Source: a virus. Taken from it: a DNA stretch of 46,348 nt. Positions 1-46,348 of the stretch are shown here, one piece after another; position 1 is the first letter of the stretch; the number at the start of each line of letters is the position of its first letter. The notes under the pieces are model-generated. The model was not told where the DNA came from and made no database searches. It worked only from the letters and a program-made list of their open reading frames with translations. The DNA lies in IMG/VR virus record IMGVR_UViG_3300023503_000002, positions 1 through 46,348 of that record. One strand, written 5' to 3'. Both the position numbers and the translations under genes were made by a program.

Positions 1-3000
1 GGCGATATGTATCTGTTTGGCAATCAAATTCCCAACAACAGGTATCTCTTTGGCGAACTTACGCAACTCATTTTTCCATGTCTCTGACCCTGTAGTCTTT
101 GTCAAATCTTCTATGTATTTTGCAGCTACACCAATTTCTGTCTCCGCCATCTCTTTTATTTTGGCCTTCTTCATGGTGTCTATAAGATTCGTAAGTCGAC
201 TATTGGTTCTAACCATGGCATTACCAAGTTTGTCATAACCAACAACCAAATTAACATTTTCTTCGGCCATTCTATTGGCAAGAGCTATAGCATCTTTACG
301 TATTTTAGCTTCAGATATTAATGGGCTTTCATAAGTACCAAGGTCTAACCTACGAGCCTTAACATCGGGTCTAGTAACCTTGTTTGCGTCAGCTATTCTT
401 TTATCTAAACTAGCATAAGCATTCCCAATAGAACGCATTTCTTGTAACTGCTCACTTTGCGTACGCCGTAAACCATAAAGACTCTGCTCATAGTCCTTGG
501 CAGACCTAGACATTTTAGCAAAATGATGTATAATTGCTTTAGCAGCTGGTACCATAGCTAATGTGGTCAAGGTTAATGGTGTAACTGAAGCTACAAACGA
601 GGCATTATTAGTTGCCCATTCCTTGAGAATCTTTTTACCACCAGCATTAAGATGTTCTCCAAAGGCCTCTAGAAGAATACCGCTTGCTGCTGCACCTATC
701 CCTGCTATCTCACTTGCCACATTAAACACTTTACCCAAAACTGCTTTAATACCAGAAGTAGAAATTGATTTTTCGACGCCCTCTTTTGACAAACCTTTAT
801 CTTTCACATATTTAATTATATCTGCCAAACGGCGTATTTTTCTACCACCGACAGTTGCTATTGAAGCAGTTGTGCTAATACTGGCACCGAATTCCACCAT
901 ACGCTTTCCAGCCTTCTCAGTAGACTCACCGATGCCGGTCATATTATCACCAAACACCTTGTTATATGCTCTTCCTAATTTAGTCAATAAGAAGAAAGTT
1001 TTACCAAGAGCGGAGTGAAAATCTTCTATGACTTCTCCTCTAGGTATATAATCTTCAGGAGAGTACACCGTTTTCTTACCCTTATCTGTTTCCACTATTT
1101 TGGGTTGGGCACCTTCCTTTACAACCTTCCCTAGGGTTTTCAAACCCAGAGCTTGTTTATGGGTCAATTTACCTAAATACTTATCAAGATTATTCCCGAA
1201 TAATTCAAACTGTGTTGTAGCAAGTTCAGATTTAAGTGCTGACACTACTCCACCAAAAACACTTTTACCTGAAGAGAAAATACCTCTAATACTTTCTATA
1301 GCGTCTGCACCTTTATAGAGGTACGCTAAAAAAGTTAACATACCAGTACCAATAAGCTTCATAGTATTAGGTATAGCGTTAAGGGTGTCTAGTATACTCC
1401 TTGTAACGTTTAATGTAGTTTTGAATATTGGTAGCACAGCCTTACCAACACTCATTTGTAGAGCTACTAAAGAAGCTTTGGTTTTTTCTACCTGCTTAGC
1501 GTAAGTTTTCATAATCTCATAATTCTTACGCTCAGCAGAACCTTTTGAGTTAATACTGTCTTTAGTGGCATCCAAAGCTTCCTGCCAGTTATGCATCAAA
1601 ACTAGTAAAGCATTGTACTGCCTAGTACCACCAATAGCCTGGGCAATATTCATTTTTTGGGCACTAGTCAAATCTTTCCATTTATCAGATAAGTCACTCA
1701 AAATATCAAAACCTGAACGTAGTTTACCCGCATTAGTCAAGACTGGTATGTTTAGTTTTGCTAACTCTGTTGGCCCTTTTTCTGAGAATAGCCTTCTAAA
1801 AATAAATCTTAATGATGTACCTACTTCCTTACCAGTTTGTCTTGTAACAGCACCAATAGCCGCTACAACACCATTCAATTGGTGAAAAGTTACACCAGCA
1901 CTTTTGGCTGCAGCAGCAGACTTTTTAATAGCAGCCGCCATGTCAGCAGCAGTAATAGCATGTCTAGACTCTACCTCACTCCACGCGTCCAGATATCTAA
2001 GACTGCTTTCCGATTCCTGCCCAAACATTTTAACAGCTGATGTTAGAGCTTCTGTAGCATCCTTCGTATTAAGAGTACTAACATTAGCCGCTAACAATGC
2101 TGTATTTGTTCTATCAAGAATTTCTCGCTGTCCTAAACCTTGTTGAGCAAAAATCTTCATAGCGCCAAGCACTTCTGTGGTAGCCTGTCCGTATCTTCTA
2201 GCAAAAACTGTAGCTGCCTGACCCATGGATTCAAAATCAGAAACCATAGGATTCATAACCATCCTAAGTTCGGCTATCTTAAGTTCTATCTCAGAAATAG
2301 TCTTAACAGCAGATTTCAGCTGTGAAAAACCACCGTAAACAATAGTAGACGCTGCGCCCCATTTTAAAGCTCTCGCCATCGCTCCACGTAGACCTCTACT
2401 AGTGCCTTGTAAAACAGATATTAAATCTGTAGCATGCTCTCTAAATTTACCAACAGACTTACCAGCAGCGTTAACAGCCTCTGCAAACTTATAAAAATCC
2501 ACACGTTGGTTTTTAACTACTTCCCCAGCACTACCTAGTACTTTTATATTATATGAAAAGCGTTCCCCAACTTTGGCTCCGCCCTCTTGAGATGACCGAG
2601 AAAAGTATTCACGTAATTTGGACAAATTGGCTTTATGCATAGCCAACTGTTCTTCTGGGGCTACCCATTTTGGTACAGGGGTAACACCAGTTTCCCCCCA
2701 TTCTTTTGGACGGTTAGTAAGATTTATCCTACTAAACATATCCTCAACATTCTTTAAGTACTTTATGACACCTTCTAAATTTTTACGTTGAGGTGCTAGC
2801 GTATCATCACTAACATTAAATTTCCTATACAACTCTAAAGCTTCTCTGATTTTGGCTATATTAGTAACCACAGTATCAAAATCCCAAGCTTTAGTTATCT
2901 CCGGGCCAATTCGTTTCATAAGTTCGGCATCTTCCACCAACTTAATCATTTCCTGATCCGTATCCATCAACACACCGAGTATATGGCGAGCTTTTTCAAT

Positions 3001-6000
3001 CGGAGTAGCAGTAATAGGTGCTTTACCCGACAAATCCTTAACAGCATAATTAAAGACTTTATTTAACGATGGGGACTCACCCAAACCTCTGTTGGATTTT
3101 TCTATGATCTCTTTTTGAGACATAAAAACCCCAGCAGCTCTAGCCAATTCTGGATTAAAGTACTGTTTGTCAGAAGTATAGATATCAGTTTGTTTTCCTA
3201 AACCTCTCCGAATAAACTGCTGCATTTGGTGAAGAGCTACCTTAAGATCTTTATACGCTGTTCTTTGAGAAGTAACATCACCAGCGGCTTTGGCTTCAGA
3301 TATACGTTTTTTAGCTTCCTCAGCCTGTTGCATATAAAAATCGCCAACAGCTATTTTATATAATCTCCAAGATTTGAATGTTTCGGTATCACTTATCTTA
3401 CCCGCGTCTCTTAAGGTATTAACCAATGAAACAAAGTACTTATAGTCTGGGCCAACTGTTTGAGCTTCTTTTATGGCTTTACTGATCCACTCATTCATGT
3501 TAGCCAAATCAGTTTTTATATTTATCCCACGTAGTGCTTGGATATGTTTAGCTTCCTCATGTAGTAACTTTAAATTATTGTACAATTGTGTAACACTGTC
3601 ACCAGCATTAGCAAAAGGGGTAGCACCAGCAGATGGTTTCTTAGGCCTAACGGACCAATCTATATCTTGTTTCCTATACAAGACTCCCTCTTTTTGTTTC
3701 AAGGAATTTATGTACCTTAAGTACATATCGGTCCCACCTTTCACCAACTTATCTATATCTTCTTGGGACGGTACTTCCCTTGAGGCTGTGTATAACTCTG
3801 CTTTAGAGGCAGTTCTAGCAAACCTACCACCTGATTGTTTGACCTGTTTCCTAGCTTCAGCAACAGCTGCCATATCCCTAGCAAATCTATCCGGGTCAAA
3901 AGAAAATTTTATTTTAAGTGCTTCATCGTTACCTTTAGCCAATCTGTCATAAAAATGAGCTTCAGCGTCAGCGTTTTCTCCCAAAGCCTTCATATAAACA
4001 TTGAGCTGTGAAGCAACAGTCTCAAGCTTTTGCCTAACAAGAGCGCCATCTGGAGTATCCTCGATAACTTTTAATATTGCTTCAAATGAGTTGGAGCCGG
4101 CTTTATCTACCAGTTTTGCTAACTTCTTTTTGAATCTAGCACTAACTGTTTTTATGTCTACAGCGGTTTCTTTGTTGCTTTCAAAATCTTTTATTATGGC
4201 ATCTATATGACCAGAAATCCATCCAGCTACTTCATCTTTAAACAGTATTAATCTTTCTATGTCGACATTTTCCCCCATCGACTCTTTCATCTTATTCTCG
4301 ATTACTTCATGCAATCCTGTACCAAGTATTGATGTAGACTTTAATAGATCATTTTCTGGGGCTGAACCTGTCATTACTTTTTTTATAGCCGCAATCTGTG
4401 ATTGGCGTAACGACTCAGGATCAAATTTAGTATTACCAAACTCACCACCACCATGTAACCCACTGGCTCTATATATGTGTTCAAAAGTAGTACCCTTACG
4501 AGTATTTATCCCGCCAGTAACCCTATCGGCTATTTTACGTAGCTCATCGTAAGAAAGGCTAGGCTCCCCTTGCTTAACAGCCTCAAACGCGGATGTCATA
4601 GTGCTGGTAGGGGTTCTTGCTAAAACCTTAGCTGCCGATGAAAAAATCTGGACAAGCTCATCAGACATACCAACCAAATATACAGGGACGACATCACCAG
4701 AAAAAGAAAATCTAGGTGACTTATCGCCATTACCTGGAGGTTGTGCACCAGCATCCCCACGAGGAGGCTCAGTAACCAGATACTGTTGTGTTCTACGTTT
4801 TACATCAGATACCCGTTCTGTTGCTAATCTTCTAATATCCTCAGTTTTATCCTTAGACATAATATACTGTGTACTGATCAATGCCTTATTGACATCATAC
4901 AAAGCCAAAACTGCTCTGGCTATCTCATTTAATTTTCTTTTTACTTCTTTATCTAACTCTGCTCCAGATAAACCTTTGGATTGTAGATCTTTAACAATCG
5001 AACCTGTTACTGTTTCGGCAACAGAAAATTCTATTTCCTTCTTTCTATAATCAGGGGTGCTACCTATACCAGAAATAAGTCTCAATTCACGTAGACTATC
5101 TTTATCTTTTATAAATCTTTCCAGTACTTTTGGCACTTCACCCTTAACTACTTGTGATGTTATTTTAGTTACATCCTCAGTAGGCTTATAACCTTCTTTA
5201 TCTAAAGAACTGTGGATACTTTTAACGTAATTAGCATGGATCTTACTAGTAGCTATACTGTTTTTAAGCATTTCACCGATCATGCTTTGATTTCTTACAG
5301 CATCTTTATTTATTTCTTCCGTTAATGTCCTAGCAAAATCACGTAAGTCAGAAAAGGATCTAACACTGGAAGATACTTTTCTAGCCCCACCTGAGGTCCT
5401 ATATCTATAGGACCCTTCTGTGGCTTTAACAGTTTGAACAGCTTCGCGTAAATCCCTTAAAAAGCCTTCAAAACCATAAGTAGATTTGGCTTTATCTATC
5501 AGCTCAGGTCTAGTTAACATCTCTGCCTGTTCTTTAGTAATGAGATTATCATCAACAACTGCCTTACGAATATCTTGTGTAGAATACGCACCTAATTTAG
5601 TTTCTATAGCTTTATAGTTTGCTTCTAAAAAGTCTTTCAGTTCACCTAAACCTTCTCCACCAGACTTAATCTCTTGTATGAGATTATCTAGTTTACTAGA
5701 GTCTTTTGATTTAAGTGCTTCTCTGAGAGCTGTTATAACTGTAGCTCCGCCGGCATGCTTAACGTCCATACCTTTTTGTATAGAAAAACGCATAAGCTCA
5801 TTCATTTGAGTATTACGTATACTACCAAACATAGATGTTGGTTGTATCAACGCACCGGTTCTTCGGTATGCTTCGTAGCTACGTTTTACCTCATTTATAG
5901 CTTCCACGTCTCTACCAGTATGTGCTTTAAACAACTGAGCTTCTATGGCTGCTTTTATTTTTTCTTGATTAAGAGCAGTACCTAACAACGCGTCTACAGC

Positions 6001-9000
6001 TTTCTTAAGCTCGGTATTGAATTTGTCTATCTCTTCGGAGGCTACCCGTAGAGCCTCATCAGAATCTTTGCCTACTACCTTGTTAATAACAGCTGATAAC
6101 TGCTCCTTATTGTCCTTACCAATAAGCTTATCTCTCACTTCATTCAAAACTTGTACAACAGGGTTTTTAGATAATTCCCCTTTATGGTATGCTGACACGT
6201 ATTGTAACTTCTGAGACGTGGTCAAGTCTTTAAGATCTTCATCGTAGAAAGGTGCTTTTAAGAAATCGAAACCTTTGTCCCTAGGGAACTTCTTGTAAAA
6301 GTCAGCACCCATTTCAGCCAGCATGAATTTCCCAGAACTTCGTTGCATAGCATCACTGGTAAATGCTGTACGATAGGTAGCAGAGATGGTATCAAACTCT
6401 TTATAAGTATGCTCATAGTGTTTTTTAAGATCTTCAGCAGCATCTTTACTTTGCGCTGAATGTACTAATAAAGCGTCCCCATCAAAGTCTAGTTTTTGTT
6501 GATGCGCTATATATTTAGGAATAATATCTGTAAGAGATTTGTTAAGTCTATCTATCAAGCTTGTCAGCTTTTTAGCTTTTTCAGCATCTCCTACATCCCA
6601 AGCTTTTTCTCTAGCAGTTTTAGCTTTATCTAAAATACCTTCAACCACTTTTATTTGCGCAGAAAATTTATCCATAGGCAGTTCAGGAACGCCTGGGGCT
6701 GCTATAACGTCTTGAGCTAGTTTGCCTTTCAAGAGACGAGGTTTATATGGCTGTACAGAAGATGTCCCTGTAAACGGGAATCTTATGCTTTCTACATATG
6801 GTTGTACACGGCCAATTTCATGCTGAAGTTCATCAGCCCTAATACCATATTTCTTTAAGGAACTTCTATCACCAACTAATGCCGATCGTAACTCTTCTAT
6901 GTACTTAAGGGCATCGTATAGTGTATTCTTTTCAGTAGATAGTTGTTTAGGAACTCGCTCTAAATCACCAGCACTAGTAAAAGCATACCTAGGTTTAAAA
7001 GAAGGTACTTTTATTTTTTTAGCTTCTTTTACACTTACGCCTAACTCGTCTTCCCGTAAAACGGGTAGCCCAGCTTTACGATGTTCTTGGACCACCTTAC
7101 TATGCTCTTTAGCTATACTCTCCATATTCTCGCGAACTTCGGAAAGTTTATCTATACCTAACTCTCTAAAAGTATTAAAATCCTTATCTACTTCCTTTAG
7201 ATCTTTGATAAACCTATTGAAGTTATTAGTTTTATCTACTACAGCAGTAACCGCAGTAGCATACACAGCTTTTAAATCTTTAGATAAGAATATCTCTGCA
7301 AAAGCCCCCTTCCTACCTACTACGTCTGTAGACAAGCTCTTGTACAATCTTAATCGTTGGCCATTTAAGCGCTTAATCTGCCTTTCCAGGATAACATCTT
7401 TAGCCCCATACTCTTTCAACATAGCTTCGGGGCCTATTCTATTTATAGCAGACTGTTTGTTATTAATATCTGCTACAGCACCAAATAATTTAGCTGGTGG
7501 GGTATCCTCCCTCCAACCTAGCTTTTGGGATACATTTTTTCTAAAATCTTTAAGACTATCATCATGTAAAGCATCTCTAAAAGCTGCTGAAGCTTCAGCT
7601 GGGGTTATATCACCAGACTTAAAACGCTCAATCTTATTAGCTGCATCTATTATATTTTGGAAGCGTCTAGACATATCCGTCATACCATAGTACCCAGGTT
7701 TATGCGGATCTGGTGTAGGTGTCCTTAGTATGGAACTAGGCACATACATAAGGGTATAGCCTTCTTTACTGTCAGGTATTTTAACTTTAAACGCGGAACT
7801 AAACTTTTCAACATCAGACAAAGTATTAAAAAGGCTATCCTCAGCGTGCTTGTCTTCAAAAGTACCAACACGTTCACTAAAATCTTTTATAGTAGATAAA
7901 GGTAATTCAGGTATGTTTAATGAGCTCAGTCGTTTGTTCATGCGCTCATTAACATTATACATAAAAGTTTTATACGTCTCCCGGGCTTTGGCTTTTGTCG
8001 GAGACATATGGGATTCAATATCACGCAGCATAGCTGACTGCTTACCAAAAATATCAGCATACGCACTATAGGCAGGGATATTTAAAGATAGGCCTTTTTC
8101 ACCTGACTCTATATCAGCTTTTGTCCATTCTGCAAATTTTCTAGGGTCACTTACAACTGTGAGGAATTTATTACCAACAAGGCTTGTACGTTTTTTACCT
8201 AACTCATCTATTATGTTGGTATAATAATTAGATTTTTTCTCAAGATCCGCTAAAGAACTGATGGTTTTTTCATCAAGTTTAGGATATTGTTCTTGCAATG
8301 CTTTTCTTATATCATCAACATTAACGCCTTCTGCTTTCTGATAGCCCAAAGCTTTAGCATATTTATTTAAGCCAGTAGGTCCAAGTAATTTTCTAGGTTC
8401 TGGTATAACGTCCCTTATGACCGTATGCCCACCAGGACCAACCCCAGCAATATTATTAGTCACTAGTTCGAGAATATCAGATTGTAAACCTCTTTTAGCT
8501 ACACCCCTAGCACTAATCCTGACATCTATTGGTACTTCTTTAGAAAGCTTAGCTTTATCTTTTAATATATCTTGGTATAATTCCTTAAGTTGTTTTATAC
8601 CTTTTAAGTCTGGTTGTAACTCTACATTATAAAGACGTTTTAACTCACTACTAACATCTTTAAATGTTATTTTATTTCTAGCGGCTTCTGTATCTGTAAC
8701 AAGCCCTTTTTCCTTAGATGTGAACAAGGGCACCATAAATTTATTACCACTACGTGCAGCTCTATTGGCTATAGTGCGTTTACCGCCACCAGCCTGTATT
8801 AACTCCGAGACCAATTCGCCCATACTTTTAGGCATAATAGCTACACCTAAACCTGCTTTCTTACGCTCATCTTCTGTAAGAACTTTTACAGTAGCATCTT
8901 TAAATTCCTTCATTATATTTATAAAGGCTTCATACTCTCTAGAAGCTGACACGCTTACGCCTTTAGTACCAAACCTAGTAGATAGTTTTCTACCAAAATG

Positions 9001-12000
9001 GTTTAAAAATAATTCTGTTAATTTTGCTGTCTGGACTTCAACACTTTGACCTTCGATGGACAAAACCGTCTTTTTAACATCGCTGATAAAAGTTTTATCA
9101 GCACGTAGTGTCTTCTCAGAAATACCTAGCTGCCTGGCTACATCCATCAAGCCATCGGTTACCTCATCGAAAGTGCTCTTTAAAACACCTTCACGGATAT
9201 CAGGAGTTGCAGCAGCGGCCCTACTCAATCTAGTATTTAGTGAAACAATACCACCAGAACTAGGAAGCACTAGTTTTTTAGTCAGCTCTGTAAAGGCTTT
9301 CAACATCTTACCTGAAACTATGATCTGGTCCTCAAAAGTACCAGCTGTGCTTCTAAGCTCGGTTACAACATTGAACCCATAACCTTTATTACCGAAAGAA
9401 TTAGATTCTATTAATCTTTGTTCAGTCTGTGGTCTTAATGTTGGAAATTCAGTAGCAAAATAACCTTTAGGAGCGTTGCCAGGACTACTAGCAACAACTT
9501 GCGTAGTAGCCGATATATTACGACCTAATTGGTTAAACTGCGGGCCGAATGGTGCTAGTCTATTAAGGTCTTGTGTCTGTAATTTGATAAAAGTACCAGG
9601 AACATTCTTAAGACCTGGAGCATTAATAATTTCATCATCTGACCTATATTTACCACCGCTCGTGCTAAACGTATTAGTGATAGCTGCCTGGCTATCGTTC
9701 ACACCTAATGTAGATATGCCACGTAGTTCCTTCGGTAATCTTGTTCCACCATGAATACCGGCTAACTCATCTAAACCAAGCTCAGCGTATTTATCTAATT
9801 GACGTAAACGTAAATTTACACCCTTTATAAGCCGCTTCACTTCCTCCGGGTCTAGCCTTACTTCATCAAATATTTTAGCAGTCTGCTTATCAGGGCCCAC
9901 AAAAGTAGCTAAATGTACTGCTTTATTTTGGTACATAGCCCTTTTAGGGGTATTGGCTCCACCCAATACAGGAGGGGCTAATTCCACAGTACTACCTACT
10001 GTTTTGGAGAAATCACGAATTGTGCGGGAAAACATAGGGGTTTTAGAAACTTCTTGTAAGATATTGGATTTATCCAACGTCTCATTAAGAAAGTCATAAT
10101 AATTTTTATAAATAAGTTTATCAAACGATTTAATAGCATCGTAGGCACTTACACCTGCTTCCTCCATGCCCTTAATAAACGTATCTACACTTTTAGTTTG
10201 TGCTAGTTTCTTTATTTGGTTATCTAAAACCAAGGAAAGTTCCTTGATTTTATCATTGACTTTACCTATATCTATAGCCCCTACAGAAGCCAGGTACTGA
10301 ACCTTCTCTTTTACACCTCCCTCGTATAGGGCTTTAAGCTTGCTTACAGTATTTTGGTCTACGCCTTTCCTACCATAAGCCTGTTTAATCATATCTACTG
10401 CCAATACATTACTATCTCTTGGTGATAACTCTGGCCCAGCTAAAGACTTTATGGCTTTAGCCATACTAGCATTGCCTTTAAAATAGGTATTATACATGCG
10501 TTCAAAACCAGTTTGAAAAACACCAAATTTTGGTACAGCTCTTTGTGTACCAGATTGGGTTTCCATAACAAAATTATTTGTGGGGGTTAATGTAACATTA
10601 GGTATAGCAAGCTCTCTTATGAGTTTCCTTCTTTGTAATTCTAGCTGTGCCTCGGCATGACCGTATGTCTTTTTAAACACATCTTGTAGATTATCACTAT
10701 GCTGACGAATAGCTGCGTCTATAGCAGTTATCATAGCATCGGTTATCTGTGACCCCTTAAACTGTGCGTTTTCTTTTATAGCACGCAAATAATCTATCTT
10801 AATATCTTTAGGCCTAGTAGTCTTAATCCATCTAGCGATGGCATTTAATATAGCCTCGTTATCGTTATCTCTTAATATCGGGGAATTATCGACCAAGTAT
10901 TTTTTGTAAGCGTCGATAAGCTCACGTGTATTCATACCACCTACATTCATCTTGGCTTTGGTTTTTAAAGTTTTGCGGAGCTTGTCAACATTAGCAATAG
11001 TTAAAACCCACTGATTTGCGTCCTCAGTAAGCTGAAAAAGCTCTTGAGCAGCTTTAGCACTTTCCTGACCGACGATAGCCCATTTACCTTTGGCTTTAAC
11101 AAAACCTTCCTTTAAGTCTTTTACTATCTTATTCTGAACCTGTTCCAAAGACTTTGACAAATCATTAGCAGTCTTTTTTAATTCTTCAAACTCTCTAGCA
11201 CCTAGACCACGATTAGGTATTCTTACATCACCAGGTTTTAATGGTATAGGCTGGTTGGGGCCAGTAATAGCGGTGACCCTACTCTTAGTAGCAACAGTGG
11301 ACTCAACCCTGGGGCGTATTGGTAAAGAAGTAGCTCTATATGTAACTTCTTGTATGGGTTTACTTACTTTAGTAGGTAATGATGTATCAGCCACATCAGA
11401 TAAAACTTTGCCAGCTTCATCTAACTTGCCCCTGACCTTGGATGCCTTATCTACAACTTTATCTAATGCACTATTAAGTGAGTCGAGGGACTTATCCATC
11501 CCGACTGCTTCTTTGTACATCTCTTTGTAATATTTTTTTACATCATCTGTATCAGATACTACCTCTTTGAGCATACCCTCAAGAGTGTTTACTTTCTCCC
11601 TAACAGTCTTGGCGGCACCCCTGATTGCGGCGTCATCATAAGTTTTAACTGATTGTTCAGCAAAAGATCTAGCAGAATGTAAATCACCTTGAGCAATAAC
11701 TTTTTCGTGTACTTTTATAGTTTTAGTACCTTCATCTTTTTTCGCTGATGGAGGTAAATCTCTGTTTTGTTTTCTTACTGCCTCCAACAGTTTATTAAAA
11801 TCCGAATGTAATTCAGCTATCAAAGATTTTATATCGTTACGAAGTTCATTAATTGCTGCACCACTTTTAGTTTCAACTACTATCTTTTGTGTACTAGGTT
11901 GTTGTGGACTTGTCGAAGTTCTAGCTATTAAATCAGATAATGTTTGTACAGCCTTAGCAGTATCTTGACGATTGTGATCTTCTGGCCTACTCTTTAAAAC

Positions 12001-12705
12001 ATCAAGTAATTCACGTAAAAGTTTTACCTGTTCACGTTTAGCATCTTCTACAACCCTCTTTAAACTAGAACTATCCTGCTGCCCTGAACTTTGGGGGAGG
12101 TTAAGATTTTCTATCTTACTACTAAGTTTATCTATACTTACATTAAGGGCTTTGCTAGCACCTTCAGCCATAGCAGTTACAGATGTAGGTTTTTGTGCTG
12201 TTTTACTTGACGCATCTTTTATGGTTCCCTGCAAAGCGTCAACGGCACGTTTTAAATCTTTTACATCCCTTAGTGAGGCTATAAGGGTACGGACATTAGA
12301 AAAATCTTGATTTTTAGTCTTGGCTGCAAGAGCCTTTACCACAGCTTGTGATACGGAATTTTTAATATCGTCACTTATATTACCTAAAGAATTTTTGATA
12401 TTTTGTGACAGAGTTTGTGAAGGTTCACCTGATATAGGCCCCTTACTCCTTGTCTCAGGTGCTATTGTCCTGGCTATTGCAGTAACTATTTTATTGACAG
12501 AATCTTCTGATAAGACTACTTTTGTGACAGCAGATGGCTGGTTCTTTAAGGTACCTTGTAATATATCTCTTACAGCCTTTGCTAATTCTGCTCTAAGAGC
12601 TTGTGTTAACTGGCTTGTAATGTTTGAAGAATTGTTTCCTAAATTTCCTGATGAACCAGCAGTGTTTGAAGTGTTAATATTTATATCATAAGTATTATTG
12701 GCCAA
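1..12705 (-). CDS. Giant tape measure polyprotein with embedded RNA polymerase and PD-(D/E)XK nuclease (3' end outside window)
   Basis: One uninterrupted minus-strand frame gives 4,235 codons and is still open at the left edge. It has three recognisable parts. Residues about 900-2130 hold RNA polymerase motifs, 2770-2930 a RecB-like nuclease signature, and 3440-3770 a TP901-type tape measure core. Hydrophobic stretches follow near residues 3780-3800 and 4030-4060. The N-terminal 400 residues and much of the rest are charged and helical or coiled-coil-like. A Pro/Gly-rich linker lies near 2640-2670, before the nuclease. The start is TTG: an in-frame TAA sits at 12712-12714, a GGGGGT ribosome site lies 8 bases upstream, and the first in-frame ATG is about 180 codons later. 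It follows the tail chaperone pair, the usual place for a tape measure gene. The tape measure role is firm; the polymerase and nuclease are read from motifs only. Proteolytic maturation is possible but not visible. Confidence 0.93.
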   Translation of the reverse strand, partial: MANNTYDININTSNTAGSSGNLGNNSSNITSQLTQALRAELAKAVRDILQGTLKNQPSAVTKVVLSEDSVNKIVTAIARTIAPETRSKGPISGEPSQTLSQNIKNSLGNISDDIKNSVSQAVVKALAAKTKNQDFSNVRTLIASLRDVKDLKRAVDALQGTIKDASSKTAQKPTSVTAMAEGASKALNVSIDKLSSKIENLNLPQSSGQQDSSSLKRVVEDAKREQVKLLRELLDVLKSRPEDHNRQDTAKAVQTLSDLIARTSTSPQQPSTQKIVVETKSGAAINELRNDIKSLIAELHSDFNKLLEAVRKQNRDLPPSAKKDEGTKTIKVHEKVIAQGDLHSARSFAEQSVKTYDDAAIRGAAKTVREKVNTLEGMLKEVVSDTDDVKKYYKEMYKEAVGMDKSLDSLNSALDKVVDKASKVRGKLDEAGKVLSDVADTSLPTKVSKPIQEVTYRATSLPIRPRVESTVATKSRVTAITGPNQPIPLKPGDVRIPNRGLGAREFEELKKTANDLSKSLEQVQNKIVKDLKEGFVKAKGKWAIVGQESAKAAQELFQLTEDANQWVLTIANVDKLRKTLKTKAKMNVGGMNTRELIDAYKKYLVDNSPILRDNDNEAILNAIARWIKTTRPKDIKIDYLRAIKENAQFKGSQITDAMITAIDAAIRQHSDNLQDVFKKTYGHAEAQLELQRRKLIRELAIPNVTLTPTNNFVMETQSGTQRAVPKFGVFQTGFERMYNTYFKGNASMAKAIKSLAGPELSPRDSNVLAVDMIKQAYGRKGVDQNTVSKLKALYEGGVKEKVQYLASVGAIDIGKVNDKIKELSLVLDNQIKKLAQTKSVDTFIKGMEEAGVSAYDAIKSFDKLIYKNYYDFLNETLDKSNILQEVSKTPMFSRTIRDFSKTVGSTVELAPPVLGGANTPKRAMYQNKAVHLATFVGPDKQTAKIFDEVRLDPEEVKRLIKGVNLRLRQLDKYAELGLDELAGIHGGTRLPKELRGISTLGVNDSQAAITNTFSTSGGKYRSDDEIINAPGLKNVPGTFIKLQTQDLNRLAPFGPQFNQLGRNISATTQVVASSPGNAPKGYFATEFPTLRPQTEQRLIESNSFGNKGYGFNVVTELRSTAGTFEDQIIVSGKMLKAFTELTKKLVLPSSGGIVSLNTRLSRAAAATPDIREGVLKSTFDEVTDGLMDVARQLGISEKTLRADKTFISDVKKTVLSIEGQSVEVQTAKLTELFLNHFGRKLSTRFGTKGVSVSASREYEAFINIMKEFKDATVKVLTEDERKKAGLGVAIMPKSMGELVSELIQAGGGKRTIANRAARSGNKFMVPLFTSKEKGLVTDTEAARNKITFKDVSSELKRLYNVELQPDLKGIKQLKELYQDILKDKAKLSKEVPIDVRISARGVAKRGLQSDILELVTNNIAGVGPGGHTVIRDVIPEPRKLLGPTGLNKYAKALGYQKAEGVNVDDIRKALQEQYPKLDEKTISSLADLEKKSNYYTNIIDELGKKRTSLVGNKFLTVVSDPRKFAEWTKADIESGEKGLSLNIPAYSAYADIFGKQSAMLRDIESHMSPTKAKARETYKTFMYNVNERMNKRLSSLNIPELPLSTIKDFSERVGTFEDKHAEDSLFNTLSDVEKFSSAFKVKIPDSKEGYTLMYVPSSILRTPTPDPHKPGYYGMTDMSRRFQNIIDAANKIERFKSGDITPAEASAAFRDALHDDSLKDFRKNVSQKLGWREDTPPAKLFGAVADINNKQSAINRIGPEAMLKEYGAKDVILERQIKRLNGQRLRLYKSLSTDVVGRKGAFAEIFLSKDLKAVYATAVTAVVDKTNNFNRFIKDLKEVDKDFNTFRELGIDKLSEVRENMESIAKEHSKVVQEHRKAGLPVLREDELGVSVKEAKKIKVPSFKPRYAFTSAGDLERVPKQLSTEKNTLYDALKYIEELRSALVGDRSSLKKYGIRADELQHEIGRVQPYVESIRFPFTGTSSVQPYKPRLLKGKLAQDVIAAPGVPELPMDKFSAQIKVVEGILDKAKTAREKAWDVGDAEKAKKLTSLIDRLNKSLTDIIPKYIAHQQKLDFDGDALLVHSAQSKDAAEDLKKHYEHTYKEFDTISATYRTAFTSDAMQRSSGKFMLAEMGADFYKKFPRDKGFDFLKAPFYDEDLKDLTTSQKLQYVSAYHKGELSKNPVVQVLNEVRDKLIGKDNKEQLSAVINKVVGKDSDEALRVASEEIDKFNTELKKAVDALLGTALNQEKIKAAIEAQLFKAHTGRDVEAINEVKRSYEAYRRTGALIQPTSMFGSIRNTQMNELMRFSIQKGMDVKHAGGATVITALREALKSKDSSKLDNLIQEIKSGGEGLGELKDFLEANYKAIETKLGAYSTQDIRKAVVDDNLITKEQAEMLTRPELIDKAKSTYGFEGFLRDLREAVQTVKATEGSYRYRTSGGARKVSSSVRSFSDLRDFARTLTEEINKDAVRNQSMIGEMLKNSIATSKIHANYVKSIHSSLDKEGYKPTEDVTKITSQVVKGEVPKVLERFIKDKDSLRELRLISGIGSTPDYRKKEIEFSVAETVTGSIVKDLQSKGLSGAELDKEVKRKLNEIARAVLALYDVNKALISTQYIMSKDKTEDIRRLATERVSDVKRRTQQYLVTEPPRGDAGAQPPGNGDKSPRFSFSGDVVPVYLVGMSDELVQIFSSAAKVLARTPTSTMTSAFEAVKQGEPSLSYDELRKIADRVTGGINTRKGTTFEHIYRASGLHGGGEFGNTKFDPESLRQSQIAAIKKVMTGSAPENDLLKSTSILGTGLHEVIENKMKESMGENVDIERLILFKDEVAGWISGHIDAIIKDFESNKETAVDIKTVSARFKKKLAKLVDKAGSNSFEAILKVIEDTPDGALVRQKLETVASQLNVYMKALGENADAEAHFYDRLAKGNDEALKIKFSFDPDRFARDMAAVAEARKQVKQSGGRFARTASKAELYTASREVPSQEDIDKLVKGGTDMYLRYINSLKQKEGVLYRKQDIDWSVRPKKPSAGATPFANAGDSVTQLYNNLKLLHEEAKHIQALRGINIKTDLANMNEWISKAIKEAQTVGPDYKYFVSLVNTLRDAGKISDTETFKSWRLYKIAVGDFYMQQAEEAKKRISEAKAAGDVTSQRTAYKDLKVALHQMQQFIRRGLGKQTDIYTSDKQYFNPELARAAGVFMSQKEIIEKSNRGLGESPSLNKVFNYAVKDLSGKAPITATPIEKARHILGVLMDTDQEMIKLVEDAELMKRIGPEITKAWDFDTVVTNIAKIREALELYRKFNVSDDTLAPQRKNLEGVIKYLKNVEDMFSRINLTNRPKEWGETGVTPVPKWVAPEEQLAMHKANLSKLREYFSRSSQEGGAKVGERFSYNIKVLGSAGEVVKNQRVDFYKFAEAVNAAGKSVGKFREHATDLISVLQGTSRGLRGAMARALKWGAASTIVYGGFSQLKSAVKTISEIELKIAELRMVMNPMVSDFESMGQAATVFARRYGQATTEVLGAMKIFAQQGLGQREILDRTNTALLAANVSTLNTKDATEALTSAVKMFGQESESSLRYLDAWSEVESRHAITAADMAAAIKKSAAAAKSAGVTFHQLNGVVAAIGAVTRQTGKEVGTSLRFIFRRLFSEKGPTELAKLNIPVLTNAGKLRSGFDILSDLSDKWKDLTSAQKMNIAQAIGGTRQYNALLVLMHNWQEALDATKDSINSKGSAERKNYEIMKTYAKQVEKTKASLVALQMSVGKAVLPIFKTTLNVTRSILDTLNAIPNTMKLIGTGMLTFLAYLYKGADAIESIRGIFSSGKSVFGGVVSALKSELATTQFELFGNNLDKYLGKLTHKQALGLKTLGKVVKEGAQPKIVETDKGKKTVYSPEDYIPRGEVIEDFHSALGKTFFLLTKLGRAYNKVFGDNMTGIGESTEKAGKRMVEFGASISTTASIATVGGRKIRRLADIIKYVKDKGLSKEGVEKSISTSGIKAVLGKVFNVASEIAGIGAAASGILLEAFGEHLNAGGKKILKEWATNNASFVASVTPLTLTTLAMVPAAKAIIHHFAKMSRSAKDYEQSLYGLRRTQSEQLQEMRSIGNAYASLDKRIADANKVTRPDVKARRLDLGTYESPLISEAKIRKDAIALANRMAEENVNLVVGYDKLGNAMVRTNSRLTNLIDTMKKAKIKEMAETEIGVAAKYIEDLTKTTGSETWKNELRKFAKEIPVVGNLIAKQIHIA
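1396..2388 (-). other. TP901-type tape measure core domain (residues ~3440-3770)
   Basis: This part of the giant protein has the features of the TP901 tail tape measure family: small-residue-rich amphipathic helices, a segment with AMKIFAQQGLGQREI, then AAAIKKSAAAAKSAGVTF and GAVTRQTGKEVGTSLRFIF, ending in KAVLPIF. Such helices line the tail tube lumen and set tail length. It is followed by hydrophobic segments of the kind thought to contact the host membrane. This domain, together with the position after the tail chaperone genes, fixes the identity of the gene. Confidence 0.88.
3916..4398 (-). other. PD-(D/E)XK (RecB/Cas4-like) nuclease signature inside the tape measure protein (residues ~2770-2930)
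   Basis: The segment has all the landmarks of RecB-family nucleases in order: GTGLHE with H2799, GHIDAI with D2835, AVDIKT with D2850 and K2852, and QLNVY (Q2900, Y2904), the QxxxY motif. The H to D and D to D-x-K spacings (36 and 15) fit the family. The stretch between D-x-K and QxxxY is longer than usual, at about 48 residues. There are no Cys residues of the kind that bind the iron-sulfur cluster in Cas4 or AddB, so it is not Cas4 itself. It lies between the polymerase region and the tape measure core. Its likely role is DNA cleavage in the newly infected cell or genome-end processing, which is inference. Confidence 0.8.
6316..10008 (-). other. Two-barrel RNA polymerase motif region inside the tape measure protein (residues ~900-2130)
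   Basis: Motifs appear in the order expected for a fused beta/beta-prime polymerase. NTPKRAMYQ (918-926) resembles the beta fork loop (NQSPRNTYQ in Pol II Rpb2). G1110-x-N1112 followed by FEDQIIVS (1124-1131) matches the beta GxN...NFEDxIxxSE block. R1396-ISA-R1400-GVA-K1404 has the spacing of the beta K-MAG-R-HGN-K element, with Arg for the first Lys. R1975-F-P1977 followed by QPYKPRLLKG resembles the beta-prime RAPTLHR...FEPVLVEG block. LDFDGDALLVH (2072-2082) matches the metal-binding NADFDGDQMAVH. The FED to Lys distance (about 280) is close to bacterial beta (about 250). I did not find clear bridge-helix or trigger-loop sequences. The motifs are seen directly; an active polymerase is inferred. 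Confidence 0.82.
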
Positions 12706-12726
12706 CCTTCTTTACCCCCAATATTT

Positions 12727-13752
12727 CTAACTTCTACGTGATGTTCTTTTCTTTATATCGGCTCTATCTTTTATCCTTGCCGCTTCTCTCGGTTTGTCAT
12801 ATTTAATATCTTGATAGATATCGCTAAACTGGGTAACAATAACTTCTTCGCTATCAAAAGCCGACAACTTACCCTTTGTCGTTTTGTTCCCCTTCCTAAA
12901 AGAAGCTTCCTTTTCCAGTTCCTTATAATAATCATCCATATAGGTATCCAAAGCAGTATCATCATTAATGATATGCTCTGGGGGCCTATCTTCAGGCATC
13001 ATTTCGTATATTGATTGGTAGTAATTAGACCAGTACACCAGATTCAACTGATCATTAGTATACATACTACTAGGCCTACCAAACAATGACTCATTGGTTT
13101 TACAACTATTTATATATCTAATTCGCCATAGATTGCTTCTAGCTATATATCTAATAGTGGTTACATCTATACCATTGTAAAACTTGGTATATTCTGAGAG
13201 TACTAATGTTCTAAACTCTGGATCGGGTTCGTTAAAAAAGTCATCTAAAGTTTTCCAATAACGCTCACCACTATCAGAGTCATACACGCACATAGCGCAT
13301 AAGAAACTATTCCTATCCTCGTCGGCTTTAGACTCAGCGCTAAACGCTAATGTAGAATATTTTCTATACCGTAACTGGAAGGCTTTAGCCTCTAGTTCAT
13401 TAATATATTTAGAAATCCTATCCTTGTTGGCCATTACTTTGGTTATTTTAGATAACAAAACTTTCTGAGCCTCAATCTTAGCTTCCAGTCCTTCCAGTTC
13501 TTTTTGGTCGGCTTCAGTAAAAATGTTACGTTCTACAATAACCTTTTCTAATTCATCAGTAGGTAACAGACCTGAGTCTATAGCCTCTTTATGGCTTTTA
13601 TCATATATATATTTGGCCCTGATTAATATTTTGTTAGTAGGTTGTCTGAACTCTAGCAACAAAACATCAGAGCCTTTATTAAATTCTTTTAATGTTACAC
13701 ACTCGGAGATCTGTGTTATAAGATCCCCAAGTTCTTGGTAAGAAAGCTCCAT
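12727..13752 (-). CDS. Tail assembly chaperone, frameshift-extension ORF (gpT-like)
   Basis: 341 residues, acidic and helical, ending KKRTSRRS, with no domain I recognise by sequence. It sits between a shorter ORF and the tape measure gene, the position of the lambda T-type chaperone ORF. Its ATG has no clear ribosome site, only an A/T-rich stretch behind the previous stop. The reading frame is open upstream of that ATG to a slippery heptamer at 13782-13788. A -1 shift there would join 228 residues of the upstream ORF, through 10 extra residues, to this one, giving about 579 residues. Such fusions guide tail tube assembly around the tape. The role comes from position and frameshift layout. 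It could also be translated separately at a low level. Confidence 0.75.
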   Translation of the reverse strand: MELSYQELGDLITQISECVTLKEFNKGSDVLLLEFRQPTNKILIRAKYIYDKSHKEAIDSGLLPTDELEKVIVERNIFTEADQKELEGLEAKIEAQKVLLSKITKVMANKDRISKYINELEAKAFQLRYRKYSTLAFSAESKADEDRNSFLCAMCVYDSDSGERYWKTLDDFFNEPDPEFRTLVLSEYTKFYNGIDVTTIRYIARSNLWRIRYINSCKTNESLFGRPSSMYTNDQLNLVYWSNYYQSIYEMMPEDRPPEHIINDDTALDTYMDDYYKELEKEASFRKGNKTTKGKLSAFDSEEVIVTQFSDIYQDIKYDKPREAARIKDRADIKKRTSRRS

Positions 13753-13760
13753 ATATAAAT

Positions 13761-14465
13761 TTACTCGCTTTTCTTGGTCCTCTTTTTAGTAGCTTTACTT
13801 TTTTTGGTTTTCTTTGGTGCTTTTTCAGTCACTTCTTTTAACGCTTCTTCAGCTTCTTTAGCACGCTTGAGTAGATCTTCTTCTATCTCTTTAAAAGCTA
13901 CAGCTTCTGGAGTATTTTCCATAAAGTCTGAGTCTAGACCTTGTAGGAAGAGCATAACTTCGTAACGAGCTATAGACGGTAAGGTACCTGATTCCACATC
14001 ATTAAGGTAGTCTTCATAAGTTTCCCAAACTCGATTACCGTCTTCACTTCTTACCATACACGATGTAAGGTATTCTAAGCTAGCATCATCAGAAATCTGC
14101 TCGCAAGTATTACCCATAGGACCGTTGAAACGCTGATTCCACTGAAACAATTCTTCACGAAGTTCCATAACTTCTATTGCAAGTACACGCTTTTCCTCAA
14201 CGTCATCTGCCATCTCTAATTGTGTTATCTTATCGCGCAAATCATCTTCCAACTCTCTAGCCCTACGTTCATACTCTGGACCAATTATACCGCGACGCAT
14301 TAAAATATCAGACATTTCCGCAGCGGTAGTGATACCTTCAACAAGACAATTTGTGTATGTCTTACTATACTGCCAATCTGCTCCCCTAATATCCTCTGCG
14401 GTTGGGTCATGTATATAGTATTTAGTCCCGTCTTCTAATGTAAATTCCCTTTTAGCCTTTTCCAT
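13761..14465 (-). CDS. Tail assembly chaperone (gpG-like), zero-frame product
   Basis: 234 residues, starting MEKAKREFTLEDGTKYYI, where the strand-like opening and acidic helical body recall phage tail chaperones that bind the tape measure protein. Helical segments span about 60-115 and 180-220. The C-terminus is strongly Lys-rich, and its AAA/AAG codons create a frameshift site at 13782-13788. A good ribosome site (AAGGAGG, 7 bases before ATG) indicates strong translation, as expected for the abundant short form. It lies immediately before the -1 extension ORF and the tape measure gene. No sequence family is recognised outright; the assignment rests on gene order, the relative frames and the slippery site. 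Confidence 0.72.
   Translation of the reverse strand: MEKAKREFTLEDGTKYYIHDPTAEDIRGADWQYSKTYTNCLVEGITTAAEMSDILMRRGIIGPEYERRARELEDDLRDKITQLEMADDVEEKRVLAIEVMELREELFQWNQRFNGPMGNTCEQISDDASLEYLTSCMVRSEDGNRVWETYEDYLNDVESGTLPSIARYEVMLFLQGLDSDFMENTPEAVAFKEIEEDLLKRAKEAEEALKEVTEKAPKKTKKSKATKKRTKKSE
13782..13788 (-). promoter_or_regulatory. Programmed -1 ribosomal frameshift site (T AAA AAG)
   Basis: In the zero frame the codons read ACT AAA AAG AGG, giving the heptamer T_AAA_AAG seven codons before the stop. In the -1 frame a TAA overlaps the heptamer itself (13786-13788), so a shift here is about the earliest that can enter the open -1 frame. From GAG at 13782 that frame runs without a stop into the downstream 341-residue ORF. 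X_AAA_AAG heptamers are known bacterial and phage slip sites. I have not established a downstream stimulatory structure. Confidence 0.65.
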
Positions 14466-14478
14466 AATTTCCTCCTTA

Positions 14479-14727
14479 TTACCTTTTAATCTCTATTACG
14501 TCTTCAGACTTGGTTATGTAGTTAACATCATAACTATTATCAAGTCTGGTATGTAGTTTCCTTATACAATCATTGCCCATACGTAAAATGCGACTCCTCA
14601 GAGCTCTAAAAGTCTCCTTGTTAGGACAAGCCACTTGAGCATAATCTAAAGTCTTTTCAAACAAATGTGTGACTTCTTTACGGATGTCATCCTTAAGCTT
14701 GTCTTTACTTTTATCTGTATAATTCAT
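14479..14727 (-). CDS. Small protein of unknown function
   Basis: 82 residues, charged and predicted mostly helical, with no motif I recognise. A strong ribosome site (TTAGGAGGT, 5 bases before ATG) supports it as a real gene. It lies between the terminator after the major tail protein gene and the tail chaperone pair. A small ORF here in tailed phages is often a tail assembly or completion factor, but nothing in the sequence shows this. There are two Cys residues (34 and 54), too few for a zinc site. It is probably the first gene of the chaperone/tape measure segment, reached by read-through of the hairpin at 14752-14779. Confidence 0.7.
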   Translation of the reverse strand: MNYTDKSKDKLKDDIRKEVTHLFEKTLDYAQVACPNKETFRALRSRILRMGNDCIRKLHTRLDNSYDVNYITKSEDVIEIKR

Positions 14728-14751
14728 TTTTTACCTCCTAAACCTTTACCT

Positions 14752-14779
14752 AAAACGTGGGGAGGTTACCCTCCCCACG
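14752..14779 (-). terminator. Intrinsic terminator after the major tail protein gene
   Basis: A perfect 10-bp GC-rich stem (14756-14765 with 14770-14779) with a 4-base loop is followed on the minus strand by TTTT (14755-14752). It begins about 20 bases past the stop codon of the 530-residue tail protein. The short U tract suggests partial termination, which would give more tail protein mRNA than tape measure mRNA. Confidence 0.82.
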
Positions 14780-14799
14780 GACCTATTAACCTTCAAAGA

Positions 14800-16392
14800 T
14801 TAGCCGTTCCGGCGAATCTTGAAATCAGAGGTGACGTTCTGAATAGAAACATCGCCCTTAACAACATACAAGTCATTAGTTGACCTGAAGTTAAAGGTCT
14901 GGGTAGCATTGTTACCCATATCCAGAGTCATACCCTCTTCAGTGATCTTCAAGTGCTCGACTACAATAGTCTTAAGAGCGTACTCACGATCACCAGCAAC
15001 ATAAGCACTACCACCATTGTTCAAAACACCGTCAACAAAATAATTCTGTCCGATGAATTTTGAACCGGCAGCTATCTTACGATTAGCGCCAGTACCGCCA
15101 GCTTCCTCATCTGTCTGACCATAGATCTTAACAATAAGCTTCAAATCTTCAGAAGTCATCAAATCAGCAAGATCGATATCATCCAGAGTATTGGTCTTGA
15201 AAGCTGCCAATTGGTCAGCAACCTTAGCCCAGTTCTCAAGGTCACCAGCTGTGGTATTAACATTGACTGTGATCGGAATCGGTAGAGTCAATGGACGGTC
15301 ATATGGACCTAAGTGACCAAGCTCTGCAAGAGGTGTACGGGTAAGGTTAGCTGAGATAGTACAACCAGTCAAACGCCAAGCAATATCGTAGCTGGTATCG
15401 CTATCAGACACGATATAAACCTCTATCTGGCCCTGACGTAGAGCACCGATAGAATCAGGACGATTGGCATCATCAAGAGCCTTAAAGTAGGTATTTGATG
15501 TGCCGCTACCATAAGCATCAGCAGCATAAATAACCTCGATACGGTCACCGTTATTGATGGTTAGACTTGTTGGTAAATAGACAACATGTGGACCAGCAGC
15601 ATTATACACAAACTTAGTAGCATCAGCTGCTGTACCAGCAATGACCTCTATATTACGAACAGTATTGGTGCTACTGTCAAAATAAGTAACAGCTGCAGCA
15701 CCATTTTCGTCCTTACGTAAGAAGCCCAGACCTGTTGATAAGGTGGCAACGTTATCAGATGCACCAAGAGTCAAAGAAACCTGAGTTTCTGTACCAGTAA
15801 GTTCATACTTGTCGTAGTTAACGAAACGGCCATCATTCAATAGCCACATCTTGTTATCGGTTTCAGCACCGTAGTTCTCAGTAGCGTTGGCACCTGTAGA
15901 GTAACCAAACTCAATACTGTTAACGTATACTTCATCCAAGAACACTGTCTGGTCGATGTTGTTAGATAAAGTACCAATAGAACACTCTTCCTGTACAGGA
16001 GACCAGATGGTTACACCTGGAAGGTTACCACAAGTGATAGCAAAGTCAGCTAGTGATACACCATGCATAAATGTGGTGGTAGGTGTTAGAGAAGTACCAC
16101 TAACAACAACAAGATTAGCATTAGAGCTGGTAGCTGTAGCGTCCATTTTGATTTTTTCTGGACTTAACTGTGCCAAAACCGCCAAAGTTCTAACGTCACC
16201 AAAGTCATTGGTGTTCAGCGTAATGGCCACAGATGGGACGTCATCGACTATATCTATGATATCCAGGTGCCCTAATTCGAATATATCTTCACTGTTGAAG
16301 GTAGTAGTGCTACCAAATGACTGAACACGATAAAGCACTTCACCGTTGGCCCATACGCTTTCAGAAGCGTATATAATTCTATTTCTAGCCAT
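14800..16392 (-). CDS. Major tail (tail tube) protein
   Basis: 530 residues, rich in beta-strand, Thr, Ser and Gly, with no enzymatic motif. This is typical of a tail tube subunit carrying extra surface domains. The N-terminal segment (about 1-90, including ELGHLDIIDIVDDVPSVAI) and the C-terminal segment (about 360-530) look like the conserved tube fold; the middle (about 130-340) may be inserted Ig-like decoration. It is larger than many tube proteins, which are often 150-400 residues. It has a strong AGGAGG ribosome site, its own leader with inverted repeats, and a terminator directly downstream, all fitting very high expression. It lies between the tail completion genes and the chaperone pair. 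A sheath protein is the main alternative, but no second tube gene is seen. Confidence 0.78.
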   Translation of the reverse strand: MARNRIIYASESVWANGEVLYRVQSFGSTTTFNSEDIFELGHLDIIDIVDDVPSVAITLNTNDFGDVRTLAVLAQLSPEKIKMDATATSSNANLVVVSGTSLTPTTTFMHGVSLADFAITCGNLPGVTIWSPVQEECSIGTLSNNIDQTVFLDEVYVNSIEFGYSTGANATENYGAETDNKMWLLNDGRFVNYDKYELTGTETQVSLTLGASDNVATLSTGLGFLRKDENGAAAVTYFDSSTNTVRNIEVIAGTAADATKFVYNAAGPHVVYLPTSLTINNGDRIEVIYAADAYGSGTSNTYFKALDDANRPDSIGALRQGQIEVYIVSDSDTSYDIAWRLTGCTISANLTRTPLAELGHLGPYDRPLTLPIPITVNVNTTAGDLENWAKVADQLAAFKTNTLDDIDLADLMTSEDLKLIVKIYGQTDEEAGGTGANRKIAAGSKFIGQNYFVDGVLNNGGSAYVAGDREYALKTIVVEHLKITEEGMTLDMGNNATQTFNFRSTNDLYVVKGDVSIQNVTSDFKIRRNG

Positions 16393-16418
16393 ATTTTTTC
16401 CTCCTATTTTTTTATAAT

Positions 16419-16454
16419 GCTGTTTACTATTTACCGGTATATAGGATAAACAGC
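16419..16454 (-). promoter_or_regulatory. Inverted repeat in the leader of the major tail gene
   Basis: An 8-bp perfect repeat (16419-16426 with 16447-16454) encloses a second, imperfect palindrome centred on ACCGGT. On the minus-strand transcript it forms a hairpin just upstream of the AGGAGG ribosome site at about 16399-16404. It could stabilise or process the mRNA, or be a protein-binding site. Confidence 0.55.
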
Positions 16455-16504
16455 AGAAATTCCTAGCCGGTATTCAGTTAGTAGCCGAAAGAGTACTAGG
16501 TTGG

Positions 16505-16540
16505 TATATAGTACCCGCTAGCTATTGAGGCAAATAGCTA
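16505..16540 (-). promoter_or_regulatory. Candidate promoter and hairpin upstream of the major tail gene
   Basis: On the minus strand TTGCCT (16528-16533) and TATATA (16505-16510) are 17 bases apart, an acceptable but weak sigma70-type match at 4 of 6 in each box. An 8-bp perfect inverted repeat (16519-16526 with 16533-16540) overlaps the -35 box. No U tract follows the hairpin, so it does not look like a terminator for the preceding gene. Confidence 0.35.
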
Positions 16541-16577
16541 CCTTTTCCTTTTCCAGTTCTATACTTAGATAGGTTAC

Positions 16578-17483
16578 TTAAATATCATACCTATCATTAT
16601 ATGAATACATAGCAAAACTTATTTTGGCCCTATAAGCATTTAAGTCACTTAACATAACTTCGTTAACACCTCGGGTCATTATAAGTGGTAAACTTATATG
16701 TCTACTGGTAACATTATCAAAATATAAATTGCTTACACCAGAAATAGTGGTCCTATCGAAATACAAACTATCCCTATCAACAGCATCTTTAATTCCATAG
16801 AATGTGCCGTCATAATCCAGCACGGACCCTTTAGGAAAGTCATAAACTGGTATGCTCTTGTTATAGAATGCGTTGTAAATTTTATCTACTAGATCATTCC
16901 TTTCGGCTGTAGATGAAGCAAATATATGTATATCGACCTTTCTTATATCTTTTTTACCACCACCAAGTTGGTAACCTTTTTTATCTGTACCATGAATATC
17001 TATAACAACTACTGGTGGTGATGCAGCTTCTATAGCGGCCCACTCATCGACGATACTTATGTAATTCCAATAGAAGTCTATGTGTGTAGGTTCTATGGTA
17101 CCAGAAGTAATTATTCTGGCATCTATATAATCAATTATATACTCACTTCTAGGTACCACTTCTAATGTCCCAGAACTAGTGGTTGAATAAACCACAACCC
17201 TATTCTTTTGCTCTGGTGTGCCAGAATAAGTAGTAGTACTAACTAAACAATTTAAATCCGTGTCATCAAAGTAAACAAGGCCTCTGCCGCGATCAGAAGG
17301 CTTAGGTGTGAACTCAACTAGAGCTTCATAAACATAACTATTATCTAAAGGCGATGATACCGAATCAAGGTACATTAACTCTGCCTTCTGTTCAAATTCG
17401 ATATAATCTTTAAGGACTATATCTTTTATGTAATAGTACAAACTTGAGTCCTCTTTTCTAAGTTTGGTCATTTCAGAACTCAC
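16578..17483 (-). CDS. Probable tail completion/terminator protein
   Basis: 301 residues. The segment around 160-215 (VVIDIHGTDKKGYQLGGG, then VDIHIFASS and DLVDKIYNAF) has the strand-LGGG-strand-helix pattern seen in tail terminator and tail completion proteins that cap the tail tube at the head-tail joint. The protein lies one gene upstream of the major tail protein, the standard place for such a factor. It starts with GTG and overlaps the previous gene by 4 bases (GTGA). GAGGTG, 5 bases upstream, serves as ribosome site, so translation is coupled. Extra N- and C-terminal regions make it longer than lambda gpU or T4 gp15-like proteins. Function is inferred from pattern and order. Confidence 0.6.
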   Translation of the reverse strand: MSSEMTKLRKEDSSLYYYIKDIVLKDYIEFEQKAELMYLDSVSSPLDNSYVYEALVEFTPKPSDRGRGLVYFDDTDLNCLVSTTTYSGTPEQKNRVVVYSTTSSGTLEVVPRSEYIIDYIDARIITSGTIEPTHIDFYWNYISIVDEWAAIEAASPPVVVIDIHGTDKKGYQLGGGKKDIRKVDIHIFASSTAERNDLVDKIYNAFYNKSIPVYDFPKGSVLDYDGTFYGIKDAVDRDSLYFDRTTISGVSNLYFDNVTSRHISLPLIMTRGVNEVMLSDLNAYRAKISFAMYSYNDRYDI

Positions 17484-18094
17484 TTCGTCACCTCTATTAT
17501 AGCTTTGTCTATAGCTTCGTGAATAACTTTACTTAAATTATTTTCTACATACTCATTAGCTGGTTCAAACAAACCAATTGGTGGAGTATTAGAAAACGGG
17601 AATCTTACCAGTTTGATATTACTATCTTTTTCTCTTTTCCTAACGTCAGGGGTGTACCTTACTAAATACACATTTTCTTTTGCTACGTGACCTTTATACC
17701 CTAGTAAAAGATTGACCGGTCTTTTGTGATACATCTCTACATATTGCTCATCAGTTACTTCTACATACACACCAACTGTCCCTTCTAGTATGGTTTTAAG
17801 TATACTTAGCTCACCACTGAAATCAAATGTAGTTACATCCGGAACAATGAATTCAAATTTGTCCCCTGATTTATCCAACATCTCAAAACTATTCAGACGA
17901 GATAAAAACTCGTCATATAAATATGCTGGATTAGCTTTACTCTCTTTTGGAACTTTGGCTGCCAAAAGTTCATCATTATATGTTTCTAATATAATTTCCC
18001 TAACACTATCGGAAAATGATAATAATGCATCGGTCACTCTATCTTTAAATTTATTTCTCAAAGTTATTGGAAATTGTTGTAAGAGCGGCGGCAT
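17480..18094 (-). CDS. Probable head-tail joining/tail completion protein
   Basis: 204 residues with an alpha/beta pattern. The N-terminus is basic (PITLRNKFKDRV) followed by helices, the centre has strands (FEFIVPDVTTFDF, VGVYVEVTDEQYVEMY), and a long C-terminal helix follows. No catalytic motif is present. It overlaps the gene before it as TAATG and the gene after it by 4 bases, so the three are translated together. Similar sets of 150-250-residue proteins between connector and tube genes are head-tail joining proteins such as gpFII/gpZ analogues. I do not recognise its family, and the role is from position. Confidence 0.5.
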   Translation of the reverse strand: MPPLLQQFPITLRNKFKDRVTDALLSFSDSVREIILETYNDELLAAKVPKESKANPAYLYDEFLSRLNSFEMLDKSGDKFEFIVPDVTTFDFSGELSILKTILEGTVGVYVEVTDEQYVEMYHKRPVNLLLGYKGHVAKENVYLVRYTPDVRKREKDSNIKLVRFPFSNTPPIGLFEPANEYVENNLSKVIHEAIDKAIIEVTK

Positions 18095-18690
18095 TATGAG
18101 TAGTCCTTAATTATCTCATCAGTATCTATAGAAGGTTTATCTGTAGTAAACGCTATAACTACAAGAACAGATTGATTACCTAATCCGCGCACTATTGGTG
18201 CTTTCGATAGTTTACAATTAACACCATCAACCACTATTTTTGACGAATTCTTAAACTCGTTAAAATATTTTGGATCAGTTTTAAGTTTTACTATAGTAGA
18301 CCCTTCACTACCAGCTGGTGTTAGCGTAAGATTGTTACTAGAGCCAACATCCTTAGGGTCCCAATTAACCAAACACTTGATCCAAACTGTGCGATCTTCT
18401 TCTAACTTACCAAGCCCTTTACATACAGGACAGCGACCACGTATAAAATATTTATAAAGCACACCAACACCACCAGATGCTTCATACTCATCCTGTTTTT
18501 GTTGCGCTTCTAAAACGGTCCATTTACATTTTCCAGTAGATTTATCTGTTAACTTATCATAATAACAATTAGGACATTCAGATTGTTTCGGTTGGCGATA
18601 TACTTCAACATTACGGCCTAAACCATTTATAACATCTAACATACGCCTACGATATCGCTCTTTAGTAGCTTTTCTAATACGGCCTCTCAT
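18094..18690 (-). CDS. Zinc-ribbon-containing head-tail connection protein, function unknown
   Basis: 198 residues. CPNC (39-42) and CPVC (86-89) can form a four-Cys zinc site; an intervening Cys at 55 and later ones are also available. The N-terminus is very basic (about one third Arg/Lys in the first 20 residues). The C-terminal half (about 100-190) is strand-rich. It sits among the putative connector/completion genes and ends with a TAATG overlap with the next gene. The Cys pairs recall structural zinc sites in some phage head-completion proteins, but I cannot name a family. DNA or RNA contact through the basic end is possible. Confidence 0.5.
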   Translation of the reverse strand: MRGRIRKATKERYRRRMLDVINGLGRNVEVYRQPKQSECPNCYYDKLTDKSTGKCKWTVLEAQQKQDEYEASGGVGVLYKYFIRGRCPVCKGLGKLEEDRTVWIKCLVNWDPKDVGSSNNLTLTPAGSEGSTIVKLKTDPKYFNEFKNSSKIVVDGVNCKLSKAPIVRGLGNQSVLVVIAFTTDKPSIDTDEIIKDYS

Positions 18691-18692
18691 AG

Positions 18693-19655
18693 TTAGTCAA
18701 TCCTTACTCCAAACAAACCTAATAACCTATTAGCTTTTACCGCATCGTCTAGTCTTTTCTTCAACTTATCAAGCATGTCAGCTCTAGCTTCTATACCTGG
18801 AGATGGGTCATAGGTGGTACTATCATCTTTTATAGTGGAACCATCCTCATTGATATACTCCCAAGTTTCAGAAAATAACAAATCATACGCACAAGCTAGG
18901 ATCTGTATTTCAGTACTTGTGTTTATATCATTTAATGGTGGCGGTGGTGATGTACGATTAAAGGCATCCATGATCTCCCTGTCAGACCATCTAAATGTAT
19001 AATACCAAATATCGACACCTTTTTGATAGACCCTAGAACCACTTACAACAGTTACTGGTTTATCTATAAAGTCATCAAACTTAAGGTACCTATAACCATT
19101 TATAGAGGGGTTGCTTGTTTCCGTGTATTGTACGCCGTTCATGTTGATACTTACTGGCCAACCTTTTTCCTCTAAAACATAGGTCTTACCGTCTGGCATT
19201 ATGTTGCCTTCAGCCTCAGTACCATATTCCCTGGATAAACCTACTATATCACCTATAAGGGTACGTATCCTATCTATTATTGCTTGATCAGCACTACCAT
19301 AAGATACCTCTGGTGGATAAACAGGATCGTAGTATAAGTCACCTGGTTCACCTAAAATAGGATCTGTCCAAGCACTAGCACCACTAGTAGTACTATTAAA
19401 GTACCTAGAAATATACCAATCCTCTGCTGTACCATCAGGATCAGTGAAATAATACTGAGTATACCCAGATACTAATTTCACCTCGCTTGTAGGCTGTATA
19501 TTACTTATATTATCTATACCAGAAACAATAGTATAATCTACTAAATCGATAGGTGTAGACGGTATACCCGTACCAGTATACCTACGTATCTGAATAGTAT
19601 CAAATACGCTTAAAACAGTAGAAACATTATCTATATTAAAAGTTAAAGATATCAT
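18693..19655 (-). CDS. Virion structural protein, possible head-tail adaptor
   Basis: 320 residues from the ATG at 19655. A TTG one codon earlier is open, but AGGAG lies 6 bases before this ATG. The first 100 residues are beta-rich and open like a small virion domain (SLTFNIDNVSTVLSVFDTIQI). The C-terminal half (about 215-320) is helical, with WSDREIMDAFNRT, AYDLLFSETWEYI and a final helix. That pattern resembles phage head-tail connector adaptors, which count residues per gene product and pack helices under the portal. It precedes the Cys-rich and completion genes. The adaptor assignment is tentative; virion component is safer. Confidence 0.5.
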   Translation of the reverse strand: MISLTFNIDNVSTVLSVFDTIQIRRYTGTGIPSTPIDLVDYTIVSGIDNISNIQPTSEVKLVSGYTQYYFTDPDGTAEDWYISRYFNSTTSGASAWTDPILGEPGDLYYDPVYPPEVSYGSADQAIIDRIRTLIGDIVGLSREYGTEAEGNIMPDGKTYVLEEKGWPVSINMNGVQYTETSNPSINGYRYLKFDDFIDKPVTVVSGSRVYQKGVDIWYYTFRWSDREIMDAFNRTSPPPPLNDINTSTEIQILACAYDLLFSETWEYINEDGSTIKDDSTTYDPSPGIEARADMLDKLKKRLDDAVKANRLLGLFGVRID

Positions 19656-19664
19656 CAAAATCTC

Positions 19665-21965
19665 CTAGTAAGGTTTTGGGAATTTAACTTTCATGCTTGG
19701 TTTTATTTCCTCAGCTTCCCCTTCCAAACCTAGTGCATCTTTAGCACTGATACGTGGCTTATGTTCGCCATGGTCTTTTGCCTTAATACTTGGTTTTATC
19801 TCATCACCAACAACATGTGACTTACCAACTTCATCAGAGTCAATATCATACTCGTGAACAGGTACATACTTTACAACACCTACGGCGAATTCTAAATCGT
19901 CAAGGTAAAAGTCTATACGTCTATTAGTATAGAAGGTTAGCTTATTTAAATGTTTATCGGTTAAGTTAAATTCTGTTAAAGGCACATAAAATTTGACCCA
20001 TTCCCTGTGACTATAGTCGTTATCATGGGTGCCAATAAATCTTAGAAGATTGACTTCCTTACCATTGTTAAACTTAACCAATAGTTTTACATCTTCTTCG
20101 TCATCATCGGATAAGATGTTTATCATACCAACAAGTAAATCATAAGCAGTAGTATCCACCGATTGGCTTCTAGAAAATACTATTTCTTTATCCGAATTAA
20201 ACCCTATGACTTCTAGACCATTTGTACCAGAATATTTAGCAGCTGGTGATTCAATACCAAAACCACTATGATCCCAATCACCACCAACATCATCTTCCCC
20301 AGTACCATTCCATATGATAGTTACATCTTCCTGTGGGGACTCTTTACATACAATATCAATATTTACAATATCATAATCGCTTGTCGGATTACCAGAACCG
20401 TGTACATACCCTACAATCTTGTAGTAACTTAGAGCAGTGAAACAAATCTTCTTATACTGCTGCTCAATATTGACAGGGCTATACCAAACCAGCTCCCATG
20501 GGCCTGACCCGTCAGATGCTGCAGATTCATCTTTATAAATCTCCCAACTATATGCGTCAGCAGTACCACCTGTAGAAGTACCTTCTATATACAATGAGTA
20601 ATAACATTGCTCTGGTGTCACTAAAACAGTGGTAGCAAAAGTAACATCCTTACTGATTTTGGCAATATGTTGAGAGTATCCATCACTCCAATACGCTTCT
20701 AAAGTTACCACACCACTCACAGTAGTAGGTGTATAAGAAAAAACTTCACCATATGGTACATCTAGTAAACTAGTTTCCACACCATTATCATTATAATACC
20801 AATTGTATTTAACACAATCTGGTGGGGCTTTGCCTACCATATCAACATTCGTACTGTTATTGGTAAATGTTATCGGTGAATTTATTATGGCTTGTGATGG
20901 GTCTTGTATAAAATCTAAATTTGGCCCGGAAAAAAGTTTTTGTTTAAAAGTTTCACTGTATTCTATTATGTTAGAATTAAAACCATCAAACCAATGTACT
21001 CTAACATAAACCGTATGATCTCCAGGAAGTGTGAAAGCGCCGGGCTCGGCATCCTTATAACACCAAAAAGTACCAGTACCGGCCGTATGGTAGACTATCT
21101 CATTCTTGTCCGTGGATGTATAAGTAGTGTTCGTGGCATCCTCTATAACCCATTCTATTTTAGTGATAGAATCATCAGGGTCATTACCAGAGTATTTAAA
21201 CGTAACAACAGTATTAGGAACCACTATTTCAGTACCTACTGCTTCTATACAAGTTATATCAACGGTAGGTGCCTTATTGTTAATGGTGATTTGTTTAGTG
21301 CCAGATACTACACCACCACACTCATCATAAACAGATAATACCACATCATAAACACCAGTTGATGTCCATGAATGGTTGGGGCTATACACACCACTATATG
21401 TGTCTATGGTATCATCTCCCCAATCAACTTCAGTAGTGGTTATAGAGTTAACACTCTGTATAAGATACCCATACCTGGACAACCAATGATACATGGTCAC
21501 TTGACCAAAAACCCAGTTATGGACATCATAACTACTATTAGAAGCCGTATAGACAGTCCCTAAAAATCCGTTAACAGGTAGGGACCAAACAAGGTTTGGT
21601 AAAATATTAGGCCTAACTTGTACATCCAAAGAATAAACGGAGGACGATCCATCATATGTTATTTCTGTAGCGCCCCACTCTACTAATTGAGAACACGCTG
21701 CATTTCTGTCTGCGGCTCCTCGCCAGAAAACTAGCACTATCTTAGAGTTAGCTAAAGCTGTACCCGTTGGTGTGAGAAAATCTGAGTCACCCAAATTAGC
21801 ATTAAAGTAACCAGTACCGGGCTCTACCTGTCTAACAGAATTCCATTTATCTGGAGAACTAGCTGTACCATTCCTATAAAATAAAAACTGGTAATACCCA
21901 TCACCAGTATTAATAGAACCGTCACTATTATATAAATAGCCATTTATGGTCACGTTAAGGGACAT
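19665..21965 (-). CDS. PKD-domain virion adhesin with C-terminal jelly-roll (CBM-like) domain
   Basis: 766 residues. An N-terminal virion-attachment-like region (1-120) is followed by a clear PKD domain (about 172-230, with VDWGDD and the SWTSTGVYDVVLSVYD pattern). A second PKD/Ig-like domain spans about 233-340 and a third about 355-445. Residues about 545-715 look like a galactose-binding or carbohydrate-binding jelly roll (NGLEVIGF, REWVKFYVPLTEF, IDFYLDDLEF). The tail has short repeats of the type EIKPSxKxK near 730-766. PKD domains occur in extracellular glycan-active and adhesive proteins. The likely job is host surface or mucus/glycan binding from the capsid or tail neck. No glycosidase residues are recognisable. 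GGGGTGA serves as ribosome site. Confidence 0.7.
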   Translation of the reverse strand: MSLNVTINGYLYNSDGSINTGDGYYQFLFYRNGTASSPDKWNSVRQVEPGTGYFNANLGDSDFLTPTGTALANSKIVLVFWRGAADRNAACSQLVEWGATEITYDGSSSVYSLDVQVRPNILPNLVWSLPVNGFLGTVYTASNSSYDVHNWVFGQVTMYHWLSRYGYLIQSVNSITTTEVDWGDDTIDTYSGVYSPNHSWTSTGVYDVVLSVYDECGGVVSGTKQITINNKAPTVDITCIEAVGTEIVVPNTVVTFKYSGNDPDDSITKIEWVIEDATNTTYTSTDKNEIVYHTAGTGTFWCYKDAEPGAFTLPGDHTVYVRVHWFDGFNSNIIEYSETFKQKLFSGPNLDFIQDPSQAIINSPITFTNNSTNVDMVGKAPPDCVKYNWYYNDNGVETSLLDVPYGEVFSYTPTTVSGVVTLEAYWSDGYSQHIAKISKDVTFATTVLVTPEQCYYSLYIEGTSTGGTADAYSWEIYKDESAASDGSGPWELVWYSPVNIEQQYKKICFTALSYYKIVGYVHGSGNPTSDYDIVNIDIVCKESPQEDVTIIWNGTGEDDVGGDWDHSGFGIESPAAKYSGTNGLEVIGFNSDKEIVFSRSQSVDTTAYDLLVGMINILSDDDEEDVKLLVKFNNGKEVNLLRFIGTHDNDYSHREWVKFYVPLTEFNLTDKHLNKLTFYTNRRIDFYLDDLEFAVGVVKYVPVHEYDIDSDEVGKSHVVGDEIKPSIKAKDHGEHKPRISAKDALGLEGEAEEIKPSMKVKFPKPY

Positions 21966-21967
21966 AG

Positions 21968-22402
21968 TTATTCACCCCACACCAATGTTATAGGAGTATT
22001 TCCAGTGTAATTAATCCAAAAACCAGATATCTCTTTATTTACACCATCTAGATATATAAGTTGAAAATTGTGTGGACTAGTTTCAGGGGTTACACCAGGA
22101 ACATACGAATAATAAGCTTGAGTGTCACCTATATACGTGTTGGCCACAGATATTAACCCCTGACCATACACATCGTCTACCTGGTCTATTATATAATTCT
22201 TTATTTTGGCTATGGTGGCCCCATCATGTATATGCTTATGTAGAATATTGTCCCAATAACCATATTGGATAGGTATAGCTACCAATGACCAACCAGGCTC
22301 TAGCTCTATGGTACCTTTGTCAAAACAATTGTCTGAAGATGTACCACTTACTGTGCACCCTATTAAATCATATCCGGCACAAGCTATATACCTAATATCC
22401 AC
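21968..22402 (-). CDS. Virion-associated protein of unknown function
   Basis: 144 residues, aromatic and beta-rich, with no known motif. It starts with GTG at 22402 after GGGGGTG at a 5-base spacing, the same G-rich ribosome site used by several genes here. It ends two bases before the PKD adhesin gene begins. The segment ELEPGWSLVAIPIQYGYWD resembles surface-exposed domains of secreted proteins that end in a sorting-like beta module (GWNLVSLP-type), a pattern also seen in PKD-containing secreted proteins. Its location in the fibre block suggests a small fibre or adhesin cofactor. Function unknown. Confidence 0.6.
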   Translation of the reverse strand: MDIRYIACAGYDLIGCTVSGTSSDNCFDKGTIELEPGWSLVAIPIQYGYWDNILHKHIHDGATIAKIKNYIIDQVDDVYGQGLISVANTYIGDTQAYYSYVPGVTPETSPHNFQLIYLDGVNKEISGFWINYTGNTPITLVWGE

Positions 22403-22405
22403 AAT

Positions 22406-22939
22406 TTACACCCCCGAAGGACCCATTTTGTATGGGACATTGTCGTTCACAGAGTGGTACCAAGCGTATACCACACCACTAGTAGTAGTGGATAACCAAT
22501 CGGTATCATAGTCATATTTTATTTTTGTAATTATATAATCTGTCTTACTTAGTGGAACATTACGTACAAGCTGTGATGGGGTAGGTGTAGCATTATTTCT
22601 CAACACATGTTCTACCGAAATATTATAATGTCTATTTTGTTTTACTAAATCTTTTAAACTCTCATCATTTACAAGTACTTCTTCGGTAGAAGTTATAAAA
22701 CCAGTAGCTCTAACATAACAAATATAATTACCAGGAGTGGGTAGGCTAATCTCTGTTCTGTATATGCCAGGGTCTGAAGTAGATTCTGGAACTATACCAC
22801 TAACAGTAGGCGATAACGGTAAGTCATCTGTGGTTCTGATGTCATAAACCACCACTTCCCCTGTAACTGCATCACCAGTAGCTTCATCAACAAGAGCAAC
22901 CGTGATAGGAAACTTTTCTCCAACATCTACTCTTATCAC
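22406..22939 (-). CDS. Virion structural protein, Ig-like N-terminal domain
   Basis: 177 residues beginning MIRVDVGEKFPITVALVDEA, a pattern seen in Ig-like/BppU-like phage proteins. The first 95 residues form a predicted beta sandwich with the sequence PGIYRTEISLPTPGNY, typical of such domains. The rest is mixed. The start is GTG at 22939 with AGAGGG six bases upstream. It lies between the peptidase gene and the small virion protein gene, in the fibre block. It may be a baseplate- or neck-attached decoration protein; no receptor-binding motif is evident. Confidence 0.6.
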   Translation of the reverse strand: MIRVDVGEKFPITVALVDEATGDAVTGEVVVYDIRTTDDLPLSPTVSGIVPESTSDPGIYRTEISLPTPGNYICYVRATGFITSTEEVLVNDESLKDLVKQNRHYNISVEHVLRNNATPTPSQLVRNVPLSKTDYIITKIKYDYDTDWLSTTTSGVVYAWYHSVNDNVPYKMGPSGV

Positions 22940-22954
22940 CCTTATCCCTCTATA

Positions 22955-23503
22955 TTAATCCCTGCTCCAAACTACTTCGGTAAAAATAGTGTTCTCCAAA
23001 TCATCTGGAACTATCTTTCCCGAGATCATAGTATTTGAATATCTCGGATGTCCGTAACAGTAATCAATAAATTCAGAACATGACATTTTTGTGTTATCTT
23101 CAAAATCGAATTCAAAATCGTACTTTATATGCTTATCATATAATTCTAAAGCCTTTTCTACAGCAGATATGGTTAATGTGCTATTAGAAGTTCGTAATAC
23201 TTTAACATCATCACATCTTAAGAAATTCAATAGATCCTCTTTAACCACACCATCATGAAGTACATGAACAACCTCATGATTACCTACATAAATACCTGTA
23301 TGTGACCAATACCCTGGGATAAGAAGACTACCTAGATAATGCTCATATCTACGCAACAACACGTCCCCAGGCTTAACTAGACCATCAATCTCTCTGGCTT
23401 CCTCACCTTTAACACGGTAGCTACTCTCTCCGAATAAAACTATGCCACCTTTATACAATCTAATATCACCAAGGAAACGAATAATATTCTCTATCATAGA
23501 CAT
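22955..23503 (-). CDS. YiiX/YaeF-type permuted NlpC/P60 peptidase (C92-like)
   Basis: 182 residues with the circularly permuted papain-like layout. KPGDVLL (44-50) comes first, WSHTGIYVG supplies His68, and the Cys comes late, in MSCSEFIDYCY (Cys142). In this group the His precedes the Cys, the reverse of standard NlpC/P60. Members cleave amide or ester bonds, often in peptidoglycan peptides or lipids. A good ribosome site (TTGGAGG) precedes the ATG. Lying within the fibre block rather than with the lysis genes, it could be a virion-borne wall or surface-degrading enzyme used at entry. There is no signal peptide. The family is well supported; the substrate is unknown. Confidence 0.8.
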   Translation of the reverse strand: MSMIENIIRFLGDIRLYKGGIVLFGESSYRVKGEEAREIDGLVKPGDVLLRRYEHYLGSLLIPGYWSHTGIYVGNHEVVHVLHDGVVKEDLLNFLRCDDVKVLRTSNSTLTISAVEKALELYDKHIKYDFEFDFEDNTKMSCSEFIDYCYGHPRYSNTMISGKIVPDDLENTIFTEVVWSRD

Positions 23504-23521
23504 GTCGATGCCTCCAAATTA

Positions 23522-24244
23522 TTAAAATTCTATTACTTGTTTGCCGTTAACAACAGCCCAACACTCATCACCGTTGTAATCAGAATCATCCGATTTGCGT
23601 TTTAATTGGACATTACCAGTCAATCCAATATCAATATGCTCACCTAACGAGCTTCTCAACACCATAGGAGATCCCTTCAAGGTGGCTGGGTCAGCATATT
23701 TGAATTCTATCTCAACAACTTTTTCTGTAGATACATCCTCAACAATATCTACAGGAATAATCATAGGGTTATTAGTCTTTTTTACAAGATCTTTGACTGA
23801 AGCATATTGTAAATTCATAACTTCTACTATGCTATCAGTAACACTAGAATATAGATTTAGAGAAAAGAAAAGACGATTAGAATCTTTAAGAGCAACTGAT
23901 TTAGGAAAACGTACTTGTATTGATGTAACAATTAATTTCTTACCAGCATCAGGTTCTACCTTAAATACTGAATCTGTAGGACCGTCTACCCAACTAGCAC
24001 TATTTGCAAAGTCATGGGTCACTATACGTCTATCAGTAAATAATATAGGTTTATTTATATAATCCTTAACATTAAGATACTCTACGCTATTAGGATCTGC
24101 TGAGCAAGTTAAAACTATACCGTTCTCGGGAACAGTATATAGCTTAACTCTACCATTACCTTGTTTCTCGCCATATAAAGTAGAATTAACACTTCTCCGC
24201 AATTCCAATAATTCCTGTAATGAAACATTGACTTCTGAAACCAT
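23522..24244 (-). CDS. Virion structural protein, unknown
   Basis: 240 residues, beginning with a helical MVSEVNVSLQELLELRRSV segment and continuing as a strand-rich sandwich (about 85-225). A discoidin/galactose-binding-like pattern is possible: paired strands with KKLIVTSIQVRF and SVTDSIVEVMNLQY. No catalytic residues stand out. It starts in a TAATGG overlap with the gene before it and has GAGGAGG upstream, so both are translated together. It probably forms part of a fibre or a fibre connector. The family is not recognised. Confidence 0.6.
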   Translation of the reverse strand: MVSEVNVSLQELLELRRSVNSTLYGEKQGNGRVKLYTVPENGIVLTCSADPNSVEYLNVKDYINKPILFTDRRIVTHDFANSASWVDGPTDSVFKVEPDAGKKLIVTSIQVRFPKSVALKDSNRLFFSLNLYSSVTDSIVEVMNLQYASVKDLVKKTNNPMIIPVDIVEDVSTEKVVEIEFKYADPATLKGSPMVLRSSLGEHIDIGLTGNVQLKRKSDDSDYNGDECWAVVNGKQVIEF

Positions 24245-25098
24245 TATACCGCCTCCTCATACCAAAAAAATCTAAACCCAATTGTTATATAATCTTTATC
24301 AGGAATAACCTCAAATAAGCAATAATCATTAGGCTCTATAATGATTTCTTCAGATCTACCAACATCTTCTTTGTTGGCATAAAAGAAACCTATCTTTGTG
24401 CCTTTGTCTGAGTAAGCTGGGGACTCTGTTATATTTGCGGTCCATCCAGTAGTGATGCTACTTTTAGCATTAGTAATACCGATACCATTAATGGGTGTCC
24501 CAACATCAGTTATTACAGGATTCAAATATATACGTAAATAAAATTTATCAGACCCAAAAAAGTCAAAGATACAATGGCTTTCATGGGTACTAGATGATTG
24601 GAATAAGAATAAATAAGTAGTACCTGCCACATTAGTAACAAAATCATGGGCTGATAACCACGTATCTCCAGCATGTATTTCGGCATGACTAGCCCCAGTA
24701 CATATATTAAAACCAGATATAGGATCGAATTTAAATCTGTCAAGTAAATCTTCAACAGATTTCAACCTACCAAGTAAAGTATTAATGGTAGGCACATCAG
24801 CAACCTCTCCTAAAGCGTCTTTACCATTAGCATCTAACACAGCATAAGGTTTATCTACATAAACCTGTAATATATCGGTTGACGACATAGCTGTCGTATC
24901 ATAAGCAAGCGATATAACGTCATTTGTTATTGTGGCACCTTTAGTGTTATCATTGAACAGGTAAATAACATCGTTAGTCGTAACGTTTGTTATAATAAGC
25001 AGGTCTTCCAAATTAAGCTGGACACCAGAAACTGTTACTTGTTTATTTGCCGGATCAAATGTATAACTTCCGCCTAAATCCTCTAATCTATATTTCAT
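24244..25098 (-). CDS. Virion structural/fibre protein, unknown
   Basis: 284 residues. The N-terminal 110 residues form a strand-rich module (YTFDPANKQVTVSGVQLNLEDL), a short helical joint follows (about 115-132, LLGRLKSVEDLLDRF), then a beta-rich C-terminal domain (135-284). Such an attachment module, coiled joint and head are common in short trimeric phage fibres. TAGGAGG lies 6 bases before ATG. The gene overlaps the next by one base. No enzyme motif. Fibre function is inferred from architecture and neighbours. Confidence 0.6.
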   Translation of the reverse strand: MKYRLEDLGGSYTFDPANKQVTVSGVQLNLEDLLIITNVTTNDVIYLFNDNTKGATITNDVISLAYDTTAMSSTDILQVYVDKPYAVLDANGKDALGEVADVPTINTLLGRLKSVEDLLDRFKFDPISGFNICTGASHAEIHAGDTWLSAHDFVTNVAGTTYLFLFQSSSTHESHCIFDFFGSDKFYLRIYLNPVITDVGTPINGIGITNAKSSITTGWTANITESPAYSDKGTKIGFFYANKEDVGRSEEIIIEPNDYCLFEVIPDKDYITIGFRFFWYEEAV

Positions 25099-25107
25099 AT
25101 TTGCCTC

Positions 25108-25647
25108 CTACCCCAAAACTAGTGAATAAGCAACCATATCGGTTTTTAATTTATTTATCTGATCAGCTAATGTACCAGATATAGTGTCAACTTCGGATTT
25201 TAAGTAATACCGCTGATCGCCTCTGCCCACATTTAAATATTGAGGATGATCATCATTACCCAGACCTGATAACGTAGAGTGACTTATACCTGTAATATTT
25301 TTACCTATAAAATATGGAGAAGAGCCAGAAGTAACTGGTTGGTCTATATATGCATGAGACTCTCCAGTACTACCAATGTGCTCATACGCTAGTTGACCAT
25401 AATCTCCGCGAAAAGCCGTACCCGACGTAGTACCTAATTGAAGACTACCATTCAAAGTAGTCATATCCTCCCATGTAGGAGGATCATGATTAACCAACAT
25501 CCATAAACTGTTTGGGGTTAGTTGTCTAGCTAATACCCCAACATCTTCCGGTCTAAACCCAGTAGCCGCCAACCGTTCAGACTCATTGGTATATTCCCAT
25601 CTGTAGATAATATGCGCATCTTCTTTTCTAGCGTCTCTATGAAACAT
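25108..25647 (-). CDS. Fibre-block protein with LGNDDHPQY motif
   Basis: 179 residues. The N-terminal 60 residues contain LAATGFRPEDVGVLARQ, an attachment-type segment seen before fibre shafts. HSTLSGLGNDDHPQYLNV (near 127-144) matches the DDH-QY repeats in the neighbouring 337-residue fibre. The C-terminus forms a short helix (TLADQINKLKTDMVAYSL), possibly a trimerisation coil. It begins in a TAATG overlap with the gene before it, whose GGTGGGGGT end acts as ribosome site. It is likely a fibre subunit or fibre-tip adaptor. The motif is known from phage fibres; its exact role is not. Confidence 0.65.
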   Translation of the reverse strand: MFHRDARKEDAHIIYRWEYTNESERLAATGFRPEDVGVLARQLTPNSLWMLVNHDPPTWEDMTTLNGSLQLGTTSGTAFRGDYGQLAYEHIGSTGESHAYIDQPVTSGSSPYFIGKNITGISHSTLSGLGNDDHPQYLNVGRGDQRYYLKSEVDTISGTLADQINKLKTDMVAYSLVLG

Positions 25648-26063
25648 TAATAACCCCCACCTAACACAATATTACCATCACTATCTAACACAGGTGTAGC
25701 ATCCATAAAAAACATTATCTCATTATTGGTATGAGTATGTAAACTAGTAACACCGCTAGTAGTCAATTCAGTATACTGCGGCTTAGTTAAATGGTAATAA
25801 TCAGGACCTGTGCCCTGTAAACCATTTAAAAGGTTGTGAGTAGATACCCCAGAAACCACTACACCTGAAATAGTAGTGTTTACGATGTACTCTACCTGTT
25901 CTTTAACAACATAATGGTATGGGGCCGACGCCCAAGTACCACTTAAGGTATGGTTAAGTTGCAGCTCTCCGTTAGCATACCAGAGAGCTGCTTTAATACC
26001 TGTACCAAAATATATTTGGTCATCATCTTTAAGATATAAGTCTTTGCCTTTTATTCTAGCCAT
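25647..26063 (-). CDS. Short fibre protein, paralogue of the 337-residue fibre N-terminus
   Basis: 138 residues. The first 42 residues copy the plan of the 337-residue fibre upstream: MA, two variable residues, GK, L, LKD, then YFG, W, GEL and a closing SG. That suggests the same docking site on the virion. Later, NGLQGTGPDYYHLTKPQY is another DDH-QY-like repeat. The C-terminus ends in a Gly-rich VLGGGY. There is no clear ribosome site, only a start a few bases after the upstream stop, so translation is probably coupled. It may be a second, shorter fibre sharing a socket or an assembly partner. Confidence 0.65.
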   Translation of the reverse strand: MARIKGKDLYLKDDDQIYFGTGIKAALWYANGELQLNHTLSGTWASAPYHYVVKEQVEYIVNTTISGVVVSGVSTHNLLNGLQGTGPDYYHLTKPQYTELTTSGVTSLHTHTNNEIMFFMDATPVLDSDGNIVLGGGY

Positions 26064-26068
26064 TTATC

Positions 26069-27082
26069 TTAATCGTGAAGACATACCCATTCGAGTACGT
26101 AATTAGCTGTATCCATATCACCAGAAAATATTACTGTAAAACCAGTAGTAGACTTAGCCGATACCATCATCGGGTATATAGCCGGAGTAGCATCAACTGT
26201 ATTTGTAAGTACCACACTGACAGTGTAATTAGTGTCAGCATATGGTGTAGAAAATGTCACTGACTGGCTAGAAGCATTTAGAGGTAGGGATACTCTACCT
26301 GAACGTTGTTTATCTGCAGCCTGTGAATCGACATAGCCTTTAGTAGCTAAGTCATAATCATTAACAGGTGTTACACCACTTACAGTGGCTGTGAACCCTC
26401 TAGCACCATCTACACGTACATACTGCTGGTGGTCGTCTGCTCCCAGACCTTGTAAGTTGCTATGAATACTTAATACACCACTAAGGGTACTGAACTCGTT
26501 GTCTACGTAATTCTTGGTAGATAGGTCCTGTGGATTAACAGGATCAACACCAGCCACAGTGTTTGTAAAAGCTCTAGCACCATCTACCCTTATATACTGG
26601 GTGTGATCGTCAGAATTGAGATCAGCCAAGTTAGAATGTGAAAAAATACTGGCCATAACTACCCAGTTAGTACCATTATAGATATACATCTTATTGGCAC
26701 TTTCAACATAGGTGGCCATTCCTGGGTTCTTTGTTGTAAATACCCAAGCAGACCCATTCCACTCGACTATATCGCCGTCATGTCCTGACCAATCCCCTGT
26801 GGCGGCGGCAGCGATAATATACCTATCCCCAACACTAGGACTAGCTGGGGGATCTGATATAGTATTATTTAAAACTGAGTCTTGCCAATCAACATTAGTG
26901 ACTTTAGAATCTACATATTTTTTTGTAACTAAATGCCCATCTTGTGTAGGCGATACGCCACTAATAGAGGTGGCTATACGCAGCTCTGCTCCGTCCCACC
27001 AAATACTTGTATTATCATTATTACCAAAATAAACTCTTTGGTTATCTTTTAGCTTTAAGTGCTTACCTTGAAATTTAGCCAT
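26069..27082 (-). CDS. Tail/head fibre with DUF2793-like segment and DDH-QY repeats
   Basis: 337 residues in modules. A docking segment (1-45) is shared with the 138-residue neighbour. A DUF2793-like segment follows (about 70-148; SPSVGDRYIIAAAATGDW, YIYNGTNWVVM). Two tandem repeats of about 62 residues carry HSNL..L..DDH-QY-RVDGAR-FT-TV-GV-PV-DL-TK-YVD. A C-terminal strand-rich domain (about 277-337) is shared with the 173-residue protein. AGAGGAG precedes ATG. This is a typical collagen-free trimeric fibre, and the C-terminal domain is the best candidate for the receptor-binding tip. Confidence 0.75.
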   Translation of the reverse strand: MAKFQGKHLKLKDNQRVYFGNNDNTSIWWDGAELRIATSISGVSPTQDGHLVTKKYVDSKVTNVDWQDSVLNNTISDPPASPSVGDRYIIAAAATGDWSGHDGDIVEWNGSAWVFTTKNPGMATYVESANKMYIYNGTNWVVMASIFSHSNLADLNSDDHTQYIRVDGARAFTNTVAGVDPVNPQDLSTKNYVDNEFSTLSGVLSIHSNLQGLGADDHQQYVRVDGARGFTATVSGVTPVNDYDLATKGYVDSQAADKQRSGRVSLPLNASSQSVTFSTPYADTNYTVSVVLTNTVDATPAIYPMMVSAKSTTGFTVIFSGDMDTANYVLEWVCLHD

Positions 27083-27095
27083 ACGTTACTCTCCT

Positions 27096-27617
27096 CTAAT
27101 TTTTTATTATAGACCAATCAATAAAATAATCGTTGGTATCTATCTCACCAGATAAATACACAGTAAAACTATCCGGTTTCTTGTTACCAACTACCCAACC
27201 GTATATACTAGGTACGGTACCGGAAGTAGTAGTTATATCCACCTTAACGTTATAGTTGTTGTCGGCCAGCGGCGGTGATAATGTTATTATCTGTTTGTCG
27301 GCATAAATAGGTATAGGCTTTATACCATGTAGCACATACCGGGTAGAACTAGTGGTATACACAGCCTTCAACACATCTTCTGGGTGTGGGGCTATATAGT
27401 AAAACTGTATACCACTAGCACTAACCTCTAAAAAATCATCACCGCTATGAAGCGCCTGACCATTATAGTATACAACTATCTCATTAGGTTCATACGCTTC
27501 CTCTACGTAAAAAAGTTTATTGACCCCATCTTTAACCCCATAAAGGTCCTTACCTACCTTAGTTATATACGAAGATACACTACTAGGGGCTTGACTTACT
27601 CTACGTAGAATAATCAT
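27096..27617 (-). CDS. Short fibre/adhesin sharing a C-terminal domain with the neighbouring fibre
   Basis: 173 residues. The N-terminal 105 residues include FYVEEAYEPNEIVVYYNGQAL, the usual opening of phage virion domains describing a value plus offset. The C-terminal domain (about 112-173) is similar to the end of the 337-residue fibre: both have P-x-AD-NY-V-V, then PxIY, GFTV or SFTV, SG-x-(I/M)DT-x-(D/N)Y and a closing W. AGGTG precedes the ATG. The shared domain implies duplication of one binding or trimerisation module onto two carriers. Confidence 0.68.
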   Translation of the reverse strand: MIILRRVSQAPSSVSSYITKVGKDLYGVKDGVNKLFYVEEAYEPNEIVVYYNGQALHSGDDFLEVSASGIQFYYIAPHPEDVLKAVYTTSSTRYVLHGIKPIPIYADKQIITLSPPLADNNYNVKVDITTTSGTVPSIYGWVVGNKKPDSFTVYLSGEIDTNDYFIDWSIIKN

Positions 27618-27625
27618 TTAAACAC

Positions 27626-27919
27626 CTACCTCTTATTCGCAGGTGTATTTTCTTTAAGCTCTTTTATAGTCTCTTGCCGTGCCTTATCTCTATCAGAGGC
27701 CCTTATAAGATTATCCACCAAATCTATTATAATTTTTTCATTGGCCCTGAGCTGTGATATCTCACCAGTTAACATGTAAACCTGCTCGGTCTTAACTTCT
27801 ATATCACGGCGGAACCTCTCAACCAAAGTTACTATAAAGCCAACTTCTTCTTTGGTTATAACTCCCTGATCCCCAGCCTTCATAACTATATCACGTAATT
27901 TACTATTATCTGATACCAT
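27626..27919 (-). CDS. Small coiled-coil protein, unknown
   Basis: 97 residues, almost wholly helical, with heptad-like spacing from about residue 22 to 85 (VGFIVTLVERFRRDIEVKTE, then MLTGEISQLRANEKIIIDLV). A strong AAGGAG ribosome site precedes ATG. It is placed between two fibre-type genes, so it may act as a fibre assembly chaperone or a small structural coil. It has no membrane segment and no DNA-binding motif. Function unknown. Confidence 0.65.
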   Translation of the reverse strand: MVSDNSKLRDIVMKAGDQGVITKEEVGFIVTLVERFRRDIEVKTEQVYMLTGEISQLRANEKIIIDLVDNLIRASDRDKARQETIKELKENTPANKR

Positions 27920-27971
27920 ATACCTTCTCCTTTAAAATTATATAGAAATACATCTATATTTTATATGTTAA

Positions 27972-29273
27972 TTACTTACGAATAACATAAGTTATGTTAC
28001 GGCCAGCTTGTATATCAAACCTAAATGTTACTGTAATAGTAGAAGTCTCGCCGTAATCACGATCAGCATTGGCCCCATCAACTCCTGTATCTGCGGCTAA
28101 TAGCTGACCATCGACATAAATATCCATATTAGCGCCCTCCCTACCAGATGTACTTTCTGGTGTGTAAGAAGCCCCACCTGGTAATGTATGAGGAGTATTT
28201 TTAGGAATAGTAGTAGCAGGAGACTCTATATATTTTTCTGGGGCAACAGCATTAAGAGTATCAGACACATTCTTTAAATTGGTATCTAAAGCAATTAAAG
28301 ATTGTGTGATATTCTCACCAGAAGTTAAGTAAGTAGCTCCAACATAAGTTGCGTCACCTATACCGTCATTAAGAGCGTCTAAGGCACCCTTAAGGCTGGC
28401 AGGGTTGGAGTTAAGTAAATAATTACCGCTAATATTATTCCAAGGCTGGGCAGACCTATCATTATCGGTAGCACCAGTAAATGCCCACAAATTATGGATA
28501 TCATCTACAAGAGCTACGTCACCCTCCCAAGAGTTTACGAAGTCTGTACGTAACCAATCGTACTCCATCATATCGCTTAAATGCTTACGATATGGGTATA
28601 TAATTTTTACAGCTGATGGAACGCCACCAGAAACAGTGCTTAAATCAACAGCTACATCATTAGCGTAAAAACGAGCATAAACATCAGTACCATCACCTAC
28701 ACCACCAAAATCTACACCGTCATGTAGTTTTGCGTAAATAGTGTAACCGTTGTTATCCTGTATTTCCTGGCCAGTGTCTACATTTATAACATCAGCCCTA
28801 ACAACCCTATCTAAACCACCTTCATCATAGTAAGTACCATTATTAGCGGTACTAGCAAATATAGGCAAACCTATACGATTGTTCGGTTTAGCATATGGTA
28901 CCGTAGTGGCTATAGATACACCAGTGGATGTACCACTAACAGTATACCCTTGACCATTATTATCAGCTGTTACAGGTACTATAATGGTTTTAGCATCTAA
29001 TGTATTATTTTTTAAATTAGAAAGATTTAAGGTTTTGTATTCTGAACTAGCTACATCTGTATTTGTAGGATCAAAATACTTACCTAAGTCATCGTACCAG
29101 TTAGCTGTACCCTTAACACCCTTCATAAGAGTACGTATAACATTTAGATCCTGCTCTAACGAGCCTGACAATGTTGGTTCGGCTACACCGATAGTATTAA
29201 CATTGGCTATACTATCATCATAAGTAGCCGACCATCTAATCTGTTCTAACTGCCTCAAAAGACTTCTACTCAT
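27972..29273 (-). CDS. Virion structural protein, probable head/neck fibre
   Basis: 433 residues. Residues 1-65 are helical with RSLLRQLEQIRW and LEQDLNVIRTLMKGVKGTANWYDDLGKY, a segment often found at the base of phage fibres. Residues about 75-345 are Ser/Thr/Gly/Asn-rich strands. Near the end, ESPATTIPKNTPHTLPGG and GREGANMDIYVDGQLLAAD form an Ig-like or jelly-roll cap (about 345-433). The ribosome site is weak (GGTAGAG). Its position after the capsid genes suggests attachment to head or neck. The fibre call rests on composition and architecture. Confidence 0.6.
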   Translation of the reverse strand: MSRSLLRQLEQIRWSATYDDSIANVNTIGVAEPTLSGSLEQDLNVIRTLMKGVKGTANWYDDLGKYFDPTNTDVASSEYKTLNLSNLKNNTLDAKTIIVPVTADNNGQGYTVSGTSTGVSIATTVPYAKPNNRIGLPIFASTANNGTYYDEGGLDRVVRADVINVDTGQEIQDNNGYTIYAKLHDGVDFGGVGDGTDVYARFYANDVAVDLSTVSGGVPSAVKIIYPYRKHLSDMMEYDWLRTDFVNSWEGDVALVDDIHNLWAFTGATDNDRSAQPWNNISGNYLLNSNPASLKGALDALNDGIGDATYVGATYLTSGENITQSLIALDTNLKNVSDTLNAVAPEKYIESPATTIPKNTPHTLPGGASYTPESTSGREGANMDIYVDGQLLAADTGVDGANADRDYGETSTITVTFRFDIQAGRNITYVIRK

Positions 29274-29299
29274 AGTTACTCTACCATTATTTTATTTTT

Positions 29300-29758
29300 T
29301 TATATATTACGCGTCAGCTCCAATTCTTGAATCCGCCTGCGTAATAAATTACATAAGCTATCTTTACCAGATCTACCGCTAGCTTCCTGTAAAGCATATT
29401 TTAACAACCTAATATCATTTATTTCAGGTAATTTTTTCCTAGCTTTACGAACAGAAAGCTCTACAATATCCATAACGGTAATCTCTTTTTTAATTATGGG
29501 ACTAACTAGATTACTAGTATCTTTTCCTGTTTCGACTACTGACTGCTTGGCAGGGTCATCAATGATTACGGCCCAATTAGGTGATTTGCCTAGTTTGACT
29601 TCCTGCAACCACTTAACGAATTCTTCCCCTTCTGAAATATTATATTTCTTACCATACTGCTCATATAATTCAGCAAGAGGTATCTCGCCGCCAGGAGCCA
29701 CAGCCCGTTTAAAGGCATAAGCCCATGCTTGTCCCATGTTTTTAACTACTCCATACAT
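29300..29758 (-). CDS. Conserved-looking phage protein of unknown function
   Basis: 152 residues, helical. The N-terminus (MGQAWAYAFKRAVAPGG) is followed by LAELYEQYGKKYNISEGEEFVKWLQEV, a compact helical unit; the C-terminus (about 95-150) contains two or three more helices with Arg-rich LCNLLRRRIQEL. There are no Cys-rich or catalytic motifs. A very strong ribosome site (AAAAGGAGG) suggests high expression. It lies right after the capsid region and before the fibre block, and may be a minor head protein or assembly factor. I do not recognise the family. Confidence 0.6.
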   Translation of the reverse strand: MYGVVKNMGQAWAYAFKRAVAPGGEIPLAELYEQYGKKYNISEGEEFVKWLQEVKLGKSPNWAVIIDDPAKQSVVETGKDTSNLVSPIIKKEITVMDIVELSVRKARKKLPEINDIRLLKYALQEASGRSGKDSLCNLLRRRIQELELTRNI

Positions 29759-29775
29759 AATGTTTCCTCCTTTTC

Positions 29776-30090
29776 CTATCTGTTATTAAAATACCTAATA
29801 AAATCAAAAAAGTTATGCCATGTATTAGAAGCTTTGTGTAACAACAAAGCAAACACCAATAAAGGCACCTTTTCCTCTAACAACACTCTATTATCAAAAA
29901 ACAATATCGTTACTAACAACGATACCCAAAATGAAAAACAAAAACCACAATCCAATAAATCGTGTAACAGATTGCAAACCTTGCTATCTGATCTAAGCAG
30001 TCGTTTTTTCAATTGATTTAGTAACGACGACTTAACCACTATCTCTGTAACTTCTTCTACTAAGATACTATAAATCAAAAACTTAAGCAT
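29776..30090 (-). CDS. Small membrane protein with CxxC
   Basis: 104 residues, strongly hydrophobic, with likely membrane segments near 1-15, 48-66 and 73-88. The motif CGFCFSFW at the start of the second segment recalls small phage and bacterial membrane proteins with a C-x-x-C-x-S-x-W pattern (DUF1360-like). No good ribosome site precedes the ATG, and the gene starts just past the capsid terminator, so expression may be low or by read-through. It could be a holin-like or superinfection-exclusion protein; this is speculation. The start could be further in. Confidence 0.5.
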   Translation of the reverse strand: MLKFLIYSILVEEVTEIVVKSSLLNQLKKRLLRSDSKVCNLLHDLLDCGFCFSFWVSLLVTILFFDNRVLLEEKVPLLVFALLLHKASNTWHNFFDFIRYFNNR

Positions 30091-30120
30091 AATATTCTAA
30101 TTTATAGAAGGTTACTTAAT

Positions 30121-30148
30121 AAAAAAGCCCCTCAAAAAGAGGGGCTTT
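30121..30148 (-). terminator. Intrinsic terminator after the major capsid gene
   Basis: A perfect 9-bp stem AAGCCCCTC/GAGGGGCTT (30125-30133 with 30139-30147) with a 5-base loop is followed on the minus strand by a run of T reaching 30121. It lies about 25 bases past the stop of the major capsid gene and is the strongest terminator in the window. Confidence 0.92.
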
Positions 30149-30172
30149 GGTAAACTACGTGTTAAGCACTGA

Positions 30173-31240
30173 TTACAGTGAGCGATCGATTACGCCCATA
30201 CCAAGCATACGAGGATCGAGGGCGGCAAAGCCTACTTCCATCCAACCGAAGAAGCCCTGCTTCTGGACTCTTAACAGGGTCGGATCTTCGATAGCCTCAT
30301 ACTCTTTCTTAATAGGCATGACCAGCGAATCGTTGGTGGTAAGATCGAAACCGTAAATCTGGGTTTCACCCAGTGTAGCTACTGTACCATCAGCATTAGT
30401 CTTGTTCGGATTATCCAAGACGTACGAATTGAAGGTATTAGAAGCATCAGCATTGAACTTACCATATTCTGAATCCGAAGAGTTAATATTATAAAGACCT
30501 GTGGCACCAAGGTGCTGTACCTCGTGGAGACGAACATTCCAAACACTACCCATACCGGAAGCCTGGAAAATCTCACGACGAGTTACTGGATCGATATCGG
30601 TGTCTGTCCACTCACGAATATCGGCAGCATCTTCGGGACTGACATACAGGTCAGTAAGGGTCCTACCTACACGCTTGAAGCCAACCAACATCTTGTTGAT
30701 AAGCTGAGGAGAAAGATACCCGGCACCAGTTGATGTTGGGTCCATCTCATAAATAGGTGCAGGACGTGAACCTAAAAGACCTTTACCAGCAAATGAAGAA
30801 GTAGCAGCTGGGACAATAACACGCCAACCACACTCTTCCTCATAGTTAGCCAGATCTTTAGCAACACGAGCAGCAGCTCTCTGTGGAATATCTATACGTG
30901 AATCACGAGCATAAGTAATCTTCCAATCAGCAGAAGAACTTAGTGTAAAAGTGGGAACGTAAACCTCTTCCCCAATACCTTCGATAAAGTTCTGAGCGAC
31001 ATACCCAAGGCCAGGGAGAACCCACACAGGTACCTCAAAATCTTCCGCAACTGGATAACTAGCTTGTGCACCTGGCGCAAGCCGTTCGACAGCAAAAAGC
31101 TGTCTCATGATTGATTCTAGTTCAACTTTCTGAAGAATAGGAGTGGTGAGAGCAGCAGCAAAAGCTTTGTAAGCCGCTTCACCTTCCGGTGAAACCTCAG
31201 CGGTGGCTCTAAACAGAGCCTGCATTTCTTTGATATCCAT
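30173..31240 (-). CDS. Major capsid protein (HK97-type)
   Basis: 355 residues. After a helical N-terminal arm (1-55), the protein has the pattern of HK97-fold shells: a strand-rich E-loop-like region (about 65-110), a long spine-helix region (about 118-140, IPQRAAARVAKDLANYEEECGWRVI), and a strand-rich A-domain with LYVSPEDAADIREW, TRREIFQASGMG, NVRLHEVQHLGATGLY, ending in RVQKQGFFGWMEVGFAALDPRMLGMGVIDRSL. GGAGG gives strong translation. It has a leader hairpin upstream and a strong terminator downstream. It lies after the scaffold and a small head protein in the standard portal-protease-scaffold-capsid order. No long cleaved delta domain is present; the scaffold is separate. Confidence 0.88.
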   Translation of the reverse strand: MDIKEMQALFRATAEVSPEGEAAYKAFAAALTTPILQKVELESIMRQLFAVERLAPGAQASYPVAEDFEVPVWVLPGLGYVAQNFIEGIGEEVYVPTFTLSSSADWKITYARDSRIDIPQRAAARVAKDLANYEEECGWRVIVPAATSSFAGKGLLGSRPAPIYEMDPTSTGAGYLSPQLINKMLVGFKRVGRTLTDLYVSPEDAADIREWTDTDIDPVTRREIFQASGMGSVWNVRLHEVQHLGATGLYNINSSDSEYGKFNADASNTFNSYVLDNPNKTNADGTVATLGETQIYGFDLTTNDSLVMPIKKEYEAIEDPTLLRVQKQGFFGWMEVGFAALDPRMLGMGVIDRSL

Positions 31241-31271
31241 AAGATACCTCCTTATAGTTTATTATTTTAGG

Positions 31272-31296
31272 ATTTACAACACATATGGTTGTAAAT
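31272..31296 (-). promoter_or_regulatory. Hairpin in the leader of the major capsid gene
   Basis: A perfect 9-bp inverted repeat ATTTACAAC/GTTGTAAAT (31272-31280 with 31288-31296) with a 7-base loop lies 31 bases upstream of the capsid start and ahead of its ribosome site. It may be an mRNA-stabilising or processing hairpin. There is no U tract. Confidence 0.55.
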
Positions 31297-31311
31297 TAAT
31301 CCACACATTTT

Positions 31312-31340
31312 AAGGCCCACCACATAATATGGCGGGCCTT
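31312..31340 (-). terminator. GC-rich hairpin after the 210-residue head protein gene (terminator-like)
   Basis: A 10-bp stem (31312-31321 with 31331-31340) has one position that is an A-C mismatch on the plus-strand RNA but a G-U pair on the minus-strand RNA, so it fits the minus transcript. It lies 15 bases past the stop. The tail is A-rich rather than U-rich, so it may be a processing or stabilising hairpin instead of a strong terminator. Confidence 0.5.
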
Positions 31341-31355
31341 GTTATCAAAAAACAA

Positions 31356-31988
31356 TTATATAACCAACTTAACTCTGATTGGGTACAGAGTGGTGTTCTT
31401 GATGTTAGCAGTACACTTAGCAGCGCTAGCACCTTCAACAACCCTGGCAACCACTGTACTAGAACAGCGCTCGCCATTATCATCGGTACCGTCAGAATTG
31501 ACAGTAGAGTTAGTAAGTTTAGCTTCGTCAGCAGCTGGGTACAAACTCATACCTGGTTTCATGTGATCACCATCATCAACAGTACCAACAGTAGTTGACT
31601 GTAGACAGGTATAATGGACTGTATCCCAAATACCGTAGTGAGCAACACCAAGTGGAGCCTCTTTAGTACCAACAACGTTACCAGTAGCATCGTACAATGG
31701 CTGTGCGATAACGTCACTAGAACCAGAATCACCTGGCATCATATATCCAACAGGATGTACCTGATGGTAACCGGTCTTAACTTTCTGCATAGCAAAACCA
31801 AATGGAGCCTCGGTAACACCGTGGGCCATTTTCTTTACAACAGCTTCCTCATTAGTAGCTGTCGGATCAAGATAAAGAACAGAACCAGCGTATGCGATTA
31901 CACCGCCAATGCCGGCAGCGCCTGTATCAGTCTGAGCAGCATACTTACAAAACTGATTCTCAACAACAGGATGTCTTGGTATAAACAT
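31356..31988 (-). CDS. Small head protein, probable capsid decoration/stabilisation
   Basis: 210 residues, strand-rich, starting MFIPRHPVVENQFCKYAAQTD. Such Pro-led openings and repeated small beta motifs occur in decoration proteins that stud HK97 shells. The middle (about 50-120) contains GVTEAPFGFAMQKVKTGYHQVHPVGYMMPGD. Cys residues at 14, 128, 175 and 191 are not arranged as a metal site. It lies between scaffold and major capsid genes with a strong AAGGAGG ribosome site. The decoration role is from position and composition. A head-closure role is less likely because it sits far from the connector genes. Confidence 0.6.
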   Translation of the reverse strand: MFIPRHPVVENQFCKYAAQTDTGAAGIGGVIAYAGSVLYLDPTATNEEAVVKKMAHGVTEAPFGFAMQKVKTGYHQVHPVGYMMPGDSGSSDVIAQPLYDATGNVVGTKEAPLGVAHYGIWDTVHYTCLQSTTVGTVDDGDHMKPGMSLYPAADEAKLTNSTVNSDGTDDNGERCSSTVVARVVEGASAAKCTANIKNTTLYPIRVKLVI

Positions 31989-32002
31989 ATTTTTATTCCT
32001 CC

Positions 32003-32701
32003 TTAATTACTTTTATCGCCAACCATTTTAGCAGCCAAAGCCTTGCCTAATTCAGCGTACTTAGTAGCTAAATCAGATGAATCACTTTCTAGATTCAATG
32101 AAGCCTTTGATTTGCCATTCAAATCGGCATCAGGGGTGTCGTTATTATCTACTGACTTGCCATCATCATCTGGATCAGTAGTTTGGTTGTCAGAAAGACT
32201 AGCCATAATGGCTTCTTTAACTGAGGCCAACTCCTCTTTATAAGAAGTAAAAGCCTCATCATCCATATCTATGATTTTAGCACGTTGTGCTTCTGGATTC
32301 TTGCTTAAAACACCAGCGGTTTCTAACTCTTTCATCCTAGCATCTGCTACAGTATTCTTCTCTATGTCAGCTAGCCTGCCAGAGAGCTCTTCAACACTGG
32401 CTTGTGCTTTAGCCAGCTCGTCTTCAACAGAGGCTTTCCCTTTGTCAGCCTCTTCAGCCTTGTCTTTGGCTTCCTTAAGAGCCTCTTTAACGGTGGCCAT
32501 TTCTTCCTCTAAAGAAGCCACAGTTTGACCAAGTTCTTCGACCTCATTGGTCTTAGAATCAAGAGCCTTTGTAAGCTCTTCTATGGTTCTAGCAGACTCT
32601 TCAAGGGCAGCTTCTGTTTTAGAAATACGCTCCTGCTCTTCCTTCTGGGAGAATATTTCAGATACAAAAGCCTTGATGTCTTGCTTCAATTTATCTTCCA
32701 T
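32003..32701 (-). CDS. Capsid scaffold protein
   Basis: 232 residues from the ATG at 32701. An earlier TTG would place the AGGAGG ribosome site inside the gene, so this ATG is the real start. It has a long acidic coiled coil (about 15-125; Glu/Ala/Lys heptads such as LEESARTIEELTKALDSKTN), a disordered Asp/Asn/Ser linker (about 170-210), and a C-terminal helical segment (SDLATKYAELGKALAAKMVG) of the kind that binds the capsid shell. This is typical of phage internal scaffolds. Its position directly upstream of the head protein and major capsid genes agrees. Cleavage by the nearby prohead protease is plausible. Confidence 0.8.
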   Translation of the reverse strand: MEDKLKQDIKAFVSEIFSQKEEQERISKTEAALEESARTIEELTKALDSKTNEVEELGQTVASLEEEMATVKEALKEAKDKAEEADKGKASVEDELAKAQASVEELSGRLADIEKNTVADARMKELETAGVLSKNPEAQRAKIIDMDDEAFTSYKEELASVKEAIMASLSDNQTTDPDDDGKSVDNNDTPDADLNGKSKASLNLESDSSDLATKYAELGKALAAKMVGDKSN

Positions 32702-32761
32702 GTTTTTATTCCTCCTAAACAATATTGATCATCAATTATGACAATCTATTAATGGTAAGTA

Positions 32762-32817
32762 GGCTACTAACCTCCTTAATAAATCTTTTTGACTCGTAAG
32801 AGTCGTATACCAACCTA
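32762..32817 (-). repeat. Intergenic region sharing a 12-mer and a 10-mer with the leader of the major tail gene
   Basis: The 138-base gap before the scaffold gene carries TAGGTTGGTATA (32806-32817) and GTTAGTAGCC (32762-32771) on the minus strand. Both also occur on the plus strand at 16497-16508 and 16477-16486, in the leader of the major tail gene. A small palindrome GACTC-GTAA-GAGTC (32791-32804) lies between them here. No convincing promoter or terminator is visible. Confidence 0.4.
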
Positions 32818-32839
32818 AAATCCTTTACCTTTAGTAAAA

Positions 32840-33220
32840 TTAGTATTTACTAATAACACTATCACTTTTACCTAACATAAATAAAACATTAAACGACACA
32901 TTAGCCAAAGAACCACTAGACTTAATGCTTATAACATTATTAGTAGCGTCTTGATCAATGTACCAAGAGTTGGCTCCAACAGAAGCCGTGGGTGTGGCAA
33001 CAACAGTAGCCATTGAAGCTAAGTCATAACCATTAATGGTTATCCCACTACAAACAACGGTATCGATACCACTAGCTACAACAACTTCTGACCAAAGCAT
33101 TGGAGCACCGTCTTTACCAGTGGAACGATAAATAACCTTACTATCATTGTCAGCCTTAACAGCTACCACACCGGGTTTACCTTTAAGCTCACCAGTTTGA
33201 GCTCGTCCTAATTGTGGCAT
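32840..33220 (-). CDS. Small head-region protein, possible decoration
   Basis: 126 residues, strand-rich, Val/Ser/Thr/Gly-rich, without motifs. It begins MPQLGRAQTGELKGKPGVVAV, and its body shows alternating strands (KVIYRST, MLWSEVVVASG, NVSFNVLFMLG). A strong AAGGAGG ribosome site precedes ATG. It sits between the prohead protease and scaffold genes, where small decoration or head-stabilising proteins are common. It shares the short Ser-Gly motif seen across the fibre block (ASGIDT, CSGITI). Function unknown beyond probable head component. Confidence 0.6.
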   Translation of the reverse strand: MPQLGRAQTGELKGKPGVVAVKADNDSKVIYRSTGKDGAPMLWSEVVVASGIDTVVCSGITINGYDLASMATVVATPTASVGANSWYIDQDATNNVISIKSSGSLANVSFNVLFMLGKSDSVISKY

Positions 33221-33260
33221 ATTTCTACCTCCTTAAAAATTTGGATTATAGAAAAACACT

Positions 33261-34355
33261 TTAATCTTGGAACCACTTCTTGGCCGCAATCACAAGCTTT
33301 GTAAGCCTGTTAACCAACTCAGTACGCCTGTCATTAGCCTCTTTCTGACTGGCTACTTCTTGAACTACTTCCGAGATTAAGCTTTTTGTATACAAACATT
33401 CTGAATCTGATGTATCCCTAGTACTAGAAGTACAATCTGTATCATACTTAGTACACCAATCAGTATGGATTACATTAGTATCCTGATTCTTATCTTGTGT
33501 GTCTATAACTTCTTTTTTATAACTCACACAAATACCTACAGTATCTTTATAATCTAAAGCAGCATCATCCTTACCTTCTACGTTTTTGTCAGAACTACCT
33601 TCAGATGAATCCGAAGCTACTTCAATAACCAGATTAGATTTATCATCATTAGATGAATTGTTGTCTAAACCTGACTGGTCAGATGCTGTAGAAAGAACAT
33701 ATGATATTAGGTTGGCTGGTCTTTTAACTATACCACACCCAGAAAATAAAATATCACGTAAAACTTTAGTAACTTTACCTTGAGCTATTACTACTCCATC
33801 TTTCATCACTTTAGCCATAGAACCTAATACTTTAGAAACATCTACACCAGCATCTTCAACCTCAGATGCAGTCAGCAAAACGTCACCTATCTGGACATCA
33901 AACCCAGAATAGTAACATTCCATACTAACTTTCCATTTACCTGAAGCCACTTCTTTAGCTACCTTTGGAAATCGGTCTTTATATATAACACCAGCTACAA
34001 CTACATGTAGATCCTGGTCTGCCACATCCTCAGGTTCAATATCATCTAGGTCTATCTTTTGTCCATCATCGTCTATAAAAGCGTAATCGTATAAATGCCC
34101 AATAATAATGTCCTCTTTGTGCTCTATATCTAAAGCTTTAGCAGCTATACTATCTTTTGCTTTAAGCAATTCCTCGGGGGTAAAAACAACATGATTTAAA
34201 TTTGCCCCAGTAGATACGTAAAGAGCTGTAAAATAAAGCAAATCAACACTATCGTTGTCAGGCAAATCAATAACAGAAGCTACAGCCTTTCTTAATGAAT
34301 CGGTCTCTTCTTCTATTTTTATATCAGCTAAAATCTCTAAAGGTGTGTTATCCAT
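33261..34355 (-). CDS. Prohead-type maturation protease
   Basis: 364 residues. The pattern FTPEELLKAKDSI, then KALDIEH (His79) with an IIGHLYD strand, then SGKWKVSMECYYSGF (Ser144) matches phage capsid-maturation serine proteases of the gp21/S78 herpesvirus-fold type: His and Ser as catalytic pair, strands on both sides. The middle ends in CGIVKRPAN. The C-terminal 140 residues are Asp/Ser-rich and disordered, then a short helix, possibly a scaffold-like or self-cleaved tail. It lies between portal and scaffold, the usual place. The third catalytic residue cannot be assigned by eye. AGGAG precedes ATG. Confidence 0.68.
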   Translation of the reverse strand: MDNTPLEILADIKIEEETDSLRKAVASVIDLPDNDSVDLLYFTALYVSTGANLNHVVFTPEELLKAKDSIAAKALDIEHKEDIIIGHLYDYAFIDDDGQKIDLDDIEPEDVADQDLHVVVAGVIYKDRFPKVAKEVASGKWKVSMECYYSGFDVQIGDVLLTASEVEDAGVDVSKVLGSMAKVMKDGVVIAQGKVTKVLRDILFSGCGIVKRPANLISYVLSTASDQSGLDNNSSNDDKSNLVIEVASDSSEGSSDKNVEGKDDAALDYKDTVGICVSYKKEVIDTQDKNQDTNVIHTDWCTKYDTDCTSSTRDTSDSECLYTKSLISEVVQEVASQKEANDRRTELVNRLTKLVIAAKKWFQD

Positions 34356-34396
34356 GATTTATTCTCCTGTAAATACGTCTATTTATTAATAGTTAG

Positions 34397-36145
34397 TTAA
34401 TTTTTGGTTTTTATATCAAAAACATAATTTATAAATTGCTTAAACTCATTATCACTCATACCTGCTATAATATCTTTTAAATCGTGAGAAGAGTTTACTT
34501 TATCGCTGGTAGGTTGTCCGGTCGGCCTGCCATTTGATGGGGTACCTGTCGGGGCCACTTGCGTAGGTTGTGTTGAAGTTTGCTGCCATGGAGATCCCAT
34601 GAGACCAAAAGTACCTTCTTGTACCAAAGGTACTTCTTTTTCAAGGTTATTCCTTTCATTATCAAAATCAAAACCAAGAGACTCAAGAGCAGTCCTATAA
34701 CTTAACATTCTACGATCTACTAATTGTGCGAGAGTACTCATATACATAATAGTATCTTTAAGAGTACCTTCATCCCACCGCACTTTTGGGAATTTATCAA
34801 ATCCCATAGCTTCAGCTATTTGTCTGTACTCATTGTGTATCCATCTCGATACTTGGCGGCGAGCGTAGTTTATTTCTTCTGTCACACCCTTTATAGCTAA
34901 GGCAACTTCAGAAGCGTTCATATCACCACTACCATCTAGTAGGGCTTTAGTGACAGCTAAACCAGCAGTTATATCATCATTAACTTGAGCATATTTTTCT
35001 TGACCAAGTATTGATTCTATTTCAGGACTAACTATCTTTTCTATTTTGAGAGTATGGTTCCACACAACATCGAAAGATTTGCTAGGTGTATCAAATAGTT
35101 TGGCTACAGCCATAAGCTCTTCTTGCGATGTTACTGGATACTCATCCGAACCTATAGTAATTTTAAGGATGTAATTTGAGATACCATCAAGAGTACTAAG
35201 GTCAGCCTCTCTCAGGGAGCGTTTGTATTCTAAAGAATCAAATATACGTGTTATACGTGGTTTAGCATAACGTTCATAAGGTTGTTTTCTATAAAATATA
35301 GTACCAATAACATCAGAATCTAATAATAAGTCTTCATCGTTTTGTACAGCCCTTTTTATTTTTGGGGGAAGACTCTTAATTAATTCTTTCTCCTCATCAG
35401 ATAATTCAATGGTAGGCTTATCAAGAACTTCCTTTAATGTTACTGGAAGCTTTATGTAAATACTGTACTTATCAAACAACAAGTTACCACGTATATCTAA
35501 TAATTCTGGATTAAGAATAGTGTATGATGTTGGTATATAACTTTTTGCCCATTTCTTTTTAGCTGCGGCATATTCTTTCGAAGCGTTAGCTGTTTTGCCT
35601 GGGGCCCCAGGCTCATTTTTGGTTTTTGGTTGATATTTACCAAGAACCTTATACGTTACAACATTACCAGTTTTAAAAAATTCTAAAAAAATCCATTCTA
35701 AAACTTCATAAAAATTAACATCATACGCCCATGCATCATAGAATGCTTTTATGTCATCATCATCTAAATCGTTTTCAAAACCTTTAGCAGCTAATGACGC
35801 CAATAAACAATTAGTACTACCTACCAGAGGCTCTGTGTAATGGTACTGGTTAGCCCTTTTAATGAGATCTATAGGTGTTTTTGTCATCACATCAGGTTGG
35901 CTTAATAAATCCAGACCAACACGTGTTACTGGAGACCGTGTTATGACGTCAGCAGTAGTCCTATTATATCTAGTTTTAATAGGGCTTACAGAAGAAGTAG
36001 TATCTAGAAAAGCTAATTGTTTTTTAGGACTTAAATAAAAACTAGCCTGACCAGTAGATTCTTCTACATCTATAGATTGTATACCCAATTCAGGATATCT
36101 CTCATTAAGTTCTGCCTGTATACTATCTAGTACTTTCCTATCCAT
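34397..36145 (-). CDS. Portal protein
   Basis: 582 residues, the usual size for a portal. It has a mixed N-terminal domain with KTRYNRTTADVITRSPVTRV, a middle with LEWIFLEFFKTGNVVTYKVLG followed by PTSYTILNPELLDIRGN, and a helical stem-like part (about 400-480) with VNDDITAGLAVTKALLDGSG and NYARRQVSRWIHNEYRQIAEAMG, as in other portals. The C-terminus is Gln/Thr/Pro-rich and then helical (DLKDIIAGMSDNEFKQFINY). It lies downstream of the terminase genes and upstream of the prohead protease, as expected. The ribosome site is weak, so translation may be coupled to the preceding gene. It forms the dodecameric DNA channel of the head. Confidence 0.88.
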   Translation of the reverse strand: MDRKVLDSIQAELNERYPELGIQSIDVEESTGQASFYLSPKKQLAFLDTTSSVSPIKTRYNRTTADVITRSPVTRVGLDLLSQPDVMTKTPIDLIKRANQYHYTEPLVGSTNCLLASLAAKGFENDLDDDDIKAFYDAWAYDVNFYEVLEWIFLEFFKTGNVVTYKVLGKYQPKTKNEPGAPGKTANASKEYAAAKKKWAKSYIPTSYTILNPELLDIRGNLLFDKYSIYIKLPVTLKEVLDKPTIELSDEEKELIKSLPPKIKRAVQNDEDLLLDSDVIGTIFYRKQPYERYAKPRITRIFDSLEYKRSLREADLSTLDGISNYILKITIGSDEYPVTSQEELMAVAKLFDTPSKSFDVVWNHTLKIEKIVSPEIESILGQEKYAQVNDDITAGLAVTKALLDGSGDMNASEVALAIKGVTEEINYARRQVSRWIHNEYRQIAEAMGFDKFPKVRWDEGTLKDTIMYMSTLAQLVDRRMLSYRTALESLGFDFDNERNNLEKEVPLVQEGTFGLMGSPWQQTSTQPTQVAPTGTPSNGRPTGQPTSDKVNSSHDLKDIIAGMSDNEFKQFINYVFDIKTKN

Positions 36146-36150
36146 AAATT

Positions 36151-36444
36151 TTAACCATTAACTATAATTCTTGTACCACGTTCATAAATACGTACTTCAG
36201 CACTTCCAGTACCCACAACTAAATATATTGGGGCACTGGTGTCATCAGCCCATGAAGTGCCTGGAGCTATAGGGTAACCACTAACAATAGATGCTGTAAC
36301 CGAATCAACGACATAAACATCTACTGATCCCATATTATAGATACGTATATGATTCCTGCGCCCTAAACTACCAACACGCTGAGGTGTAGTGCTTACTGTA
36401 ACAAATGTAGCCTTTACACTATCTATACTACGTCTTACTTCCAT
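36151..36444 (-). CDS. Small virion-type protein, unknown
   Basis: 97 residues from the ATG at 36444, preceded by GGGGGT at a 7-base spacing. An in-frame TTG at 36459 would place that site inside the gene. The sequence is a single beta-sandwich-like unit (FVTVSTTPQRV, NHIRIYNMGSVDVYVVDS, IYLVVGTGSAEVRIYERG). Domains of this type occur on phage virions as small decoration or fibre-base modules. It is placed immediately before the portal gene. It has no Cys and no transmembrane segment. The role is not established. Confidence 0.6.
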   Translation of the reverse strand: MEVRRSIDSVKATFVTVSTTPQRVGSLGRRNHIRIYNMGSVDVYVVDSVTASIVSGYPIAPGTSWADDTSAPIYLVVGTGSAEVRIYERGTRIIVNG

Positions 36445-36464
36445 AATAGTTACCCCCAAAATAA

Positions 36465-37424
36465 TTAAAACGGTATTTTTAAACCAAAATAGTAAGTGTA
36501 ATCATATTCATCAAAACTGTACCTAACACCTGGGCCAGCAAAAATATTTTCAACTAAAGGAATAAAATTACCTATATTATAGTTTACTGGTGTTACCCCA
36601 ACACCTACATCTGATTTGTCTAAATCTAAACTTATTTCTAAAAAGGTCCAATCCATATCTCTTCTCGTCTTACCGTACGAGAAAAAGCTCATACCTATAG
36701 ACGAGGTTATATAATCAGTACTAAAACTACCACCAAAAGACAATCTAGGGTTAAACATAAATTCTTTAGTATTAGGTTCTTTAGAAACCCATTCAATATC
36801 TTTGAGTTTCAGTTTGAACTTCTTACCTTTGGTAGTAGAGACAAAATTATTTTCAGCCCAAACTTCTACAGTTTTATTTGTAACACCTTCTTTATCTTTA
36901 GATGTTACAATAAGTGTATGATAATCTATAGGAAAACTCTGATATGCCCATTTATCGTCTTTACTGTTAGGACTAAAAAATACCCTAGCAATAGGCAATT
37001 CATCATTGTCGCTAGTTTTAGCGTAAACTATAGTGTCATAAAATTCCTTCTCTGTATCTGCGTCTGTATAGTGATCACCAGAAACTGAAGCAGAGTTGCC
37101 CCCAACAGAAGCGCTTACTTTACCTATCTCTGATAATTTTTTTCCATTAGCTTCCGCTATCTTTAGAGCGTATTCGTTGGATTTCTTTAACTCTTTTAGT
37201 AAATCCTCGAACTTCTTATTATTTTCTGCTATTCTAGCATTTATAATATTACTAGTCACACGTTCTATTTCGGTAGAACTGAGACTAGTATGTCTGTTAT
37301 CAAGATAATTAGTTAATGTATTTAGATTACTATATACATACAGAACCAGTAACACTACTATAATACTTTTAGTTATATCAAATATATTTACTACTATTTC
37401 TTGACCAAAAACTTTAAACTTCAT
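36465..37424 (-). CDS. Membrane-anchored protein with coiled coil and beta-barrel-like C-terminus
   Basis: 319 residues. A single membrane helix lies near 16-36 (ITKSIIVVLLVLYVY), followed by a coiled-coil-like stretch (about 50-100). After that come a Ser/Gly linker and a strand-rich domain ending in a run of alternating aromatic strands and a final Phe (YTYYFGLKIPF), like the closing strand of outer-membrane barrels. It begins 4 bases inside the previous gene (ATGA), so the two are coupled. A protein joining inner membrane to an outer-membrane-like strand set could act as a spanin-type lysis factor if the host is didermic. The spanin idea is inference. Confidence 0.5.
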   Translation of the reverse strand: MKFKVFGQEIVVNIFDITKSIIVVLLVLYVYSNLNTLTNYLDNRHTSLSSTEIERVTSNIINARIAENNKKFEDLLKELKKSNEYALKIAEANGKKLSEIGKVSASVGGNSASVSGDHYTDADTEKEFYDTIVYAKTSDNDELPIARVFFSPNSKDDKWAYQSFPIDYHTLIVTSKDKEGVTNKTVEVWAENNFVSTTKGKKFKLKLKDIEWVSKEPNTKEFMFNPRLSFGGSFSTDYITSSIGMSFFSYGKTRRDMDWTFLEISLDLDKSDVGVGVTPVNYNIGNFIPLVENIFAGPGVRYSFDEYDYTYYFGLKIPF

Positions 37425-37702
37425 CTATCAGTATCTAACTCACTATGGGTATCATCACGTAATTTTGTGCGTGCCACAACACGGGCTGTGGCCAAAGATA
37501 TAAAACCCCCACCTAACAAAGGCAGCCCAACAGTGTCACTTATATATGTAGTAGTGGTTCCTGGGATAGTATTAAACATTCCATAAACAACTACAGCCAC
37601 CATTATAAGTAACAACTGATATTTCATTGAAGAAAAATTACGAATGTTTTTCATTATAACTAAATCCCAAAATTTGAATTTCAAAACGCTTAATTCATCC
37701 AT
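37421..37702 (-). CDS. Small two-helix membrane protein, holin-like
   Basis: 93 residues. The N-terminal part is basic and amphipathic. Two membrane segments follow (about 28-47, YQLLLIMVAVVVYGMF, and about 57-76, VGLPLLGGGFISLATARVVA), and a charged C-terminal tail (RTKLRDDTHSELDTDR) ends it. Size, two helices and a charged tail fit class II holins. A strong GGTGGAGG ribosome site precedes ATG, and the gene is coupled to the coiled-coil/barrel protein. The M15-type peptidase gene is some 6 kb away, so a lysis cassette is scattered if this is a holin. Other small membrane proteins look alike, hence moderate confidence. Confidence 0.55.
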   Translation of the reverse strand: MDELSVLKFKFWDLVIMKNIRNFSSMKYQLLLIMVAVVVYGMFNTIPGTTTTYISDTVGLPLLGGGFISLATARVVARTKLRDDTHSELDTDR

Positions 37703-37749
37703 GATAATCCTCCACCAATATTACGCTTATTTATTAATAGGTTAATTTA

Positions 37750-40470
37750 TTATTTATTTCTAGGTGTAAGGATTGCACTAGATGGGAGGATAATACCATT
37801 ACTCTTATTAGAAAAACCATCTACAGGATCCCATTGTGATGAATTATGGGCCCTTACTAAACCACCAAAATCAAACGTTACATTGGTATCTACTATCTCA
37901 GACTCTTTTTCCATAATCTTTGCGCCATAAACAGCCATTATAAGCGCTGAGTATAAGTCTTTATTTTGGCCTTTTTTAGGTGTATCAAAGTGTAAAGAAC
38001 CATTAGCATTTTGTGTAACAACAATATTAAACATTTGACGTTTAAGGACGTCTATAGTTTCAAAAACTTTATCGTCAGCTTCTGACGTAGAATAACTTAT
38101 TTCTGGGAAAAGCAATTTAGTGTCTTCCAGATAAGCTAATGTAGTAAAGTTGGCATTAGATATCCAAGCCGGATTAAAATGCACCATCTCTAAAATATGT
38201 AAACCTTCTTTGGTTAGATTGTGGTTATCGTTTCTATCAAGAATAGGAGTGTACCCATTATACCCCTCTTCTAATAAATTCTTAAGAGCGTTACCACCAC
38301 CCATCTGGTCCATGAATATTCTAGCTACATTATAGCTATCACAAAGCGATTGTATGTAAGTAACCATATCTTGTGTGGTCTTACCTTTAAGTTCTTTAGC
38401 AAAAACCACTTTTATCTTATTGTCCTCTAACTTACATACTATAATACCACAACTGGCCGAACCACCTTGGTTTGGGTCTATACCAATAATGTAGGAAGCT
38501 TCAGAAGACCCAGTAATCTCAATATTAAAACCACTATTTATAGTACATAACTCTACAACCGAGGCTTTAAAAAAGCCTTCAGAGTCTGAGACCATATCCG
38601 CCTCATACTCCATTCTGAATTCATGATCTGGCATAGTACGTCTAGCTTCTTCGATATTATCCATATCAAGGAAGCCTTCAGGTAGCATAGTGTACGGAAC
38701 CTGGTGTACAGCGTATTTTTTACTGTCATCATCACCTATAGCTATTTTATTCCAGTAACTACGCATACGTGCGTACATATGATTAAATTTGTAATAACCT
38801 GAAGAGGTCATTACCATTTTATTAACTGTATCTTCTTCGAAGTCTTCTTCTGTAGCAAGTCCTGCTTCTATAAGTTTCTTTTTCCTTGCTAAATATTTGA
38901 CATGCTCCATTGGGTCCTGTTTTGTGGCACCCATAGGACGTAAAACAAGATCCAATATTTTTGGTGGTACTTGTACAAGCTCATCTACACATACTAAATA
39001 AAAACGTGAACCACGAATTTTGGCACCATCATTACCTATAGGTATAGCTTCAATAAAAGAACCAGGCTGTCCCCCAACAGATTTAAATTTTAAATAACAG
39101 GTATCTGAACCTCTAATAGGTCTCTTCTCAGCAGCCTGCCTTAATATTGGTGATTTTGCGTATAGTTTTTCTACCTCGGCAAAAATAAACTTGGCCTGGC
39201 GAAAAGAGCTCGATACTAAACCAACTCTATATCCAGGATATAATAAAGCACTTAAAGTAGAAAGTACGCCTAAAATAAAAGTATTGTGGTTTATAAAACC
39301 ATTAGAGAAATAGTTAGGTTCTAAGTCTGTAGACTCCATCATAAAGTCGTAACAGTCACCTGACCACTCCTCGTTTTTATGAACGGTGTCTATAAAAAAG
39401 TCAGCAACCTGTGGACACTTTAAATCTAATAACTTTAATTTGCACTGTTTAGACTTGTCATTACAACCAATTAAATCCACAAACAACTTTGTGTAGTCTT
39501 CATGTACTACGATTACATATTTACCATATATGTTTAACACATTAGCAACTATACCAAAGTTGGCTAGAAGTAATTGAATCTCAGACGCCAGTCTTCTTTC
39601 CAAACCGTAACAATATATGGCCCCATTAATCTCACATTTGGTATCAAAGAACCCACGCAAAAATTCCTGTACTACATCCTTGCTAGCAGTCCTAACTATA
39701 TAAGGCACACAGTCTAACTGGTTACCCAAACCATATTTATCAAATAGATATGTAAAGTCATATAAAGTTACACTATCGCCGAAAACATTATAGTTTAAAT
39801 TATTTTTATTACAGAATTCTACAAAGAAAGATGTAGTGTCATCGTTGTTAAAATAAAATAACACACACCCATTAACATGTTTGGATTTTGTTGCTGTAAG
39901 AACACCTATTAAATACGCATCACTCTTTGTTAAGTGGTTGCTACCAAAAACTTGTTGGTTTATTTGTATGTATACTTTATCACCATACTGTACATCTTCC
40001 AAAGACTTGTACTGTAAAATACCTTGGTTAGAAACCAGTATCGGGTGATGGTTGCTGCCCTCATTAATAAATCCTGCTGATGTAGTTATCCTACGACCAT
40101 GTATATTGTGTTCTAGGGAGACTTTTCTAGTACTGTTAAACCCATCAAAAGTATAAACATCTAAATCATAATCGATTACTTCATCTTCCCCAGACTGCAA
40201 ATAAGAAGGCACTGGAGGTAATACTTCCCACATATGTACCATACCAGTGCCGCTAACTAATATAACACTGTCTATACTCTGGCTTTTACCAAAACCACGA
40301 GTACACACACTTATAACATAATTTTTGAACCACATATCCTCCAGTACCACACGTTGTACTGAAGTTAATTCTACCCCTAATAAATCATAAGCGGCTATAA
40401 CTGGTTGCTCTCTATAGAAAGCAACCATATCGCCGCCATTATCGAAAACATCTTTAACCTTTATGGACAT
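37750..40470 (-). CDS. terL: Large terminase subunit, interrupted by an intein
   Basis: 906 residues including a 334-residue intein (63-396); the spliced protein is 572 residues, normal for TerL. The Walker A loop is split: CTRGFGK before the intein and TFILGV after it rejoin as RGFGKT. Walker B is YLVCVDE (D496, E497). The RNase H-like nuclease has D665 (IIGIDP), D721 (IFMDQ) and D838 (KDLYSA). A coupling segment with TSSGYYKFNHMY lies near 555-566. TerL packages DNA into the head through the portal, using ATP, and cuts the concatemer. It begins in a TAATG overlap with the presumed small terminase. Confidence 0.93.
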   Translation of the reverse strand: MSIKVKDVFDNGGDMVAFYREQPVIAAYDLLGVELTSVQRVVLEDMWFKNYVISVCTRGFGKSQSIDSVILVSGTGMVHMWEVLPPVPSYLQSGEDEVIDYDLDVYTFDGFNSTRKVSLEHNIHGRRITTSAGFINEGSNHHPILVSNQGILQYKSLEDVQYGDKVYIQINQQVFGSNHLTKSDAYLIGVLTATKSKHVNGCVLFYFNNDDTTSFFVEFCNKNNLNYNVFGDSVTLYDFTYLFDKYGLGNQLDCVPYIVRTASKDVVQEFLRGFFDTKCEINGAIYCYGLERRLASEIQLLLANFGIVANVLNIYGKYVIVVHEDYTKLFVDLIGCNDKSKQCKLKLLDLKCPQVADFFIDTVHKNEEWSGDCYDFMMESTDLEPNYFSNGFINHNTFILGVLSTLSALLYPGYRVGLVSSSFRQAKFIFAEVEKLYAKSPILRQAAEKRPIRGSDTCYLKFKSVGGQPGSFIEAIPIGNDGAKIRGSRFYLVCVDELVQVPPKILDLVLRPMGATKQDPMEHVKYLARKKKLIEAGLATEEDFEEDTVNKMVMTSSGYYKFNHMYARMRSYWNKIAIGDDDSKKYAVHQVPYTMLPEGFLDMDNIEEARRTMPDHEFRMEYEADMVSDSEGFFKASVVELCTINSGFNIEITGSSEASYIIGIDPNQGGSASCGIIVCKLEDNKIKVVFAKELKGKTTQDMVTYIQSLCDSYNVARIFMDQMGGGNALKNLLEEGYNGYTPILDRNDNHNLTKEGLHILEMVHFNPAWISNANFTTLAYLEDTKLLFPEISYSTSEADDKVFETIDVLKRQMFNIVVTQNANGSLHFDTPKKGQNKDLYSALIMAVYGAKIMEKESEIVDTNVTFDFGGLVRAHNSSQWDPVDGFSNKSNGIILPSSAILTPRNK
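39283..40284 (-). mobile_element. Intein in the TerL Walker A loop with decayed LAGLIDADG endonuclease
   Basis: Residues 63-396 of the TerL ORF. It begins with Ser63 and an SxxxDS block A (SQSIDSVILVSGTG), has the block B NHHPILV (H141-H142-P143) and ends with block F/G NGFINHN followed by Thr397, the splice nucleophile. Splicing restores RGFGK-T. The middle has two LAGLIDADG-like helices, LIGVLTATK (187-195) and LRGFFDTKC (271-279), in which the metal-binding Asp residues are Thr194 and Lys278. Splicing should work; homing cleavage should not. Confidence 0.9.
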
Positions 40471-40982
40471 TATATTTTATCGTCTCTATTACCATAGTCC
40501 TCTAACTTTTTGCGTATTTCTTTTTCTTCTTGTTTAAGTTTCCTAGCTTTCTTTTCTAGCGCCTCTTTACGCTTCTGATCAAAAGCCACAGCCAAGTCTA
40601 CTATGGTAATCCCTTTAATATCATTAGAACTTACCCTGTCTTTACGACGTACTAATAAATTTTCTTTTATTTTTTCATTTTGCTTCTTCATACGTTCTAT
40701 ACTAGTAGTTATATCCATCTGTTGTTCTGGGTTATCTTTACTAGTACGAAGCAATCTTACCTCAAAAACCTTATTCATAGCCAAAGACATAATATCGTCT
40801 ATGTCCATGGAGGTAAGTTCAGTACCTTCAAAATCTTGCATATAAATGTCAACAAGAGAATTATATAGTTTAAGTTCTTCGTCATTAAATAAATCGGCAA
40901 CAGGGACTATGTCTTTCAATATACCAGTAGCTGTTGGTGGTTTCGGACGTCTGCCAACCTTATTGCTTTTTTTGATAGCCAT
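40470..40982 (-). CDS. Probable small terminase subunit (TerS)
   Basis: 170 residues. The N-terminus is basic (KKSNKVGRRPKPP), with a possible DNA-contact segment. The middle (30-80; LFNDEELKLYNSLVDIYMQDF, then LTSMDIDDIMSLAMNKV) resembles helical TerS-like proteins encoded before large terminases, and the C-terminal 60 residues are a Lys/Glu coiled coil for oligomerisation (RKEALEKKARKLKQEEKEIR). It overlaps terL as TAATG, so the two are translated together. No helix-turn-helix is obvious by eye. The call is based mainly on neighbourhood and overall design; recognition of pac or cos DNA is the expected job. Confidence 0.6.
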   Translation of the reverse strand: MAIKKSNKVGRRPKPPTATGILKDIVPVADLFNDEELKLYNSLVDIYMQDFEGTELTSMDIDDIMSLAMNKVFEVRLLRTSKDNPEQQMDITTSIERMKKQNEKIKENLLVRRKDRVSSNDIKGITIVDLAVAFDQKRKEALEKKARKLKQEEKEIRKKLEDYGNRDDKI

Positions 40983-40985
40983 GAC

Positions 40986-41417
40986 TTACAACAAATCCTC
41001 TATATTAATATCATCTATATTGTTTTCTTTTATCTCTTCTTTCAAGATAAGAACCCTTTCTGGGGTCAATTTATGACTACATGAATCAATATCTATATTT
41101 GACTGGGTCTCTGTCCTAGTGCTATTATACAAAGCCCTAGTAGTCATTATGTCTGAACTCTCGTCAAGTTCATCTGAGGCCTTATTAGCCCACTCACACA
41201 ACTCATCATCGTCTGCTCGACAATATGTGTTTATTATTTCCTTAGATAATGGGTTTATCTTCCTAAAATAGGCTAACAAAGACTTGGATATTTTGTCTTT
41301 GGTTTCTTGTGAATGTCTCTGTCCGGTCTTAGCTCGACTTATAGCGCGCTTACTTTCTTCACTTAATTTAAAACCCAAAGGCCGGCCGCACTTTTTACGT
41401 TGTTTATTCTCTCCCAA
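40986..41417 (-). CDS. NUMOD3-like DNA-binding protein
   Basis: 143 residues. The N-terminal 50 residues contain paired NUMOD3-type motifs, GRPLGFKLSEESKRAISRAK and RHSQETKDKISKSLLAYFRK, of the kind found in DNA-binding regions of homing endonucleases. There is no GIY-YIG or HNH catalytic domain, and the rest is acidic and helical. TTG (41417) is the start, with GAGGAGG 6 bases upstream. It is the last gene before the terminase pair. It could be a DNA-binding packaging helper, the real pac-recognition subunit, or a regulator. It may also be the remnant of a homing endonuclease. The motif is seen; the role is inferred. Confidence 0.6.
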   Translation of the reverse strand: MGENKQRKKCGRPLGFKLSEESKRAISRAKTGQRHSQETKDKISKSLLAYFRKINPLSKEIINTYCRADDDELCEWANKASDELDESSDIMTTRALYNSTRTETQSNIDIDSCSHKLTPERVLILKEEIKENNIDDINIEDLL

Positions 41418-41428
41418 CTATTGCCTCC

Positions 41429-41749
41429 TCACTCATCAACTGGAGTAACCTTTTCAAAAGAATTACATACTTTACAAATAATACCTATAGTGTGCACACC
41501 GGCAATATAAACTGTACCACATTTAACACATTGAACCGGTTTACACTTCTTATCTTTCCTAGGCTTGGAAAATTTAAACGGTAAATCTCCTGCAGCTGCG
41601 AGATCCCTACTGATTCTTGCTTTATGCCTATTTAGCCCACCTACCGGTTCATACCGTCTACCCATTTCCCCTGGGTTTAATTCACGTGAACCGCCTAAGT
41701 CAGACTGCATAACAGACTTATGTAAATCTTTAAAAAATCGGTTATTCAA
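41429..41749 (-). CDS. Zinc-ribbon protein, unknown
   Basis: 106 residues. CVKC (74-77) and CKVC (92-95) form a four-Cys zinc ribbon with a 14-residue spacer, preceded by a basic segment (KFSKPRKDKKCKPVQ). The N-terminus is basic and polar. The start is TTG with AGGAGGT five bases upstream; that ribosome site is formed by the last two Arg codons of the HD gene, whose TAA is just two bases before the new start. Zinc ribbons of this type often bind nucleic acid or make protein contacts in transcription or packaging. Function unknown. Confidence 0.6.
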   Translation of the reverse strand: MNNRFFKDLHKSVMQSDLGGSRELNPGEMGRRYEPVGGLNRHKARISRDLAAAGDLPFKFSKPRKDKKCKPVQCVKCGTVYIAGVHTIGIICKVCNSFEKVTPVDE

Positions 41750-41751
41750 AG

Positions 41752-42327
41752 TTACCTCCTATAATCAACATGTGCCACTTTTTTAGAAGCAATATAATCA
41801 GACAAATAGACACACAGCTCTTCAGGGGTATATTCTGATAAAGGTTTTACCCAAGCACCACTTGACCATGGCCCATAATGATAACCAACGCTATTTCTTA
41901 TAATGTTATACGCGTCGGTGTTCAATAATTGAGTGTCTGCCTGAACTTCTTCAACAAGCTTTGCTGCTAGTTCGGGATGGTTTTTAGCAGTATGATTAGT
42001 CTTAGTTAGCCCTTGTTTTCTTAAGTCATGTATTAGACAAGCAGATAAAATAGCATCTCTGTTATCCTCACATGCCAAACCCCTACATAACTCATATGCA
42101 ACTGTAAAAACCCTCTTAGTATGTATGATAGTACCTAAAGCACATATCTCATCTAGAGGGTGATACTTACCAGTAGAGCTAGCTGGGCAATCATAAAAAA
42201 TATAATCAGGGCTAAATATTATACAAAGACGAGTAAATTCTCGTATAGACTTATCGAAAATTAACTCTAACTCTTTTTCAAAATGTTTTACCTTTTCCTC
42301 AACAGAAACAACCTTTTCCTTTCCCAT
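41752..42327 (-). CDS. HD-domain phosphohydrolase
   Basis: 191 residues with the full HD signature: H69 (GTIIHTKRV), H100-D101 (CLIHDLRKQG), further His at 112, 117 and 150 (VGYHYGPW), and D177 (YLSDYIASK). This metal-binding set hydrolyses phosphomonoesters or phosphodiesters, for example in nucleotide pools, second messengers or RNA ends. The order H...HD...H...D is that of stand-alone HD proteins of the YqeK/HDIG type; no second domain is fused. AGAGGT lies 5 bases before ATG. It is surrounded by small genes of unknown function. The substrate cannot be read from sequence. A role in nucleotide metabolism or in countering cyclic-nucleotide-based defence is possible. Confidence 0.75.
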   Translation of the reverse strand: MGKEKVVSVEEKVKHFEKELELIFDKSIREFTRLCIIFSPDYIFYDCPASSTGKYHPLDEICALGTIIHTKRVFTVAYELCRGLACEDNRDAILSACLIHDLRKQGLTKTNHTAKNHPELAAKLVEEVQADTQLLNTDAYNIIRNSVGYHYGPWSSGAWVKPLSEYTPEELCVYLSDYIASKKVAHVDYRR

Positions 42328-42339
42328 AAAAACCTCTAA

Positions 42340-42594
42340 TTATAATTTTGAGAGTCTTTCTTTAAACTCGGCGACTTCCTCCGAATCCAAGCTAGCAACT
42401 TCTTTAGGACTAATGAATGCGTACAAACTCAGTATAAAATCGGGGATAGCATCACCCTGCCATTCGTAGTTGATGTTTATATGCTCATCACCAGAAACTT
42501 TCACATAAACCCGGCAGTAGTTGTAGTCATAAGCCGATTTAGATATTACAACCTCTTTAACAGTTTCAGAATTAATAACTAATGAGTGTTCCAT
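42340..42594 (-). CDS. Small protein of unknown function
   Basis: 84 residues, two-layer alpha/beta by eye. Strands appear at SLVINSETVKEVVI and CRVYVKVSGDEHININYEW, and a helical end is present (FILSLYAFISPKEVASLDSEEVAEF). It has no recognised motif or membrane segment. AAGGAGGAA precedes ATG, so it is probably real. It lies between the Cys-rich small protein and the HD gene in a run of small genes, with a 40-base gap upstream. Function unknown. Confidence 0.65.
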   Translation of the reverse strand: MEHSLVINSETVKEVVISKSAYDYNYCRVYVKVSGDEHININYEWQGDAIPDFILSLYAFISPKEVASLDSEEVAEFKERLSKL

Positions 42595-42634
42595 AATCTT
42601 TTTCCTCCTTATTATAACAAATAAATATCATTAG

Positions 42635-42841
42635 TCAAGATATTTTTCTAGTTAAATTTTTTATTACATCTTCAAAATTTTTAAGTTCTACACGTTCTTG
42701 ATGTTCGTTATATGGTATAAATTTAAGTAAATATTTTTTACAAGACGGTTTCTGTTTAGACACGCACTTTTTCCTACCATCTAAACATAAACACTCAACA
42801 TTACCATTATCAAAAAACTTACACCAATAAATATCAAGCAT
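42635..42841 (-). CDS. Small Cys-rich protein, unknown
   Basis: 68 residues with Cys at 7, 18, 20, 27 and 34, of which the N-terminal set (CKFF, CLCL, CVSK, C-K-K) could bind a zinc ion. The sequence is basic (KKCVSKQKPSCKKYLLKFI). It overlaps the gene before it by 8 bases and has an AAAAGG site about 12 bases from ATG, at the long end of the useful range. The gene is short but the composition is not random. Function unknown. Confidence 0.55.
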   Translation of the reverse strand: MLDIYWCKFFDNGNVECLCLDGRKKCVSKQKPSCKKYLLKFIPYNEHQERVELKNFEDVIKNLTRKIS

Positions 42842-43232
42842 CAGACCAATAAGCCTTTTCTAATAAACTTTTAAGTAAAAGATATTCTGAGTATAAATCA
42901 TCCCTCATTTCTATTACTTCTAGTATATTTATCTCACCTGAAGAATTTTTTATTAACGCACTAAGGAGCTCTATTTTCCTAAGCGCACTATCCTTAAGTC
43001 TTTCAGCAGTAGCATAATCTATAGTATAATCACCTAGATCAATTTTTATTTTAGACTTAATATCATCTATCTTTATGTAGTTAGATCTTATATTGTCTAC
43101 TAAACCAAAACACTTGCCAAGTATTTGGGTAAACGAGTCCTTATTTACGTAACCAGATACCAAAAAAGAATAAAGCTCCTCTATAGTAGCTTTATCCTTA
43201 TCTATCTCTTCTAACAAAGAGCCTATACTCAT
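42834..43232 (-). CDS. Small helical protein, unknown
   Basis: 132 residues, mainly helical and acidic/amphipathic (ALRKIELLSALIKNSSGEI, YSEYLLLKSLLEKAYW). No motif is recognised. It starts in a 4-base ATGA overlap with the cold-shock gene, so translation is coupled; the closest ribosome site is a weak AGGG 12 bases upstream. It may be a structural or regulatory helper of unknown function. Confidence that it is a gene comes from the overlap and the dense packing. Confidence 0.6.
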   Translation of the reverse strand: MSIGSLLEEIDKDKATIEELYSFLVSGYVNKDSFTQILGKCFGLVDNIRSNYIKIDDIKSKIKIDLGDYTIDYATAERLKDSALRKIELLSALIKNSSGEINILEVIEMRDDLYSEYLLLKSLLEKAYWSDA

Positions 43233-43435
43233 ATCGGTCTAACGTGCCCTGCCTGAATACCTCTTGGGGTATCTATGGCTTCGAATTCAACTTTTTGCCC
43301 AGTATCCAGAGTCTTGTACCCTTCATTATCTATATTAAGATAATGAACAAAAAACTCCCGGTCATCATTGGGCTCTAGAGATTTTATAAAACCAAAACCT
43401 CTACTATTACTAAACCATTTTACTTCACCTAACAT
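43229..43435 (-). CDS. csp: Cold-shock (Csp) family protein
   Basis: 68 residues, a complete cold-shock domain: EVKWFSNSRGFGFIK (4-18; RNP1-type GFGFI) and EFFVHYLNI (27-35; the FVH of RNP2), ending GIQAGHVRPI. Csp proteins bind single-stranded RNA or DNA and open mRNA structure. A phage copy may keep its late mRNAs translatable or support anti-termination in the long operon. AGGAG lies 5 bases before ATG. It is next to the peptidase gene and overlaps the following ORF by 4 bases. Confidence 0.9.
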   Translation of the reverse strand: MLGEVKWFSNSRGFGFIKSLEPNDDREFFVHYLNIDNEGYKTLDTGQKVEFEAIDTPRGIQAGHVRPI

Positions 43436-43443
43436 AAAAACTC

Positions 43444-43932
43444 CTAACCATATAATCTTTTTAAGTCATCTATATAAACACGCTCATAGTTGTGAGCCGT
43501 ATCTTTTAGCAACAGTTTACGTATATTACCGCCGTCCCTAAAAGCCACATGCACCCAACCATCTGGGGCGTATTCTAAAATGAGCTCTCTAAAATCCAGT
43601 TTGTTATAAATAAAACTAACCACATCAACTAGCTTTATAGAGTCATCATAAGGTTCTATATCAGCAGCTTGTCCTCTTGTGTGGTTAGATTTAGCACTAC
43701 TACCTACGGCCTCACACAATTCTACAGTACGATAGCCACTTGTAATTCGTATAGGCCCAAACTCATTACGTACTGGTTGAAGAATATTCACAGCTAGCTT
43801 CTCGATACACTCCCAAATGTAATCATCTTTGGGAATGTTATCGATACCAAATCTAGTAGCTGTATAGGACTTTACAAATTCCTTATACTTAAAATTTGGG
43901 GCCCCAGATATGTATGAATTCAAATCACGCAT
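43444..43932 (-). CDS. M15A-type peptidoglycan peptidase (endolysin candidate)
   Basis: 162 residues from the ATG at 43932, 8 bases after GAGG. A TTG two codons earlier has too short a spacing. The zinc site is present: SNHTRGQAAD (H84, D91) and WVHVAF (H128), with the fold marks ILQPVRNEFGPIRITSGYR of the M15A_3 family. These enzymes cut L-Ala-D-Glu or D-Ala-D-Ala bonds in cell-wall peptides. It has neither a signal peptide nor a wall-binding domain, so it would need a holin to reach the wall. It follows the actin-like gene closely. The likely role is lysis, though a packaging-linked virion peptidase cannot be excluded. Confidence 0.85.
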   Translation of the reverse strand: MRDLNSYISGAPNFKYKEFVKSYTATRFGIDNIPKDDYIWECIEKLAVNILQPVRNEFGPIRITSGYRTVELCEAVGSSAKSNHTRGQAADIEPYDDSIKLVDVVSFIYNKLDFRELILEYAPDGWVHVAFRDGGNIRKLLLKDTAHNYERVYIDDLKRLYG

Positions 43933-43942
43933 ACACAATACC

Positions 43943-44935
43943 TCATAACTGACTAGCTAAAAAGCAACCATTGGCTACTGCCGTATATGGGGATTCTGCT
44001 AAAACTACTTCTGCTACCTCAAAAGGCAGAGACACAGAATCTATAGCTGCACTTATCTTTTCTACAAAACCTTTTGCTTGTGATAAACCACCAGCAACAA
44101 CAACCTTCACAGGTTTAGTAAACACTGGTAGTTTACGATTTTTAGAATTTAACTCATACTCTATATTATTCACAAGATAGTTTATTACGGATGAGTAATA
44201 AACTGATATAGCTTCTTTTATCTTGTTGTCAGGATTATCTAAGTCTATACCAGACTCTTTCTCAAGCTGAACCAGTGACGGTGATATGTCCAAAGCCATA
44301 GCCACTGCTTGGTCAATGTAATCACCTGATTTTGTCACGGAGAAATCTACCAGAGGATCGCCTTGGTGTATTACAGAAACATTACACATCCCGGCACCAA
44401 AAGATATAGAAACACCAGTCAAATCATCATCGAGTAACTCTGACAAAGCTATAGCAAAAGCTTCGTTTATAGGTTGTGGTGAGTAACCTAATTCTCTGAA
44501 ATACATATTCAAAATCTCAGTGTGATATACAATATCAAAATTATGATCTACTGGATTTGCAGGAACAGAATAAATCAATCGTTCCTTATCCTCTGAAGGC
44601 TCACCAAGAATATTCTTTAACAACAGTTTCAACATTGGTAGTGATTTTTTCTCTTTCGGTGAGATTACACCTTTAGACATTGGGCGTAACGCTACGTCAT
44701 TACGTTCCATGGCTATATGCAAACTATCTTCACCAACAACTATGAAATCATCACTATTAACTATAAAATTAGATCCTCTTTTCTCTAAAGAGGATTTTAT
44801 TGCTTGTCTGTTAACTTCACTTTTAGGAACTATTCTGTAAAAAGCATCACGCTCCATCCTAAACCTGGTAGCGCCGTCTTCACCAGAATAACCACACACA
44901 AGCATATTTGTACCAACATCTAAACCTTTTCCCAT
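43943..44935 (-). CDS. Actin-like ATPase (ParM/MreB superfamily)
   Basis: 330 residues. Phosphate-1 loop GLDVGTN (4-10), a middle segment with INEAFAIAL (156-164; E158 in the place of the activating Glu), a phosphate-2 region ISFGAGMCNVSVI (177-189), and an adenosine motif VVVAGGLSQAKGF (278-290). In phosphate-2 the usual Asp is Ser178 and GTT is GMC. This fits a divergent ParM-like filament ATPase more than Hsp70 because it has no peptide-binding C-terminal domain. The upstream 195-residue coiled-coil gene may encode its partner. Possible roles are DNA or virion positioning, or segregation. AAAGGTG precedes ATG. Confidence 0.75.
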   Translation of the reverse strand: MGKGLDVGTNMLVCGYSGEDGATRFRMERDAFYRIVPKSEVNRQAIKSSLEKRGSNFIVNSDDFIVVGEDSLHIAMERNDVALRPMSKGVISPKEKKSLPMLKLLLKNILGEPSEDKERLIYSVPANPVDHNFDIVYHTEILNMYFRELGYSPQPINEAFAIALSELLDDDLTGVSISFGAGMCNVSVIHQGDPLVDFSVTKSGDYIDQAVAMALDISPSLVQLEKESGIDLDNPDNKIKEAISVYYSSVINYLVNNIEYELNSKNRKLPVFTKPVKVVVAGGLSQAKGFVEKISAAIDSVSLPFEVAEVVLAESPYTAVANGCFLASQL

Positions 44936-44953
44936 AACTTACACCTTTAAAAT

Positions 44954-45541
44954 TTATATTTTACCTACTAGATTTTTTAGTTTATTGACTTTGTCATTAA
45001 CCTTATCCCTATTTGTCGAGGCTATTGATGTGTCATTAACATCTATATGATCCTCTAAGGATTCTAAATCACCAGAAGAAGTTGGGTCTACAACAACACT
45101 GTCTATACTCGGTCTTGAGTTATCAACTACCGGTGATGTGCTGTCAACACTGGTCTGTACTACAACAGGTTTATGTTCTTTTAGTGTTGCAATAAGTTCG
45201 TCCTTGGAGGCAACTATGGCCTCCAAGGACGCTACTTTAAATTCCAATTCTTTTACTTTTTGTTCGTACTCAGTTACTACTTTGTTTATTTCCTGTTTAG
45301 TAGCTTCAGCAACAGCTTTGTTAAATTCATCGTCTAAAATATCTTCTGTAGTTTGTCCCCCATTATGAGCAGGTTCTGAAATCATTTCTCTGTAAATCTT
45401 TAGTTGTGCTGTCAGCTCTTTTATGATCTCATCTTTAGAATCAGCATCTTTACCAGACCTGGACAAGGCTTTTAATTGCATGTCCCTTGGACCAGAACCT
45501 ATTTTGTTTAAACGATTTTTCTTATAAACTATTGACGACAT
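44954..45541 (-). CDS. Coiled-coil protein linked to actin-like ATPase
   Basis: 195 residues. The middle (about 38-125) is a long charged coiled coil (EEKV/LE heptads), followed by a disordered Ser/Asp/Val segment (about 125-175) and a short basic C-terminal helix (RDKVNDKVNKLKNLVGKI). The N-terminus is basic (SSIVYKKNRLNKIGSG). It begins in a TAATG overlap with the ClpP gene and sits just before the actin-like gene. A coiled-coil protein with basic ends could link filaments to DNA or another partner, as ParR does for ParM, though there is no ribbon-helix-helix. Its relation to the actin-like ATPase is from gene order only. Confidence 0.6.
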   Translation of the reverse strand: MSSIVYKKNRLNKIGSGPRDMQLKALSRSGKDADSKDEIIKELTAQLKIYREMISEPAHNGGQTTEDILDDEFNKAVAEATKQEINKVVTEYEQKVKELEFKVASLEAIVASKDELIATLKEHKPVVVQTSVDSTSPVVDNSRPSIDSVVVDPTSSGDLESLEDHIDVNDTSIASTNRDKVNDKVNKLKNLVGKI

Positions 45542-46122
45542 TAACTTCTGCTTTCCTCCACAATATCTATAATACCAAACTCCTTAGCTTCGTCAGCATT
45601 CATCCAACGATCTGTTTCCATATACTTTTTAAGGCTTCTCACACTCTTGCCTGTAAACTTTGAGTAGTATTCAGCCAGCTTGTTATGGATGTGTGTCATA
45701 TGTTCGAAGTCAACTTTAATATCGTGATATTTACCTTTTGCTCCAGAACTAAGCTCATGGATCATAATCTCAGTATTTGGTAAAGCCACTCTTTTACCTT
45801 TTGTCCCAGCAGAAAGAATAAAACTAGCTGCGCTGCAGCAGCTACCATAACCTACTGTCCTGATGTCAGGTCTAATGTAATTCATGGCGTCATAGATAGC
45901 GAAAGCACTAGAAATAGATCCACCAGGAGAGTTGATGTAGATATTAATATCCTTGTCAGGGTCTTGTGATTCAAGAAACAGAAGCTGTGCTACCACGCTG
46001 TCAGCCATGGCATCATTGAATTCACCGCGAATAAATACAATCCTGTCCTTAAGCATGCGGGAATAAACATCATAAACCTTCTCACGATCATCTGTACCTT
46101 GGATAACATACGGTAGTGTCAT
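45541..46122 (-). CDS. clpP: ClpP-type serine protease
   Basis: 193 residues, a full-length ClpP with the catalytic triad Ser97 (GYGSCCSAAS), His122 (IMIHELSSG) and Asp171 (METDRWM), the same residue numbers as mature E. coli ClpP. The oligomerisation handle and the INSPGGSISSAFAIYDAM segment are present. It likely forms tetradecamers and may pair with the host Clp ATPases, or serve virion or host-protein processing. It is the first gene of the operon, with a sigma70-like promoter 80-120 bases upstream. No ATPase is encoded in the window. A separate prohead-type protease is present at 33.3-34.4 kb, so this one need not be the capsid protease. Confidence 0.92.
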   Translation of the reverse strand: MTLPYVIQGTDDREKVYDVYSRMLKDRIVFIRGEFNDAMADSVVAQLLFLESQDPDKDINIYINSPGGSISSAFAIYDAMNYIRPDIRTVGYGSCCSAASFILSAGTKGKRVALPNTEIMIHELSSGAKGKYHDIKVDFEHMTHIHNKLAEYYSKFTGKSVRSLKKYMETDRWMNADEAKEFGIIDIVEESRS

Positions 46123-46210
46123 AATTTTTTACCTCTCAATCTTTTTGAAGTTAGTTTATTAACTATCTTGGTTCAACAAAATCAAACAACTTTTTGGCCG
46201 GTTTGAATTT

Positions 46211-46238
46211 ACAATAGCACAAGATAAAAATTTGTCAA
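46211..46238 (-). promoter_or_regulatory. Sigma70-like promoter for the clpP operon
   Basis: On the minus strand TTGACA (46233-46238, perfect -35) and TATTGT (46211-46216) are 16 bases apart, with TG one base before the -10 (extended -10). Transcription would start near 46204, about 80 bases before the clpP ATG, which has a GAGAGGT ribosome site. It probably reads the structural operon from its right end. Confidence 0.65.
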
Positions 46239-46316
46239 TAAAAAATTGACCTAACCGAAAAAAAAATATTACAGGTTAACTGACCTCACCATGGTAGGGA
46301 CCGAGTAGGGAGGGTT

Positions 46317-46348
<32 letters not shown>

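Follow-up and report, generated by a model that had tools for sequence, protein, structure and literature searches.

A class 1 LAGLIDADG intein in the P-loop of a viral terminase large subunit, very probably spliced but with its homing nuclease lost

The terL gene in the stretch of DNA analyzed here (IMG/VR virus record IMGVR_UViG_3300023503_000002, 46,348 bases of a virus contig, possibly incomplete; in the following, the window) is interrupted between the Lys and the Thr of its P-loop by a class 1 LAGLIDADG intein, which very probably represents a late phase of the homing cycle in which splicing has been kept and the nuclease has been lost. Taken alone, the intein shows an ordinary late stage of that cycle; the new part, which is modest, is a TerL lineage with three intein sites and, within one uncultivated virus family, a full allele series: empty, active, half-decayed, and shortened. 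The series makes the predictions of the homing-cycle model countable (that nucleases decay repeatedly, that DNA binding is lost, and that splicing stays constant) and supplies natural pairs of inteins for splicing and cleavage assays.

The intein and its splicing half

The terminase large subunit (TerL) precursor of 906 amino acids is encoded on the minus strand, as are all features described below, by an open reading frame (ORF) at 37750–40470, which matches PHROG 2, terminase large subunit (E 1.4e-18), and has the parts of a phage TerL, a P-loop ATPase and a C-terminal nuclease, beside terS and portal genes. Alignment to intein-free relatives places the N-extein (residues 1–62, ending in CTRGFGK) at 40285–40470; the C-extein (510 residues and the stop codon, starting with TFILGVLS), to which the PHROG match applies, lies at 37750–39282 and comprises the remainder of the P-loop ATPase followed by the nuclease domain. 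The 334-residue intein in between (39283–40284; precursor residues 63–396, RGFGK|T) is delimited by its junctions, by a structure model, and by a full-length fold match; it starts with Ser1 (precursor residue 63) and ends in His333-Asn334, followed by Thr+1, the GFINHN|T junction lying at 396/397. Its removal is predicted from the sequence to yield a TerL of 572 residues with an unbroken P-loop (ISVCTRGFGK-TFILGVLS) in which RGFGKT is restored. An earlier, sequence-only reading had described the intein by its ends, Ser1, the NHHP of block B, the HN-Thr terminus, and the restored RGFGKT, and was exact to the base.

The N-terminal splicing (HINT) half (intein residues 1–114; 39943–40284) contains block A (beginning SQSIDS) and block B, GSNHHP, the second His of which (H80) is the invariant one; the C-terminal half (residues 296–334; 39283–39399) contains block F, GDCYDF, with D313, and block G, NGFINHN. 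Ser or Cys at position 1, H80, D313, the penultimate His (H333), and N334 are present in all 25 complete inteins found at this junction (site a, the window counted); position 1 is Ser in 21 and Cys in four of them, and Thr+1 follows at every readable site-a junction. Class 3 inteins have no nucleophile at position 1 and are marked by a WCT triplet, with Cys for Asp at block F:4. Such an assignment was rejected, Ser1 being present and D313 being found in 25/25; with both in place the window intein is, as far as its residues tell, class 1. The block F His position holds Pro in all 22 close members but His in the three outgroup alleles; the Pro thus characterizes the family and does not point to damage in the window.

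An AlphaFold2 (AF2) model of the intein, built from 22 sequences, has a mean pLDDT of 87.4 and a pTM of 0.90. It matches end to end the inteins TliVMA (7qss/7qsu; Z 28.6, 313 residues, 3.8 Å) and PI-PfuI (1dq3; Z 26.5), which are its best full-intein fold matches, as well as PhoVMA (Z 24.7, 287 residues); the splicing half of the model has the HINT fold of the GyrA intein 1am2 (Z 17.7, rmsd 2.2 over 144 residues), and the LAGLIDADG fold emerges from structure matches to I-DmoI and PI-PfuI. On its own, the window intein falls short of the Pfam gathering scores (LAGLIDADG_3, E 4e-4, under the curated cut-off), probably through decay, since intact relatives at the same site pass LAGLIDADG_3 (E ~1e-23; Intein_splicing, E 5e-7 to 3e-6). 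The scores of these relatives, together with the match to TliVMA, mean that the intein call is not due to chance.

Several other genes of the window deserve mention. NUMOD3 motifs bind DNA and typically occur in homing endonucleases; a protein of 143 amino acids with two such motifs is encoded at 40986–41417, near terL. It was considered as a free-standing nuclease mobilizing the intein in trans, and rejected, because the gene is a conserved neighbor of terL in 110 related loci and is thus probably a core packaging gene which shares the motif, not a homing gene. Also near the packaging genes are a Clp protease (45541–46122, E 1e-68), which may serve as the prohead protease, and, at 43444–43938, a Peptidase M15. 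An actin-family protein (43943–44935) matches the Pfam family Volactin (E 1.3e-65), named after a haloarchaeal actin; among annotated phages, it matches only two uncultured ones, of 485 and 595 kb, at 31% identity. Some TerL relatives sit on contigs of 189–234 kb, and the window may therefore be a genome fragment, from either a jumbo phage or an archaeal virus.

Nuclease decay among alleles of the same site

Between the splicing halves lies a degenerate LAGLIDADG homing endonuclease domain (intein residues 115–295; 39400–39942). Active LAGLIDADG enzymes have an acid at the end of both helices; in the window, the first helix (block C, AYLIGVLTAT, 39889–39927) has Thr132 (ORF residue 194) in place of the catalytic Asp, and the second (block E, EFLRGFFDTK, 39637–39681) has Lys216 (ORF residue 278) in place of the catalytic Asp/Glu, after which ~100 residues present in intact relatives are missing. 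The two columns hold Asp in 12 relatives and acids in PI-PfuI, which is the best PDB sequence match to the family profile (E 1.5e-14) and in which they fall on AGDG (D149) and FDAEG (E250), positions counted from the alignment. The loss of both Asp (Thr194, Lys278) had already been noticed in the sequence-only reading, and in no better alignment did an intact LAGLIDADG emerge. Its wider claim, that splicing was kept and homing lost, also finds support: the splicing residues are conserved in 25/25, no second TerL is present in the record, and the nuclease domain lacks both acids and is shortened, acidic, and fast evolving. The loss of ~100 residues, the reversal of charge in the nuclease, and the Pro for the block F His go beyond that reading.

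Three scans of viral contigs gave 101 distinct TerL relatives, most of them 53–61% identical to the window extein; as one of the three scans used the intein as query, occupancy frequencies are not to be read from the counts. The empty site, a zero-length gap at RGxGK|T, occurs in dozens of relatives (~40–61% identity), so that the intein-free alleles for which a search had been proposed are abundant, and on the extein tree some empty alleles adjoin carriers (L006/L028, L003/L030, L060/L016). Besides site a, there are two more intein sites in TerL, b after FRQ (before Ser) and c in LPLGDG|SKIRG, and one of them is occupied as well in 14 of the 25 site-a carriers; these two-intein genes (L025, L036, L039, L049, L051, L052, L053, L057, L062, L065, L067, L072, L086, and L092) combine a with b or a with c and encode precursors of up to ~1450 residues. 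In three distant TerL relatives (L071, L074, L080) the first residue of an intein at the P-loop junction reads Thr (GRGSGK|TLSY...FINHN|STLVG), which would be an unusual splicing nucleophile; both nuclease acids are present there. In L021, a search match (447–4128) extends far beyond the intein-free terL ORF (2437–4170).

Of the 25 site-a inteins, 12 retain both catalytic acids, typically in LIGDG and YFDTDG, whereas the other 13 have lost at least one, with various replacements (T/K in the window, A/S, C/A, C/N, G/N, N/N, and others); lengths range from 444 down to 284 amino acids. The intact ones (L001–L006, L036, L053, L060, L062, L063, L065; all from uncultivated viruses) share the TerL family and the junction with the window, but are 431–440 amino acids long, with a basic nuclease, and are 37–42% identical to its shorter, decayed intein. 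On the tree of the 22 close members the nuclease was lost at least six times, with any intact tip as root and lost acids assumed never to return, a count which is only approximate because deep support is weak and fast tips, the window among them, cluster.

Two comparisons that make no use of the catalytic acids themselves point in the same direction. The ratio of summed terminal branch lengths, nuclease to splicing domain, on a fixed tree is 2.37 for degenerate and 1.08 for intact alleles; the pI of the nuclease domain is 8.87–9.66 in 12/12 intact alleles, against a median of 5.92 in degenerate ones (5.92, net charge -2, in the window), while that of the splicing domain does not differ. The p values (Mann-Whitney p = 0.001 for the per-tip branch ratios, p = 0.0035 for pI) are optimistic because tips share ancestry and because the lost-acid label and long nuclease branches are to some degree linked. 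A basic nuclease persists in five of the 13 degenerate alleles, and hence the acids can go before the charge does. For dN/dS, no sufficiently close intein turned up, the nearest relatives at site a being ~42% identical to that of the window, and a search of cellular genomes for a close donor gave distant matches only (23–30% identity).

History of the insertion and competing readings

An intein with an active endonuclease would have invaded this terL; with little left to gain from cutting, both metal-binding acids, the basic DNA-binding surface, and ~100 residues would then have been lost, each of which losses can be read directly from the window. The splicing half would have stayed under selection, since ATP binding requires a spliced P-loop and the record (46,348 bases, possibly incomplete) contains no second terL; invariant residues and a single gene are what is seen. 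Going by the conserved chemistry, Ser1 of the precursor would attack the Lys-Ser bond, Thr+1 would then take over the N-extein, and Asn334 would cyclize with the help of His333, releasing the mature TerL. Sequence and model agree that the intein looks able to splice itself out, and splicing is likely required, because the insert parts Lys from Thr in a single terL and the surrounding packaging genes have open frames and are conserved among relatives. No benefit to the phage is needed to explain the data: decay of the nuclease once the site was filled is enough.

It is unlikely, among the other accounts, that the dead nuclease was kept as a helper of splicing or as a sensor which times TerL or, for the family only, that the site-a intein hitch-hikes on that of site b. 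Nucleases at site b are intact in 19/23 inteins versus about half at site a, the two sites are 87 bp apart, and a second intein accompanies 10/13 degenerate versus 4/12 intact site-a alleles (Fisher p = 0.047, uncorrected for ancestry); co-conversion could thus carry a dead site-a intein along with its active neighbor. This concerns the family and not the window: every site-b intein precedes a Ser, where the window has no b intein and an Ala that would not allow such an intein to splice, so that it cannot readily host one.

More doubtful is that the intein was retained because its splicing is conditional, delaying TerL activation until a redox, temperature, or DNA signal and thus packaging until late. 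There are precedents in other proteins (e.g., PMC5790916, PMC6195587), the block F Cys (C311) is invariant across the 22-member family, and the nuclease fold is kept without function according to the model. However, with Ser at position 1 there is no Cys1 on which a disulfide trap could form, the extein Cys at -7 is not conserved among carriers, the many relatives lacking an intein at site a work and so do not need a splicing switch, and five of five mycobacteriophage TerL inteins tested spliced readily (PMC5050341). The suggestion of the sequence-only reading that packaging might depend on redox or temperature therefore finds no support, nuclease loss alone accounting for the data.

Still less probable is a dead gene, that is, an intein which no longer splices, in a defective virus or a pseudogene. 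Within the group of 22, the splicing half of the window indeed stands furthest from the rest (median identity 48%, versus 54–61% for the others), to which slowly decaying or altered splicing fits as well as drift, but no catalytic splicing residue is missing, and terL and its neighbors are open frames with counterparts beside terL on other contigs (a portal gene in 137 loci, a TerS-like gene in 126). Least credible of all is an endonuclease that still cuts, or nicks, with Thr and Lys for the acids: the modeled fold is intact and the frame open, but both metal-binding positions are non-acidic, one of them Lys, the domain is acidic and shortened, and PhoVMA, also without active-site acids, neither bound nor cut (PMC8966425).

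Comparison with known inteins

The loss of a nuclease once its site is occupied is what the homing-cycle model describes (PMC3229294, PMC8966425), and the window follows this model throughout, at a known TerL site and with no departure from it. The TerL1-a inteins of mycobacteriophages lie between the invariant Lys and Thr, a classic P-loop insertion (Kelley et al. 2016; PMC5050341), and thus correspond to the window intein in gene function and insertion point, matched here by the description of the site. Five other mycobacteriophage TerL inteins (sites b, c, e, f, and g) spliced in reporter constructs, and those of TerL1-b and TerL1-c are active endonucleases which cut intein-free alleles (PMC5050341); in contrast, the window intein has lost its acids, and it belongs to another TerL lineage, from unrelated host phages.

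The best full-length structural counterparts differ from the window in this respect: PI-PfuI has acids at both LAGLIDADG positions and TliVMA cleaves, while the window has Thr and Lys. The active TliVMA has a pI of 10.23 and the inactive, non-binding PhoVMA one of 5.45 (PMC8966425), the same shift as between the intact relatives and the window. PhoVMA (Pyrococcus horikoshii, 7qst) resides in an archaeal V-ATPase, has 376 amino acids, and is only 16% identical to the window intein; nevertheless, being folded, acidic, and LAGLIDADG without the catalytic acids, it is the nearest solved precedent for it.
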